From Schaalia sp. HMT-172 (GTDB lineage: Bacteria > Actinomycetota > Actinomycetes > Actinomycetales > Actinomycetaceae): a stretch of 64,000 bases of DNA. Under the pieces are notes generated by a model. The model had not been told where the DNA came from. It searched no databases and saw only the letters and a list, made by a program, of their open reading frames with translations. Numbering within the stretch: position 1 is the stretch's first letter; every line of letters starts with the position of its first letter. The position numbers and the translations under genes were made by a program. Below, one piece after another: positions 1-64,000 of the stretch. The stretch lies in assembly GCF_030644365.1 (NCBI RefSeq), contig NZ_CP130058.1, positions 2,046,001-2,110,000 on the forward strand. Reading direction: 5' to 3'.

Positions 1-416
1 ATGATCATTTCGAGGCCTCGTCCCGTGATTGCGCCCGCGCCGGCGACCTCAGCGTCGTTGAGGACCTTCGTGGGCAAGCCGAGTGCCTGCTCGATCGCGC
101 TGCCCATGTCGAAGTGATCCCAGCGTTCCACCAGCTCAGGCAGCACGCGCGAGCGCGGTCCGTCGCGCGTGATGTAATGCGGGGTCGCGATGACGACCCC
201 GTGGCGGATCATCCCCGGCATCCCCATCGTGACGCGCGTCGCCGCTGGGAGCTCGCGGGCGAGGCCGACGGCCGTATCGACGAGGAGCTCGGGCGGCAGC
301 GGGTACGGGGTCGGAACCCTGTGAGGCGGCGCAATCATCGTGCCCCGCTCGTCCACGACGGACCCTTTGATGCCTCCGCCACCGCAATCAATCGCCAACG
401 TCATCTCACGTGTCAT
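1..416 (-). CDS. ppgK: Polyphosphate-glucokinase-like ROK kinase (N-terminal part)
   Basis: The gene runs off the left edge, so only about 138 N-terminal residues are visible. The N-terminus has the ROK/PPGK phosphate-binding loop (LAIDCGGGGIKGSVVDERG, residues about 7-25), and VLNDAEVAGAG near residue 120 matches the family's catalytic Asp-containing motif. Members phosphorylate glucose with polyphosphate and/or ATP in the cytoplasm, at the entry to glycolysis. ATG at 416 gives MTREMTLAID; a second ATG at 404 is an alternative start. It lies downstream of rplQ on the same strand behind a hairpin, where many actinobacteria have truA. The PPGK call is good; polyphosphate preference cannot be judged from the fragment. 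Confidence 0.8.
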   Translation of the reverse strand, partial: MTREMTLAIDCGGGGIKGSVVDERGTMIAPPHRVPTPYPLPPELLVDTAVGLARELPAATRVTMGMPGMIRHGVVIATPHYITRDGPRSRVLPELVERWDHFDMGSAIEQALGLPTKVLNDAEVAGAGAITGRGLEMI

Positions 417-441
417 GGCTTCAGGCTACCGGATACGGCGA

Positions 442-472
442 GGGCCGGACACCCCGTCGGGATGTCCGGCCC
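442..472 (-). terminator. Hairpin after rplQ
   Basis: A perfect 10-bp inverted repeat (GGGCCGGACA / TGTCCGGCCC) lies between the rplQ stop and the next start on the same strand. It has no clear U-tract, so it may terminate weakly or only stabilise the alpha-operon transcript end. Confidence 0.5.
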
Positions 473-500
473 ACTGCTCGAGTCGATGAGTGACCTGGCG

Positions 501-1085
501 TCACTTCTCGTCGGCGGCCTGCTCGGCGGCGTCTGCAGCCTTGCCGGCCTCGGCGGCCACTTCCTCGGCCTCGTTGGCCATGGCCAGATCGCCGTCCTCG
601 CGAGCCTCTTCGGCGCGCTCGGCGGCAGCCTCGGCGGCTTCCTCGGCCTCGGCGGCAACGGCCTTGGCCTCGGCGGCCTTCTCAGCCGTCTTCTCGGCGG
701 CCTTGACGACGGCCTTCTTCTCGACCTTCTCCATGACGAGCTCGATGCGCATCAGGGGAGCGTTGTCGCCCTTACGGTTGCCGACGCGGATGAGGCGGGT
801 GTAGCCGCCGGCGCGCTCGGAATCCATGGCGGGGACGAGCTCCTCAAAGAGGATCGCGACGATGCCCTTGTTGGGGATCTTCTTCATGACCGTGCGACGG
901 GCGTGCTGGTCGCCGCGCTTGGCCTTCGTGATGAGCTTCTCGACGTAGGGGCGCAGCATCTTGGCCTTCGCCTCCGTGGTCGTGAGGCCGCGGTGTTCGA
1001 TGAGCTGAGCCGCCAGGTTCGACAGAATCAGCTTCTGGTGTGCCGGGCTACCGCCCAGACGAGCACCCTTCTTGGGGGTGGGCAT
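501..1085 (-). CDS. rplQ: 50S ribosomal protein L17
   Basis: L17 is a large-subunit protein near the exit tunnel. The N-terminal ~120 residues are typical L17 ([38 protein letters not shown]). The protein is 194 residues against about 127 in E. coli. The extra ~70 residues are an Ala/Glu/Lys-rich tail, residues about 122-194, that looks like a long charged helix. It is the last gene of the infA-rpmJ-rpsM-rpsK-rpoA-rplQ operon, 43 bp after rpoA. Function is certain from sequence and context; the tail's role is unknown. Confidence 0.97.
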
Positions 1086-1128
1086 TTGTTTCTCCTACGG
1101 ATTCAATGCGTCCATCGGACGCACGGGG

Positions 1129-2124
1129 TCAGATGGACTGGTCGTCCGAAAAGATCGCAGCGGACTCCGAGTCGCCGAAGCTCGGCATCACCGAGTCCTT
1201 CAGCGTCATACCGAGAGCCGCCAGGGACTCCTTGATCTCTTCGATCGACTTGGTACCGAAGTTGCGGATGTCGAGCAGGTCGGCCTCCGAGTGAGCAACC
1301 AGCTCGCCGACGGTCAGGATGCCGCGGCGACGCAGCGCGTTGTAGGAACGCGACTGCAGGTTCAGGTTCTCGATGGGGAGGGCCAGATCGGCCGCGAGGG
1401 TGGCGTCGGTGGTGGACGGGCCCACCTCGATGCCTTCCGCTTCCTCGTTCAGTTCACGCATGAGGCCGAACAGCTCCACGAGCGTCTTGCCGGCCGAGGC
1501 CAGGGCGTCGCGCGGGGTAATGGCGGCCTTGGTCTCCACGTCGATGACGAGGCGATCAAAGTCGGTGCGCTGCTCGACACGGGTCGCCTCGACCTTGTAG
1601 GTCACCTTGACGACCGGCGAGTAGATCGAGTCGATCGGAATGCGAGAAATTTCGGCCTGCGGATCCTTGTTCTGAGCGGCCGACACGTAGCCGCGGCCAC
1701 GCTCGACGGTCAGCTCGATCTCCAGCTTGCCCTTCTCGTTGAGAGTGGCGAGGCGAAGGTCGGGGTTGTGGATCTCGACTCCGGCGGGAGGCGTGATGTC
1801 GCCGGCGAGAACCTCGCCGGGGCCGGCCTTGCGCAGGTACATGACGACAGGCTCGTCGTTCTCGCTGGACAGGACGATCTGCTTGATGTTCAGGATGATC
1901 TCAGCGACATCTTCCTTCACACCTTCGATCGTGCGGAACTCGTGGGGGACGCCATCGATGCGGATGGACGTCACCGCTGCACCCGGGATCGAGGACAGGA
2001 GGGTACGACGCAGGGAGTTACCCAGCGTGTAGCCGAACCCGGGCTCGAGGGGCTCCAGGGTGAAACGGGAGCGCAGGTCGCTGACCTTTTCTTCGGTCAG
2101 GATGGGTCGCTCTGCAATGAGCAC
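1129..2124 (-). CDS. rpoA: RNA polymerase alpha subunit
   Basis: 331 residues. Alpha dimerises through its N-terminal domain (about 1-230; [20 protein letters not shown] near residue 27) to nucleate RNA polymerase assembly. The C-terminal domain (about 245-315; [33 protein letters not shown]) contacts UP elements and activators. The start is GTG at 2124, giving [12 protein letters not shown], the usual actinobacterial N-terminus. In most actinobacteria rpsD precedes rpoA; here rpsK lies directly upstream with only 124 bp between and no S4-like frame. Confidence 0.98.
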
Positions 2125-2248
2125 GTCTATTCCTTTCTGACCGGTGCCCGCTATATGACACCGGATATGGGAACCTGCTGAAGCAGGCTAAGGGAGTGTG
2201 AACCGTGAGGTTCAGACGTGGGGAGGGCAAAGCCCTCCCGTCCACAAG

Positions 2249-2659
2249 TCAGCCGCGGCGGCGCTTCGGCGGGCGAGTGCCGTTGAAGGCCTGAGGCGTG
2301 ACGTCCTGGATCGAACCGATCTCCAGGCCGGCGGCCTGCAGGGAGCGGATCGCGGTCTCGCGGCCGGAGCCGGGACCCTTGACGAAGACGTCAACCTTCT
2401 TCATGCCGTGCTCCTGGGCGCGACGAGCCGCAGCCTCGGCCGCGAGCTGCGCGGCAAAGGGGGTGGACTTACGCGAACCCTTGAAGCCAACCTGGCCGGA
2501 GGACGCCCAGGCGACAACCGCGCCCGTGGGGTCCGTGAGGGAAACGATGGTGTTGTTGAACGTCGACTTAATGTAGGCGTGGCCGTTGGTGACGTTCTTC
2601 GAAATCTTGCGACGCGGCTTGCGGGCACCGCCCGTGCGCGAGGTCTTTGCTGCTGCCAT
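2249..2659 (-). CDS. rpsK: 30S ribosomal protein S11
   Basis: 136 residues. S11 binds the 30S platform and contributes to the mRNA exit region. The family core is clear ([18 protein letters not shown], residues about 26-43; the end [11 protein letters not shown]). The N-terminal basic extension is typical of actinobacteria. It is followed by rpoA rather than rpsD. Confidence 0.98.
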
Positions 2660-2720
2660 TTCTGGTTCAGTTCCTTCTTGTCGCGGAAAGCTATCCCGGT
2701 GGGATGAGCGCTCCTAGGCC

Positions 2721-3095
2721 TTACTTGGCCTTCTTCTTGCCTGCAACGGTGCGCTTGGGGCCCTTGCGGGTACGCGCGTTGGTCTTGGTGCGCTGACCGT
2801 GGACCGGCAGGCCACGACGGTGGCGAAGGCCCTGGTACGAACCGATTTCGATCTTGCGACGAATGTCGGCCTGAACCTCACGGCGGAGGTCACCCTCAAC
2901 CTTGAAGTTTGCCTCAATGTAGTCACGAAGCTTGACGAGTTCCTCTTCCGTCGCGTCCTTGACGCGAGTGTCCGGGCTGACGCCGGTGGCGGCGAGGGTC
3001 TCTGCCGCGCGGGTGCGGCCGACTCCGTAGATGTATGTGAGCGCGATCTCGAGCCGCTTTTCGCGGGGGAGGTCGACGCCGGCAATACGTGCCAT
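2721..3095 (-). CDS. rpsM: 30S ribosomal protein S13
   Basis: 124 residues starting at [14 protein letters not shown], the universal S13 N-terminus. An upstream in-frame ATG (3119) would add eight residues not found in the family and is rejected. The C-terminal helix-hairpin and basic tail ([19 protein letters not shown]) bind the 30S head and contact the P-site tRNA. It lies in the alpha operon between rpmJ (148-bp gap) and rpsK. Confidence 0.98.
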
Positions 3096-3243
3096 GGTGA
3101 TGTTGCTCCAGTTGTTCATCGGAGGTCGTCATCGCTCAGTCCGGGCGAGCAGCCCGGCCCCGGCCTCCGAACCGAGGGTCGCCCACTTATGGGCGCTTAG
3201 AGTGATGCTGTGGGGCGTGATGCCCCGCGGGTCGCAGCGGGCC

Positions 3244-3357
3244 TCAGCCCTGGCGCTGCTTGTGCCTGGGGTTGTCGCAGATGACCATGACGTTGCCGTG
3301 GCGACGAATCACCTTGCACTTGTCACAGATCTTCTTGACACTCGGCTTGACCTTCAT
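3244..3357 (-). CDS. rpmJ: 50S ribosomal protein L36
   Basis: A 37-residue protein read directly from the sequence, with N-terminus [21 protein letters not shown]11, C14, C27 and H32 form the zinc-binding C+ version of L36. A zinc-free paralogue is not seen here. It sits 40 bp after infA, as in most bacteria. Confidence 0.97.
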
Positions 3358-3397
3358 GGTTGTTACCTCCACTGCCCGTCGGGCAGTTTGTGTCGGG

Positions 3398-3619
3398 TCA
3401 CTTGTAGCGGTAGACGATACGGCCTCGGGAGAGGTCGTAGGGGCTCAGCTCGACGACAACTCGATCCTCGGGCAGGATGCGGATGTAGTGCTGACGCATC
3501 TTTCCCGCAATATGGCCGAGAACCACGTGGCCATTCTTCAGTTCCACACGGAACATCGCGTTAGGCAGGGCCTCAACGACCGTGCCTTCCATCTCAATGA
3601 CGCCGTCTTTCTTCGCCAT
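3398..3619 (-). CDS. infA: Translation initiation factor IF-1
   Basis: 73 residues, a single S1-like OB fold ([40 protein letters not shown]). IF-1 occupies the 30S A site during initiation. It is the first gene of the alpha operon; the ~780 bp upstream have no gene and contain structured repeats, so the operon promoter must lie in that region. A GGAGGATATG Shine-Dalgarno/start arrangement is present at 3617-3626. Confidence 0.98.
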
Positions 3620-3908
3620 ATCCTCCGTTTATCCTCTACATGTCTCGGATAGGTTGCGGCGGATGCCGCTAGGCGCAATGCAGTCGGTGATGACATGCAG
3701 ATACGCCCAAGGAACTACTCTACGGCATGGGCACCCCCGGGCGGTAGTCGGGACGCCTGTCGGTTCGCTCACGTTTAATGCGTCACATTTTAGAAAATCG
3801 TCGTCATTGGTCGCCTCGAAACGACGAGGCCGGGGCACAACGCGCTTCACTGCGCCCCTCAGCGCGGAGTGTGAAACGAGCGCACACCGGCCACTGCCTC
3901 CAACACGG

Positions 3909-3994
3909 ATCCGGATAGGTAACCAACATCCGGATAGGTAACGAAGATCTGGATAGCTTAATAACCTATCCGGATGCACATAACCTATCCGGAT
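3909..3994. repeat. Inverting 19-bp site array, copy A
   Basis: Five copies of the self-palindromic core ATCCGGAT (third copy ATCTGGAT) begin at 3909, 3928, 3947, 3968 and 3987. The steps are 19, 19, 21 and 19 bp. The first three read ATCCGGATAGGTAAC on the plus strand, the last two read ACCTATCCGGAT, so the array flips at an AGCTTAAT centre. The same geometry recurs at 47345-47430 and 53862-53966. The pattern suggests protein-binding sites on one helical face; no binding protein is known to me. Confidence 0.85.
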
Positions 3995-4143
3995 AAGCTC
4001 CGAACGGGGTACTACTGGCCTCACGCCACCCAATCACTAGGACCACAGGGACATAAGCCACGCCACACAGACTTAACGAGCAGGCTGCAGGAACTCGCTG
4101 GTTGAGTTCCCTCGCCGGAGCACAGGGCCCGACCACACAAGTT

Positions 4144-4248
4144 TCGCATGCAATTCGATTGGCTGAAAATTCAATAAAACCTCAAAACGTTGTAATTCCA
4201 ACGCTGCGAATTCAAAGTTTGAAATAGTTGCGGGGGAATTGCATGCGA
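4144..4248. repeat. 105-bp palindrome-ended element, copy A
   Basis: The element is bounded by TCGCATGCAATTC and its exact complement GAATTGCATGCGA, and both arms extend outward by two more paired bases. Inside is AAAACGTTGTAATTCCAACG, which can form its own small hairpin, and TTCAAAGTTTGAA. It is flanked by AATTGGTGG on the right. Two more copies of exactly the same length occur at 46652-46756 and 53664-53768. It has no coding capacity. Confidence 0.85.
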
Positions 4249-4299
4249 AATTGGTGGGGGCTCGGGGACTCAAGGACGCGAGGGCTGCATGTGAGATAA

Positions 4300-4360
4300 G
4301 CCTGGCCAGGCTTCGAGCCGACACGCCGAGCGAATCTCGCGGCGCAGACGGCGAGCGGGC
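4300..4360. repeat. 61-bp GC-rich repeat, copy A
   Basis: This stretch, starting GCCTGGCCAGGCTTCGAGCC, matches 47612-47672 with about four differences in 61 bases. It contains an internal hairpin (CGCCGAGCGAATCTCGCGGCG region). Both copies lie at the edge of a block that also carries the 105-bp element and the 19-bp array. Confidence 0.75.
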
Positions 4361-4388
4361 CCGGCACCTACGAGAGGTACCGGGCCCG
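4356..4388 (-). terminator. Hairpin after map
   Basis: CGGGCCCGGCACCT and AGGTACCGGGCCCG pair with one mismatch around a 5-nt loop, 12 bp after the map stop. It is a likely terminator of secY-adk-map; no strong U-tract. Confidence 0.6.
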
Positions 4389-4400
4389 AATGCATCGGTC

Positions 4401-5309
4401 TCAGTCGAGCGACACAGGCGTCACGCCGTAGGGCGCCAGGCCTGCCACTCCCCCGTCGCGCGCAGTCAGCACGCTGACGCCATCCGCCATGATCGCGATC
4501 GAATGCTCCCAGTGAGCGGCGTCGCGGCCGTCAATCGTGCGCACCGTCCACTCGTCATCATCCGTGCTCGACGCGATGTCTCCGCGGGTCAACATCGGCT
4601 CGACCGCCAGAACCATGCCCGGCTTGAGGCGCGCCTGAATGCCGCGCACGTTGTAGTTCAGAACGTCCGGAGGCATGTGCATCTTGGTGCCGATGCCGTG
4701 GCCGACGAACTCCTCGATGATGCCGGCTTCCCAGCCGTTGATGAGAGCGTTCTCCGCGACGACGGTCTCGACCGCCTTGCCGACGGCGCTAATGCGCTTG
4801 CCAGTCGCGAGGCCGGCGAGGGCAGCCCACAACGATTCGCGAGTCACCGCGTCAAGCTCGCGGCGCTCGCGCAGCGTCGTCCCGTCGACGCCAGCGATCG
4901 CGCCCGACGCGCGGGTACCGGCGGCAAAGTCGGCGTCCTCAATGAAGGAATCGCCAACGATCACGCTAAACGCCGCGTCACCGTGCCACTGCTTGCCCCC
5001 ACGTTCGACGAACGCGCCGCAGTCGAAGGACACGATGTCGCCAGGAGCCAGCTCGTAGTCGCCGGGGATACCGTGGACGATCACGTCATTGACCGAGATA
5101 CACACCGTCGCCGGGTAGCCGTAGTAGCCGAGGAAATTCGACGTGGCACCGCCGTCGGCAATGGCCTGGGCGCTCACCTCGTCCAGCTCACGCGTCGTGA
5201 TACCGGGACGAACGGCGGCGCGCAACGACTCGTGGATCGATGCGACGACCAGCCCCGCCTCGCGCATCCAGCGCAACTGCTCGACAGACTTAAGCTCGAT
5301 GTGGGGCAT
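4401..5309 (-). CDS. map: Type I methionine aminopeptidase
   Basis: 302 residues. The enzyme removes the initiator Met from nascent proteins. Metal and catalytic residues are visible in order: His in VIVHGIPGD, Asp in SFDCGAF, Asp in WHGDAAF, His in VGHGIG, Glu in LAVEPML and Glu in HWEHSIA. Compared with the usual spacing, about 25-30 extra residues (GDSFIEDADFAAGTRASGAI region, about residues 120-150) sit after WHGDAAF, which explains the length. It follows adk with a 3-bp gap in a secY-adk-map operon. The insertion does not touch a catalytic residue. Confidence 0.96.
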   Translation of the reverse strand: MPHIELKSVEQLRWMREAGLVVASIHESLRAAVRPGITTRELDEVSAQAIADGGATSNFLGYYGYPATVCISVNDVIVHGIPGDYELAPGDIVSFDCGAFVERGGKQWHGDAAFSVIVGDSFIEDADFAAGTRASGAIAGVDGTTLRERRELDAVTRESLWAALAGLATGKRISAVGKAVETVVAENALINGWEAGIIEEFVGHGIGTKMHMPPDVLNYNVRGIQARLKPGMVLAVEPMLTRGDIASSTDDDEWTVRTIDGRDAAHWEHSIAIMADGVSVLTARDGGVAGLAPYGVTPVSLD

Positions 5310-5312
5310 CGC

Positions 5313-5888
5313 TTACTTCGCCACCGAGTCCAGGATCGCGAAGATGCGCTCCGTGACCTCGTCGATGGAGCCGCGACCGTCCACGACCTCGAGCAGGTCC
5401 TGATCGACGTAGTAGGTCGCCACGGGCTCCGTCTGCTGGTGGTAGACCTCGAGGCGGTGACGCATCACAGGCTCGGTATCATCCGTGCGGTGCTGCTCCT
5501 GGGCGCGCTTCAGCATGCGCTCCACGACCTCGTCCTCGTCGACCTGGATCTCCAGGACGACGTCGATGGACTTGCCCAGGTCCAAGAGCATGTCACGCAG
5601 GACGTGCGCCTGCTCGACGGAACGGGGGTAGCCGTCCAGGAGGAAGCCGTTCGCCGTATCCGGAGCCGCCAGGCGCGCCTTCACCATGGCGTTCGTGACC
5701 GAGTCGGGAACGAACTCGCCGCGGTCCATGTAGGCCTGCGCCTGCTTGCCGATCTCCGTGCCCTCCGCCATGTTCGCACGGAAGATGTCACCCGTCGAGA
5801 TGGCGGGAATGTCCAGGCGCTCGGCGATGCGCGAGGCCTGGGTTCCCTTGCCAGCTCCGGGAGGGCCGAGGAGGATGACAACTGTCAT
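5313..5888 (-). CDS. adk: Adenylate kinase
   Basis: 191 residues. It interconverts AMP + ATP and 2 ADP. The P-loop LLGPPGAGKGT (residues 6-16) and the LLDGYPRSVEQA segment are clear. The length and the short TDDTEPVMRHRLEVYHQQT region show the LID-less form usual in actinobacteria, without a zinc-binding lid. The start ATG overlaps the secY stop (ATGA), so translation is probably coupled. Confidence 0.97.
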   Translation of the reverse strand: MTVVILLGPPGAGKGTQASRIAERLDIPAISTGDIFRANMAEGTEIGKQAQAYMDRGEFVPDSVTNAMVKARLAAPDTANGFLLDGYPRSVEQAHVLRDMLLDLGKSIDVVLEIQVDEDEVVERMLKRAQEQHRTDDTEPVMRHRLEVYHQQTEPVATYYVDQDLLEVVDGRGSIDEVTERIFAILDSVAK

Positions 5889-7177
5889 TTCAGGAATCCT
5901 TCGTAGTGATGCTGCTGCAGCTGAGTGTTGATTTCCTTCACCGTCTGCAGACCAACGCCAATGATGATGAGGAGCGTCGTGCCGCCGAAGGGCATCTGCG
6001 AGCTCGACAGCTTCAGCGGGATGATCGCCAGTGACGGCAGGAGGGCGATGATCACCAAGTACAGCGCGCCGGCCGACGTGATTCGGTTGATCACGTAGCG
6101 CAGATACTCAGCCGTGGGACGGCCCGCACGGTACCCGGGGATGAAGCCTCCGTACTTCTTCATGTTGTCCGCGACCTCGTCAGGGTTGAACGTGATCGCC
6201 GTGTAGAAGAAGGTGAAGAACAGTGTCATCAGGGCGTAGATCGTCAGGTAGAACGAGGAGCCCTGCGTGAAGTGCGCCGAAATCCACTGGACCCAGCCGT
6301 CCTCGGTCTTGCCGAACTGGGCAATCATCGGAGGCAAGGCCAGGATCGACGACGCGAAAATGACCGGGATAACGCCGGACATGTTGATCTTGAGGGGGAT
6401 GTAAGTGGTGGTGCCACCATACTGACGACGGCCGATCATACGCTTGGCGTACTGCACCGGGATGCGACGCTGCGCCTGCTCGACATAGACGACTGCAATG
6501 GCGACGAGAAGAAGGAGCGCCACGATGGCCGCAACCGAGCCCCACTTGCCGGCCTGCCCAATGGAGAGCAGCTGCTCGGGCAGACGGGCGGCGATCGAGG
6601 TGAAAATCAGCAGGGACATGCCGTTGCCGATGCCGCGCTCGGTGATGAGCTCGCCAAGCCACATGATGACGCCGGTGCCGGCCATCATGACGATGATCAT
6701 CATGATGAAGGTCATGACGGAGCGATCGCGGATAACGTCCTCGGAGCACGCCTGGAAGAGCTGCCCGCTGCGGGCCAGCGAAATCGTCGTCGTCGCCTGG
6801 AGGATACCCAGGAAGATCGTCAGGTAGCGCGTGTACTGAGTGAGCTTGGCCTGACCGGTCTGGCCTTCCTTATGCAGGTCGTCGAATCGCGGAATGACGA
6901 CCCTCAGCAGCTGAATGATGATCGACGCCGTGATATAGGGCATGATGCCCAGCGCAAAGATCGACAGCTGAAGCAGCGCACCACCCGAGAAGAGGTTCAC
7001 GAGGTCAAGCAGCGAGGCCTGAGTCTCCTGCGCCATACAGCGCTGCACGGCTTGCGAGTCGACGCCGGGCGTCGGAATGAACGACCCGAGCCGGAACACG
7101 GCCATGATGAACAGGGTAAAGAGCAGCTTCCGACGCAAGTCGGGGGTACGGAACGCCTGGGCAAATGCACCGAGCAA
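5885..7177 (-). CDS. secY: Protein translocase subunit SecY
   Basis: 430 residues with about ten membrane segments; the channel of the Sec translocon. Family motifs include FRLGSFIPTPGVD near residue 28, LGIMPYITASIIIQLL near residue 75 and the cytoplasmic basic loop YAKRMIGRRQYGG. The start is TTG at 7177, chosen because AGGAGG lies 7 nt upstream and MLGAFAQAFRTPDLRRK is a normal SecY N-terminus. It is separated from rplO by 256 bp with a terminator, so secY-adk-map probably has its own promoter. Confidence 0.97.
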   Translation of the reverse strand: MLGAFAQAFRTPDLRRKLLFTLFIMAVFRLGSFIPTPGVDSQAVQRCMAQETQASLLDLVNLFSGGALLQLSIFALGIMPYITASIIIQLLRVVIPRFDDLHKEGQTGQAKLTQYTRYLTIFLGILQATTTISLARSGQLFQACSEDVIRDRSVMTFIMMIIVMMAGTGVIMWLGELITERGIGNGMSLLIFTSIAARLPEQLLSIGQAGKWGSVAAIVALLLLVAIAVVYVEQAQRRIPVQYAKRMIGRRQYGGTTTYIPLKINMSGVIPVIFASSILALPPMIAQFGKTEDGWVQWISAHFTQGSSFYLTIYALMTLFFTFFYTAITFNPDEVADNMKKYGGFIPGYRAGRPTAEYLRYVINRITSAGALYLVIIALLPSLAIIPLKLSSSQMPFGGTTLLIIIGVGLQTVKEINTQLQQHHYEGFLK

Positions 7178-7397
7178 GGCTTCCTCCTACGGGTGATGGG
7201 CAGCGGGGCCAAAGCCCCTAGACTGACTTAGCTTACCCGACACGGGTAATAAATGGCGAGATCCAATCATTAATAGATACGCTCGACCGCGTATTTAACG
7301 ACGCGCGGCGCGCGGCGCGCCCACGAACAGGGCGCAAGTCTTTCACCTCAACACGGCTGTTTGACAACGCTCATCAGGCGAAAGACGGCAAAGACAA

Positions 7398-7426
7398 CGG
7401 GGGTGGTCCATGAAGGACCACCCCCG
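7398..7426 (-). terminator. Intrinsic terminator of the spc operon
   Basis: CGGGGGTGGTCC pairs perfectly with GGACCACCCCCG around a 5-nt loop, 8 bp after the rplO stop. The minus-strand continuation TTGTCTTTG supplies U residues. It separates the ribosomal genes from secY-adk-map. Confidence 0.8.
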
Positions 7427-7433
7427 TCTCACC

Positions 7434-7898
7434 TCAGCGGGCCGAGATGGAACCGCCAGCGGCAGTGATCTTTGCCTCGGCGGAGGACGACCAGGAGTCG
7501 ACCTCAACCTCGAGCTTGACGCTCAGCTCGCCGTTACCGAGCACCTTGACGGGCGCGGAATCGCGAACGGCGTGCTTGGCGATGAGATCCTCAACCGTGA
7601 CCTTGCCGCCCTCGGGGAAGAGCTCCCCGAGCTTGCCAACGTTCACGACCTGGTACTCAACGCGGAAGGGGTTCTTGAAGCCGCGAAGCTTCGGCAGACG
7701 CATGTGGATCGGCATCTGGCCACCCTCGAAGCCGGCAGCAACCTGGTAACGGGCCTTGGTGCCCTTGGTGCCACGGCCAGCGGTCTTACCCTTCGAACCC
7801 TCACCGCGACCCACGCGGGTCTTCGCGGTCTTGGCTCCGGGGGCAGGACGCAGGTGGTGCAGCTTAACGATCTGCGTCTTCTTCGTGGAGTCCGCCAT
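7434..7898 (-). CDS. rplO: 50S ribosomal protein L15
   Basis: 154 residues. A large-subunit assembly protein with the Gly/Arg-rich N-terminal extension ([37 protein letters not shown]) and a globular C-terminal domain. It ends the spc operon, 2 bp after rpmD, and is followed by a strong hairpin. Confidence 0.97.
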
Positions 7899-7900
7899 TG

Positions 7901-8086
7901 TCAGTCGACCTCCTCAGCGGTCACCAGGTGACGCACGGTGCGAACGGCGCCCAGAACGGCGTCCGTCTGCTCACGCACGACACTCTGGCCGATCTTGCGC
8001 AGCCCGAGGGTGCGCAGCGTGTCCTTCATGTTCTGCTTCGCGTGAGCAGAGGACTTGACCTGCGTGATCTTGATGTTCTTCGCCAT
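7901..8086 (-). CDS. rpmD: 50S ribosomal protein L30
   Basis: 61 residues from ATG at 8086 ([35 protein letters not shown]), the short bacterial L30. A GTG directly before the ATG is a possible alternative start. The ATG overlaps the rpsE stop by one base (TGATG), indicating coupled translation. Confidence 0.96.
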
Positions 8087-8775
8087 CACTTAGCCTCCCC
8101 TGCAGCGGCCTTATCGGCCTCGGCGGCCTCGGCAGCCGCGCGCTTCTCAGCCTCGCCCTCTGCGCGAGCGCGCAGCATGGACGCAGGAGCAACGCGCTCG
8201 AGGGGCAGGCCGCGACGAGCGGCGACAGCCTCGGGCTGCTCGAGTTGCTTAAGTGCGTCAACCGTCGCGTGGACGATGTTGATCGCGTTGGACGAGCCCA
8301 GCGACTTGGTGAGCACGTCGTGGACGCCCGCGGCCTCCAGGACGGCGCGCACCGGGCCACCGGCGATAACGCCGGTACCGGGGGCGGCCGGACGGAGCAG
8401 GACGATACCGGCGGTATCGCGGCCCTGCACCACGTGCGTAATCGTGCGGCGGATCATCGGGACGCGGAAGAAGTTCTTCTTCGCCTCCTCGACGCCCTTG
8501 GAAATGGCCTGGGGAACTTCCTTGGCCTTTCCGTAGCCGACGCCCACCGTGCCTTCGCCGTCACCCACGACAACCAGGGCGGTGAAGGAGAAACGACGTC
8601 CACCCTTCACGACCTTGGAGACGCGGTTGATCGTCACGACGCGCTCGATGTACTCGTTCTTGTTCTCGTTGTTCCGGCGGTTATCGCGATCGTTGCCGCG
8701 GCCGGAGCGGCGCTCACGGCGATCGTTGTTCTCGCCCGCGCCCGAACCGTTCCTGTCTCGCTGCTGTGCAGCCAT
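8086..8775 (-). CDS. rpsE: 30S ribosomal protein S5
   Basis: 229 residues from ATG 8775 ([12 protein letters not shown]). Upstream in-frame starts would reach into rplR and are rejected. The S5 core ([56 protein letters not shown]) lies at residues about 42-200. It sits at the mRNA entrance and affects decoding fidelity. An N-terminal ~40-residue Asn/Arg-rich extension and a C-terminal Ala/Glu tail lengthen it beyond the usual ~166-200. Confidence 0.97.
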
Positions 8776-8803
8776 CAGATGATCTCTCTTTCTTTCGGCT
8801 CGT

Positions 8804-9175
8804 TCACAGCTCGAGTCCGCCCTCACGGGCGGCCTCGGCAACGGCCGCAACGCGACCTGCGTACTTGTTACCACCACGGTCGAAGACGACAGCGGAGATA
8901 CCGGCGGCCTTCGCACGCTCGGCGATCAGCGCGCCGACCTTGCGAGCCTTGTCGGTCTTCGTGCCCTCGGCGCCAGCGACGTCGGCCTCGATGTCGGAGG
9001 CAGACACCAGGGTGTGGCCAACCGTATCGTCGATAACCTGAGCCACCATGTGGCGGTTCGAACGGGTGACGACCAGACGGGGACGCTCGGGCGTGCCGTT
9101 GATCTTCTTGCGGAGGCGGAGGTGACGGCGCTTGCGAGCGACGAACTTGCCCTTGCCCTTGATCGAGTAAGCCAT
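8804..9175 (-). CDS. rplR: 50S ribosomal protein L18
   Basis: 123 residues from ATG 9175 ([20 protein letters not shown]); a preceding GTG is the only alternative. L18 binds 5S rRNA with L5. Family motifs [19 protein letters not shown] and [20 protein letters not shown] are present. The ATG overlaps the rplF stop. Confidence 0.97.
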
Positions 9176-9717
9176 CACTTACCAGCCTTTCCGACCTTGC
9201 GACGGATGGTCTCGCCCACGTAGTGGATGCCCTTGCCCTTGTAGGGCTCAGGCTTCTTCAGCTTGCGGATGCGAGCAGCGGTCTCACCGACGAGCTGCTT
9301 GTCGATTCCGGACACCGTGAACAGCGTCTGGGACTTCGGAGCGATCGTGAACTCGATGCCCTCGGGCGGGGTGATGGTGATCGTGTGGGAGAAGCCCAGG
9401 GAGAACTCAAGGTCCTTGCCCTTGGCGACCACGCGGTAACCGGTACCCGTGATCTCGAGATCCTTCTTGTAGCCCTCGGTCACGCCAACGATCATGTTGG
9501 CGATCAGGGTGCGGGACAGTCCGTGGAGCGAACGCGAGGTGCGCTCGTCGTTCGGTCGCTCGACGACAACCTGGCCTTCGTCGATCTTCGCGGTGATCGG
9601 CTCGGCGACAACGTGGCTGAGGGTACCCTTGGGGCCCTTCACGGTCACGTTCTGGCCGTCGATCACGACGTCGACGCCGGCGGGGATAGCGATGGGGTTC
9701 TTACCAATTCGCGACAT
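9175..9717 (-). CDS. rplF: 50S ribosomal protein L6
   Basis: 180 residues, two similar alpha/beta domains. N-terminus [14 protein letters not shown] and the C-terminal [18 protein letters not shown] rRNA-binding motif are typical. L6 sits near the factor-binding GTPase centre. It lies between rpsH (15-bp gap) and rplR (overlap). Confidence 0.98.
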
Positions 9718-9732
9718 TGTTCAGCCTCCTCA

Positions 9733-10131
9733 TCACCAGATGTAGGCGAGGACTTCCCCACCCACACCCTTCTCGGCTGCCTGGCGGTCAGTGAGCAGGC
9801 CGGAGGACGTGGACAGGATCGCCACGCCGAGGCCGCCGCGGACCTTGGGCAGGTTGGTGGACTTGGCATACACGCGCAGACCGGGCTTGGACACGCGCTT
9901 GAGCCCCTGGATCGCAGCCTCACGGTGCGAGCCGTACTTCAGGTTGATCGTCAGGGTCTTGCCCACGCGGGCATCCTCGACGGAGGTCGAGGCAATGTAG
10001 CCTTCCTCGACCAGGATGTTCGCAATCGCGTTCTTGAGCTTCGAGTACGGCATGGAGACCGCATCGTGGTGCGCACGATTCGCGTTGCGCAGACGCGTCA
10101 GCATATCTGCAATCGGGTCTGTCATTGTCAT
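9733..10131 (-). CDS. rpsH: 30S ribosomal protein S8
   Basis: 132 residues ([55 protein letters not shown]). S8 binds the central domain of 16S rRNA. Two in-frame ATGs (10131 and 10125) are possible; neither has a strong Shine-Dalgarno, and MTDPIADM from 10125 fits other S8 proteins equally well. Confidence 0.97.
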
Positions 10132-10193
10132 GGGGGTTTATTCCCCTTCCTCGTCGCGGTTTCTCCGGTTAGCCGGGACCTGCGACGTTCGTT

Positions 10194-10379
10194 TTACCAG
10201 CTGCTCTTGGTGACACCGGGGAGTTCGCCACGGTGGGCGAGCTCGCGCAGGCACACGCGGCACAGTCCGAACTTGCGGTACACCGAGTGCGGACGGCCGC
10301 AACGGTTGCACCGGGTGTAGGCACGCACGCCGAACTTCGGCTTGCGGGCAGCCTTGACCTTCAGGGATGTCTTGGCCAT
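10194..10379 (-). CDS. rpsZ: 30S ribosomal protein S14, type Z (zinc)
   Basis: 61 residues, the short zinc-ribbon form of S14. C24, C27, C40 and C43 are the ligands (spacing C-x2-C-x12-C-x2-C). It belongs to the 30S head. Actinobacteria often carry a second zinc-free S14 elsewhere for zinc starvation; none is in this window. It lies between rplE and rpsH. Confidence 0.97.
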
Positions 10380-10382
10380 GGG

Positions 10383-10928
10383 TCAGTCCTCCTTGAACGG
10401 GAAGCCGAGGTGACGCAGAAGGGCGCGACCCTCTTCGTCGGTGGTGGCCGAGGTGACAACCGTGATGTCCATGCCGCGCACTCGGTCGATCGAGTCCTGG
10501 TCGATCTCGTGGAACATCGACTGTTCCGTGAGACCGAAGGTGTAGTTACCGTGACCATCGAACTGCTTGGAGGACAGTCCGCGGAAGTCACGGATACGGG
10601 GAAGCGCCGTCGAGAGGAGGCGGTCCAGGAACTCCCACATGCGGTCGCCGCGAAGCGTGACGTGAGCACCGATCGCCTGGCCCTCACGCAGCTTGAACTG
10701 CGCGATGGACTTCTTGGCGCGGGTGGTCACGGGCTTCTGGCCGGTGATCGCGGTGAGGTCGCGGATAGCTCCCTCGAGTGCCTTCGAGTCGCGAGCGGCC
10801 TCGCCGACACCCATGTTGACGACAATCTTCGTCAGTCCGCCGACCTGCATGACGTTCTCGTGCTTGAACTCAGCACGGAGCGCCTCGCGGATCTCGGAGA
10901 CGTACTTTTCCTTCAGACGCGGGGCCAT
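10383..10928 (-). CDS. rplE: 50S ribosomal protein L5
   Basis: 181 residues ([60 protein letters not shown]). L5 binds 5S rRNA in the central protuberance and touches the P-site tRNA. It is placed between rplX (2-bp gap) and rpsZ (3-bp gap) in the spc operon. Confidence 0.98.
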
Positions 10929-10930
10929 GC

Positions 10931-11362
10931 TCAGATCTCCTTGCCCTGCTCAACGCCGCGCTTCGCGCCGCCACGGGCCACGCGGACTCGGACGGTGCGG
11001 GTGCGGCCGCCACGCTCAACGGTGTCCTCGCGGAAACCGACGCGAACGCGCTTCTTGGTCTCGGGGTCGACCAGAGCGACCTTGGACAGGGCGATGGGGG
11101 CTTCGATGGTCTCGATGCCGCCGGCGCTGCCCTGCTGGCCCTGGCGCACGTGGCGCGTCTTCAGGTTGATGCCCTCGACGAGGACCTTGCCCTCGGCCGG
11201 GAACACCTGGATGACGCGGCCCTGCTTGCCCTTGTCGCCGGGCTTCAAGGGCTCGAGGCCCTCCTCGGCGCGGCGGGCGTTGCGCTTGGCCAGCGCCTTC
11301 TCGTCGGACGTGCGTCCGCGAACGACCTCGACGAGGTCATTCTTACGAATCTTGGCTGCCAT
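10931..11362 (-). CDS. rplX: 50S ribosomal protein L24 with an insertion
   Basis: 143 residues versus about 105 usually. L24 starts 50S assembly. The KOW motif is split: [16 protein letters not shown] is followed by about 23 charged residues ([18 protein letters not shown]) before [13 protein letters not shown] resumes. A basic C-terminal extension ([15 protein letters not shown]) is also present. The reading frame is intact between rplN and rplE, so this is a lineage-specific insertion rather than damage. Confidence 0.95.
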
Positions 11363-11365
11363 GGA

Positions 11366-11734
11366 TCAGATCACCTCCGGAGCGAGGGAGACGATACGCA
11401 TGAACTTCTTGTCGCGCAGCTCGCGGCCCACGGGGCCGAAGATACGCGTGCCACGCGGCTCGCCATTGTTGTTGATGATGACGGCCGCATTCTCGTCGAA
11501 ACGAATGTAGGAACCGTCGGGGCGGCGGGTTTCCTTACGCGTGCGAACGATCACTGCCTTGACGACTTCGCCCTTCTTGACGTTGCCGCCGGGGATGGCG
11601 TCCTTCACGGTGGCGACGATCGTGTCGCCGATACCCGCGTAGCGCCGACCCGAGCCACCGAGAACACGGATGGTCAGGATCTCCTTGGCCCCTGTGTTGT
11701 CGGCGACCTTCAGTCGCGACTCCTGCTGGATCAT
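11366..11734 (-). CDS. rplN: 50S ribosomal protein L14
   Basis: 122 residues, the usual length ([40 protein letters not shown]). L14 lies at the subunit interface near helix 95. It is the first gene of the spc section, 88 bp after rpsQ. Confidence 0.98.
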
Positions 11735-11822
11735 TTTCTATTGACTCCTGTCGTCGTGCCGGTTCTCTTCCGGATTGTACCGGTCGAGCCTTGCCGAACG
11801 GATTTCGGTCTGTGAGCGAAGG

Positions 11823-12089
11823 TCACTTCGCCTTTTCGAGGATCTCCACAACGCGCCAGCGCTTGGTGGCCGACAGCGGGCGGGTCTCCATGATGAGGAC
11901 GAGATCGCCGACGCCGCACTCGTTGTGCTCGTCGTGAACCTTGACCTTCTTGTTCTTGCGCATGACCTTGCCGTAGAGGGCGTGCTTGACGCGGTCCTCG
12001 ATCTGGACGACAACGGTCTTGTCCATCTTGTCGCTGACGACGTAGCCGCGACGGACCTTACGCTCGTTACGAGCGGTGGTTTCTGCCAT
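11823..12089 (-). CDS. rpsQ: 30S ribosomal protein S17
   Basis: 88 residues from ATG 12089, chosen because GAGGAG lies 8 nt upstream; a GTG at 12098 overlapping the rpmC stop is the alternative. OB-fold 16S-binding protein ([38 protein letters not shown]). It ends the S10 section. Confidence 0.97.
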
Positions 12090-12094
12090 CAGGC

Positions 12095-12328
12095 TCACTC
12101 CTCAGTGCTCGGGGCGGTGCGGTAGCCAAGCTCCCGCTCACGCGCGATGGTGTAGATCCGGGCAATGTCGCGGCGCACGGTCTTCATGCGACCGTGATCC
12201 TCGAGGTTGCCAACGGCCTGCGCGAAACGCAGGTTGAACAGCTCTGCCTTAGCCTTCTCGAGCTCCTTGGACAGCTGGGAGTTGTCCATGGCGTCGAGCT
12301 GCTCGGTGGTCAGACCCTTATCTGCCAT
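12095..12328 (-). CDS. rpmC: 50S ribosomal protein L29
   Basis: 77 residues, a helical hairpin near the tunnel exit ([36 protein letters not shown]). Its start shares one base with the rplP stop. Confidence 0.97.
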
Positions 12329-12747
12329 CAGATGTCACCACCCTCTCGGACCACGAAGCGGGTCTTGATAGGAAGCTTGTGCTGGGCACGGCTGAGGGCC
12401 TCGCGAGCGAGCTCCTCCGGGACGCCTGCCAGCTCGAACATGACACGTCCGGGCTTGACGGGGGCAACCCACCACTCCGGAGCACCCTTACCGGAACCCA
12501 TTCGGGTTTCGGCGGGCTTCTTGGTCAGCGGGCGGTCCGGGAAGATGTTGATCCAGACCTTACCGCCACGCTTGATGTGACGAGTCACGGCGATACGAGC
12601 CGCCTCAATCTGACGGTTGGTGATGTACGCACTCTCGAGCGCCTGGATGCCGTAGTCGCCGAACGCCAGTTCGGTGCCACCGGAGGCAAAGCCAGTGCGG
12701 TGAGGACGGTGCTGCTTGCGGTACTTAGTCCGACGGGGAATGAGCAT
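12328..12747 (-). CDS. rplP: 50S ribosomal protein L16
   Basis: 139 residues, normal length ([59 protein letters not shown]). L16 organises the A-site region of 23S rRNA. It follows rpsC by 5 bp. Confidence 0.98.
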
Positions 12748-12752
12748 TGGGC

Positions 12753-13562
12753 TCAGGCCTCCGATCCGGTCGTGGGCGCAGCGGCCTCGGAGGCGGTTGC
12801 CTCACGGGGAGCCTGCTGCGAAGCGGTCTCCTGGTTGGGGCGTCCACCGCGGCGGGGGCCACGGCGGCCATCGCGGCGGCCGCCACGCTGGGCCTGCTCG
12901 GCCTGCTGGCGAGCGAACTCGCGCTCGGTGATGTCGCCCTTGTAGATCCACACCTTGACGCCGATGCGACCGAAGGTCGTACGGGCCTCGTGGAATCCGT
13001 AGTCGATGTTCGCGCGGAGGGTGTGCAGCGGCACGCGGCCCTCGCGGTAGAACTCGGAGCGGGACATTTCGGCGCCACCCAGGCGGCCGGACACCTGGAC
13101 ACGAATGCCCTTGGCGCCGGCGCGCTGCGCGGACTGGATGCCCTTACGCATCGCACGACGGAAGGACACGCGGGCAGCGAGCTGCTCGGCGATGCCCTGC
13201 GCAACGAGCTGCGCTTCGAGATCGGGGTTCTTCACCTCGAGGATGTTGAGCTGAACCTGCTTGCCCGTCAGCTTTTCGAGCTGGACGCGCAGGCGGTCGG
13301 CCTCGGCGCCACGGCGACCGATGACAATGCCCGGGCGAGCGGTGTGCAGGTCGACGCGAACGCGGTCACGCGTGCGCTCGATGCTCACCTCAGCGATGCC
13401 GGCACGCTCGAGGTTGTCGGTCAGGAACTTGCGGATCGCGACGTCTTCCGCCACGTAGTCCGCGTAGCGCTGTCCCTTGGTGGTGGAGTCGGAGAACCAG
13501 CGAGACCGGTGGTCAGTGGTGATTCCCAGACGGAACCCGCGGGGGTTAACCTTCTGACCCAT
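12753..13562 (-). CDS. rpsC: 30S ribosomal protein S3
   Basis: 269 residues from [13 protein letters not shown] (ATG 13562); longer upstream frames would run into rplV. It has the KH domain with [11 protein letters not shown] and the C-terminal domain ([20 protein letters not shown]). S3 forms the mRNA entry tunnel with S4 and S5. The C-terminus carries a ~50-residue Arg/Gly then Ala/Thr/Glu-rich tail ([20 protein letters not shown]) not found in E. coli. Confidence 0.97.
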
Positions 13563-13563
13563 A

Positions 13564-13935
13564 TCAGCGGTCTCCCTTCTTCTTGTCTTCCTTGGTCCCC
13601 ACCACGATGGTGATGTGGGAGGTGCGCTTGAGGATACGACCGGCGCGTCCCTGAGCACGGGGACGGATGCGCTTCATGGTCGGGCCCTCGTCCACGTATG
13701 CTTCGAGCACGAGCAGATCGGCCTCGTTGAAGGTCTCGCCGGCGTTCTCAGCCTTGACCTTCGAGTTGGCGACTGCGCTCAGCAGCACCTTGCGGACATC
13801 GGTGGCGACGGCCTGCGGGGCGAACCGCAGAATGTCGGCGGCCTCCAGAACACGCTTGCCGCGAACCTCGTTCACAACACGGCGGGACTTCTGGGGCGTG
13901 ACGCGGATGAAACGCGCCTGCGCCTTGGCTTCCAT
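13564..13935 (-). CDS. rplV: 50S ribosomal protein L22
   Basis: 123 residues ([40 protein letters not shown]). The extended beta hairpin lines the nascent-peptide tunnel. One base separates its stop from the rpsC start. Confidence 0.98.
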
Positions 13936-13964
13936 GTATCTGCCTCTTCTTCCGTGGGGCCGGC

Positions 13965-14246
13965 TCAGCGCCGACGTCCCTTACGATCGTCCTTGTCGTG
14001 GCTGCGGAAAGTGCGCGTGGGAGCGAACTCTCCGAGCTTGTGGCCCACCATCGACTCGGTGACGAAAACGGGCACATGCTTACGGCCGTCGTGGACGGCG
14101 ATGGTCAGGCCCAGGAAGTCCGGGGTGATGACCGAGCGACGCGACCAGGTCTTGATGACGTTCTTCGAGCCGGATTCGTTCGCGGCGTCGACCTTCTTGA
14201 GCAGGTGGTCGTCGACGAACGGGCCCTTCTTCAAACTACGCGGCAT
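13965..14246 (-). CDS. rpsS: 30S ribosomal protein S19
   Basis: 93 residues ([40 protein letters not shown]). S19 binds the 30S head next to S13. Sits between rplB and rplV. Confidence 0.98.
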
Positions 14247-14262
14247 TTCAATCGACTCCTAC

Positions 14263-15099
14263 TCAGCGGTTCTTGCCGGTCTTGCGACGGCGGACGATCA
14301 GACGATCGGACGCCTTCTTCGGACGACGCGTGCGGCCCTCGGGCTTGCCCCAAGGCGACACGGGGTGACGACCACCGGACGTGCGGCCTTCACCACCGCC
14401 GTGCGGGTGATCAACCGGGTTCATGACGACACCACGGACGTGCGGGCGCTTGCCCTTCCAGCGCATACGGCCGGCCTTGCCCCAGTTGATGTTCGACTGC
14501 TCGGCGTTGCCGACCTCGCCGATGGTGGCGCGGCAGGTGGCCTCGACGTTGCGGATCTCGCCGGAGGGCATACGCAGCTGGGCGAAGCGGCCTTCCTTAG
14601 CGACGAGCTGCACGGAGGTGCCGGCGGAGCGGGCGATCTTGGCGCCGCCGCCGGGGTAGAGCTCGACGGCGTGCACAACGGTACCCAGGGGGATGTTGCG
14701 CAGCTGCAGCGAGTTGCCGGGCTTGATGTCAGCGCCAACGCCAGCCTCGATGTGATCGCCCTGCTTGAGGCCGGTCGGAGCGAGGATGTAGCGCTTCTCG
14801 CCGTCCGCGTAGTGCAGGAGGGCGATGCGGGCCGTGCGGTTGGGGTCGTACTCGATGTGAGCGACCGTCGCCGGGACGCCGTCCTTGTCGTGACGACGGA
14901 AGTCGATCACGCGGTACTGGCGCTTGTGGCCGCCGCCGCGGTGGCGGGAGGTCACGCGGCCGTTGTTGTTACGGCCACCGGTCTTGTGCAGCGGGCGCAG
15001 CAGCGACTTCTCGGGGGTGTCGCGCGTGATCTCGACGAAGTCAGAGACGGACGAGAAGCGACGGCCCGGAGTCGTGGGCTTGTACTTGCGAATTCCCAT
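14263..15099 (-). CDS. rplB: 50S ribosomal protein L2
   Basis: 278 residues, usual length. The C-terminal [20 protein letters not shown] segment contains the conserved His region close to the peptidyl transferase centre. N-terminus [14 protein letters not shown]. It lies between rplW and rpsS in the S10 operon. Confidence 0.98.
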
Positions 15100-15121
15100 T
15101 GTTCAAATGTCCCTTCGGTCC

Positions 15122-15427
15122 TCAGGCCTGATCGCCGAAGATGTCGATGGTGCCCTCACGCACGGTGACGATGGCACGCTTGACGTCCTTGCGCTTACCG
15201 ATCCCGTTGCGGGTGCGGTAGGTCTTGCCCTTGCGGTTCTGGGTCGCGATGGAACCGATCTTGACGCTGAAGATACGCTCCAGGGCAATCTTGATCTCGG
15301 TCTTGTTCGCGCGGGGGTCAACCTCGAAGGTGTACTTGCCCAGGTCCATGAGGGCGAGCGACTTCTCGGTGGTGACCGGCTTCAGGATGATGTCGCGGGG
15401 GTTCTTACCCGCTTCGATCGTGCTCAC
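15122..15427 (-). CDS. rplW: 50S ribosomal protein L23
   Basis: 101 residues ([40 protein letters not shown]). L23 at the tunnel exit docks trigger factor and SRP. The start ATG overlaps the rplD stop by four bases. Confidence 0.98.
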
Positions 15428-16068
15428 TTGGTCTCCTCCTTGGTACCGAGGAAGGACTCAAGGGCGGCCTGCGTGAAGACGATGTCGTCGGCGTCCAGGA
15501 CGTCGTACGTGTTCAGCTGGTCGGCCCACAGGACGTGAACCTCGGGAACGTTGCGCAGGGACAGCGCGGTCAGTTCGTTGCCACGCTCGAGGACGACGAG
15601 AGCCTGACGGTCCTCGACGATCGCGCGCAGGGCGGCGAGAGCGGCCTTGGTCGAGGGCTTGTCGCCTTCGAACAGGGCGGTGACAACGTGGATGCGGTCG
15701 GCGCGCGCACGGTCGGACAGAGCGGAGCGCAGGGCGCCCTGCTTCATCTTCTTGGGGGTGCGCTGGTCGTAGTCACGCGGCTGAGGGCCGTGGACGATGC
15801 CGCCACCGGTGAAGTGAGGCGCACGGATGGAGCCCTGGCGGGCGTTACCGGTGCCCTTCTGACGGAACGGCTTCTTGCCGCCGCCAGCGACCTCACCGCG
15901 GGTCTTCGTCGCGTGCGTGCCCTGACGGGCGGCCGCAAGCTGTGCGACGACAACCTGGTGCATCAGCGGAATGTTGGTGGGAACGTCAAAGATGGACCCG
16001 GGGAGGACGACGGAGCCCGCCTTCTTGCCCTCGAGGTCGATGACGTCGACGTTACGATCGTCAGCCAT
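15424..16068 (-). CDS. rplD: 50S ribosomal protein L4
   Basis: 214 residues from ATG 16068 ([20 protein letters not shown]); a GTG at 16074 overlapping the rplC stop is possible. The tunnel loop ([20 protein letters not shown]) is intact. In E. coli L4 represses the S10 operon; whether that holds here is unknown. Confidence 0.97.
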
Positions 16069-16070
16069 GA

Positions 16071-16736
16071 TCACGCACCCTTCACGGAGGAGCGAACCAG
16101 GACCACGCCGTTCTTGGGGCCCGGGATGGCGCCGCTGATGAGCAGCAGGCCCTTCTCGGTGTCCACGGCCTGGATCGTCAGGTTCTGAACAGTACGACGG
16201 TTGCCACCCATGCGGCCGGCCATGCGCAGGCCCTTGAAGATGCGACCGGGGGTTGCGCAGGCGCCGATGGAACCGGGCTTGCGGTGGTTGCGGTGCGCAC
16301 CGTGGGAGGCGGAAACGCCGGCGAAGCCGTGACGCTTCATGACGCCGGCGAAGCCCTTGCCCTTGGTGGTGCCGGAAACGTCGACGGACTGGCCTGCCTC
16401 GAAGGTGGCGGCGTCGAGTTCCTGGCCGAGCTCGTAGGAGTCGTGCTCGGAGGTGCGGACCTCGGCGAGGTGGCGACGGGGGGCAACCCCGGCCTTCTCG
16501 AAGTGGCCCTGCAGGGGCTTGGTGACCTTACGGGAGTCGATCTCGCCGAAGCCAAGCTGGATAGCGGAGTAGCCGTCGACCTCTTCGGTGCGAACCTGGG
16601 TGACGACGTTGGTGCCGACCTGCACGACAGTCAGGGGCACGAGGTGGCCGTCGGCGTCCCACACCTGGGTCATGCCGATCTTGCGGCCGAGCAGCGCCTT
16701 GATGGGCGCAGCAGCGTGCTGCTTCTTGTTAGTCAT
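16071..16736 (-). CDS. rplC: 50S ribosomal protein L3
   Basis: 221 residues ([59 protein letters not shown]). L3 reaches to the peptidyl transferase centre and starts 50S assembly. It is 11 bp after rpsJ. Confidence 0.98.
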
Positions 16737-16747
16737 TGCAGATGTCC

Positions 16748-17056
16748 TCAGAGCTTGATCTCGATGTTGACGTCCGCAGGCAGGTCGAGGCGCATGAGCG
16801 AGTCGACGGCCTTGGGGGTCGGGTCGATGATGTCGATGAGCCGCTTGTGCGTGCGCATTTCAAAGTGCTCGCGGCTGTCCTTGTACTTGTGGGGCGACCG
16901 AATAACGACGAACACGTTCTTCTCGGTCGGCAGCGGCACCGGGCCCACGACCGTGGCGCCAGCACGCTGTACGGTGTCCACGATCTTGCGCGCGGAGCTG
17001 TCGATGACCTCGTGGTCATACGACTTGAGCCGGATGCGGATCTTCTGTCCCGCCAT
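16748..17056 (-). CDS. rpsJ: 30S ribosomal protein S10
   Basis: 102 residues, typical length ([40 protein letters not shown]). S10 is both a 30S head protein and NusE in antitermination complexes. First gene of the S10 operon; a ~180-nt structured leader and a promoter candidate precede it. Confidence 0.98.
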
Positions 17057-17184
17057 GCCGTCTTACCTCTTCTCGTACAGATTCGCCGCCGGTCCCCGCA
17101 CTCGGGCGTGTCGCAGCCGTTGTGCTCGCGATTGCTCGCGATGGACCGACGTCTTGTCCAAAGATCTTGGGCATATTGCCCGAT

Positions 17185-17227
17185 CCATGCGTGATGGCAC
17201 GCATGGACCACCCCAGAGACGCTGGGG
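17185..17227 (-). promoter_or_regulatory. Paired hairpins in the S10 leader
   Basis: CCATGCGTG / CACGCATGG form a perfect 9-bp hairpin at 17185-17206, next to a CCCCAG / CTGGGG hairpin at about 17212-17227. Both lie between the promoter candidate and rpsJ and would be in the 5' leader of the S10 transcript. They could serve autoregulation by a ribosomal protein; that is inference. Confidence 0.45.
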
Positions 17228-17237
17228 CATCCGTGCC

Positions 17238-17267
17238 ATTCTGTCAGAGTTCCACCCGCGAGTACAA
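17238..17267 (-). promoter_or_regulatory. Candidate rpsJ promoter
   Basis: On the minus strand TTGTAC, an 18-bp spacer and CAGAAT precede the leader about 180 nt before rpsJ. The hexamers fit a housekeeping sigma factor moderately well. No better candidate was seen in the 515 bp between the tuf terminator and rpsJ. Confidence 0.45.
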
Positions 17268-17572
17268 ACCCAGGGAGCCGTTCTCGCATGTGAAACCACC
17301 GACAGAGTGGCGACAGTTCGGGCCGGGGCTACACATGGCAGCCCGACCGTCACCAAGAAACTACCGTACCCCGCACTCGGGCGTGTCGCAACCGGGCATT
17401 GGTCACAACGAAGGGACGAGGCCGTGGCACAGCCGCGCGAGTACGCGGTGTTGCGTGGATCAACAGGGACCACTCCCCTCACGGTGGTCACAGAGCTCAC
17501 AGACCGGTGGCACGCGCTGCGCGCACCAACGATGCCGCGCATCGGGTTATCCGAACCACCGATAACAGCGAA

Positions 17573-17602
17573 GGGCCCCGCCTCTAACAAGAGGCGGGGC
17601 CC
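17573..17602 (-). terminator. Terminator of tuf
   Basis: GGGCCCCGCCTC pairs perfectly with GAGGCGGGGCCC around a TAACAA loop, 54 bp after the tuf stop. Confidence 0.8.
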
Positions 17603-17656
17603 TCAATGCCGCTGGATCAGCAGCGAATCATATCTGAGTAGAACTCAGCAGGTGAT

Positions 17657-18844
<1,188 letters not shown>

Positions 18845-18946
18845 TTGTGTCCTCCTGGACTCGGGTAGATATTCTCAGCCTACGGCTAGGTGTCAGCTTA
18901 ACACCACTGGGGCTTGAGACCTACTGGGTTTACTTGTGTGTGAGGC

Positions 18947-18981
18947 GGCTCGCAGGGGCAGGTCACCCTGCCCCACGAGCC
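18947..18981 (-). terminator. Hairpin between fusA and tuf
   Basis: GGCTCG-GGGGCAGG and its complement pair around a 4-nt loop with one mismatch, 12 bp after fusA. No U-tract follows, so it may allow partial read-through into tuf. Confidence 0.55.
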
Positions 18982-18992
18982 CCCGGTGGGAC

Positions 18993-21116
18993 TCAGTTGC
19001 CCCGAGACTTGCCGACGATCTCATCCGCGACCGCGCGCGGAACCTCGGCGTAGCTGTCGAACTCCATGGAGTAGACAGCGCGGCCCTGCGTCTTGGAGCG
19101 CAGGTCGCCCACGTATCCGAACATCTCGGACAGCGGCACCTGAGCCTTGACGACGCGGACGCCGTGCTGCTCATCCATCGAGGAGATCTGGCCACGACGG
19201 GAGTTGAGGTCGCCGATGACGTCGCCCATGTACTCCTCGGGAGTACGAACCTCGACGGCCATGATCGGCTCGAGGAGGACGGGGTTCGCCTTCTTGGCGG
19301 CTTCCTTCAGCGCCATCGAGCCAGCAACCTTGAACGCCATTTCGGAGGAGTCAACCTCGTGGTAGGCGCCGTCCAGCAGCGTGGCCTTGATGTCGACCAT
19401 CGGGTAGCCGGCGAGAACGCCGGACTGCATGGCGTCCTTGATGCCCGCGTCAACCGACGGGATGTACTCGCGAGGAACGCGGCCACCGGTGACCTTGTCC
19501 TCGAACATGTACTCTTCCTCGGAGTCGGCCGGGAGGGGCTCCAGGGCGATGATGACACGCGCGAACTGGCCGGAACCACCAGTCTGCTTCTTGTGCGTGT
19601 ACTCGTACTTCTCGACCGCCTTGCGGATGGTCTCGCGGTAGGCAACCATCGGGTTACCCACGTTGGCCTCGACCTTGAACTCGCGACGCATACGGTCGAC
19701 GATGATGTCGAGGTGGAGCTCACCCATACCACCGATGATGGTCTGGCCGGTCTCGGCGTCGAGCTCGACGGTGAACGTCGGGTCCTCTTCCGCCAGCTTC
19801 TGGATGGCGACGCCCATCTTCTCCTGGTCGGCCTTCGACTTGGGCTCGACGGCGACCTGGATAACGGGGGCGGGGAAGGTCATCGACTCGAGGACGATCG
19901 GCTTGTCGATCGCGCACAGCGTGTCACCGGTCGTGGTGTCCTTGAGGCCGATCACCGCGTAGATGTGGCCAGCGTGTGCCACGTCGACGGGGTTCTCCTT
20001 GTTGGAGTGCATCTGGAAGATCTTGCCGATGCGCTCCTTCTTGCCCTTGGTCGAGTTGAGGACCTGGGAGCCGGACTCGACCTTACCGGAGTACACGCGG
20101 ATGAAGGTGAGCTTGCCGTAGAAGGGGTGAGCGGCGATCTTGAACGCCAGAGCCGAGAAGGGCTCCTTTTCGTCGGGCTTACGAACCTCGGTCTCTTCCT
20201 CGGTCTCAGAGCCGGGGAGGAAGCCGTGAACGTCGCCGATGTCGAGCGGGGAGGGCAGGAAGTCCACGACGGCGTCGAGGACGGGCTGCACGCCCATGTT
20301 GCGCAGAGCGGTACCGCAGTAGACGGGGAACGCGCGCGAGGAGATGGTCAGGAGGCGGATGCCTTCCTTGATCTGCTCGAGCGTGAGCTCGCCGTTCTCC
20401 AGGTACGCCTCGGTCAGCTCGTCGGAGCCCTCGGCGGCGGCCTCAACGAGTGCCTCGCGGTACTCCTCGGCCTGCTCCTGGTACTCCTCCGGGATGGGGC
20501 CGCGCTCGACGATGGAGCCGAGCGTGTCGTTGCCCTTGTCGTCCTTGGCCGGGTAGGTCAGGGCCTCCATGGTCAGCAGGTCGATGTTGCCAACGAAGTC
20601 GTTCTCGGCGCCCATCGGGAGCTGCATGACGATCGGGGTCGCGTGCAGGCGGTCGCGAATGGTACCAACCGAGAAGTAGAAGTCGGCGCCCATCTTGTCC
20701 ATCTTGTTGATGAAGCAGATACGCGGGACGTCGTACTTGTCGGCCTGACGCCACACGGTCTCGGACTGGGGCTCAACGCCCTCCTTGCCGTCGAACACGG
20801 CGACGGCGCCGTCGAGGACGCGCAGCGAGCGCTCAACCTCAACGGTGAAGTCAACGTGACCGGGGGTGTCGATGATGTTGATCTGGTTACCGTTCCAGAA
20901 AGAGGTGACGGCGGCGGACGTAATCGTGATGCCGCGTTCCTTTTCCTGTTCCATCCAGTCGGTCGTCGAGGCGCCATCGTGCGTCTCGCCGATCTTGTAG
21001 TTGATGCCCGTGTAGAACAGGATGCGTTCCGTCACGGTCGTCTTGCCGGCATCGATGTGAGCCATGATGCCAATGTTGCGGACCTTGTTGAGATCCGTCA
21101 GCACCTCTAGTGCCAC
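18993..21116 (-). CDS. fusA: Elongation factor G
   Basis: 707 residues. EF-G drives translocation and, with RRF, ribosome recycling. G1 AHIDAGKTT (19-27), the switch II region [15 protein letters not shown] and G4 NKMDKMGAD are visible; domains II-V follow, with domain IV near [19 protein letters not shown]. It is in the conserved rpsL-rpsG-fusA-tuf order, 80 bp after rpsG. Confidence 0.99.
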
Positions 21117-21161
21117 GAGTGTGGTTCCTTCGTTCGAAGTAATGGGTGTTCTTGCTGCGTG

Positions 21162-21191
21162 AGACGAGGCCCGGTTGCCCAGGCCTCGTCT
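21162..21191. terminator. Hairpin between rpsG and fusA
   Basis: AGACGAGGCC pairs with GGCCTCGTCT around a ~10-nt loop. The T-run lies on the plus-strand side, so it is not a good terminator for rpsG; it may be a processing or attenuation structure. It contains the GACGAGGCC motif seen elsewhere. Confidence 0.5.
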
Positions 21192-21196
21192 TTAAA

Positions 21197-21667
21197 TCAC
21201 CAGCGGTAGTGCGCGAAGGCGCGGTTGGACTCAGCCATCTTGTGCATGTCCTCACGGCGCTTCACAGCGGCACCGAGGCCGTTGGAGGCGTCGAGGATCT
21301 CGTTGGCGAGACGCTCGGTCATGGTCTTCTCGCGGCGCTGACGCGAGAAGTCAACCAGCCAGCGCAGGGCCAGCGTCGTGGCGCGCGCGGGGCGAACCTC
21401 GACGGGGACCTGGTAGGTCGCGCCGCCGACGCGGCGGGAGCGGACCTCGAGGGCCGGACGAATGTTCTCGAGAGCGCGCTTGAGCACGGAGACGGGCTCC
21501 TGCTCGGTGCGCTCGCGAACGGTTTCAAGTGCGCCGTAGACGATGCGCTCGGCGACGGTCTTCTTGCCGTCGAGGAGGACGCGGTTGACCAGCTGGGTCA
21601 CGACCTTGGAGCCGTAGACCGGGTCATCGACGAGGGGGCGACGGGGAGCGGGGCCCTTACGAGGCAT
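21197..21667 (-). CDS. rpsG: 30S ribosomal protein S7
   Basis: 156 residues ([40 protein letters not shown]). S7 organises the 30S head near the E site. Its ATG shares one base with the rpsL stop (TAATG), so translation is likely coupled. Confidence 0.98.
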
Positions 21668-22041
21668 TACTTCTTCTCCTTCTTCGCGCCGTAACGGGAA
21701 CGAGCCTGCTGACGGCCGCGGACACCCTGGGTGTCGAGCGAGCCGCGGACGATGCGGTAACGCACGCCGGGCAGGTCCTTCACACGACCACCGCGCACGA
21801 GCACGATCGAGTGCTCCTGCAGGTTGTGGCCCTCACCGGGGATGTACGCGGTGACTTCGATGCCGGACGAAAGGCGCACACGAGCGACCTTTCGCAGAGC
21901 CGAGTTCGGCTTCTTCGGCGTGGTGGTGTACACGCGGGTGCACACGCCGCGACGCTGGGGGGAGCCCTTCAGCGCGGGGGTCTTCACCTTCGCGCGCTTC
22001 GAGACACGTCCCTTGCGGACGAGCTGCTGAATGGTAGGCAC
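21667..22041 (-). CDS. rpsL: 30S ribosomal protein S12
   Basis: 124 residues from GTG 22041 ([12 protein letters not shown]), the usual S12 N-terminus; a longer upstream frame is rejected. S12 is at the decoding centre. Lysines in [12 protein letters not shown] and [12 protein letters not shown], the positions changed in streptomycin-resistant mutants, are wild type. First gene of rpsL-rpsG-fusA(-tuf). Confidence 0.98.
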
Positions 22042-22269
22042 TGGGTCTCCAGTTTCTTTCCGTCGGCGGCCTCCCCTCACGTCGAGGGGTGGCCCTGATT
22101 GTCAGTCTTCCGCGACTGCGCAACCCCCATGTGGGCACACGTGTCCGCTGGGGGCCGGTGCGCCATGATAACCGCGAGGGTCAGAGAATGACGCCCGGAG
22201 CTCCGACGGACGGAGCCCGCTCCCGGTTTCCCGGGCACAGAGGTTCCACAGAGGCGGGAACCACCCTCA

Positions 22270-22299
22270 AGGATAGTGGGAAACGTCGCCGTTCGTCAA
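22270..22299 (-). promoter_or_regulatory. Candidate rpsL operon promoter
   Basis: TTGACG, an 18-bp spacer and TATCCT on the minus strand, about 230 nt before rpsL. Good match to a housekeeping promoter and the best in this interval. Confidence 0.6.
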
Positions 22300-22353
22300 A
22301 GGGGCTGACGTGTGGTTCCCCCCTCATCGACGAGGCCGGGGCCGGGCACCGCT

Positions 22354-22413
22354 CGCAGTGTGTCGTCCCGCAGTGTGTCGCCCCGCAGTGTGTCGTCCCG
22401 CAGTGTGTCGTCC
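22354..22413. repeat. 15-bp tandem repeat, four units
   Basis: CGCAGTGTGTCGTCC is repeated four times head to tail (second unit ends CGCCC) and is followed by a partial CGCAGGGC. It lies between the rpsL promoter candidate and the end of the GH3 gene; no frame uses it convincingly. Likely length-variable between strains. Confidence 0.9.
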
Positions 22414-22470
22414 CGCAGGGCCGGGCGTCCGATGCGCACAGGTCGGCGCACACCGTGTTCACAAGCGCAC

Positions 22471-22506
22471 GGAGGGGCCCGCAGGCGCTTGCCTGCGGGC
22501 CCCTCC
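22471..22506 (-). terminator. Hairpin after the GH3 gene
   Basis: GGAGGGGCCCGCAGGC pairs perfectly over 16 bp with its complement around a GCTT loop, 66 bp after the GH3 stop. No U-tract, but very stable. Confidence 0.7.
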
Positions 22507-22571
22507 CCTACGAGCCAGCGATGCTCACTGCCACCCGAGGGTCATGCACATTCCGGTTGTTCCCGGATCGG

Positions 22572-25523
22572 TCACTTCTCCGCCTTGTCAGCCCCGGCCT
22601 CGTCGATGGAGGCGGCGGGCTCGACGGTGATCACGGCTTCGTCCTTGCGGGCGCGGTAGCGACGAATCGCCACCAGCTCAAGTCCGAGGAGCGCCAGGAT
22701 CGCGGCGCCTGCCACCACCCAGGTGATGTACTCCCAGGTATTGCGGGTAACCTCGGGCTGGCCGTTCTCGTACATCCACGAGTTCGCGACCGTGTAGAGG
22801 ATGTTGTGCGAAGCGTTACGCAGCGCGGTCACACCCGCGGCATCCTGCACGTTGACCGTCGCGATCGGCATGTCGATCGTCGCGAGCATCAGGTCGCCAC
22901 CACCGCGCGTGATCTGGTCGGCATTCTGGTATCCGTAGCCCGCGAAGTAGTCGGTGAGGACCATGCCGCGGAAGCCCCACTCGTCGCGCAGGACGCCGTT
23001 CAGCAGCGCCGAGTTCGCACCCGCGTACTCCGGACCGATGTAGTTGAACGCGCTCATGATCGCGTGCGCGCCGCCGTCCTTGACGCCGATCTCGAAGGGA
23101 CGCAGGTAGATTTCGCGCATTGCCTGCTCGTTCGTCCAGGTCGCCAGCATGTGCGTGCGGTTGGTTTCCTGGTCGTTCAGGGCGAAGTGCTTGAGGAAGG
23201 CGTACACGCCCCTCGCCTGGGCGCCCTTGATTTCCTCGGCGACCAGCGTTCCAGCCAGGACCGGATCCTCCGAGAAGTACTCGAAGTTACGTCCCGCGTA
23301 GGCGTAGCGGTGCGTGTTCGTTGCCGGCGCGTACCAGCCCGAGACCTGCATGTCGTGCGCCATTGTGCCGATTGCGTCGCCGAAGGACCGCGCGAGCTCC
23401 TTGTTGAAGGTCGCCGCCACGGACACCGCGGACGGCAGGCCGATCGAGCCGACGCCCGTGAAGTTGTTGTTCAGCGAGGCCGGGCCGTCCACGTCGGAGA
23501 CGCGCAGCTTGCCGATCGAGGAGATCGCCGGGGAGCCGTAGCCGCCCTTGGAGATGAGTGTGTTCATTTCCTTGACGGTGAGCTGGTCGAGGAGCTGATC
23601 CCACGTCGGGTCGTCGTAGTCGAGGCCAGCGAGGTCACCCAGGACGAGGCCATTCCTGGCACCCGTGGTGGGCATCGTCGCGCTGGAGTCAGCATCGGCG
23701 GCCGCCGCGTCATAATTCGAGGTCGCAAGGAACTTCGCCTTATCGGCCTCGCTCATCTCGAAGTTCGTGGGGGCGGCGGTCGACTCCGCAAAGTTGGCGA
23801 AGTGGCCGGCGCGCGACAGGTAGGTGACGTCACCCTTCGCGTCGTCGAAGCGGTTGGTCGCCACGACCTGGTCACCGTCGTGCGTGTTGTCCGAGGTGTC
23901 GAAGGTCTGCGTCGCGCCCACCGTGTACGTCTTCTCGTCGATGACGTCGTGCGAGTTGGAACGCGCGGAGATCGTGTAGTCGCCGGCCTCGAGCACGTAG
24001 GCCTTCGCATTCACCGAGTCGTAGGAAGCGAGCGCGTCACGGTTCCACGTGACCGTCAGCGTCTGGGACTCACCGGGCTCCAGCAGCTTCGTCTTCTCGT
24101 AGGACAGCAGGTTCGCCGCAGCCTTTTCGATGCCGCCGTCCGTGTAGGGCGGGTTGTCGTAGATCTGCACGACGTCCTTACCGGCGACCTGGCCCGTGTT
24201 CGTCACGGTCACGTCAACGGACATGGTACCCGTGGCCTCGTCGACCGTGATGTCACTCATCGACTGGGAGAACGTCGTGTAGGACAGGCCGAAACCAAAC
24301 GGGTAGACAACCTCGTTGCCGTAGTCGATGACGCCCTCAGCGGCGGCCGTCTCGTACCAGCGGTAGCCGACGTAGATCGACTCGTTGTAGTTCACGAAAG
24401 ACGGCTGCGTCTGAGTGCCCTTGTTGAAGGGGTCATCCTGGGCGAACTCCGTCATGTTCGTGTACTGGAAGTCGCCGAAGTTGTTGGCCGCGGGACCCGC
24501 CTTAATGTCGCGGGCGAAGGTGTCGGGGGTCTTGGCGGAGGGGTTCACCTCGCCGTCCAGGATGCGGCCCAGCGCGTTGAAGCCCACCTGGCCGCCGGGG
24601 ATCGCCCACACGATCGCGTCGATCTCCGGGTCGTCCTGGAGGTCGCCCAGCTGGAAGGCGTTGGCGGCGTTAATGACGACGACCGTCTTCGTCGAGGTCT
24701 TCTTCGCCAGCTCGATCATGTCCTTCTCGGGACGCGTCAGCTCGAGGTAGCCCTGGCCGTCCTCGAAGTCCGCGTACTCCTCGGAGTTGTTCGTGTAGCT
24801 GAAGTACGGGTTGTCCGCCATTTCCTGGTTGACGTTGCGCGGCAGGTCGAAGCCCTCGCCGCCCGAGCGGGCGATCGTCACCACGGCGGTGTCACCGAAG
24901 GCAGTGGCGTTGGAGAGCAGGTCGTCAGAGTACTTATCCTGCGTGGGCTCGGGCAGCGACCAGTCGGCCTTAAACATGCCGACCTCGGGGCGCTCCGCGC
25001 GGTAAGAGGTGTACAGGTTCGTCAGCTCGTCGTTCGTGGTGAAGCCAGCGTTGTGGAGGCCGTCGAGGAGCGTCGTAGTGGGATTGTCCTTCGAGAGCGA
25101 GCCGGAGCCTGTGCCGCCGTAGATCGGGTTCGTCGAGCCCCAGCCCCACACGTTGATCGCGGAGCCCTTGGCGAGAGGCAGGGCACCGTTCTGATTCTTC
25201 AGAAGGACCATGCCCTCGTCCGAGATATTGTTGCCCAGTTCTTCCACCTGAGCCTTCGAGACGTCCGTCAGCGCGCCGGTGCCGGCAGCCAGGTCAAGCA
25301 CCTTCTTGAAGCCGCCGTACATCATCGACACGACGGCCACGACGACCGCGACGAGCGCCGCGACCCAGGCCGTCGAGCGCGTGAGCTTGCGGGCAGGCTT
25401 GCCCATCTTGAAAACAGCGAGGGAGACGATGATGGCGAGCGCCAGCGCCGCGCCGATGACGATCAAGGGGACCTTGATCGACTCAACCATCTTCCACACA
25501 TCAGACCAGTTGATGGAAAGCAT
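22572..25523 (-). CDS. Membrane-anchored GH3 glycosidase with reversed domain order
   Basis: 983 residues. Two N-terminal membrane segments (about 18-38 and 49-70) are followed by a GH3 C-terminal-type domain (DEGMVLLKNQNGALPL, about 102; GGEGFDLPRNVN), a fibronectin III-like domain (about 425-520), and then the GH3 TIM barrel, with KHFALNDQ at about 778 and the nucleophile region VLTDYFAGYG (Asp about 858). A third membrane helix (about 930-950) and a basic tail end the protein. Normal GH3 enzymes have the barrel first, so this is a circular permutation with the catalytic part outside the cell. Substrate is unknown (beta-glucoside-like family). SD AGAGGAC precedes ATG 25523. Confidence 0.9.
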   Translation of the reverse strand: MLSINWSDVWKMVESIKVPLIVIGAALALAIIVSLAVFKMGKPARKLTRSTAWVAALVAVVVAVVSMMYGGFKKVLDLAAGTGALTDVSKAQVEELGNNISDEGMVLLKNQNGALPLAKGSAINVWGWGSTNPIYGGTGSGSLSKDNPTTTLLDGLHNAGFTTNDELTNLYTSYRAERPEVGMFKADWSLPEPTQDKYSDDLLSNATAFGDTAVVTIARSGGEGFDLPRNVNQEMADNPYFSYTNNSEEYADFEDGQGYLELTRPEKDMIELAKKTSTKTVVVINAANAFQLGDLQDDPEIDAIVWAIPGGQVGFNALGRILDGEVNPSAKTPDTFARDIKAGPAANNFGDFQYTNMTEFAQDDPFNKGTQTQPSFVNYNESIYVGYRWYETAAAEGVIDYGNEVVYPFGFGLSYTTFSQSMSDITVDEATGTMSVDVTVTNTGQVAGKDVVQIYDNPPYTDGGIEKAAANLLSYEKTKLLEPGESQTLTVTWNRDALASYDSVNAKAYVLEAGDYTISARSNSHDVIDEKTYTVGATQTFDTSDNTHDGDQVVATNRFDDAKGDVTYLSRAGHFANFAESTAAPTNFEMSEADKAKFLATSNYDAAAADADSSATMPTTGARNGLVLGDLAGLDYDDPTWDQLLDQLTVKEMNTLISKGGYGSPAISSIGKLRVSDVDGPASLNNNFTGVGSIGLPSAVSVAATFNKELARSFGDAIGTMAHDMQVSGWYAPATNTHRYAYAGRNFEYFSEDPVLAGTLVAEEIKGAQARGVYAFLKHFALNDQETNRTHMLATWTNEQAMREIYLRPFEIGVKDGGAHAIMSAFNYIGPEYAGANSALLNGVLRDEWGFRGMVLTDYFAGYGYQNADQITRGGGDLMLATIDMPIATVNVQDAAGVTALRNASHNILYTVANSWMYENGQPEVTRNTWEYITWVVAGAAILALLGLELVAIRRYRARKDEAVITVEPAASIDEAGADKAEK

Positions 25524-25886
25524 TGTTGATGTCCTCTTTCAGCTTCGAAACCCTGCATCCCAGAGTCAGATCAGCTCCCTGTCCATCCCGTTTGTGTCTC
25601 CATAGACGTGGGTCGCCGCAGACCAGGGGCAGATGGGAACCGCCACCACCTATTCAACCGCACGGTCGCCCCTGCGCCGTGGGGCCTCGTGCGTTCTGTC
25701 GGATTCGCTGCACAATCTGTCAGGATGGGCAGCCTGACGCCCCGCGGACTTCGCCACCTACTCGGGAAGCGGCTCTCCCCGCCAGCCTCGTTCCCTGTCC
25801 GAGGTCGGGGCCAGCAGCTATTCATGCCCCAACGCCACGTCGGCATCAGCCCCGCCACCGACGAGTGACGTCACAGGGGATGCGCG
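25524..25886. other. Intergenic region upstream of the GH3 gene
   Basis: About 360 bp between the GH3 start and the surface-protein terminator. I see no convincing gene. It must hold the GH3 promoter, but no hexamer pair stands out; a GAGGTCGGGGCC stretch near 25801 resembles the dispersed GACGAGGCCGGGGC motif. Confidence 0.5.
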
Positions 25887-25918
25887 AGGGCCCGGCCCCC
25901 TCGCGGGGACCGGGCCCT
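25887..25918 (-). terminator. Terminator of the surface-protein gene
   Basis: AGGGCCCGG pairs with CCGGGCCCT and the stem continues inward through the C-rich/G-rich arms; 26 bp after the stop. Confidence 0.7.
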
Positions 25919-25943
25919 GTACCGTTGTCGACCGGATTTACGA

Positions 25944-27392
25944 TCAGCGTGCGCGGCGCTTGGCCGCCACGAGGCCGACGCCGGCGACGCCGAGCAGGCC
26001 GACGAGCGCGATGGCAACGCCGGTGTTCGCGCCGGTGCTGGCAAGCTTGTTGCCGTCAGAGCTCTTGCCACCCGCGGGCTGCGGCTGCCCGGGAGTGGGC
26101 TGCGGCTGCTCGGGGGTCGGCTGCGGCTGCTCGGGGGTCGGCTGCGGCTGCTCGGGGGTCGGCTGGGGCTGATCGGGCTTCGGAAGCTCGGGGAAATCGC
26201 ACGTCGAAGACGCCGAGGTATCGGACTCGGCGATGGCTGCGCCGCTCGTCGTCGTCCCCGAGATCTTCACGAGCGGCGTAACCTCAGCGCTACCGGTGAT
26301 AAGGAACGAGAACTTCACCGACCCGTTGGCGGGAAGCTCGAGATCCTTGAAGGTAAGCACCTTGCCCGCGACCGTCGGCTCGGGGGCGCCGCTGGCCGAC
26401 TGGGGAACGTAGGTGGCGTCGTCCGACAGTGTCGCAATGACCGTCTGAACCGACTTGACATCAGGGTTCGGGTTTGTGATCGTCACGCCGATGGTGCGCG
26501 TCGCGGTGGAGTCGGCGCCCGGCTGGGCGACGGCGCATGTCGCGGAGGACAGCGCGACCTGGCCCTTCGGCGAGAAGGAGGTGATGAGAGAGTAGTCGGC
26601 CGTCGTATTCGGCTCGAGGGTACGAGTCCAGCTCAGAGCCATGCCGTTGTCCCGGTTGTCATCGGCGTGGTCGAGCTTGTTGGGCAGCGGCTCACGGTCC
26701 TTGACCTTGTCCCAGACCTCGTTAAAGGAACTGTAGTAGTAGTTCGAACCGGCGGTCGTCGGGACGAACTGCTCGACTCGGCCACGATCCGTGTGCTGGC
26801 CGGTTTCCGGATCCTTCGCTCGGCAGATAACCGTTCCCGTGTTCGCGTCGTACTCACCGAAGCCGTAATCGTTGTCCTGGAGGTAGCAATCCGCCGCGTG
26901 GTAGAGAGTAAAGTCCTGAGCGGTATCCGAAATGTTCTTCACCGACGAGGTCGTCGCGTAGAAGTCATTGCCCGTTGAGTAGGTGTCCGTCTGCGTGATC
27001 TCGAATCCGCCGCCGCGAACGACAGTCGTGAGGACCCACGGATCGGCTTGGGTACCCGTTCCCGACTTCGTTTGCGAGACCGGCGTCCAGGCGATCGCCC
27101 CTGTGGACACCGCAGCACGAGACTTCAGCTCCCCCGGACCGAACAGCTCAGATCCCACAGCGAGGAACGTTCCACAGTCGGCTGGATCCGTCGCGGATCG
27201 AGAATTATAGAACTCGTTATAACTATCGCCCTTGTAGTTGATCGAGCAGTTGAGCGTGTCGGAGATGGCAATCCGAACGAGCGGTCCGTCCGCATCCTCA
27301 ATCGTGGGACCAGCGGCGAGGGCCGCCAACGGGTTGAGAACGAGGGTCGCGGAGCCGAGCGCAGCAATGACCAGTTTCTTGGACAGGCGCAT
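25944..27392 (-). CDS. Sortase-anchored surface protein (LASTG signal)
   Basis: 482 residues. A signal peptide (about 1-27, MRLSKKLVIAALGS then an AALAAG-type cleavage region), an extracellular part of about 370 residues with several Cys and NNTT-poor beta-like sequence, a Pro-rich stalk (about 398-446) with four PQPTPEQ heptads, LASTG at 450-454, a hydrophobic stretch and the basic end AAKRRAR. LAXTG is typical of class E sortases of actinobacteria. The main domain is not recognised; a middle repeat resembles DUF11-type conserved surface domains (TRTIGVTITNPNP). It lies between rpoC and the GH3 gene on the same strand. Confidence 0.85.
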   Translation of the reverse strand: MRLSKKLVIAALGSATLVLNPLAALAAGPTIEDADGPLVRIAISDTLNCSINYKGDSYNEFYNSRSATDPADCGTFLAVGSELFGPGELKSRAAVSTGAIAWTPVSQTKSGTGTQADPWVLTTVVRGGGFEITQTDTYSTGNDFYATTSSVKNISDTAQDFTLYHAADCYLQDNDYGFGEYDANTGTVICRAKDPETGQHTDRGRVEQFVPTTAGSNYYYSSFNEVWDKVKDREPLPNKLDHADDNRDNGMALSWTRTLEPNTTADYSLITSFSPKGQVALSSATCAVAQPGADSTATRTIGVTITNPNPDVKSVQTVIATLSDDATYVPQSASGAPEPTVAGKVLTFKDLELPANGSVKFSFLITGSAEVTPLVKISGTTTSGAAIAESDTSASSTCDFPELPKPDQPQPTPEQPQPTPEQPQPTPEQPQPTPGQPQPAGGKSSDGNKLASTGANTGVAIALVGLLGVAGVGLVAAKRRAR

Positions 27393-27563
27393 GAGGAGAC
27401 ATCCTTAAGCGTTGATGGATATGGTGCGGTCAATCTAGCATCCGCGTCGCAGCTTTCCAAATGGTTGAACTTGTCATGTTCGACCGTCGCAGCTGGCACT
27501 CGATCTGCGCCGCCGTTAGACATCCCCGGCATGCTCAGGGCGTGCAAGCAGATACGACAAAGG

Positions 27564-27602
27564 GCCCCGGCCTTGTCACGCTGTCACGGACGAGGCCGGG
27601 GC
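27564..27602 (-). terminator. Terminator of rpoC
   Basis: GGCCCCGGCC(T)TGTC and GACGAGGCCGGGGCC pair around a ~12-nt loop; on the minus strand TTTGTCGTATC follows. Both arms are copies of the GACGAGGCCGGGGC motif in opposite orientation. Confidence 0.8.
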
Positions 27603-27624
27603 CCTCACGGGTGAACGATCCCGA

Positions 27625-31527
<3,903 letters not shown>

Positions 31528-31542
31528 AGTTATCTCTCCCTA

Positions 31543-35019
<3,477 letters not shown>

Positions 35020-35066
35020 AGGGGGTCCTTCCCTGCTGTTACGGTGCGCACGCTTCCTTATCACCC

Positions 35067-35093
35067 ATTATCTGACGCGTCCTGGTCCGTCAA
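35067..35093 (-). promoter_or_regulatory. Candidate rpoB promoter
   Basis: TTGACG and GATAAT separated by 15 bp on the minus strand; a 17-bp spacing to TAATGG is the alternative. The predicted start near 35060 gives a ~40-nt leader to the TTG start and excludes the upstream ATG. Confidence 0.6.
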
Positions 35094-35249
35094 GCGCCTG
35101 TTACGACGGCTGGATACGGGTCACCTCGGGCATGATAAGGCGCAAATACTCAGGTTACCGTGAGTCGCGTCGCGAGTCAAGGGTCCGTGTGATATGTGCA
35201 GGGTCTCACGGGAACGAGGCCGTGGCCGGCTGGTCCGTCAGGCGCGACG

Positions 35250-36678
35250 AGCCTGTCAATTTTTCTGTGTATGGGGGTTAGAGGTAGGGGGTGATTCGGT
35301 CGGGGTAGGCGGTGGTGAGTTGGGCGAGGGCTTGTTTCCAGTTGGTGGTGGTGTGTCCTTCGATGAGGCGGGTGTGTCCTGTTCGTTTGTTGGGGGGTTT
35401 GCCAGCGTCTGTGAGGCGCTGGGCGGCTCGTTTGTCTTCGATGTTGCAGATGGCGAGCCACAAGAGTTTGACGGCGGCTTCTTCGCTGGGGAAATGCCCG
35501 CGGTTCTTGGTGATTTTGCGTAGCTGGTAGTTCAAGGACTCGATAGCGTTGGTGGTGTACACGACGCGGCGCAGCATGGGCGGGAACGCCAAGAACGGCG
35601 TGAAGCGCTGCCAGGCGCGCTGCCAGGTGGCAACCGTTTGGGGGTAGCGCGCTCCCAGGTCGCTGGCCGCGAAGTCCTCCAGCGCCCCTCGGGCGGTTTC
35701 CTCGTTGGGCGCGCTGTACACGGCCTTGAGAGCCGCGGCGACGCTCTTGCGGTCCTTGTAGGACACGAAACGCATGGAGGCGCGGATTAAGTGAACGACG
35801 CAGGTTTGGACCATGGACTGGGGCCAGGTCGCTTCGATGGCTTCAGGCAGGCCAGTAAGTCCGTCGCAGCACACGATCAGGACATCGCGTAGGCCTCGGT
35901 TGGCCAGCTCGGCGCACACGTGGGCCCAAAAGGAGGCGCCTTCATCGGCTTGGACCCAGATGCCCAGCACGTGCTTGACCCCCTCCATGTCCACTCCGAC
36001 CGCCAGGTGAGCGGCCCGGTTCTCCACCCTGTGATCGCATCGGACTTTGATGCGGATCGCATCCAGGTAGATCACCGGGTAGAACGCTTCTAAGGGGCGG
36101 TGCTGCCACTCCAAGACGGCCTCGCACACCGCGTCAGTGATCGTAGAAATCGTCCCAGCGCCCACCTCCACGCCCAGGGTGGAGGCCAGGTGATGGCGGA
36201 TATCGCGTACCGTCATCCCCCCGGCATACAAGCTGATAATCATCGAATCCAAACCATCAAGGCGCCGCTGTCCTTTACGCACCAGGCGCGGGGTGAACGA
36301 GCCCGCCCGGTCCCGGGGAACCTCGATCTCGAAGGCTCCCACCTCCGACATCACGGTCTTCTTCGTCGTGCCGTTCCTCGTGTTCGAGCGCGCCTGCCCA
36401 CTGGCCTGGCCCTTCTCATACCCCAAGTGCTCGGTCAGCTCCGCGGCCAACCCGCGCTCCAACGCCTCCTTAAGCAACGCCGGCAACAAGCCCTCGCTAC
36501 CCGTCATCTCGACCTCGCCAGCATCAAGACGCTCAAACAACGCATCCAACGCCCCCGAGCGACGAAGCTCCTCCACCGTCTCACGCCCACTAGCGCGAGC
36601 CACAACAACATCATCATCATTCATCATGCATCAATCCTTTCAAACAAAAGACGGATACACAGACAATTAAACACGCCC
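35250..36678 (-). mobile_element. IS256-family insertion sequence
   Basis: About 1429 bp. Imperfect terminal inverted repeats (about 18 of 26 match; shared TCTGTGTAT) lie at 35251-35275 and 36653-36678. The same 9 bp, GGCGCGACG, flank it at 35241-35249 and 36679-36687, which is the expected target duplication, so the copy is probably recent and complete. It lies between the rpoB promoter and a partial tRNA. Confidence 0.88.
35278..36627 (-). CDS. IS256/Mutator-family transposase
   Basis: 449 residues, full length for the family. The DDE residues are D189 (YPVIYLDAIRIK), D255 (VCCDGLTGLPEAI) and E363 (TTNAIESLNYQLRK). The start at ATG 36627 lies 51 bp inside the right end and the stop 28 bp inside the left end. 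No frameshift, so it is probably active. Confidence 0.95.
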   Translation of the reverse strand: MMNDDDVVVARASGRETVEELRRSGALDALFERLDAGEVEMTGSEGLLPALLKEALERGLAAELTEHLGYEKGQASGQARSNTRNGTTKKTVMSEVGAFEIEVPRDRAGSFTPRLVRKGQRRLDGLDSMIISLYAGGMTVRDIRHHLASTLGVEVGAGTISTITDAVCEAVLEWQHRPLEAFYPVIYLDAIRIKVRCDHRVENRAAHLAVGVDMEGVKHVLGIWVQADEGASFWAHVCAELANRGLRDVLIVCCDGLTGLPEAIEATWPQSMVQTCVVHLIRASMRFVSYKDRKSVAAALKAVYSAPNEETARGALEDFAASDLGARYPQTVATWQRAWQRFTPFLAFPPMLRRVVYTTNAIESLNYQLRKITKNRGHFPSEEAAVKLLWLAICNIEDKRAAQRLTDAGKPPNKRTGHTRLIEGHTTTNWKQALAQLTTAYPDRITPYL

Positions 36679-36711
36679 GGCGCGACGGCGGCGGCTCCCA
36701 GGCTGGGTTGG

Positions 36712-36746
36712 TGGTGCCCCAAGTCGGGCTTGAACCGACGACCCAC
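36712..36746. repeat. Partial tRNA-Met copy (att-like, left)
   Basis: 35 bp identical to the 3' part (CCA end, acceptor and T-arm) of the tRNA-Met at 39321-39355, in the same orientation; homology ends inside the tRNA. This is the signature of an element integrated into a tRNA 3' end, where the intact tRNA is rebuilt at one border. Confidence 0.85.
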
Positions 36747-37094
36747 ATCTGAGCAGCTTGCCCGTGCCACAGCACCTGCGACGTGCGTGGACCATTACAT
36801 CGACAGATGACGACAGATACCACCGACATACGCGACAGACCCAATGAGCGGTTCGTAGTTAAATGACAATACCCAGACAGACACCCAGCCACCACTACAA
36901 CCACGAGGCACACCAGACGAAACTCGGTACACAGGTTTGCATTCTATGTTTTACGATGACGTACGTGGAGCATCTGGCAGCTCAGGTCAATGTGCGCTCC
37001 ACACATGGTCAGGGTGTTACTAGGTACACCAAGACAGTTTGATACGCTCACAAAACGGATAGACACACATCTCTTGCAGTCGAGAGGAGACACT
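36747..37094. other. Gene-free part of the tRNA-Met island remnant
   Basis: About 350 bp with lower GC than its surroundings. I find no gene. AT-rich stretches near 36944-36960 and 37038-37066 may hold the promoter of the following small operon. No integrase is left. Confidence 0.5.
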
Positions 37095-37163
37095 ATGAAT
37101 GTTCGTTATACAACCGCCATCCATCAGTCCTTCGCGTCCCAGATGAGAGGATTCCGGCAATGA
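37095..37163 (+). CDS. 22-residue leader peptide or truncated gene
   Basis: ATG 37095 is preceded by AGGAGA at 6 nt, a very strong ribosome binding site, and encodes MNVRYTTAIHQSFASQMRGF plus RQ. Its stop overlaps the ATG of the next frame (ATGA). It is either a coupled leader peptide or the remnant of a larger gene. It has no recognised homology. Confidence 0.45.
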   Translation: MNVRYTTAIHQSFASQMRGFRQ

Positions 37164-37231
37164 GCAATGGACCTATCACAACACGTTTCGAGGAGCGAGT
37201 TAATAAGGAACTAGCACGCCTTGGGATTGAC

Positions 37232-38681
37232 GGCTCTTCAGAGTTGAGTGTGGGTGGAGGCGTCTAGGCCTCCTGCGATGAGGAGCATTCGGAGTTGGTA
37301 GTTGGTGGGGTTGCGGTAGCCTCTGGCGGTGCGTCTGCCTAGTTCGATGATTCCGTTGATTGCTTCAGTCGGGCCGTTGCTGGCTCCGCCGGTATCGAAG
37401 TAGGCCAAGAAGGCATCCTTCCACGTGCGTAGGGTCCGACCCAGGCGAGCGATTTCGGGGATGGGACACCTTGGTAGGCGCTCAATAAGGCGTGTGGCCA
37501 GGTGTCGGCCTTGGGCGGGTGTGGCTTGGTGGAAGACCTCGCGGACTTGCTGGGTGAGCAGGTAGGCGACTTCAACACTGATATGCGCCTCATCTGCCAC
37601 GAAGGCCTCACGGAGTCGTTCCTTTTGACGCTTCGTGAGCCGATCACGCGAGGCACGCAAAAGATTGCGGATCTGATAGAGGGGATCCCCCTTGCGTCCG
37701 CGGTGACCCAGGGTGTCTTGCTGGACGCGGCGGCGTACCTCATCGAGAGCGTCGCCAGCGAGCTTGACGATATGGAAGGCGTCCAGCACGCTGGTTGCGT
37801 CTTGGAGCTGGTCATCGATGGCGTTCTTATATCCCTGGAAGGGATCCAGCGTCGCGATTCGCACTCCCGTGCGGAAGTCTTCGCCGCGCTCGGCCAGCCA
37901 GTTCTTGTACACGGTGCCAGACCTTCCCGGGACCAGGTCCAACAAGCGGGCCGTGGGATGATCCTCCCCTCGCGTCAGGTCCACGATGCCGGTGAGCTCA
38001 CGGGGGCCCCGTCGGCGTCGGTCCTGGTGATGCCATACGTGCTCGTCAACCCCCAATACCTGCACCCCTGCGAAGCGGGCGGGGTCCTCAGATGCGGCTT
38101 GCAGACGCGGCTTGATATGGGACCACACGGTGTTCCACGTGGTTCCTAACTGGCGGGCCAGGCCAGCGATAGTGGCTCCCTCGAAGCGCAACTGTCGGAT
38201 CGCCCAGCGGATCGCCCGCACACCCAGACGCGCCCGAGGTGCGCACATCGAGTGGTTCTGCTCGCTAAAGGTCGCGATCTGGCAGGTGGTTTCGCGGCAT
38301 ATCCAGCGTCGCTTAAACCACCGGATCCGTACTGGAACCCCTGCCCAGGGCGCGTCGATCACCTCCACCACCACACGCCCGTGACCTTGAGCAATCACCC
38401 CACAACCCGGGCACCCCGCCAGCTGGTTGCACGACTCAACATCGAGCACCAGAGCATCTGGGGTGCGAGCCACGCTCATCAGATGGAAGCCCTCCAAACC
38501 GACGAGCAGATCACACCGATCACAACGATCAAGCGACACAGAGCAGCAGCAGGTAGGGTGAGACATTGTCGAGGTCCTTTGAAGATCGCGGGGGTTGAAG
38601 TCCGCTCATCATCAAGGACCTCGACCTCTACCCGCAACCCCCGACCAACACCCGGTCACCCACACTCAACTCGGAAGAGCC
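37232..38681 (-). mobile_element. ISL3-family insertion sequence
   Basis: 1450 bp. 25-bp terminal inverted repeats with one mismatch (GGCTCTTCAGAGTTGAGTGT start at 37232; complement at 38657-38681) and an exact 8-bp target duplication GGATTGAC (37224-37231, 38682-38689). Typical for ISL3. It interrupts the unknown gene starting at 37160. Confidence 0.95.
37238..38566 (-). CDS. ISL3-family transposase
   Basis: 442 residues. N-terminal zinc-binding part (CPGCGVIAQGHG; CRETTCQIATFS), a helix-turn-helix region (TIAGLARQLGTTWNTVWSHI) and the DDE domain (VQVLGVDEHVWHHQDRR; ATLDPFQGYKNAI; NGPTEAINGIIELGRRTARG). Intact reading frame within intact ends, so probably active. Confidence 0.95.
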   Translation of the reverse strand: MSHPTCCCSVSLDRCDRCDLLVGLEGFHLMSVARTPDALVLDVESCNQLAGCPGCGVIAQGHGRVVVEVIDAPWAGVPVRIRWFKRRWICRETTCQIATFSEQNHSMCAPRARLGVRAIRWAIRQLRFEGATIAGLARQLGTTWNTVWSHIKPRLQAASEDPARFAGVQVLGVDEHVWHHQDRRRRGPRELTGIVDLTRGEDHPTARLLDLVPGRSGTVYKNWLAERGEDFRTGVRIATLDPFQGYKNAIDDQLQDATSVLDAFHIVKLAGDALDEVRRRVQQDTLGHRGRKGDPLYQIRNLLRASRDRLTKRQKERLREAFVADEAHISVEVAYLLTQQVREVFHQATPAQGRHLATRLIERLPRCPIPEIARLGRTLRTWKDAFLAYFDTGGASNGPTEAINGIIELGRRTARGYRNPTNYQLRMLLIAGGLDASTHTQL

Positions 38682-39320
38682 GGATTGACGGCGATGTTCA
38701 GGCCTTCTTAGCACGGCTCGTTCGCGCATTCATCGACACTATCGGTGAGCTGGAAGCAAGCCGAGAACTAACTCCTACGGTTCAGGCACTTCGAGAAACG
38801 ATTGAAATTATCGACGATATTGATACGACCGCGACCATTGATAACAGCGACGGCGGTGCGCTTGGTGCCATCTATGCACGGTACGTGAACGCGCGCGACA
38901 TCCCGAGTTGCTGGATAGCCGGTGTCGAGACCACCCAACACATCCTCATCAATGTTGCTGATCAACTTGGTGCCACCAGCGGCTCCCAACGCAGACTCCG
39001 GGTAGTCATCACGCCCGATCTTTCTATCTGTCACGATGATGTCGTGATCGGCTACGTTACGGGTAGGAGCGCCGAGACTTTCGCAGACCTTACCGCTGAC
39101 GGCCCCATCCAAACACTCGCCACTCTCATCTACGCGCGCAGCAAAGATCTGTGGTGCGTCAAACTCGGAGAGATCAGCTAGAGAACCAATGCGTACGAGC
39201 TGCCACTATTGGCAGTTCACGTCGACATCGAGCCCGCCGACCTCATGCCCACCCCCGACGGGAACGGCGGCTGGATCCCGGCGCCTTTCAAACCTGCCAG
39301 GCGGCGAGATGCTGATGCAT

Positions 39321-39355
39321 TGGTGCCCCAAGTCGGGCTTGAACCGACGACCCAC
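39321..39355. repeat. att-like repeat within tRNA-Met (right)
   Basis: Right member of the 35-bp direct duplication with 36712-36746. It forms the 3' part of the intact tRNA-Met. The interval between the copies is 2.6 kb. Confidence 0.85.
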
Positions 39356-39397
39356 GGATTATGAGTCCGCTGCTCTGACCGACTGAGCTATTGGGGC
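39321..39397 (-). tRNA. tRNA-Met (CAT anticodon)
   Basis: 77 nt including an encoded CCA. Acceptor stem GCCCCAA/TTGGGGC, D-arm AGCTCAGTCGGTCAGAGCA, anticodon arm CGGACTCATAATCCG with anticodon CAT, T-arm GTCGGTTCAAGCCCGAC. A CAT anticodon could also be Ile2 after lysidine modification; the elongator Met reading is preferred. It is the integration site of the neighbouring island. Confidence 0.9.
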
Positions 39398-39539
39398 GCT
39401 GCCATCCTACCGGATGACGTTCGTATCGCTCCACCCGCCACCCCGGAACAATCTGTTGCCCACCCGGAGCGACACTGGACCTTGGTCGCATCTACACTTG
39501 TTTTACCAGGTCACAACCATGGAAAAATAAGGAGGCGAC

Positions 39540-41282
39540 ATGAACGTCGCAGAACAGATCGTCGGGCAGCTCGTCGATGCGGGCGTCCACCGCATCTACG
39601 GCATCGTCGGCGATTCCCTCAACCCCATCGTCGACGCCGTGCGCAAGACCGGCGGCTCCCAGAAGGGCGGCATCGACTGGATTCACGTGCGCCACGAGGA
39701 GGCGGCGGCGTTCGCGGCATCGGCGGAAGCTCAGCTGACTGGCAAGCTCGCCGTGTGCGCGGGCTCGTGCGGCCCTGGCAACCTTCACCTCATCAACGGC
39801 CTGTACGACGCGAACCGCACGGGCGCGCCCGTCCTGGCCATTGCCTCGCACATCCCGAGCGTCCAGATCGGCTCCACCTACTTCCAGGAGACCCACCCGG
39901 ACCGCGTCTTCGAGGAGTGCTCGGTGTACAACGAGCTCATCTCCTCGGCCGCGCAGTCCCCGCGCACCGTGAACTCCGCGATCCGCCACGCGGTCGGCCT
40001 GGGAGGCGTCGCCGTCATCACGCTGCCCGGAGACATCACCGACCTCAAGGCCGTCGAGCACGTTCCCACCTACGCGCCCGCACGCCCGGCGACGCTGACC
40101 CCGAACCCGGCGGACATCGACGAGGCGGCGGCGCTCCTCAACAAGGCGGACAAGGTCGCGATCTTCGCGGGTGCGGGTGTCGAAGGCGCCCACGACGAGG
40201 TCATTGCGCTGGCTGACGCCCTGAAGGCCCCGATCGGCCACACGCTGCGCGGCAAGCACTTCATCCAGTACGACAACCCCTTCGACGTGGGCATGACGGG
40301 CCTGCTGGGCTACGGCGCGGCCGCGGAGGGCATGAACGACGCCGACGTGCTGATCCTGCTGGGCACCGACTTCCCCTATGACCAGTTCCTGCCCTCCACC
40401 CCCACGATTCAGGTCGATACGCACGCTGAGAAGCTGGGTCGTCGCACCGACGTCGGCCTCGCGATCCACGCGCAGGTCAAGCCCTTCATCGAGGCCCTGC
40501 TCCCCCACCTGCGCGCCGGCCGCTCGGATTCCTTCCTGAAAGCCAAGATCAAGAAGCACTCGGAGATCATGCACGCTCCCGTGGGCGCATACACGCGCAA
40601 CGTGGAGAAGATGCGTCCGATCCACCCCGAGTACGCTGCCCACCTCCTCAACGAGACGGCCGCGAAGGACGCGATTTTCACCGCGGACACGGGCATGTGC
40701 AACGTGTGGACCGCCCGCTACATTGATCCGCTCGGCACCCGCCGCCTGATCGGTTCGCTGCTGCACGGGTCGATGGCCAACGCCCTGCCGATGGCCCTGG
40801 GCGCCCAGGTCGCCTACCCGGGTCGCCAGGTTGTGTCCGTGTCGGGCGACGGCGGCCTGTCCATGCTGCTCGGCGAGCTCATCACCGCGAAGATGTACGA
40901 CCTGCCGGTCAAGGTGGTCGTCTTCAACAACTCGACGCTGGGCATGGTGAAGCTGGAGATGCTGGTCAACGGCATTCCGGACTTCCAGACGGACGTCCCC
41001 GATACGAATTACGCGGAGATCGCCCGCGCAATTGGTTTCCACGCGGAGCGCGTCGAGGACGCATCGCGCCTGGAGGGCGCCTACCGCGAGGCGTTCGCGG
41101 CGCCCGGCCCGGCCCTCGTCGAGGTCATCACGGACCCGAACGCCCTCTCGCTCCCGCCGGCCATCACGGGCGGCCAGGTCGTCGGTTTCGCGACCGCGAT
41201 GAGCAAGATCGTCCTCAACCGCGGCATCGCTGAGGCTTTCTCGATGGCAACCTCCAACATGCGCAACATCCCGCGCCTGTAG
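39540..41282 (+). CDS. poxB: Pyruvate:quinone oxidoreductase (pyruvate oxidase)
   Basis: 580 residues. A ThDP- and FAD-dependent peripheral membrane enzyme that oxidises pyruvate to acetate and CO2, passing electrons to quinone. N-terminal ThDP Glu in RHEEAAAFAASAEA (about residue 52), SCGPGNLHLINGLYDA, a central FAD domain, and the C-terminal ThDP motif SGDGGLSMLLGE with NNSTLGMVKLE. The C-terminal ~25 residues resemble the membrane-binding end of PoxB. AAGGAGG lies 6 nt before the ATG; a terminator follows at 41307. Confidence 0.95.
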   Translation: MNVAEQIVGQLVDAGVHRIYGIVGDSLNPIVDAVRKTGGSQKGGIDWIHVRHEEAAAFAASAEAQLTGKLAVCAGSCGPGNLHLINGLYDANRTGAPVLAIASHIPSVQIGSTYFQETHPDRVFEECSVYNELISSAAQSPRTVNSAIRHAVGLGGVAVITLPGDITDLKAVEHVPTYAPARPATLTPNPADIDEAAALLNKADKVAIFAGAGVEGAHDEVIALADALKAPIGHTLRGKHFIQYDNPFDVGMTGLLGYGAAAEGMNDADVLILLGTDFPYDQFLPSTPTIQVDTHAEKLGRRTDVGLAIHAQVKPFIEALLPHLRAGRSDSFLKAKIKKHSEIMHAPVGAYTRNVEKMRPIHPEYAAHLLNETAAKDAIFTADTGMCNVWTARYIDPLGTRRLIGSLLHGSMANALPMALGAQVAYPGRQVVSVSGDGGLSMLLGELITAKMYDLPVKVVVFNNSTLGMVKLEMLVNGIPDFQTDVPDTNYAEIARAIGFHAERVEDASRLEGAYREAFAAPGPALVEVITDPNALSLPPAITGGQVVGFATAMSKIVLNRGIAEAFSMATSNMRNIPRL

Positions 41283-41306
41283 GTCTCGCTCGGGAGGCTC
41301 TCCGGG

Positions 41307-41358
41307 GACGAGGCCGGGGCTGGGTTATTGCACGACCTAGCCCCGACCTCGTTTTTCA
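41307..41358 (+). terminator. Intrinsic terminator of poxB
   Basis: GACGAGGCCGGGGCTGGGT pairs with AC-CTAGCCCCGACCTCGT (a few mismatches) and ends in TTTTTC. The left arm is a full copy of the GACGAGGCCGGGGC motif. Confidence 0.85.
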
Positions 41359-41546
41359 TGACCCAACCCACATTTGTCAACATCCTCTTTTCTAAAATAC
41401 TGGTTTTTACCCTCTCAAATTGAGATTGACAAGCGTAGAACTTGTACCGCATTGCGCCGCACCGCAACTTGACACCTAATTTTGCGTGCATTTTCCCTCT
41501 AATCTGTGAAGCGTTCTATCGCTCTCGTCACACAGGAGGAAGTGCC

Positions 41547-43112
41547 ATGCACGCGCTCGCAGCAATGGCTAGCGCGGCCGGTGCGGTCGACCTCGACACT
41601 TTTCCCGCTTGGCTGAGGATCACCCACTTCATCAACTTCGTGATGATGGGTTTCCTCATCCGCTCCGGCTGGGAGGTCCTCGCATCGCACCCGCGTCTGT
41701 ACTGGAACAATCACTGCACACCCGGATCCGAGTGGCTCAAGTTCACCAAGGACAAGGTCTCGACCGTCCCCGGCGAGTTCACGGCGCGCGATGACCAGCG
41801 CAACCTGCACCCGCTGATCTCCCTGCCCGGACGCGGACAGATCGGCCTGGGCCGAGCGTGGCACGCGCTCGTCACGGCCATCTGGCTCGTCAACGGCCTC
41901 GTGTACGTCACTCTCCTCTTTGGGACGGGCCAGTGGCGTCGCATCGTCCCAACCTCGTGGTCCATCTTCCCCGAGGCCTGGGAGAGCGCAAAAATCTACA
42001 TGGGCCTGCAGATCCCCTCCATCGAGCACTTCCAGCCCTATGACGCCCTCCAGAAGCTCATGTACTTCACGGTCGTCTTCATTGTCGCGCCCCTCATGAT
42101 CGCGACCGGCCCCATCATGTCCCCCACGTTCGCGGGACGCTTCCCGAAGTACGTCAGGCTCTTCCGCAACCGTCAGACGGCGCGCTCTATCCACTTCCTC
42201 GGCATGGCGTTCTACTGCGTCTTCGTCGTCATTCACGTCGCGCTGGTGTTCATCGTCCACCCGAAGTACAACATCGCACACATGATGCTTGGCGAAAACT
42301 ACAACGACATCACGGCGGCACAATTCGCTCAGGCCGTCACCATGCTGATCATCGGCATCGTCGTCGCCATCACCCTGTGGATCGGCGCCTCCTACTGGTC
42401 GCTGTCGAATATGCGCCGCGCGCAGCGCTGGGTGTGGGGTGCCACGCAGCCCATTCGCGCGCTCACGATCGACCGCTTGAAGTCGCGTCAGGTAGCGAAG
42501 AAGACCTTCACCGAGGCTGATATTTCCCCGTTCCACTGGGTCAACACGCGCCCGCCGACAAAGGAACAGTCCGAGGAGTACATCGCCCTGCGCGAGGACG
42601 ACTTCAAGGACTTCCGCCTCGAGATTGGCGGCCTCGTCGAGGAGGAGAAGTCATTCTCCATCGATGAGCTGAAGGCCCTGGGTAAGGTCACGAACATCAC
42701 GATGCACACCTGCATGCAGGGATGGACGGGCATCGCGAAGTGGGAGGGCATCCGCCTCAAGGACCTCCTCGAGCAGGTCACTCCCACGGAGGGCGCGCAC
42801 TACCTGATGGCGACCTCCTTCGGACACGTCGGGCACACCTACGACGGGCGCCCCACCGAGCCCTACTACGAGTGCATCGACCCGTCGATGATTGACGACA
42901 ACGAGTGCATCCTCGCCTGGGGCATGAACGACGAGCCTCTGCCCGAGGTCTACGGCGGACCACTGCGGCTGCGCGCCGATTCCCAGCACGGCTACAAGAT
43001 GGTCAAGTGGGTGCGTCGCCTCGAGTGGATCCACGACTACCACGAGGTGGGCGATGGCCAGGGCGGTTCACGAGAGGATTCGGGCCTGCAGCACTACGAC
43101 GCCCGCGCCTGA
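41547..43112 (+). CDS. Fused cytochrome b561-type membrane domain and sulfite-oxidase-type molybdopterin domain
   Basis: 521 residues from ATG 41547 (AGGAGG 7 nt upstream; longer upstream start rejected). Residues 1-290 have five hydrophobic segments (about 22-44, 106-126, 170-190, 214-238, 262-286), with His 27, 106, 216 and 230 as possible haem ligands, as in formate-dehydrogenase gamma/b561 proteins. Residues about 330-500 are an oxidoreductase molybdopterin (PF00174-type) domain with Cys389 in THTCMQGWTGIAKWEG as likely Mo ligand. In other bacteria MsrP and MsrQ provide such parts as two proteins. There is no Tat signal before the Mo domain. moeA at 50004 can supply cofactor. Substrate unknown. 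Confidence 0.88.
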   Translation: MHALAAMASAAGAVDLDTFPAWLRITHFINFVMMGFLIRSGWEVLASHPRLYWNNHCTPGSEWLKFTKDKVSTVPGEFTARDDQRNLHPLISLPGRGQIGLGRAWHALVTAIWLVNGLVYVTLLFGTGQWRRIVPTSWSIFPEAWESAKIYMGLQIPSIEHFQPYDALQKLMYFTVVFIVAPLMIATGPIMSPTFAGRFPKYVRLFRNRQTARSIHFLGMAFYCVFVVIHVALVFIVHPKYNIAHMMLGENYNDITAAQFAQAVTMLIIGIVVAITLWIGASYWSLSNMRRAQRWVWGATQPIRALTIDRLKSRQVAKKTFTEADISPFHWVNTRPPTKEQSEEYIALREDDFKDFRLEIGGLVEEEKSFSIDELKALGKVTNITMHTCMQGWTGIAKWEGIRLKDLLEQVTPTEGAHYLMATSFGHVGHTYDGRPTEPYYECIDPSMIDDNECILAWGMNDEPLPEVYGGPLRLRADSQHGYKMVKWVRRLEWIHDYHEVGDGQGGSREDSGLQHYDARA

Positions 43113-43238
43113 TCCACCGCCTTCGAGCGTTGCCGCGCCTCCTTCCTCGTCCCCACGCATGCGCATGCGGGTTCGAGGAGGGAGGCGCGGTCTCTGTCTG
43201 GCAGTCTCTGCGCCCGAGCGCACGGAGGGCCGCGCAGT

Positions 43239-44123
43239 CTATGCGTACCGGCGGGCGATTCTCACCGCGTCGGTCACGTAGGAGCGCCCGAAGATGGCGC
43301 AGTGGATCATGATGATGTGCGCCTGGTGCAGGGCGATGCGTTCGCGCCAGCCGTCCTCCAGGGGCGAGGCCTCGTCATAGGCGGCGAGGATCCGCTCGTA
43401 GTGGGGGCAGCCGAAGACGGCGAGGGCCGCGAGGTCTTCCTCGGCGTGCCCACCCTGCGCGGCGGGGTCGATAAGGACGGCGCCGCCCGGGGTCCACATG
43501 ATGTTGCCGCTCCACAGGTCCCCGTGGGTGCGGGCGGCGCCGATGTTGTTGTGGCGGTTTTTCGCGTCTTCTACGAGGCGCGGCTGGCCGTGGTCGAGTG
43601 CGCCCGATTCGAGGCGTTCGCAGAGCTTGTCGATGAGCGTTCGTTCGGCGGCCGTGAAGGTACGGTCATCGGCGTAGGGGGCGATGCGCTCGCGCGCGTA
43701 GAAGCTGCCCCAGGACTCGCGAGGGGACGAGGCCGGGGTTGCCTCGTCGGGGTTCGCGCGGTTCGCACGGTTCGCGCGGTTCGCGCGGTTCGCGCCACCC
43801 TCTTCGCCGCGAGCGCTCGGGCGACTCGGCAGGGACAGGGGTGCCTCGCCCATCCAGCCGTCGCCCGCGTACCCGTCGGGGGCGGCGCCTAAGTGCCTGG
43901 CTCCGGCCGCGTGCGTGTGGGCGAGGGCGCGGCCGAACTCTTCGGCCGCCCTTGGGGTTGGGGACACGGAGACCAGGCGGGGCTCCTCGAGCCATGTCGC
44001 GCCGTGATCGAGAACGGGCACGATGGCTGCGCCGGGGTCTGAGGCCTCGGCGAGCCACGCAAGGCCCGCGACCTCGTAGGCGATCCGCCCGCGGCGGCCG
44101 TCCGACTTCCTCATCGTGTCCAT
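43239..44123 (-). CDS. Fructosamine-kinase-like protein
   Basis: 294 residues from ATG 44123 (GGGGGAG 6 nt upstream; the frame stays open further up, but that part is unlike the family). The catalytic THGDLWSGNIMW and LIDPAAQGGHAEEDLAALAV motifs are those of fructosamine/ketosamine 3-kinases, which phosphorylate glycated amines and start their removal. A hydrophilic insertion with four NRA tripeptides (about residues 105-120) lies before the catalytic core. Stops facing the + strand molybdenum gene. Confidence 0.85.
   Translation of the reverse strand: MDTMRKSDGRRGRIAYEVAGLAWLAEASDPGAAIVPVLDHGATWLEEPRLVSVSPTPRAAEEFGRALAHTHAAGARHLGAAPDGYAGDGWMGEAPLSLPSRPSARGEEGGANRANRANRANRANPDEATPASSPRESWGSFYARERIAPYADDRTFTAAERTLIDKLCERLESGALDHGQPRLVEDAKNRHNNIGAARTHGDLWSGNIMWTPGGAVLIDPAAQGGHAEEDLAALAVFGCPHYERILAAYDEASPLEDGWRERIALHQAHIIMIHCAIFGRSYVTDAVRIARRYA
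43751..43797. repeat. 9-bp tandem repeat inside the fructosamine-kinase gene
   Basis: TTCGCGCGG-type 9-mers are repeated five times (one TTCGCACGG), encoding Asn-Arg-Ala repeats in frame. Length change by whole units would keep the frame. Confidence 0.85.
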
Positions 44124-44325
44124 GGGCGCTCCCCCGTTGCCTTCCCGCGGCCCGCGCGAGGGGCCGCCACTGCACTCCCCCATGCTATCGCCCACCTCGC
44201 CACCCGCCCGCCGCGCCGCATCCTCTCGGGGTGCCCAGGCCTCGTCCCCCTTGGACACATACCGAGCAAACATCGATATACTGCCTGTAGAAGCACAGTC
44301 CGACACGACGAGGATGTAGGCCTCC

Positions 44326-46326
44326 ATGACCCTCACGACGACACAGAAGTCCATTCAAGAGCTGCTGCACGGCGACCGCCAGTACCAGATTCCTGACTTC
44401 CAGCGCCCCTACGTGTGGGAGGAGCAGCAGGCGGAAACCCTCGTGAATGATCTGCTTGGCGCGTGGCGCACGAACGACGGGGACTACTTCCTGGGGTCGA
44501 TCGTCCTCGTGCAGCACCCCAGCGGCGACGACGTCGACATCATCGACGGACAGCAGCGCCTCACCACCCTGTGCATTCTCGTGTCTCTGCTGCGTCACCT
44601 GGAGGAGGATTCCGCGCTGCGCGGAGAACTCGGCGAATTGCTCCTCATTCCGCAGTCGCGCATCAAAGGCTTGGACGAGCGGCCGCGCCTGAGCGTGCGC
44701 GAATGCGACCGCGAGTTTTTCGACACGTTCATCATCGGCGACAACATCGACTCCCTGCTCGACGTCGACGGCGATAGTCTCACCCGCCCCTCGGTGCGGC
44801 GCATCGTCGCCAACGCGCGCGCCATGCTCGACGTGCTGGGCAATCCCGACACGCTCGCGCCCGGAGAGATCAGCGACTTTATCCGCTACCTGACCCTGCA
44901 CGTGTCCCTCATCGAGGTGTCAACCGATTCCTACCAGGCGGCGCACCGCATTTTCTCCGTCCTTAACACGCGCGGCGTTCCCCTGTCGGCCGCCGACATT
45001 TTCAAGGCGCGCGTCCTGTCCCGCGTGGAGCCCGACGCCCGGGCCCGCTACGCGGCCCTGTGGGAGCAGTGCATCGACTCGCTGGGCACGGAGAACCCAG
45101 ACGCGTTCTTCGGGCACCTGCTCACGCTCACGCTGCGCGCCCCCGCCAAACGGGCCCTCATCGACTCGTTCGACGAGCAGGTCCTCACTCCGTTCTTCAC
45201 CTCCAGGAGCGGCGAGGAGTTCATCGACGAGGTCTTGGTTCCTTCCGCTCGCGCGTACACGCTGGCGACGCTGGAGCCTCTGGTGGGGCACCACGCGGCC
45301 ACGCCGCTTGAGCTGTTGCGCCTGTATGACTCCTCGGATTGGAAGCCAGCGGCGATGAGCGTGTTGCGCGCGGGGCGCGGCGACGAGGAAACCGTGTCGC
45401 TGCTGTTCCTCCTTGAGCGCGTCTACGGCACGGCTGTTGCCGCGCGCCTCAGCCCCTCGTCGCGCACAGCGATTATCACCCAGTTCATTGCGGCTTTCGA
45501 GGACGGCGAGCCCCTCAACGCCGCCTGCTCCGTGCCGGACAGCGTCCGCCACCGGGCCGCCGAGACGATCTCGAGGCCCCTGCCGCAGTCCTCCATCCGC
45601 AAGGTCCTCCTCTACCACGCGATGGTCGCCGAGCATGGGTCCTTCCCGACGCGCCTGCCGCGCTCCATGGGCGTCCTGTGCGGGCTTCCGGCCAGCCACA
45701 TTCGCGGCGTCGACGAGGACATCGACCTGCGCGCGTGGAACAAGCGACTGGGGAGCTTCATCCTGTCCACCATCAAGTCGCGCACCGTCAACCAGGCGCC
45801 CGACTGGGACACGGTGGCGCGCGCCGCCCGCCACGTGATGACGCTCGGCGACTTCGCGGTCGGCTCGCTGCCCTGCGCCGGGGGCGAGATTCACGCCGCC
45901 GACCTGGAGGAGCGCCAGCAGCACCTGACCCAGCTGATCTTGGACTACTGGGACATTCGGCGAGATTCCGATGGCGTGGACCTGTCTGTCCTGTCCAGCG
46001 CCGAGCTTGAGGCCGCCGTCGATAAGCGGTCTGCTGCCCGCGGCCGCCAGGTGCGCCTGGCCGACGTCGTCGCGACCGGCATCATCTCCCCCGGTGACAC
46101 GTTCACGTGGCGGCGCCGCAACCTCGGCAACGTCTACGTCGTGACCATTTCCCCTCAGGGCACCATCGTCCTGCCCGACGGCCAGGAAGTGTCCTCCCCG
46201 TCGGCGGCCGTCGCTGCCCTGACCGGCACCAGCAGCGCCGCCGCCCTCGACGTGTTCGTGCGCGAGTCCGACGGCAAGAAGCTGCGCGACCTGTGGGATA
46301 GCTACAGGAGCCGATTCGGGGCGTAA
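44326..46326 (+). CDS. DUF262-RAMA protein, possible DNA-modification-sensing defence factor
   Basis: 666 residues. The N-terminal DUF262 (GmrS/SspE-like) domain has IPDFQRPYVWEEQQ (about 22-35) and DGQQRLTTL (74-82), the ParB-like nuclease/NTPase signature. The middle ~450 residues are helical and not recognised. The C-terminal ~85 residues (LADVVATGIISPGDTFTWRR; VLPDGQEVSSPSAAVAAL) match the RAMA fold found with restriction-modification proteins and thought to read DNA modifications. A C-terminal HNH (DUF1524) nuclease, usual for GmrSD or SspE, is not seen. No other defence gene adjoins it. Defence role is inference from domain content. Confidence 0.8.
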   Translation: MTLTTTQKSIQELLHGDRQYQIPDFQRPYVWEEQQAETLVNDLLGAWRTNDGDYFLGSIVLVQHPSGDDVDIIDGQQRLTTLCILVSLLRHLEEDSALRGELGELLLIPQSRIKGLDERPRLSVRECDREFFDTFIIGDNIDSLLDVDGDSLTRPSVRRIVANARAMLDVLGNPDTLAPGEISDFIRYLTLHVSLIEVSTDSYQAAHRIFSVLNTRGVPLSAADIFKARVLSRVEPDARARYAALWEQCIDSLGTENPDAFFGHLLTLTLRAPAKRALIDSFDEQVLTPFFTSRSGEEFIDEVLVPSARAYTLATLEPLVGHHAATPLELLRLYDSSDWKPAAMSVLRAGRGDEETVSLLFLLERVYGTAVAARLSPSSRTAIITQFIAAFEDGEPLNAACSVPDSVRHRAAETISRPLPQSSIRKVLLYHAMVAEHGSFPTRLPRSMGVLCGLPASHIRGVDEDIDLRAWNKRLGSFILSTIKSRTVNQAPDWDTVARAARHVMTLGDFAVGSLPCAGGEIHAADLEERQQHLTQLILDYWDIRRDSDGVDLSVLSSAELEAAVDKRSAARGRQVRLADVVATGIISPGDTFTWRRRNLGNVYVVTISPQGTIVLPDGQEVSSPSAAVAALTGTSSAAALDVFVRESDGKKLRDLWDSYRSRFGA

Positions 46327-46338
46327 GTTGTGACAGAA

Positions 46339-46370
46339 GGGGCCGCCCGCGCGCTCGCCGCGGCGGCCCC
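46339..46370 (+). terminator. Hairpin after the DUF262 gene
   Basis: GGGGCCGCC pairs with GGCGGCCCC over a 14-nt loop 12 bp after the stop; no U-tract. Confidence 0.6.
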
Positions 46371-46430
46371 TGCGTCTACGTGTGCCAGAAGCCACGTCAA
46401 TACAGGTGCAAGCGGCACACACGCCCGCTT

Positions 46431-46576
46431 GCACGTGGGCCCCTCGCTGTGCACGTTAACCCGACATCTCGCACGTTAACCCGATATTCTGCGCGTGGGC
46501 GGCGCTGCTTAGGCTCACATTATCGGGCCCGCGTGCAGATGAGAGGGCCCAGGCTCACATTATCGGGCCCACGTGC
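46431..46576. repeat. 20-bp site array with inverted half
   Basis: GCACGTGGGCCC, GCACGTTAACCCGA, GCACGTTAACCCGATA and GCGCGTGGGC start at 46431, 46451, 46471 and 46491, exactly 20 bp apart. Two inverted units (GGCTCACATTATCGGGCCC[G/A]CGTGC) end at 46536 and 46576, 40 bp apart. The direct-then-inverted layout parallels the 19-bp arrays but the site is different. Confidence 0.8.
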
Positions 46577-46651
46577 GCGTTAAGGAGCGCGGGCGACTCG
46601 TGCACCTCTGTACTGCAAGCCGGGACGCCTCAGGGCTCATTCGAAGCAATG

Positions 46652-46756
46652 TCGCATGCAATTCGATTGACTGAACTTTGAACATAACGCGAAAACGTTG
46701 CAATTCCAACGACACAGATTTGTGCTGCACACGAGTCGCGAGGGAATTGCATGCGA
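46652..46756. repeat. 105-bp palindrome-ended element, copy B
   Basis: Ends TCGCATGCAATTC / GAATTGCATGCGA (13 bp perfect), internal GAAAACGTTGCAATTCCAAC, right flank AATTGGGGG. Exactly 105 bp like copies A and C, although the inner right half differs. Confidence 0.85.
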
Positions 46757-46939
46757 AATTGGGGGCACAGCACGCTTCGTGTTGGAGTACTGCCCCTCAA
46801 GATGTCAGATTGCGGCGTGGCTTGCCATTCCGCGTGGCGTTCGCTCTGGGGCGCGCTGCCTTCAGGCCAATTCACCGCTGTCCACCGGGTACGGAAGCCG
46901 CGCCACCGCACTCCGCGATACCTGACACAGGGCCCGTTT

Positions 46940-47015
46940 GGGGGTTTTGCACCATTAGGAGCACTGTGTCGGCGTGTCGCCGGCGTGTCGCGGCTCTAAT
47001 GGTGCAATTCCCCCC
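46940..47015. repeat. 76-bp hairpin element b
   Basis: GGGGGTTTTGCACCATTAG on the left and CTAATGGTGCAATTCCCCC on the right pair except for two bases (TT versus AA-complement). The loop holds two CGGCGTGTCG repeats. Shares its ends with element d but in the opposite orientation. Confidence 0.8.
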
Positions 47016-47109
47016 GTGTGGTGGCGGTGTCATCGGCAGGCAAGTCGCTCCTCGGTCCTCGTGTAGTTCCACTCCCCCGTTTGGTGGCGCCCTCGACGAG
47101 CGCCGATTT

Positions 47110-47184
47110 GCCCAAAACGCAGACCACCTCACCTACAAAAGCCCATTTTCAACGTTTTTCACCGAGGTGGTCTACGTTTTGGGC
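47110..47184. repeat. 75-bp hairpin element c
   Basis: 21-bp arms (CCCAAAACGCAGACCACCTC and its complement) with a single mismatch that becomes a G-U pair if the minus strand is transcribed; 33-nt AT-richer loop. Non-coding. Confidence 0.8.
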
Positions 47185-47224
47185 ACCACACCCTCGTGAG
47201 TCATGGCTTGCACACGGTTGATCG

Positions 47225-47300
47225 GGGGGAATTGCACTACATGAGGGTCCGATACGCCGATGACAGGCCTCCGCACAGCTTCGTGTAGTGCAAAACCCCC
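47225..47300. repeat. 76-bp hairpin element d
   Basis: GGGGGAATTGCACTACA and TGTAGTGCAAAACCCCC pair except for the AA/TT positions. Same length and end motif (GGGGG-WW-TTGCAC) as element b, different stem core. Confidence 0.8.
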
Positions 47301-47344
47301 ACAACCGACGGAGCAACGAGCGCGCGAGGACCGCACCTGGGCCT

Positions 47345-47430
47345 ACGCGGATAGGTTATCGGCACGCGGATAGGTTAATAAGCTATCCGCATACTCATAG
47401 CCTATCCATATCGCAACAACCTATCCGCAT
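47345..47430. repeat. Inverting 19-bp site array, copy B
   Basis: Sites begin at 47345, 47364, 47385, 47404 and 47423: steps 19, 21, 19, 19. The first two read ACGCGGATAGGTTA, the last three CCTATCCGCAT-like, so GCGGATAGG replaces the CCGGATAGG of arrays A and C in both halves. The centre is again TTAATA-AGCT. Confidence 0.85.
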
Positions 47431-47480
47431 ACGCGGCCGGTTTCGTAGGTCTGGACTGCAGGCATGCACGGAACGGACCG

Positions 47481-47616
47481 GCCGCGGTGCCGGTGGGCGG
47501 CGGAGGGACCGGAGGACACGGCCGCGGTGCCGGTGGGCGGCGGCAGGGCCAGGCCGCGGTGCCGGTGGGCGGCGGCAGGGCCAGGCTGCGGTGCCCGTGG
47601 GCAGTGGCGGGGCCTG
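47481..47616. repeat. 32-bp GC-rich tandem repeat
   Basis: GCCGCGGTGCCGGTGGGCGG begins units at 47481 (40 bp), 47521, 47553 and, degenerate, 47585 (32 bp each). It ends where the 61-bp repeat starts. Confidence 0.85.
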
Positions 47617-47672
47617 GCCGGGCTTCGAGCCGACGCGCCGAGCGAAGCTCGCGGCGCTGACGGCGAGCGGGC
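47612..47672. repeat. 61-bp GC-rich repeat, copy B
   Basis: Second copy of 4300-4360 with about four differences. It follows the 32-bp tandem repeat directly. Confidence 0.75.
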
Positions 47673-47829
47673 GGGCAGCCGCCCACGGGCACACCGAGCA
47701 GCCCGGCCCACAGAACACCACGTGCGGCGCCAGGGACACCAGCGGTGTCACGAGCAACACAACAACAGGCGCCACACCAACGCGCCCGAGCATGCAAAAA
47801 ACCGACATCCACAATCGGATGTCGGCCTG

Positions 47830-47905
47830 TGGTGGAGCTAGGGGGATTCGAACCCCCGACCTTCTCATTGCGAACGAGACGCGCTACCAACTGCGCCATA
47901 GCCCC
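47830..47905 (-). tRNA. tRNA-Ala (CGC anticodon)
   Basis: 76 nt including CCA. Acceptor GGGGCTA/TAGCTCC, anticodon arm TCTCGTTCGCAATGAGA with loop TTCGCAA and anticodon CGC, T-arm GGGGGTTCGAATCCCCC. Reads GCG codons. Confidence 0.9.
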
Positions 47906-48078
47906 AAGGACGGATATACCTTAGCACCCTCCGAAGTCTTCACGCAAGCCGACCGAAATCAGCACGCCTTCGCACCGTAGCTGCCGCGCCGTAGCTGCCG
48001 CACCGAAGATTCCACATAGAACACGATACCGAGCAAGACACCCCACTCCCCCAGCACCACCAAGGTACCGCGAAAGAA

Positions 48079-48110
48079 CCGCGCCGCGAGCCCGGTGGCT
48101 CGCGGCGCGG
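48079..48110 (-). terminator. Terminator of the membrane-protein gene
   Basis: 14-bp perfect hairpin CCGCGCCGCGAGCC / GGCTCGCGGCGCGG with CGGT loop, followed on the minus strand by TTCTTTCG; 21 bp after the stop at 48132. Confidence 0.8.
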
Positions 48111-48131
48111 CAACGACAGCAAGAAGCAGCC

Positions 48132-49130
48132 CTATTGGGCCCGGCGCGCGTCCAGGACGGCATCCAGGTCAAGGGCAACGGCCTGATCGGCGACGACCTC
48201 TTCGGTCGAGCGGGCACCAACCTGGGCGGTCTGTGCGATTGGGCGCGCGGGAATCGCCGCCGTGATGCGCGGGATGCCCCGCAGGTCCGTGTCCGCATGG
48301 ACGATGCGGCCGCGAATACGATCACGCGACGCGTAGGTCGGCGCGGGGATCGGGGCGACGGTCCAGGCGCGTGCGGGCGTGTCGGCAACCTCGACGACCT
48401 CGGGCACCTCGACATTGAAAACGAGGGAGGGCACGGATCCTGTCTGGGGAGCAGACTCGGCCCCGGCCTCGCGCGAGGCGCTCGGACGCGACTCCGCCAC
48501 GGCCTCGCCCCCACCCCGAGCGGCGTCAACAACACGCGGCTGCGGCGCGGGCGCCGTCGGACGACCGGCACCACGCACGTCGGCGCGCAACTTCGTGAGC
48601 TGCTCGAGCTCACGGTCCGAAGCACGCTGAGAGCGGACAGCCGCGACGCGGGATGCCGCCAGCGACGCAACCAGAGCGGCAACCGGAACAACGAGCCACG
48701 CCCAAGCAATCGAGGTCGCGACAATAACGATGCCGAGGATGACGGTCGACAGGGCACACACACCCGTCACGACCATGCGGCGGCGCCCGGCCGCACTCTC
48801 CGCGGCAAGCCGGGCGGCGCGGCGCGCGCGCAGCTTGGCAATGTCGCGGACGGCCCTATTGTTGCGGCGGTCGATGACGGGCCGGGTACGTCCAGTGGTG
48901 GCCGTGTGCATGCTTCCTCCGCTCATCAGTGCGCGCCGCGCCAGGATCGTCCCGCTGGCGTGATCACACGAGTCTAATTCTGGACCATTCGTATGAATGA
49001 TGCGCAGTCTCGGGGAAAATCGGTCGATCTCACGAGACTGGACGATTGCCGTTCGGCGCGCGACCAGCGACGGTACGGTCGCGAGAAGCGACACGAATAC
49101 CGCTGCGATGACGAGTCCACCAATTTCCAC
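48132..49130 (-). CDS. Membrane protein of the rimJ-moeA-galU neighbourhood
   Basis: 332 residues from GTG 49130. One N-terminal membrane segment (about 4-23), a basic cytoplasmic stretch, two more segments (about 119-140, 143-163) and a long Ala/Pro/Arg-rich tail. By position and layout it corresponds to the uncharacterised mycobacterial protein next to rimJ (Rv0996 in M. tuberculosis). The ribosome binding site is close to the GTG, so the start is not certain. Function unknown. Confidence 0.7.
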   Translation of the reverse strand: MEIGGLVIAAVFVSLLATVPSLVARRTAIVQSREIDRFSPRLRIIHTNGPELDSCDHASGTILARRALMSGGSMHTATTGRTRPVIDRRNNRAVRDIAKLRARRAARLAAESAAGRRRMVVTGVCALSTVILGIVIVATSIAWAWLVVPVAALVASLAASRVAAVRSQRASDRELEQLTKLRADVRGAGRPTAPAPQPRVVDAARGGGEAVAESRPSASREAGAESAPQTGSVPSLVFNVEVPEVVEVADTPARAWTVAPIPAPTYASRDRIRGRIVHADTDLRGIPRITAAIPARPIAQTAQVGARSTEEVVADQAVALDLDAVLDARRAQ

Positions 49131-49308
49131 CCTCTCAACGTAAAGGGGTTTGCGAGTAGCACTGTCGCGCCTCGCGGGCGTGTCGAGCTCTCAAACCTCC
49201 CGGTAAAAAGATGACTAACCTCAATCGTCACACGTGTAACATTAACCCCACGAACATCACTTTCAAGTGACACTGGCCACTCACGAAGCGCGGTACTCGG
49301 CACCCACC

Positions 49309-50007
49309 CTAACCGATCGCCGGCCTGCCCCAACGACGCTGCACGAGCCCACCCTCAGGCAAAGACTCCGCATCAATAAAGAACGCGACATGGTCGGCCC
49401 ACTCCCCCGCGATGTGCATGAAACGCGGCCGCAGGCCCTCCTCGACCAACCCCAAGCCTCGACACAGGCCCAACGAACGCTCATTCTCAGGACGCACACA
49501 CACCTCGACGCGATGCAGGCCAAGCTCCCCCACCACCAGGTCAAGGACGAGCGCCGCCACCAAGGACCCCAGGCCTCGCCCCGCCCAGTCCGACACAATC
49601 CAGTAGCCGAGCATCCCCGACGACATCGCCCCCCAGTGCACGTTCGACACGGTGAACTGGCCGACGAAGCGCCCATCGATCTGAACGCCGAAAATCAGGC
49701 CGGTCCCCTCCCGATGATCACGCTCCGCCCGACGCATGTACTGCGAAAACGTAGGGATATGCTCGAGAGTATCCGGCGGCAGAGTCGCCTCCCACGGACG
49801 CAACCAATGCCCGTCCGCCCGACGCACAGCATCAAGGGCCCGGTGCTCCTCTCCGCGCACAGGACGCACGACGAGCTCACGCGGACCCGCGCTGCCCGCA
49901 GGCCCGGGGCGCAAGAAACCTCGCCCCACCGGGTCCACGACGCGCAGCGTCAGCATGTCAATGTCGCGCCCCCACACGCACCGGGGGCGCCGGAAGAAAC
50001 ACCTCAT
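49309..50007 (-). CDS. rimJ: GNAT acetyltransferase, RimJ-like
   Basis: 232 residues from ATG 50007, which overlaps the moeA stop (ATGA). RimJ family enzymes N-acetylate ribosomal or other proteins. The acetyl-CoA loop WAGRGLGSLVAALV and the ENERSLGLCRGLGL segment are typical. MLTLRVVDP from 49956 is a shorter alternative start. Its real substrate is not known. Confidence 0.85.
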   Translation of the reverse strand: MRCFFRRPRCVWGRDIDMLTLRVVDPVGRGFLRPGPAGSAGPRELVVRPVRGEEHRALDAVRRADGHWLRPWEATLPPDTLEHIPTFSQYMRRAERDHREGTGLIFGVQIDGRFVGQFTVSNVHWGAMSSGMLGYWIVSDWAGRGLGSLVAALVLDLVVGELGLHRVEVCVRPENERSLGLCRGLGLVEEGLRPRFMHIAGEWADHVAFFIDAESLPEGGLVQRRWGRPAIG

Positions 50008-51230
50008 TCGAGGACCAGGCACTGGAGGGTGTCACCTGCGCGCACGGTCGTCACATCCTCGGGCACGACGGCCAGCGCGTTCGAGTCCGCGAGCGCGGAC
50101 AGCAGCAACGAGGCCGGGGTCCCCATGACGGCAGCGTTGTACCCGGCGCGCGGGGAGCCGGTCAGGCGCACGCGCACGAACTCGCGCCGGCCTCGCGGCG
50201 AGTACCAGGAACGGTCAATGGCGGCGCGCACCACGGGACGGTTCACGGCGGTCCATCCCTGCATGTGGCGCAGCGCAGGGCGCACGAAAACCTCAAAGCA
50301 GACCTGAGCGGACACGGGGTCACCAGGCAGGCAGACGATCGGAGTGCCGGGGCGCCCCTCCTCGCCACCGACGGTGCCCACGCCCATGATGTGCCCAGGC
50401 CAGGCGGCGACGTTGTCGAAACGAACCGTGCCGAGCGCCCCGAGGACCTCGCGGACCGTGTCGCCGCTCCCATAGGAGATGCCGCCGGTCGTCAGGACGA
50501 GGTCGGCGCGCACCAGCTGGTCCTCGATCGTTTCGCGCAGGCGGGCACGCTCGTCGGGGACGGCGGCGACACGGAAGGTCTCGGCGCCCGCGTCGGCAAC
50601 AGCGGCGGCCAGGGCGTGACCGTTGGCGTCGAACACGGTGCCGGGGCGCGCCTCGCCGCCGGGCTCGACGATCTCATCACCGATCGAAATGATGACGACG
50701 CGCGGACGCGGGTGGACGAGCACCCGGTCGCGGCCCACGCCGGCCAGGAGCGCCATCTGACGCGCCCCGATACGCGTGCCCGAGCGGAGCACGGTCTCAC
50801 CCTGCGCAACGTCCTCGGCGCGGCGGCGAATATTCTCTCCGCTGGCCGGGGCGGTGCGCAGGGCGACCTGCGCGATACCGTGGTCGGTGAACTCGAGGGA
50901 GACCACGGCCTCGGCGCCCGTGGGCATGGGCGCGCCGGACGCGATACGAATCGCGGTGCCCGGCACGAGTGCGGCGGGGTCGACCGCGCCGGCGCGGATC
51001 TCCTCGGTGACGGGAAGCGTCACCGGCGTCTCCAAGGTGGCCCCCTCGCAGTCACGCACGCGCACGGCGTACCCGTCGCACGCGGACAGGTCGGCGACCG
51101 GGAGGTTGAAGGGCGCCTGCACGTCCTCCGCGAGCACGCAGCTCACCGCATCGACAAGCTTGACGTCGAGCGGGGGCACCGCGTGGGCGACGGCCTGGCA
51201 GTCCTGGTAGAAGTCGGCAACGCTTCGCAT
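50004..51230 (-). CDS. moeA: Molybdopterin molybdotransferase MoeA
   Basis: 408 residues. Inserts molybdate into adenylylated molybdopterin. The N-terminal domain has SACDGYAVR, the MPT-binding domain TTGGISYGSGD, and the family's LPGNP motif appears as LPGDP. Needed by molybdoenzymes such as the 41547 product. It lies 5 bp after galU, overlapping rimJ. Confidence 0.95.
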   Translation of the reverse strand: MRSVADFYQDCQAVAHAVPPLDVKLVDAVSCVLAEDVQAPFNLPVADLSACDGYAVRVRDCEGATLETPVTLPVTEEIRAGAVDPAALVPGTAIRIASGAPMPTGAEAVVSLEFTDHGIAQVALRTAPASGENIRRRAEDVAQGETVLRSGTRIGARQMALLAGVGRDRVLVHPRPRVVIISIGDEIVEPGGEARPGTVFDANGHALAAAVADAGAETFRVAAVPDERARLRETIEDQLVRADLVLTTGGISYGSGDTVREVLGALGTVRFDNVAAWPGHIMGVGTVGGEEGRPGTPIVCLPGDPVSAQVCFEVFVRPALRHMQGWTAVNRPVVRAAIDRSWYSPRGRREFVRVRLTGSPRAGYNAAVMGTPASLLLSALADSNALAVVPEDVTTVRAGDTLQCLVLE

Positions 51231-51235
51231 AGTTG

Positions 51236-52159
51236 TCAGTCCTCGAGCTTGGAGCGCAGGAACTCCCTGAGTTCCCCTCCAAGCGCCGGGTCCTCAAGGG
51301 CGAGCGTGACGTTAGCTTCGAGGTAGCCGAGTTTGTCCCCGGTGTCGAAGCGTCGCTCGTCGATGACTACACCGTACAACCCTCCACCCTCTTCTTCGGG
51401 GAGGTCGATCATGCGCGCGTACCCATCTGTGAGCTGATACTCACCGCCGGCGCCCGGTTCGATGTTTTCGAGGGCCGTGAACACGGCCGGGTCGAGCAGG
51501 TAGCGGCCGACGACCGCGTACTCGGACTTGACCTCGTCGAGCGGAGGCTTCTCGGTGACGTCGGTGATGCGCATGAGCTGCCCCTCTTCGAGGTCGACGC
51601 CCTCGGGGATCGGCAGAACCTCGACGGCGGTCGAGGCGTATGCGGTGGCCTGCTCGGGGGTGACCTTGAGCAGGGCGACGACGGTGCCGCCCAGGGCGCC
51701 TCGCACCTGGATCATCTTGCGCAGCAGCTGCGATCCGGGCTCCATGAGGTCGTCCGGCAGCAGGACCGCGAAGGGGGCGTCGCCCACGTGAGACTTGGCC
51801 TGAAGGATCGCGTGGCCCAGGCCCAGGGGGTGCCCCTGGCGCACGGAGTGGACGCGCGCGTACTTCTTGTACTCGTTGACGTACTCGAGAGCCTTTTCCT
51901 TGCCGGCCTTCTCCAGGTCGGCCTCGAGGCCGGGCTCGGCGTCGAAGTAGTCTTCGATGGCCTGCTTACCCGCGCGGGTAACAAACAGGACATCCTTGAT
52001 GCCAGCGTCGGTGGCCTCGCGAACGATGTATTCGATCGAGGGGCGGTCGACGACGGGGAGCATCTCCTTGGGGACCGACTTGGTGATGGGCAGGAAGCGG
52101 GTTCCGCGACCGGCCGAGGGGACAACGGCGTGCACGACGGGCTGGTGTCTATCTGTCAT
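51236..52159 (-). CDS. galU: UTP-glucose-1-phosphate uridylyltransferase
   Basis: 307 residues. Makes UDP-glucose for wall polymers, glycogen and galactose use. Nucleotide-binding GRGTRFLPITKSVPKEML (17-34) and the later DKLGYLEANV segment are intact. Only 39 bp separate its start from the divergent fthC start, so their promoters overlap. Confidence 0.96.
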   Translation of the reverse strand: MTDRHQPVVHAVVPSAGRGTRFLPITKSVPKEMLPVVDRPSIEYIVREATDAGIKDVLFVTRAGKQAIEDYFDAEPGLEADLEKAGKEKALEYVNEYKKYARVHSVRQGHPLGLGHAILQAKSHVGDAPFAVLLPDDLMEPGSQLLRKMIQVRGALGGTVVALLKVTPEQATAYASTAVEVLPIPEGVDLEEGQLMRITDVTEKPPLDEVKSEYAVVGRYLLDPAVFTALENIEPGAGGEYQLTDGYARMIDLPEEEGGGLYGVVIDERRFDTGDKLGYLEANVTLALEDPALGGELREFLRSKLED

Positions 52160-52198
52160 ACTGCAAGCGTAGCGAAAAAACGACTGAAGAGGGAGACG

Positions 52199-52849
52199 AT
52201 GGCCACAAAAACAACTCTCCGCGCGGAGATCCGAGGCCGTCGCAGGGCCCGCCGAGCACTCTCCAGCCCCCAGATAGGCGCACGGTCGTCACATACTGAC
52301 CAAGCTCCCCTACCCGTGCGTCACCGCGCCGAGGCCGAGGGGATCGCCTCCGAGGTACGCGCCCTGGCCTCGTCGATGGGCGGCGTCACGCTGCCCGCGC
52401 TCTTCGTCTCCACCCCCCTAGAGCCCGACATGTCCCTCGCGCTCGGGTTGTTCCCCCGCGTGCTCCTGCCCGTCCTCTTCGACGAGGCCGGGGATGCCCT
52501 GGGTGAGCCGCGTTGGGGACTGTGGGAAGCCGGTTCCGCGCTGGCGACCCCGGGGCCCCCTCCCGCTCAGCCGGTCGGCGAGGCCCTCGGATCGCAAGCG
52601 CTGGCGGGCGCCGACCTGATCCTCATTCCCGCGCTGGCGGCGAGCGAGGACGGGACGAGGCTGGGGCAGGGCGGCGGTTGGTACGACCGAACGCTGCCCC
52701 ACCGCGCCCCCTCGACTCCAATCGTGGCCGTCGTCTTCGACGACGAGGTGCTCGCCGGCGGCCAGATCCCTCGCGAGCCTCACGACGTTCCCATCGACGC
52801 GATCATCACCCCCACGCGAACACTCCACGTTCCCGTGCGGCACGCCTGA
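52199..52849 (+). CDS. fthC: 5-formyltetrahydrofolate cyclo-ligase
   Basis: 216 residues from ATG 52199 (GAGGGAG 3-5 nt upstream); the frame is open far upstream but opposite galU. Converts 5-formyl-THF to 5,10-methenyl-THF. N-terminal basic helix KTTLRAEIRGRRRARRAL and the RLGQGGGWYDRTL ATP/substrate motif near the C-terminus. In mycobacteria it also lies beside galU-moeA-rimJ. Confidence 0.92.
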   Translation: MATKTTLRAEIRGRRRARRALSSPQIGARSSHTDQAPLPVRHRAEAEGIASEVRALASSMGGVTLPALFVSTPLEPDMSLALGLFPRVLLPVLFDEAGDALGEPRWGLWEAGSALATPGPPPAQPVGEALGSQALAGADLILIPALAASEDGTRLGQGGGWYDRTLPHRAPSTPIVAVVFDDEVLAGGQIPREPHDVPIDAIITPTRTLHVPVRHA

Positions 52850-53104
52850 CGCGATGCCAGACGTTTGTCATACACATCTCAGGGCGCCCTTTTCGGCGCT
52901 ATTTCAGTAACGCCTGACCGAATTACAGAAAGTGCGACGAAGATTACCCTCTAAACACTGTCGTTAAGACGAAAGTCCCCCTAATGTTCTCCATGGTAAC
53001 AACGCGCCCGCGCGGCGCCAGCCCCGGCGGCTCCCGCCCGCCGCGCCGAAGCTTTCGGCGATTCAGTCTTGTCGGCAAAGCCGACCTTTCACACAGGAGA
53101 ACCC

Positions 53105-53497
53105 ATGCTTAAGGGCTTCAAGGAATTCATCGCTCGCGGTAACGTCGTTGAGATGGCCGTTGGTGTCATCATCGGTAACGCATTCAAGGGCATCGTCGAC
53201 GAACTCGTGACCGACATCCTCAACCCCGCGATCGGCGCTCTCTTCGGCAAGGCGGACTTCAGCAAGTCCTTCATCCTCCAGATCGGCGACTCGCAGCTCC
53301 TCTTCGGCGCTCTGCTTACCGCCATCATCAACTTCCTGCTCATCGCCTTCGCCGTGTACTTCTTCATCGTCGTCCCGATGAACTACTTCGCCAAGATGCG
53401 CAAGAAGGCCGAGGATGCGGCCCCCAAGGAGGTCTCCGAAGAGGTCCAGCTCCTCACCGAGATCCGCGACGCTCTCGCCAAGGGCGACCGCGCCTGA
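53105..53497 (+). CDS. mscL: Large-conductance mechanosensitive channel
   Basis: 130 residues from MLKGFKEFIARGNVVEMAVG (AGGAGAACCC before ATG 53105; a frame 12 codons longer is rejected). Two membrane segments (about 15-43 and 70-98) and the cytoplasmic helix. Homopentameric safety valve against osmotic downshock. Confidence 0.97.
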   Translation: MLKGFKEFIARGNVVEMAVGVIIGNAFKGIVDELVTDILNPAIGALFGKADFSKSFILQIGDSQLLFGALLTAIINFLLIAFAVYFFIVVPMNYFAKMRKKAEDAAPKEVSEEVQLLTEIRDALAKGDRA

Positions 53498-53520
53498 TCA
53501 TTCCCCTCGTTGCGAGGGAT

Positions 53521-53550
53521 GGCGGGGCCGATGCACGCATCGGCCCCGCC
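53521..53550 (+). terminator. Intrinsic terminator of mscL
   Basis: GGCGGGGCCGATG pairs perfectly with CATCGGCCCCGCC, loop CACG, then GCTTTTGT. Confidence 0.9.
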
Positions 53551-53663
53551 GCTTTTGTATTAACACCACACGAGAGCACCACTGTGGCCTAGTGCCCGGC
53601 TGGCTCTCTCACCCCACCGACACCCCACTGAAGTGCCCGATCGCGCACGCTTCCCCACAAATC

Positions 53664-53768
53664 TCGCACGTAATTTAACCCGGTCACTTTTGAGCACCAC
53701 GAGAAAACGTTGGAATACCAACAACCTGGTTTCAAAGTTTGAATGAAGCGTAGGGGAATTACGTGCGA
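53664..53768. repeat. 105-bp palindrome-ended element, copy C
   Basis: Arms TCGCACGTAATT / AATTACGTGCGA. Compared with copies A and B (TCGCATGCAATT), two positions changed in the left arm and both partners changed in the right arm, so pairing is kept. Internal GAAAACGTTGGAATACCAAC and TTTCAAAGTTTGAA match copy A; right flank CATTGGTGG. Exactly 105 bp. Confidence 0.87.
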
Positions 53769-53861
53769 CATTGGTGGGAACTACTGAATCGAGCAACGAG
53801 CCGCACCACAGGCACACCGCATGAACAACTGCCTGGCAGTCCCGCCCGGATAGCGGCGCGT

Positions 53862-53966
53862 ATCCGGATAGGTAGAGAACATCCGGATAGGTAACGAAGA
53901 TCCGGATAGCTTAATTTCCTATCCAGATGCGCACAACCTATCCAGATGCGCACAACCTATCCGGAT
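53862..53966. repeat. Inverting 19-bp site array, copy C
   Basis: Six sites at 53862, 53881, 53900, 53921, 53940 and 53959: steps 19, 19, 21, 19, 19. Three ATCCGGATAGG sites face three CCTATCC[A/G]GAT sites around AGCTTAATTT. This is the most complete of the three arrays. Confidence 0.87.
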
Positions 53967-53990
53967 GCTACTCGCGCCTACGCCACCTTC

Positions 53991-54075
53991 TACGCGCGCG
54001 CCTGGGCGTGCGGCCCCAGTAGGCGGCGACCGTGATCCCGACGCTCTGCCCCTACGCGCGCGCCTGGGCGTGCGG
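53991..54075. repeat. 23-bp direct repeat at the end of the small gene
   Basis: TACGCGCGCGCCTGGGCGTG (first 20 bases) occurs at 53991-54013 and 54053-54075. The second copy encodes the C-terminus and stop of the 72-residue gene; the first appears to be a duplicated gene tail. Confidence 0.8.
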
Positions 54076-54270
54076 GGGCACGTTGGCCAGCAGGCGCGCG
54101 TCGTTGGCGCCATCGCCTCGGTCGGGGGAATCTGCCATGGAGCCCGGGCGCGTGTCCTCGGGCCGCACGCGATCCTCCCACGAAGGCGGCAGTCCTTCGG
54201 CGATGAGGCGCCGGTCCACCTCGGAGACGAAGCGCGCGACGCGACGGCGCTTGCGAGGGGCCTCACTCAT
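54052..54270 (-). CDS. Small conserved-type hypothetical protein coupled to the helicase-like gene
   Basis: 72 residues from ATG 54270 (MSEAPRKRRRVARFVSEVDR), overlapping the end of the upstream gene by 8 bp (ATGAGTGA), which implies coupled translation. A basic N-terminus is followed by an acidic middle and the ending NDARLLANVPPHAQARA; a xDxRLxxxVPPH ending is common in small actinobacterial proteins of unknown function. It may act with the helicase-like protein. Confidence 0.7.
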   Translation of the reverse strand: MSEAPRKRRRVARFVSEVDRRLIAEGLPPSWEDRVRPEDTRPGSMADSPDRGDGANDARLLANVPPHAQARA

Positions 54271-57200
54271 CGCCGGACTCCTGGTCGCCGGGCTCCTGCT
54301 CGCCAGGCTCCCCGGCCTCGTCGGCGTGCGGGGCGGCGGGCCGGGTGCGACGCACGACGTTGCCGAGGACAGCGTCCGACTGGAAGCCGCGGCGCGTGAT
54401 GCCCAGGGCCTCGCGCAGCTCCTCGGCGGTCTCCAGATCGGTGCGTTCGACGCCGTCCGAGCGCACCCACGCGGCCATCTCATCGAGTTGGTCGTCGGAA
54501 TAGGCCGCCAGCGGCAGGCCCTTCGCGATCGCCGGGCGGGGTCCGCGGTTTTCCTCGGACGCGCGTTCCTTGCGTGTGATGGCCAGCAGCATGCCGGTCG
54601 TGTCCTCGTCGGCCTTCTTGCGACGCTGGGACTCCTCGTCGAGGTCTACATCGAGCATGGGCATGCGCGGCGAAGCGGGTGCGGCCTCACCAGCCCCCTC
54701 GCCCGACGTCTCACCCGACGTCTCACCCGAGGCATCACCCGATGCCTCGTCCGAGGCCTCGCCGTCGGGCCGGTCGCCGCCCTCAGCGCGCGCCGAGTCG
54801 GGCTGGTCGCCCGCGGCGACTGCTTCCTCCGAGGCGTCGTCGTCGCTCACGCGCTCGGGCACCTCGACGGCGGGTGCCTCGTCGTGGGCGTTGAGCTCCT
54901 CGAGGGCGTCCAGGACGGCGTCGACGATCGTCGAGGCCTCCTTCTCCGGGTCAATGAACAAGGCCATGGACAGGGCGGTGTAGACGCGCCAGCCCTGGGC
55001 CTCGAGCCAGCGTGGACGGGCACGGTCGCGCACGCGCTGGCTGGGCTCGGACAGGTATTCCTCGTCGTCGGTGAGGACGGCGACCAGCAGGCGCCCGGGC
55101 GAGTCCGGGTGGCCGATGGCCAGGGGGACACGCATGCCGCCGGGGATACCGACGTTCGCGACGACCTCGAGGCCGCGCGAGTACAGGTGCTCGGCGAGGT
55201 CGACGAGGAGGCGATCGGGTTCGCCGGCCAGCACCGGCCAGGCGTCCATTCCCTCGCCCGCGTGCCCCTCGGCGATCTCGAGGAGGTCTACGAGCATGCG
55301 CGTGCCCTCGTAGTGGAGGCGTTCGCGGTCGATGTCGGCGCTGTGCAGGGCAGACACGAGGGTGAGGTCGCCGCGTACAACGCGCAGGATTTCGGCCAGC
55401 GTGTCGGCCCCCTCCTCGCTGGAGAGCACGCCGAAGTCGTGGATGACGCGCCCGTGGGGCGTCTTCGCGAAGCCGACCGACAGGATCAGGGACTCGCGGG
55501 TCAGGCCCACGGCCTGGTTGGGGCCGACGACCACGAAGGGCTCGGGGGTGGCCGGGTCGAAGAAAGAAGCGAGGCCAGGTTCGTCGGCGCGCACGGAGGC
55601 CAGGGCCTCGGAGATGCGCTGCGCGTGGCGGTCCGACAGGGCGATGACGGCCAGGGAGCGCTCGGGACACTCGACGGCGTGTTCGATGACGGCGTCGACG
55701 ACGGCGCGGACCTCGGCGCCCGTGGACTCGATCGCGTGGGCGCCGGGCGCGGGCATGCCGGTGGCCTCAACCCAGCGGGCGCTCACGGGCGCGTTCGCGG
55801 CCGTCCACGGGACGGGGATTCCGGCGTGCTCGTAGCCGTAGCGTGCCAGGAGCAGGGCGACCTGGTCGTTGAGGCGCCTGGGGCCGGGTTCGACGCGCAG
55901 GGTGGGCAGGACGTTCGCGAGTGTGCGCGTCGCTCCGTCCTCGGAGGCGGCCGCGAGGTCGTCGATGACGACCAGCTGGTGGCCGCGCGCGATGATGGGC
56001 GCCAGCTCCGCCAGAGGCAGGCCGTCGGCGCCGTCGAGGACGACCATATCGACCGTGCGCCCGGTGGGCGCCAGCATGGGCACCATCGCGGGGACCGTCA
56101 TGAGGACGGGTAGCAGGTGGCGCACGAGCGGGTAGACGACCAGGAGCTCCAGGTCGGTGGGGGCGCCGCCGTCGAGGAGCTCGCGCAGTTCCTCGTACTG
56201 GCTGGGGCGCGCCGCCAGCGCGTTCGTGCGGATTCGACGGACTCCGGTGATGGCCTGGGGGATCAGCGAGGCCACCTGGGCCTCGTCGAGCTCGCGTCCC
56301 TCGCGGGCGAGTTCCTCCAGGGAGCCGGGATCGACGCCGCCGAGGGCCGGCGCGGCGGCGAGCATGGCGCGCAGCAGGGAGGCCCACCAGGCCAGGTCGA
56401 GCTCGGTATCGATCTGTTCGTCCGAGACGCCGCGGTCCGCCAGGTCCTGGGCGAGGGCCTCGAGGCCGCGGTCGGCCAAGCGGGCGCGCATCTCGAGGCG
56501 GGCGGGGACCTCGCGCGCGGCTAAGGTGTCGCCGGACCAGCGTTCGATGAGGGTCGCGAGGCGCTGCAGGTGAGTGCCCACGAGGTTTTCTTCCTCGGCG
56601 ACGAACACGGGCGCAATGGCGTCCAGGTCGTCGCGCACGGCGTCGGTCAGGGCCGAGATTTCGCCGATCTTGGCGGGCAGGATCGGCCAGGAATCGTCAC
56701 CGCACACCGCGCACCAGGCGTCGCGGCGCTCCTGGACGCGGATGAGGGCGCGGTGCAGGTCGGGCACGTGCACGCCGGGGCGCACGAGGTCTTGGGCCTG
56801 CTTGACCAAGCGCGTGCGTTCGGAACGGCCCATGGAGATGTCGTGGTCCTTGCGCCACTGCTTGGGGGCGGTGGCGATCACCATGTCGGCGGCGCTGCGT
56901 TCGAAGACGCGGGGCTGGAAGACGTCGAGGACGTCGGCGATGCCGTCGAACATGGCCAGCTGGCGGTCCCACTGGGCGAGGGTGCCGGCGGGCTTGATGC
57001 CCGCCTCGCCGGCGACGGCGGCGATGTGGACGCGCAGCTGGGGCAGGGTTTCCGACAGGCGTTTGACGCGCAGCAGCACGTCGCTGGCCTGCTCGTCGGA
57101 GGTGAGGACGGCGGAGGACCATGGGGAGGACGAGGCCGTGGTGAGTCGCCCGGAAGCGAGGGCCTCGCGCAGCAGGGCGCGAGCGCCTTCCCCCTGGTCC

Positions 57201-58534
57201 AGCGCGATGTCGTAGAGGGTCTGCTCGGACAGTCGAACGCGCGTCGTGGGCGCGTCCTCGCCGCTCGTGAGGTCGGTGAGGGCGCGCAGGGCGTCCGCCG
57301 CGCACACGCCGAAGCGGCCGTAGGACTCGTGCAACGCGGTGGCGTAGGCGGCCAGGGAGGAGCGGACCTGACGCAGGCGGGCTCGCAGCGCGTCGACGTT
57401 TTCTTGGTCGACGACGGGCGACATGTCTTCCATGGCCTCGCGGACGCGCCCGGCGAGGGTGCGCCGCGCGTCCGAGTAGCCGTCGATGTTGGCGACCACG
57501 TCGGCCAGACCCAGGTCCGCCAGGCGCGAATACGCGGCGATCGAGCGCGACGTCTGGGTCGAGACATGCAGGACCGAACGGCCTGTGGCGGCCGCGTCGG
57601 CCAGGATCGCCGCGACAATGGAGGCGTCGTCGGCGTGGGCGGGCACGTCGATGAAGACGCTGCGCCCGTCGGAGGCGGCCTCGACCGCGTCCTGCTGGGT
57701 GGGGATCAGGTCGCCGACGCCCTTTTCGGCCCACGGGTCGCGGTCGCCGGGGTTCGTGGGGATGGGCTCCGCCCTCAGGTCGCGGCTGGCGTCCTGGTCG
57801 CCCGCGAGCGCGCGGATGACCTCAGAGTCGGCCAGGGCCTCGACGTCGGCGGCGAGGCTGGCGGCCAGGGGCCCGGCGGGGTGGCAGAAGAGCCCGACGA
57901 CCAGCTCGTCGCGCAGCTCGAAGCGATTGAGGACGGAGCAGGTTTGGCGCAGGGCGCTCATGGCCTGGGAGGAGGAGAAGCCGTGGTGTCCGCTGGCCTG
58001 GGTAAGGATGTCGCGGCCGTCGACGTCCTGTCCGGCGGCGCGCAGGGCGTCGGCGAGTTCGGGGGTCAGGAGGGCTCCCCGTCCCAGGGCGATGAGGACG
58101 TCGTCGTCGCGGCGCACGAGGCGCACGGGGCGCAGCAGGGCGGGGACGGTGATCGCTTCGGCGCCGTGGCGCCACGTGGCGGTGCCGATGCCCAGGTGGA
58201 TGGGCCCGGTGCCGTGGGTGGCGGCGCGTTGTTCGGAGCGGGCGATGATCGCGCGGGCGCGGTCGAGGGCGCGCCCGAGGGCGATGGGTTCGCGGATGAG
58301 CAGGCTCAGGCGCACGGGGTGCTCGGTGTAGAGCTGCGCGAGGCCTCCCGGGTGCGCGTCGGTCAGCGACAGCGTCGGCAGGGATTGGCTCTCGGCGGCG
58401 ATGGTCTCCTCGAGTCGTGTGCGCCACGCGGAGCGCGCCTGACCGACAAGGGTGGTCGGGTGCGTCGGCGTGGACGAGGCCTGGGGGGCCTCGGGCTCTG
58501 GAGCGGAACGGCGCGAAAAGATACTAGGAACCAC
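54263..58534 (-). CDS. Catalytically degenerate SF1 helicase/REase-like protein
   Basis: 1423 residues from GTG 58534. The layout is that of large SF1 (DUF4011/UPF1-like) helicases with a C-terminal DUF559/Vsr-type nuclease fold. The Walker A place (after IPTQQDAVEAASDGRSVFID) reads VPAHADDA instead of GPPGTGKS, motif II reads VVLDGADGLPLAEL instead of VFDEASQ, and the nuclease segment reads LLVAVLTDDEEYLSEPSQRV where the family has an IECDG-YHSS core. A 150-residue acidic linker (ASGDASGETSGETSGEGAGE) precedes a C-terminal helical end. The frame is intact, so it is probably kept as a structural or regulatory protein. Upstream small membrane gene is 24 bp away. Confidence 0.8.
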   Translation of the reverse strand: MVPSIFSRRSAPEPEAPQASSTPTHPTTLVGQARSAWRTRLEETIAAESQSLPTLSLTDAHPGGLAQLYTEHPVRLSLLIREPIALGRALDRARAIIARSEQRAATHGTGPIHLGIGTATWRHGAEAITVPALLRPVRLVRRDDDVLIALGRGALLTPELADALRAAGQDVDGRDILTQASGHHGFSSSQAMSALRQTCSVLNRFELRDELVVGLFCHPAGPLAASLAADVEALADSEVIRALAGDQDASRDLRAEPIPTNPGDRDPWAEKGVGDLIPTQQDAVEAASDGRSVFIDVPAHADDASIVAAILADAAATGRSVLHVSTQTSRSIAAYSRLADLGLADVVANIDGYSDARRTLAGRVREAMEDMSPVVDQENVDALRARLRQVRSSLAAYATALHESYGRFGVCAADALRALTDLTSGEDAPTTRVRLSEQTLYDIALDQGEGARALLREALASGRLTTASSSPWSSAVLTSDEQASDVLLRVKRLSETLPQLRVHIAAVAGEAGIKPAGTLAQWDRQLAMFDGIADVLDVFQPRVFERSAADMVIATAPKQWRKDHDISMGRSERTRLVKQAQDLVRPGVHVPDLHRALIRVQERRDAWCAVCGDDSWPILPAKIGEISALTDAVRDDLDAIAPVFVAEEENLVGTHLQRLATLIERWSGDTLAAREVPARLEMRARLADRGLEALAQDLADRGVSDEQIDTELDLAWWASLLRAMLAAAPALGGVDPGSLEELAREGRELDEAQVASLIPQAITGVRRIRTNALAARPSQYEELRELLDGGAPTDLELLVVYPLVRHLLPVLMTVPAMVPMLAPTGRTVDMVVLDGADGLPLAELAPIIARGHQLVVIDDLAAASEDGATRTLANVLPTLRVEPGPRRLNDQVALLLARYGYEHAGIPVPWTAANAPVSARWVEATGMPAPGAHAIESTGAEVRAVVDAVIEHAVECPERSLAVIALSDRHAQRISEALASVRADEPGLASFFDPATPEPFVVVGPNQAVGLTRESLILSVGFAKTPHGRVIHDFGVLSSEEGADTLAEILRVVRGDLTLVSALHSADIDRERLHYEGTRMLVDLLEIAEGHAGEGMDAWPVLAGEPDRLLVDLAEHLYSRGLEVVANVGIPGGMRVPLAIGHPDSPGRLLVAVLTDDEEYLSEPSQRVRDRARPRWLEAQGWRVYTALSMALFIDPEKEASTIVDAVLDALEELNAHDEAPAVEVPERVSDDDASEEAVAAGDQPDSARAEGGDRPDGEASDEASGDASGETSGETSGEGAGEAAPASPRMPMLDVDLDEESQRRKKADEDTTGMLLAITRKERASEENRGPRPAIAKGLPLAAYSDDQLDEMAAWVRSDGVERTDLETAEELREALGITRRGFQSDAVLGNVVRRTRPAAPHADEAGEPGEQEPGDQESGDE

Positions 58535-58558
58535 GGTTCCACCCTACGGCAGGGTGGC

Positions 58559-58774
58559 TTATTGACCGGCGCGGCGCGCCCGGATGAGGTCGACCACGGA
58601 GATGCTCACAACGGCTCCGACGATGAGGAGGATGCCGGCCGTGAACAACCGGAAGAAGCTGATGAGTGATAGTTCGATGCCGTGGTGTTCCATCAGGTAG
58701 TCGGCGGAGACACCGGAGGCGCCCCAGCACAGGGCAGCCACGACGGTCATTGCATAGCCGAGCGCGTTACGCAA
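58559..58774 (-). CDS. Short EamA/DMT-like membrane protein
   Basis: 71 residues from TTG 58774 (GAGGGG 5 nt upstream; ATG 58750 is an alternative). Two membrane segments (about 8-24, 38-60); LCWGASGVSADYLMEHHGIE resembles the first helices of EamA permeases, which normally have ten. Either a truncated transporter or a small membrane protein kept in front of the helicase-like gene. Confidence 0.6.
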   Translation of the reverse strand: MRNALGYAMTVVAALCWGASGVSADYLMEHHGIELSLISFFRLFTAGILLIVGAVVSISVVDLIRARRAGQ

Positions 58775-58789
58775 GAGTTCCCCTCACAG

Positions 58790-58862
58790 TGCCCCCGAGA
58801 CGATTCGAACGTCCGACACCCGCTTTAGGAGAGCGGTGCTCTATCCCCTGAGCTACGAGGGC
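58790..58862 (-). tRNA. tRNA-Arg (CCT anticodon)
   Basis: 73 nt without encoded CCA. Acceptor GCCCTCG/CGGGGGC, D-arm AGCTCAGGGGATAGAGC, anticodon arm CCGCTCTCCTAAAGCGG with anticodon CCT, T-arm GACGTTCGAATCGTC. Reads AGG. Confidence 0.88.
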
Positions 58863-58963
58863 GTGACACTTTGTCCGGGCCAACTCTAGCAAAGTGGGCG
58901 CCGCCGCGTCGCGCGACCCGAGCCTCGCGCGTGGGATATCACGGACCGGACGCGCACGGACGA

Positions 58964-58993
58964 GGCCGGGGCACCCGCGTGGTCACCCCGGCC
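58964..58993 (-). terminator. Terminator of the universal stress gene
   Basis: GGCCGGGG pairs with CCCCGGCC around a 14-nt loop, 15 bp after the stop. The left arm is part of a GACGAGGCCGGGGC copy. Confidence 0.6.
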
Positions 58994-59007
58994 CGGTCGG
59001 TGGCTCG

Positions 59008-59940
59008 TTAACGGCGTTCCCACTCCGTGTGGACGGCGGTTGTGCCCTCGCCCAGGTGGGCGGAGGGGACGACCATGACGGGGCAGGTCGAGTGGTGGAG
59101 GACCGTCTGCGAGGTCGAACCGAGGAGCACGCCGGCCAGGCCGCCGCGTCCGCGGGTGCCGACGACGACCAGGTCGACGGCGGTGGAGAACTCGATGAGC
59201 AGCGAGGCCGCGGAGCCGTCGAGGGCGTGACGCGACACGTGCATGTCGTCGCCGTCGAGGGCGGCGTCGATGGCCGCGTCCATGCCCTCGCGGACCTGGG
59301 CGAGCAGCGCCGAGTGGTCGACGCCGGTTGGGGTCCACGCCATGACGGAGGGGCCGACGGCGATGGGGACGGCGGAGACGGCGGTGACGCGCGCACCCCA
59401 GACACGCGCCTCGGAGATTGCGCTCTTGAGGGCGCAGGAGGGCTGATCGGTGCCGTCGATGCCGACGACGACGCGCTCGACGGGTGTGAACTTCTTGCCC
59501 GAGGTGTGGCGCGGAACCACGACGACCGGGCACTTGGCGTGCGCGGGCAGGGCCGAGGAGACCGTGCCCAGGAGGCGATCGGCGAAGCCGCCGCCCCCTC
59601 GCGAGCCGACGACGATCATGTCAACTTCGGCGGAGAAGTCGATGAGCACCCCGGCAGGGTCGCCCGGCTCCGTGGATCCGGACACGTGCGTGGCGCCGCG
59701 TTCGCGTGCCACCGCCTTGGCTTCTTCGACGACCTGCTCGGCGCCCGCTTTGAGGGCTTCGTCGTCGAGGACGGCGTATCCGCCGTCGAGGGCGGCGGCT
59801 GAGTAGGAGGCCAGCGCGTAGGTGCACAGGCAGTGGATGCGCGCTCCGGTGCGCGCGCCGTGGTCGGCGGCCCAGGTGACGGCGGCAAGGCTCTCCTTCG
59901 AGCCATCGACACCGACCAGAATGACTTCGGTGGAACTCAT
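59008..59940 (-). CDS. Tandem universal stress protein
   Basis: 310 residues with two Usp domains. Each has a VGVDGS- or VGIDGTDQ-type start and an ATP-binding loop (VVGSRGGGGFADRLLGTVSS; VVGTRGRGGLAGVLLGSTSQ). Of two adjacent ATGs, 59940 is 5 nt from AGGAGG and preferred to 59943. Such proteins are induced by starvation or hypoxia; the exact role here is unknown. Confidence 0.93.
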   Translation of the reverse strand: MSSTEVILVGVDGSKESLAAVTWAADHGARTGARIHCLCTYALASYSAAALDGGYAVLDDEALKAGAEQVVEEAKAVARERGATHVSGSTEPGDPAGVLIDFSAEVDMIVVGSRGGGGFADRLLGTVSSALPAHAKCPVVVVPRHTSGKKFTPVERVVVGIDGTDQPSCALKSAISEARVWGARVTAVSAVPIAVGPSVMAWTPTGVDHSALLAQVREGMDAAIDAALDGDDMHVSRHALDGSAASLLIEFSTAVDLVVVGTRGRGGLAGVLLGSTSQTVLHHSTCPVMVVPSAHLGEGTTAVHTEWERR

Positions 59941-60020
59941 CATGTCCTCCTCGTGGTGGCAGTCACTTATATTGTGCCGCATTTTGACGGTGTGCGAAAC
60001 CCCAAGCCGAGGAGAAAAGA

Positions 60021-60054
60021 TGATCGCCGCGGCCCCGAGGGGCCGCGGCGATCA
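60021..60054 (-). terminator. Intrinsic terminator of the NlpC/P60 gene
   Basis: 16-bp perfect hairpin TGATCGCCGCGGCCCC with GA loop, followed on the minus strand by TCTTTTCTCC. Confidence 0.88.
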
Positions 60055-60071
60055 CCGAAAGGTCTTGCGAC

Positions 60072-60836
60072 TCAGTAGCGCACGTAGGTCGCGCCACCGC
60101 GCACGGGCGAGATCTGGGAGAGGCGGCCGGGGACCGTCGCCTCAACCATCTGGCCGTTGCCGATGTAGATGGCGACGTGGCCGGGGTAGGACACGATGTC
60201 GCCGGGCTGGGGGTCGGAGACGATGGTGCCGCCAGCGGTCTGCGCGGACGAGGAGTGCGGCAGGTTGATGCCGGCGGCCGCGTAGGCGTACTTGACCAGG
60301 CCGGAGCAGTCCAGGCCGGCGAGGGTCTCGCCACCGTAGACGTAGGGGATGCCGGTCAGGCCCAGGGCGACGGACACGATGTCCGAGCCGGCTGCGTTCA
60401 CGGCGGCCTGGCGGGCGGAGGTGTCGCTGGAGGTGACCTCATCGCGGGTCTCGGAGCGCGAGGCGGCGGAGGCGGAGGTGTTGGACTCGCTCGCGGCGGC
60501 GGGAGCCGGGGTCGGCTCGGGGGCGCGGGGAGCCTCAGCCGTGATGGACTCGGCGGCGTCGTCCTCGGCGGTCCACGCGATATCGGGGACCTCGACCGTC
60601 GTCACCTCGTCGACGGCGATCGTCGTGGTGTTCAGGTCGGCGCTCTGCGGTTCAGACTGGGGGACGGCCGGGGCGGCGTTCGCGACACCGGCGGCGATCG
60701 CAGTCAGCGCAACACCGGCGGCCGACGCGAAGGCGATCGGGCGAGCGGCGTTCGTGGTGGCTACACCCTCGACCACGGAAGCGGTCAGCGGGCGGCGTGC
60801 CTGGCGGTGACGCGGAGTAGGCTTAGAAGTCTTCAC
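60072..60836 (-). CDS. Secreted NlpC/P60 peptidoglycan hydrolase
   Basis: 254 residues. A long basic N-terminus with a hydrophobic export segment (about 31-54, ending ANAAPAV), an Ala/Ser/Glu-rich linker (about 60-145) and an NlpC/P60 domain with Cys177 (GLDCSGLVKYAY) and His220 (SYPGHVAIYIGNG). Cleaves stem peptides in the wall during growth or separation. A c-di-AMP riboswitch precedes it. Confidence 0.93.
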   Translation of the reverse strand: MKTSKPTPRHRQARRPLTASVVEGVATTNAARPIAFASAAGVALTAIAAGVANAAPAVPQSEPQSADLNTTTIAVDEVTTVEVPDIAWTAEDDAAESITAEAPRAPEPTPAPAAASESNTSASAASRSETRDEVTSSDTSARQAAVNAAGSDIVSVALGLTGIPYVYGGETLAGLDCSGLVKYAYAAAGINLPHSSSAQTAGGTIVSDPQPGDIVSYPGHVAIYIGNGQMVEATVPGRLSQISPVRGGATYVRY

Positions 60837-60852
60837 TCGTTTTCTCCCTGTT

Positions 60853-61000
60853 TCCCTGCGAGGTTAGCTGTCGGGTTCGGGCGGGAGGCCCGGCTCGGCG
60901 TGCGAGCTTCACCCCAAGGCTACGAGGAGCCGGTGATGGGTTCCCCGCGTGAGACGCTTTGTCCGTCCCATTCGTTGTCTCACTTCGGGTACCGAATGGG
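60853..61000 (-). ncRNA. ydaO-type c-di-AMP riboswitch
   Basis: On the minus strand the leader has the conserved blocks of the ydaO/yuaA aptamer in order: GGGGAACCCA, TTGGGGTGAAGCTCGC, GCCGGGCC and CCCGACAGCTAACCTCGCAGG (last at 60855-60875). It ends about 17 nt before the NlpC/P60 start. In actinobacteria this class often controls cell-wall hydrolases and turns them off at high c-di-AMP. Outer boundary is approximate. Confidence 0.85.
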
Positions 61001-61024
61001 CGGTCGGTCTGATGACCGGTACTC

Positions 61025-61053
61025 ACTATAGCCTGCACGGCCGGTCAATGTCA
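61025..61053 (-). promoter_or_regulatory. Candidate promoter of the riboswitch-NlpC transcript
   Basis: TATAGT at 61025-61030 and TGACAT at 61048-61053, 17 bp apart on the minus strand, place the start shortly before the aptamer. Confidence 0.6.
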
Positions 61054-61189
61054 CGTTCCGGTAACGCCTCAACACCCCACCGTTACCATTTCGTGATATT
61101 TGTGCCTGGTCGTATCAGGGAAAACTCCCCCTATCGGCAACTCGTCACACCCATTTCACGATGCGAGACGCTCGCTTGTCCCCGCACAA

Positions 61190-61224
61190 CGAAGGCCGAG
61201 ACCCCACCGGGCCCCGGCCTCGTC
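61190..61224 (-). terminator. Terminator of the DtxR-family gene
   Basis: CGAGGCCGGGGCC and GGGGTCTCGGCCTTCG pair with small bulges, 27 bp after the stop. It contains a reverse GACGAGGCCGGGGC copy. Confidence 0.6.
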
Positions 61225-61250
61225 ACCCCGAGAAGGTCACTCCGAGAAGG

Positions 61251-61928
61251 TCACTCCCCGCGCACGAACAGATGAGCGGCCAACGCCATCGGAAGCGTCA
61301 GGTAACCGCTGACCTCGCCGGAGCCATCCAACGCGGCCACGCGCACGACGTCCCCGTGAGCAGACAGGGCCACGCGTTCCCCCGGGCGCAGCCCCAGCTC
61401 GTCGAAGGACGCCAGCAACTCAGCGTCGGCCTGGATCGGCTCGCCGATACGCCCCAGGGTCAAAACGCCGGACTCGAGCGAGCGCACCGCCAGCTCGGCG
61501 GAGTGCAGGCGCTCCGCCCCGTCCACGCCGGGCAACGGATTGCCGTAGGGATCCACGGTCGGATCGGAGAGCAAGTCCACCAGCCGCGCCTCGACGGCGT
61601 CGCTCATCACGTGCTCCCAGCGGCAGGCCTCGTCGTGAACCTGCGCCCACTCCATGCCAATGACGTCCAGGAGGAGACGCTCGGCGAGTCGATGCTTGCG
61701 CAGCACCTCCGTCGCGCGGGCGCGCCCCGCCTCCGTCAGCTCCAGGCGCCGGTCCCCCATCACGTGCAGCAGGCCGTCTCGCTCCATGCGCGCCACCGTC
61801 TGCGAGACGGTCGGACCCGAATGGCCCAGGCGATCCACGATCCGGGCGCGCAGGGGCGTCACCCCGTCTTCCTCGAGCTCAAGAATGGTCTTGAGATACA
61901 TCTCGGTGGTGTCAATCAGGTCTGCCAC
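61251..61928 (-). CDS. ideR: DtxR/IdeR-family metal-dependent repressor
   Basis: 225 residues from GTG 61928 (AAGGAGG 6 nt upstream; longer frames rejected). Winged helix (ARIVDRLGHSGPTVSQTVAR), the metal-binding and dimerisation domain (MEWAQVHDEACRWEHVMSDA) and a C-terminal SH3-like domain. It represses iron (or manganese) uptake genes when metal-loaded. Length fits IdeR better than the shorter MntR; which metal is not certain. Confidence 0.88.
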   Translation of the reverse strand: MADLIDTTEMYLKTILELEEDGVTPLRARIVDRLGHSGPTVSQTVARMERDGLLHVMGDRRLELTEAGRARATEVLRKHRLAERLLLDVIGMEWAQVHDEACRWEHVMSDAVEARLVDLLSDPTVDPYGNPLPGVDGAERLHSAELAVRSLESGVLTLGRIGEPIQADAELLASFDELGLRPGERVALSAHGDVVRVAALDGSGEVSGYLTLPMALAAHLFVRGE

Positions 61929-62101
61929 GTCGTCCTCCTTCAAGGGGCACCTACGAACACCAGGATAGGGTGACCTTTGTTGTCTGGAAGGAAACGACAC
62001 AATGACGCGAAAAAATGCGCGTCGTAACGTGTCGTTCTTCACGACAATTCGATTAATGGGCGTGATGGAAATGCCGGCGAGCGCGGGGTTAGGCTGTTGT
62101 C

Positions 62102-63229
62102 ATGGTGGATTTCCCCGACATTGACCCGGCTCTCCTACCGGCCGACGGACGCTTCGGCTGCGGCCCCTCCAAGGTGCGCACCGACCAGCTCGAAGCCCTT
62201 TTTGCGCCCCTCCTCATGGGCACCTCCCACCGCGCGGCCCCCGTGCGCCGCGTCGTCGCCGACCTGAAAGAGGGCCTGCGCGCCCTCCTGAACGTGCCCG
62301 ACGGCTACGAGGTCGTGCTCGGCAACGGCGGCGCCTCCGCCTTCTGGGACGCCGCCTGCGCCTGCCTCATCTCCTCGCGCGCCGCCTTCGGCTCCTGGGG
62401 CGCCTTCGGCGCGAAGTTCGCCGCCTCGGCGAAGCGTGCACCCCACCTCGCCTCCCCCCTCATCGACGAGGCACCGGCCGGCTGTCTGGCCACGCTCGCC
62501 CCTCGCGACCCTGAGCAGGGCGTCGACGCCTACGCATACCCCCACAACGAGACCTCAACCGGCGTGGCCTCCCCCGTCTACCGCGTCGACGCCCCGGGAG
62601 CGCTCACCCTCGTCGACGGCACCTCCATCGCAGGCGCCGCGCCGATCGACCTCACCCAGGTCGACGCCTACTACTTCTCCCTGCAAAAAGCCCTCGGATC
62701 GGACGGCGGCCTCTGGGTCGCTATTCTCTCCCCCGCCGCCATCGAGCGGGCCCGCCGCATCGAGGCCTCCCCCTGCGGGCGCTGGATCCCCCCATTCCTG
62801 TCCCTGTCCGCCGCCATCGACAACTCGCGCAAGGACCAAACCCTCAACACGCCCGCGGTCGCGACGATCATTATGGCGCAGCGCCAGGTCGCGTGGCTCA
62901 ACGAGCGCGGCGGCATGGAGGCCGTGAGCGCCCACTGCGCCCAGGCCTCGTCCCTCATCTACGACTGGGCGAACGCCCACCCCGCGCTCTACCCCTTCGT
63001 CGCCGAGGAGGCGTGGCGATCCCCCGTGACGGCCACGATCGAAATCAACGCCGACATCAAGGCCACCGACCTGGCGGCGCACCTGCGCGCCCACGAGATC
63101 GTCGACATCGGCGCCTACCGGGGCGTGGGGGCCAACCAGCTGCGCATCGGCACGTGGCCCAGCGTCGAGATCGGCGACGTCGAGGCCCTCCTGGAGTGCA
63201 TCGACTACTGCCTGGAGCGCGTGCTCTAA
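62102..63229 (+). CDS. serC: Phosphoserine aminotransferase
   Basis: 375 residues of the actinobacterial SerC type (GRFGCGPSKVRTDQLEAL; GTSHRAAPVR). Transfers the amino group from glutamate to 3-phosphohydroxypyruvate in serine synthesis. PLP Lys about 196 in YFSLQKALGSDGG. Divergent from the DtxR gene. Confidence 0.95.
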   Translation: MVDFPDIDPALLPADGRFGCGPSKVRTDQLEALFAPLLMGTSHRAAPVRRVVADLKEGLRALLNVPDGYEVVLGNGGASAFWDAACACLISSRAAFGSWGAFGAKFAASAKRAPHLASPLIDEAPAGCLATLAPRDPEQGVDAYAYPHNETSTGVASPVYRVDAPGALTLVDGTSIAGAAPIDLTQVDAYYFSLQKALGSDGGLWVAILSPAAIERARRIEASPCGRWIPPFLSLSAAIDNSRKDQTLNTPAVATIIMAQRQVAWLNERGGMEAVSAHCAQASSLIYDWANAHPALYPFVAEEAWRSPVTATIEINADIKATDLAAHLRAHEIVDIGAYRGVGANQLRIGTWPSVEIGDVEALLECIDYCLERVL

Positions 63230-63252
63230 CTCCCGGTCCCCCGGGGCGCGCC

Positions 63253-64000
63253 TCAGTCCTCGTCCAGCGAGCGGCGCGGCGCGTCCACGGAGGAGTCAGC
63301 CTCCACGCCCACCCACGGGAAGGTCGGGCGGGCAACAACGCGCCCCTTCCAGTGGATCATCGCCCAGACCCCGCAGATGAGCGCGATGCCCAGAGACGCG
63401 ATGCCGCCCACCAGGATCGACCATCGCGCCCCGAACATCGTCCCCACCCACCCGATGAACGGCGAGCCGATCGGCGTCGCACCCAAGAACACGAGGGAGT
63501 AGAGCGCCATGACGCGCCCGCGCTTGTCGGGATCGGTGCGGGTCTGAACCAGGGCGTTCGCGCTCGTGTTCATCGTCAGCATGCCATAGCCCGTGGGGAT
63601 CGACAGGAGCGCAAACCACCAGTAGGAGGGGGCCAGGCCCAAGAGGATCTCGGCGGTCCCATAAAACGCCGCGCCCAGGAGAATCGTGCGCAGGCGCGGA
63701 ACGCGGCGCGCGGCTCCCGTCGACCCGAGAATCGACCCGAACGCCATGAAGGTCGACAAAATACCGAACGACCCGGCCGCCTTACCGAACACGGTCGTGG
63801 CCATCAGCGCGCTCGTCATCTGGAAATTCATGCCCAGGGCGCTGACGACAAAGATCAGGGCGAGGATGATGCGAATATCCGTGCGGCCATGCACGTACGC
63901 AACAGATTCGCGCAGCTGCCCGCGAGCGCGCGGGATGAGGGTGCGCGGGTAGAGGCGGTCGGCGCGCATGAGGGCCAGGGCGATGACGGGGGCGGCAAAC
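63253..64000 (-). CDS. MFS transporter (C-terminal part)
   Basis: The frame is open to the right edge and continues beyond it; about 249 residues are visible. Six or so membrane segments and an RVPRLRTILLG loop fit the MFS_3/enterobactin-exporter-like group, whose substrates vary. It lies 23 bp after serC on the opposite strand, tail to tail. Confidence 0.85.
   Translation of the reverse strand, partial: FAAPVIALALMRADRLYPRTLIPRARGQLRESVAYVHGRTDIRIILALIFVVSALGMNFQMTSALMATTVFGKAAGSFGILSTFMAFGSILGSTGAARRVPRLRTILLGAAFYGTAEILLGLAPSYWWFALLSIPTGYGMLTMNTSANALVQTRTDPDKRGRVMALYSLVFLGATPIGSPFIGWVGTMFGARWSILVGGIASLGIALICGVWAMIHWKGRVVARPTFPWVGVEADSSVDAPRRSLDED

Follow-up and report, generated by a model that had tools for sequence, protein, structure and literature searches.

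Palindrome-ended elements of near-fixed length in a Schaalia genome and the DUF559 nuclease gene that they recurrently flank

Towards the right end of a 64,000 bp window of a 2.53 Mb Schaalia-type genome (the window being C1:2046001-2110000 of a single 2,533,704-base contig) lies a 105 bp palindrome-ended segment, element C (53664-53768), whose arms differ on both sides from those of two other copies in the window, raising the question as to whether such elements are maintained as RNA hairpins or as sites on DNA, and by what. Direct reading confirms the original prediction that all three copies are exactly 105 bp long and carry the arms then assigned to them. Elements A (4144-4248) and B (46652-46756) have arms TCGCATGCAATT and AATTGCATGCGA, located at 4144-4155 and 4237-4248 in A, which was also found with a covariance model, and at 46652-46663 and 46745-46756 in B, whose inner right half has diverged. 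Element C, also recovered by a BLAST search of the genome, is in a second arm state, with TCGCACGTAATT on the left (53664-53675) pairing perfectly with AATTACGTGCGA on the right (53757-53768). Its interior contains a conserved central motif, AAAACGTTGGAATACCAAC (53704-53722), with an inverted GTTGG/CCAAC in this copy, and a second conserved dyad, TTCAAAGTTTGAA (53731-53743); the outer right flank (53769-53784) is also conserved, with a family consensus of about CATTGNTGGGNAACCA. All of these features are given on the forward strand, and the core AAAACGTTGNAATNCCAAC and right-side ATTGG that were said to be common to A, B and C are found in all three.

The three copies belong to a large family. 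A BLAST search of the same genome gives 37 matches, and the covariance-model search that had been proposed as a check, run with a model built on 32 elements, gives 149, from which 52 weaker reverse-strand matches of the same places were dropped to leave at least 97 distinct elements with arm covariation and a near-fixed length; this number is a floor because 150 of 325 candidates were scored. There are 173 matches of the 12-mer TCGCAYGYAATT in the genome (89 forward and 84 reverse) and none of its backwards-read pattern, so that the elements are abundant far beyond chance; 88 of the 89 forward matches lie inside the listed elements, the remaining one being at 1769912. Most elements are 105 bp long (68 of 97), with 15 of 106 bp, 11 of 107 bp and three of 104 bp, and among at least 152 copies in named relatives the corresponding numbers are 108, 30, 12 and one, with a single copy of 103 bp, in a search that permitted lengths of 101-114 bp and all 16 combinations at the switching arm positions. 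Because the elements of these relatives were found by arm pattern their perfect arms are no evidence in themselves, but the 97 elements described here, and a sample from relatives G028 and G034, were found by covariance model and not by arm pattern. A search of plasmids with one query and of viral contigs with the exact-arm pattern found nothing.

The arms occur chiefly in two matched states, TCGCATGCAATT/AATTGCATGCGA in 46 of the 97 elements and TCGCACGTAATT/AATTACGTGCGA in 29, while the other 22 are off by one or two arm bases, one being a full hybrid of the states and three having a partly mixed left arm. The two matched states also account for 150 of the relatives' copies (at least 152), with CGT/GCG in one and CGC/GCG, a third matched state, in another. 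In a gap-free alignment of 82 sequences of 105 bp (68 from this genome and 14 from two relatives), the pairs at positions 6-100 and 8-98 are each changed on both sides in 36 of 81 distinct rows, and compensation elsewhere in the arms is confined to a single row at pair 7-99. Near-identical neighbours can differ in both arms together (1920623 versus 1921111, and 2460496 versus 2465524). At nine orthologous loci (159193, 223160, 806288, 891577, 924205, 1837689, 1966417, 2395583 and 2499636) a relative has both arms in the other state while the inside of its element is still closest, among the 97, to its positional partner; at three of these (891577, 1837689 and 2499636) the arm in our genome is one base off. 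Column covariation among 116 sequences lies in the arms and otherwise chiefly in subfamily blocks of neighbouring columns. The constant length and compensated arms noted in the window are therefore real genome-wide, but the arm covariation is that of two linked states and not free covariation. We also note that flanks containing GGGCCC go with a subfamily of elements (1518177, 1551703, 1582389, 1791588 and 2337172).

A candidate for the factor that recognises these arms lies among the elements themselves. A gene encoding a DUF559 protein (C1:147603-148550) is located between the elements at 147454 and 148605, and a homologue is likewise between two elements in ORNL0103; in G004 the homologous protein is 46% identical and its gene lies between two elements with other arms. 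A. bouchesdurhonensis (86%) lacks the element on the far side. Our genome has six DUF559 matches (E up to 1), of which two are between elements, as was noticed after the fact, and four are not. Among the 35 genomes of the one genus searched, 13 contain the gene. The flanking was seen first in our genome, ORNL0103 and G004 and then predicted for other homologues, with G020, G012, G006, G013, G015 and G033 tested after the prediction. Using inverted repeats of at least 11 bp spanning 95-140 bp and no more than 450 bp away, palindrome-ended repeats are present on both sides of eight of 14 homologue loci (four of our own clade, G004, G020, G012 and G006), on one side of five (G010, G015, G033 and the second homologues of G020 and G015) and on neither side of one (G013); G022, which has a cut flank and is among 15 full homologue loci, and the weak match L358 were left out of this count. 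Random 820-bp stretches pass on both sides in 0.025% (G003), 0% (G005) and 1.7% (window) of cases and on one side in 1-10.5%, although this control is lenient because random stretches are not gene flanks. No DUF559 relative is present within 1.5 kb of any of 15 other dispersed loci examined.

The second DUF559 gene between elements (C1:125704-126297, between 125287 and 126910) has a 99% identical copy in A. bouchesdurhonensis (L232), and there is a single element there in G011 and HPA0247. A third gene context of note is C1:494533-495359, where a HepT-like and XRE-nucleotidyltransferase pair resembling a toxin-antitoxin system lies between elements 494253 and 495525. In the window, a weak DUF559 match at 7931-8068 (E 0.079, under the cut-off) is 3.7 kb from element A.

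The presence of the gene can be compared with that of the elements across the genus. All six genomes with at least 56 matches of our own type carry the gene, at 76-100% identity, and the complete relatives G028 (26 copies) and G034 (25 copies), in which the copies are decayed, do not; own-type elements are also present without the gene in G025, and in G021, which is 70% complete, 26 elements were found but no match to the gene. Twenty of the 51 elements of G028 and G034, taken from among the better scoring, have 25 arm deviations, compared with 26 in the 97 elements of our genome (p 1.6e-7). Decay of this kind would be expected if upkeep were relaxed once the factor had been lost, although shared ancestry may also account for it. 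Dispersed elements are present in 11 of 13 genomes with the gene and four of 22 without it (Fisher p 2.3e-4); this value overstates the association, since the lineages are related and it was beside the gene that several of the arm types were discovered.

Analogous elements are found in other congeners, where the arms are different and the length is fixed by species. In G004 there are at least 20, their ends including ACCCGCAAAAATAGACACAGTCGT, and five of 20 keep a TTCCAACGAT centre like our own. At least four of the 20 occupy the same intergenic place as an element in our genome (one of the four with only one flanking gene matched) and yet have quite different arms, and we therefore suspect a trans-acting factor whose specificity changes between species. 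New arm types are found on both sides of the gene in G020 (CCGCTAAAACGCACACAGTTTC), G012 (AACGCACACAGTTTC) and G006 (TACGCACACAAGG), and beside the gene in G033 one palindrome is clear and another imperfect. A general pattern of these gene-side arms, permitting 96-121 bp, recovers dispersed copies in G006 (34), G012 (24), G015 (14), G020 (12) and G021 (26), with none in the 30 other genomes and none in the control. Of the G006 matches 33 are 102 bp long, the other one overlapping one of them, and 20 of the 24 in G012 are 103 bp. Candidate arms in G005 looked like coding repeats and were set aside. Iterons of GTGCACATWCCCCTAGATTTAA, repeated every 31 bp and inverted about a GCAGGTC-containing centre, occur in the first 200 kb of G003 (L304:17400-17730, L305:16640-16890 and L308:17580-17890), and GCAGGTC is also central in part of the G004 elements; because G003 has no DUF559 gene match, we regard these iterons as related in anatomy only.

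The protein itself has the features of a Vsr-fold nuclease of the DUF559/MTES_1575 group, with a domain match and conserved acidic residues. It scores 28 bits against Pfam DUF559, above the cut-off of 20.6, and 27.9 bits against MTES_1575, under the cut-off of 38.2; aligned homologues are 284-316 residues long, and GEVD, ExDG and RD are invariant among 14 of them, together with other residues. Its profile matches PDB 3hrl, a solved endonuclease-like protein (E 2.6e-6), and weakly 3r3p (E 0.29), a mobile-intron protein that we take to be the Vsr-like I-Bth0305I. The nuclease domain is thus only weakly similar to that of 3r3p, and the DUF559 gene differs in lying outside any intron or intein and in being tied to dispersed palindromic elements. 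An NCBIfam search gave nothing useful, and a predicted structure of the ORNL0103 protein from a two-row alignment (mean pLDDT 38) was set aside. MTES_1575 has been described as a Vsr-fold REase domain (PMC3710099). Pfam lists the function of DUF559 as unknown, and the titles and abstract openings of publications naming it make no link to dispersed palindromes.

The flanking of one nuclease gene in several species suggests that its protein recognises the element ends, and the best reading of these findings is a pairing like that of REPINs and RAYTs with an unrelated enzyme. In REPIN/RAYT systems elements with inverted ends and a variable middle are present in many intergenic copies, and the partner gene is flanked by copies; the elements described here share each of these features, but the partner flanked on both sides at eight of 14 loci is DUF559 and not a Y1 gene, and the family differs in its near-fixed length and in having ends TCGCAYGYAATT with neither a GTAG nor a CGTC tag in its arms. 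Moreover, the Y1 transposase (PF01797) was found in none of the 35 genus genomes, compared with five of 14 control genomes; the family is for this reason not a REPIN/RAYT member, and a RAYT partner was rejected. In arrangement, though, it is comparable to REPIN/RAYT (TnpA-REP) systems (PMC3116915, PMC2817692, PMC8266576).

We propose, as the probable explanation, that a trans-acting, Vsr-fold DUF559/MTES_1575 nuclease recognises the arms of this family of about 100 members, which are matched, held at a fixed distance and separated by a conserved centre. The nuclease would read and bind both arms and would nick or cut there; repair or replication would then copy the element to new intergenic sites, and existing copies would be kept alike when one is overwritten by repair from another, with maintenance limited to those in which both arms are right. 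Such a process would operate at the level of DNA and not RNA. The fork polarity of the elements, described below, also counts in favour of this proposal. Against the pairing, G013 has the gene with no adjoining repeat, five loci pass on one side only, G021, G025, G028 and G034 have elements but no match to the gene, and the insertion history given below is not that of an element that moves freely. A broader proposal, of which we are less sure, is that this could be a second, independently evolved system of enzyme and palindrome, in which DUF559 nucleases spread and maintain species-specific elements of fixed length whose arms change along with enzyme specificity. If DUF559 proteins do act on such elements, this would provide a role for one branch of them, and the origin of REPIN-like partnerships would not be limited to a single enzyme fold; two arm states at about 100 loci and in several species are in addition a natural test of how the specificities of protein and site change together.

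The genomic placement of the elements also bears on an alternative, which is that they are chromosomal protein-binding sites with a function in the cell, such as chromosome organisation or regulation at gene ends, selected at each place, and that the nuclease gene is one neighbour among many or a secondary user. None of the 97 elements overlaps a called gene by more than 20 bases, and for the 92 with both neighbours called the genes converge in 38, are in one or other tandem setting in 36 and 13, and diverge in five, although these contexts rest on a crude custom gene caller. With dnaA at 2,512,110, 70 of the 97 are oriented against the replication fork; in two relatives the corresponding numbers are 19 of 26 and 19 of 25, and in each of the three genomes elements are enriched near the origin. 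The ratio of against to with the fork is 27:3 beside leading-strand genes and 10:9 beside lagging-strand genes, and fork direction therefore seems to matter apart from gene direction. IS608-type elements are known to be polarised towards the lagging-strand template (PMC6006769). We note separately that a stretch of about 450 kb around the expected terminus (C1:924343-1375283) contains none of the 97 listed elements.

A freely moving element would not be expected to stay at orthologous sites as these do. Where the flanking genes are conserved, 80 of 89 comparisons find an element in the relative as well (in tiles chosen for holding an element somewhere), and eight of 20 elements in G028 and G034 are between the same two genes as an element in our genome. 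This persistence, extending to the shared G004 places, the near-fixed length and the enrichment near the origin would suit binding sites selected where they stand, but copy numbers differ greatly, there are places without an element, these searches find none in about half of the 35 congeners, and the flanking of one gene family is not something that such sites predict; we consider this reading doubtful, though with a real chance of being right. Records labelled Sanguibacter keddieii 250_SKED and Xylanimonas cellulosilytica 352_XCEL (L149, L159 and others; NZ_JVOJ, JVKM) are syntenic with our genome at about 80-97% flank identity, and are probably mislabelled.

The elements could instead be an ordinary family of non-autonomous MITEs of a classical transposon, now immobile, with the nuclease gene a passenger trapped between copies in a composite or solo-LTR-like unit. 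In G020 and G006 the copies on either side of the gene are near-identical and in direct orientation, tandem copies are present in our genome, and the elements are dispersed, with insides in some cases exchanged between sites while the flanks are unchanged; for example, at the 147454 site the element of A. bouchesdurhonensis is more like our element of the 149865 site (score 0.91) than its positional partner (0.63). The empty sites proposed as a check of mobility are found in so far as places without an element exist, but among the insertions compared with relatives none was clean and bordered by a short target duplication. At C1:145700-145960 an element lies in an insert of nearly 200 bp that is bordered by a direct repeat about 35 bp long, and in two relatives there is no element at this place and a single, diverged copy of the repeat; another insertion, of 257 bp, has no flanking direct repeat. 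One apparent empty site (L200/L238) in fact holds an element, and among the matches listed flank-based scans were swamped by other dispersed repeats. Besides this inconsistent target duplication, no transposon bearing these ends was seen in our genome (as the location of the forward arm 12-mers indicates), its covariance-model copies have nearly perfect arms although many are at orthologous sites, and the arms of the elements flanking this one gene family differ among several lineages, all of which makes the transposon explanation unlikely.

Known families offer partial likenesses. ERIC, Correia (CREE), RUP and other intergenic palindromic repeats or MITEs are short, dispersed, intergenic imperfect palindromes, as are these elements in general form, but the family is set apart by its two switchable perfect arm states, its species-specific arms and the copy-flanked nuclease gene, and no transposon with such ends was seen in the genome. 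Integron attC sites also have inverted ends and a variable interior and lie near gene 3' ends; they are characterised by RYYYAAC/GTTRRRY, to which these arms do not conform, and the elements are scattered and not in one array. The view that no described element has these ends is uncontradicted, with none among the publications listed, those on Actinomyces/Schaalia repeats included, and no Rfam family matching the 231 bases around element C even at E 10.

The original prediction had allowed either an RNA hairpin or a DNA or protein site, and it is the protein site that fits. A structured RNA transcribed from the downstream gene, such as a 3' UTR hairpin, a terminator or an RNase III substrate, would find some favour in the strong stem formed by the arms, and in the downstream gene being oriented towards the element in 74 of 92 contexts with few divergent. 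Among imperfect arm pairs there are 11 G·T and 15 A·C, whereas RNA would be expected to give a wobble (G·U) bias that neither strand has. Conservation extends to the inner dyads, and inner hairpins are above a shuffled control, but one slid control (0.146 at +3) surpasses their covariation score of 0.086, several independently covarying helices were not seen, and RNA folding of the interior, evaluated in 49 of the 97 elements, is near that of shuffled sequences (mean z -0.76 for the bottom strand and -0.16 for the top). With two linked arm states, no G·U bias, a weakly folding interior, no Rfam match and a fork effect separate from gene direction, the RNA reading is very improbable and was rejected.

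Other repeats are located close to the window copies. A second dispersed family, of ATCCGGATAGGT iterons with a 19-bp period, is present at 3909-3956 and 53862-53968, near elements A and C, and also beside 495964 and in a relative; at 53862-53968 the ATCCGGATAGGT iterons face inverted CCTATCCAGAT iterons. To the left of element B, tandem AGGCTCACATTATCGGGCCC units occupy positions 46511-46571.
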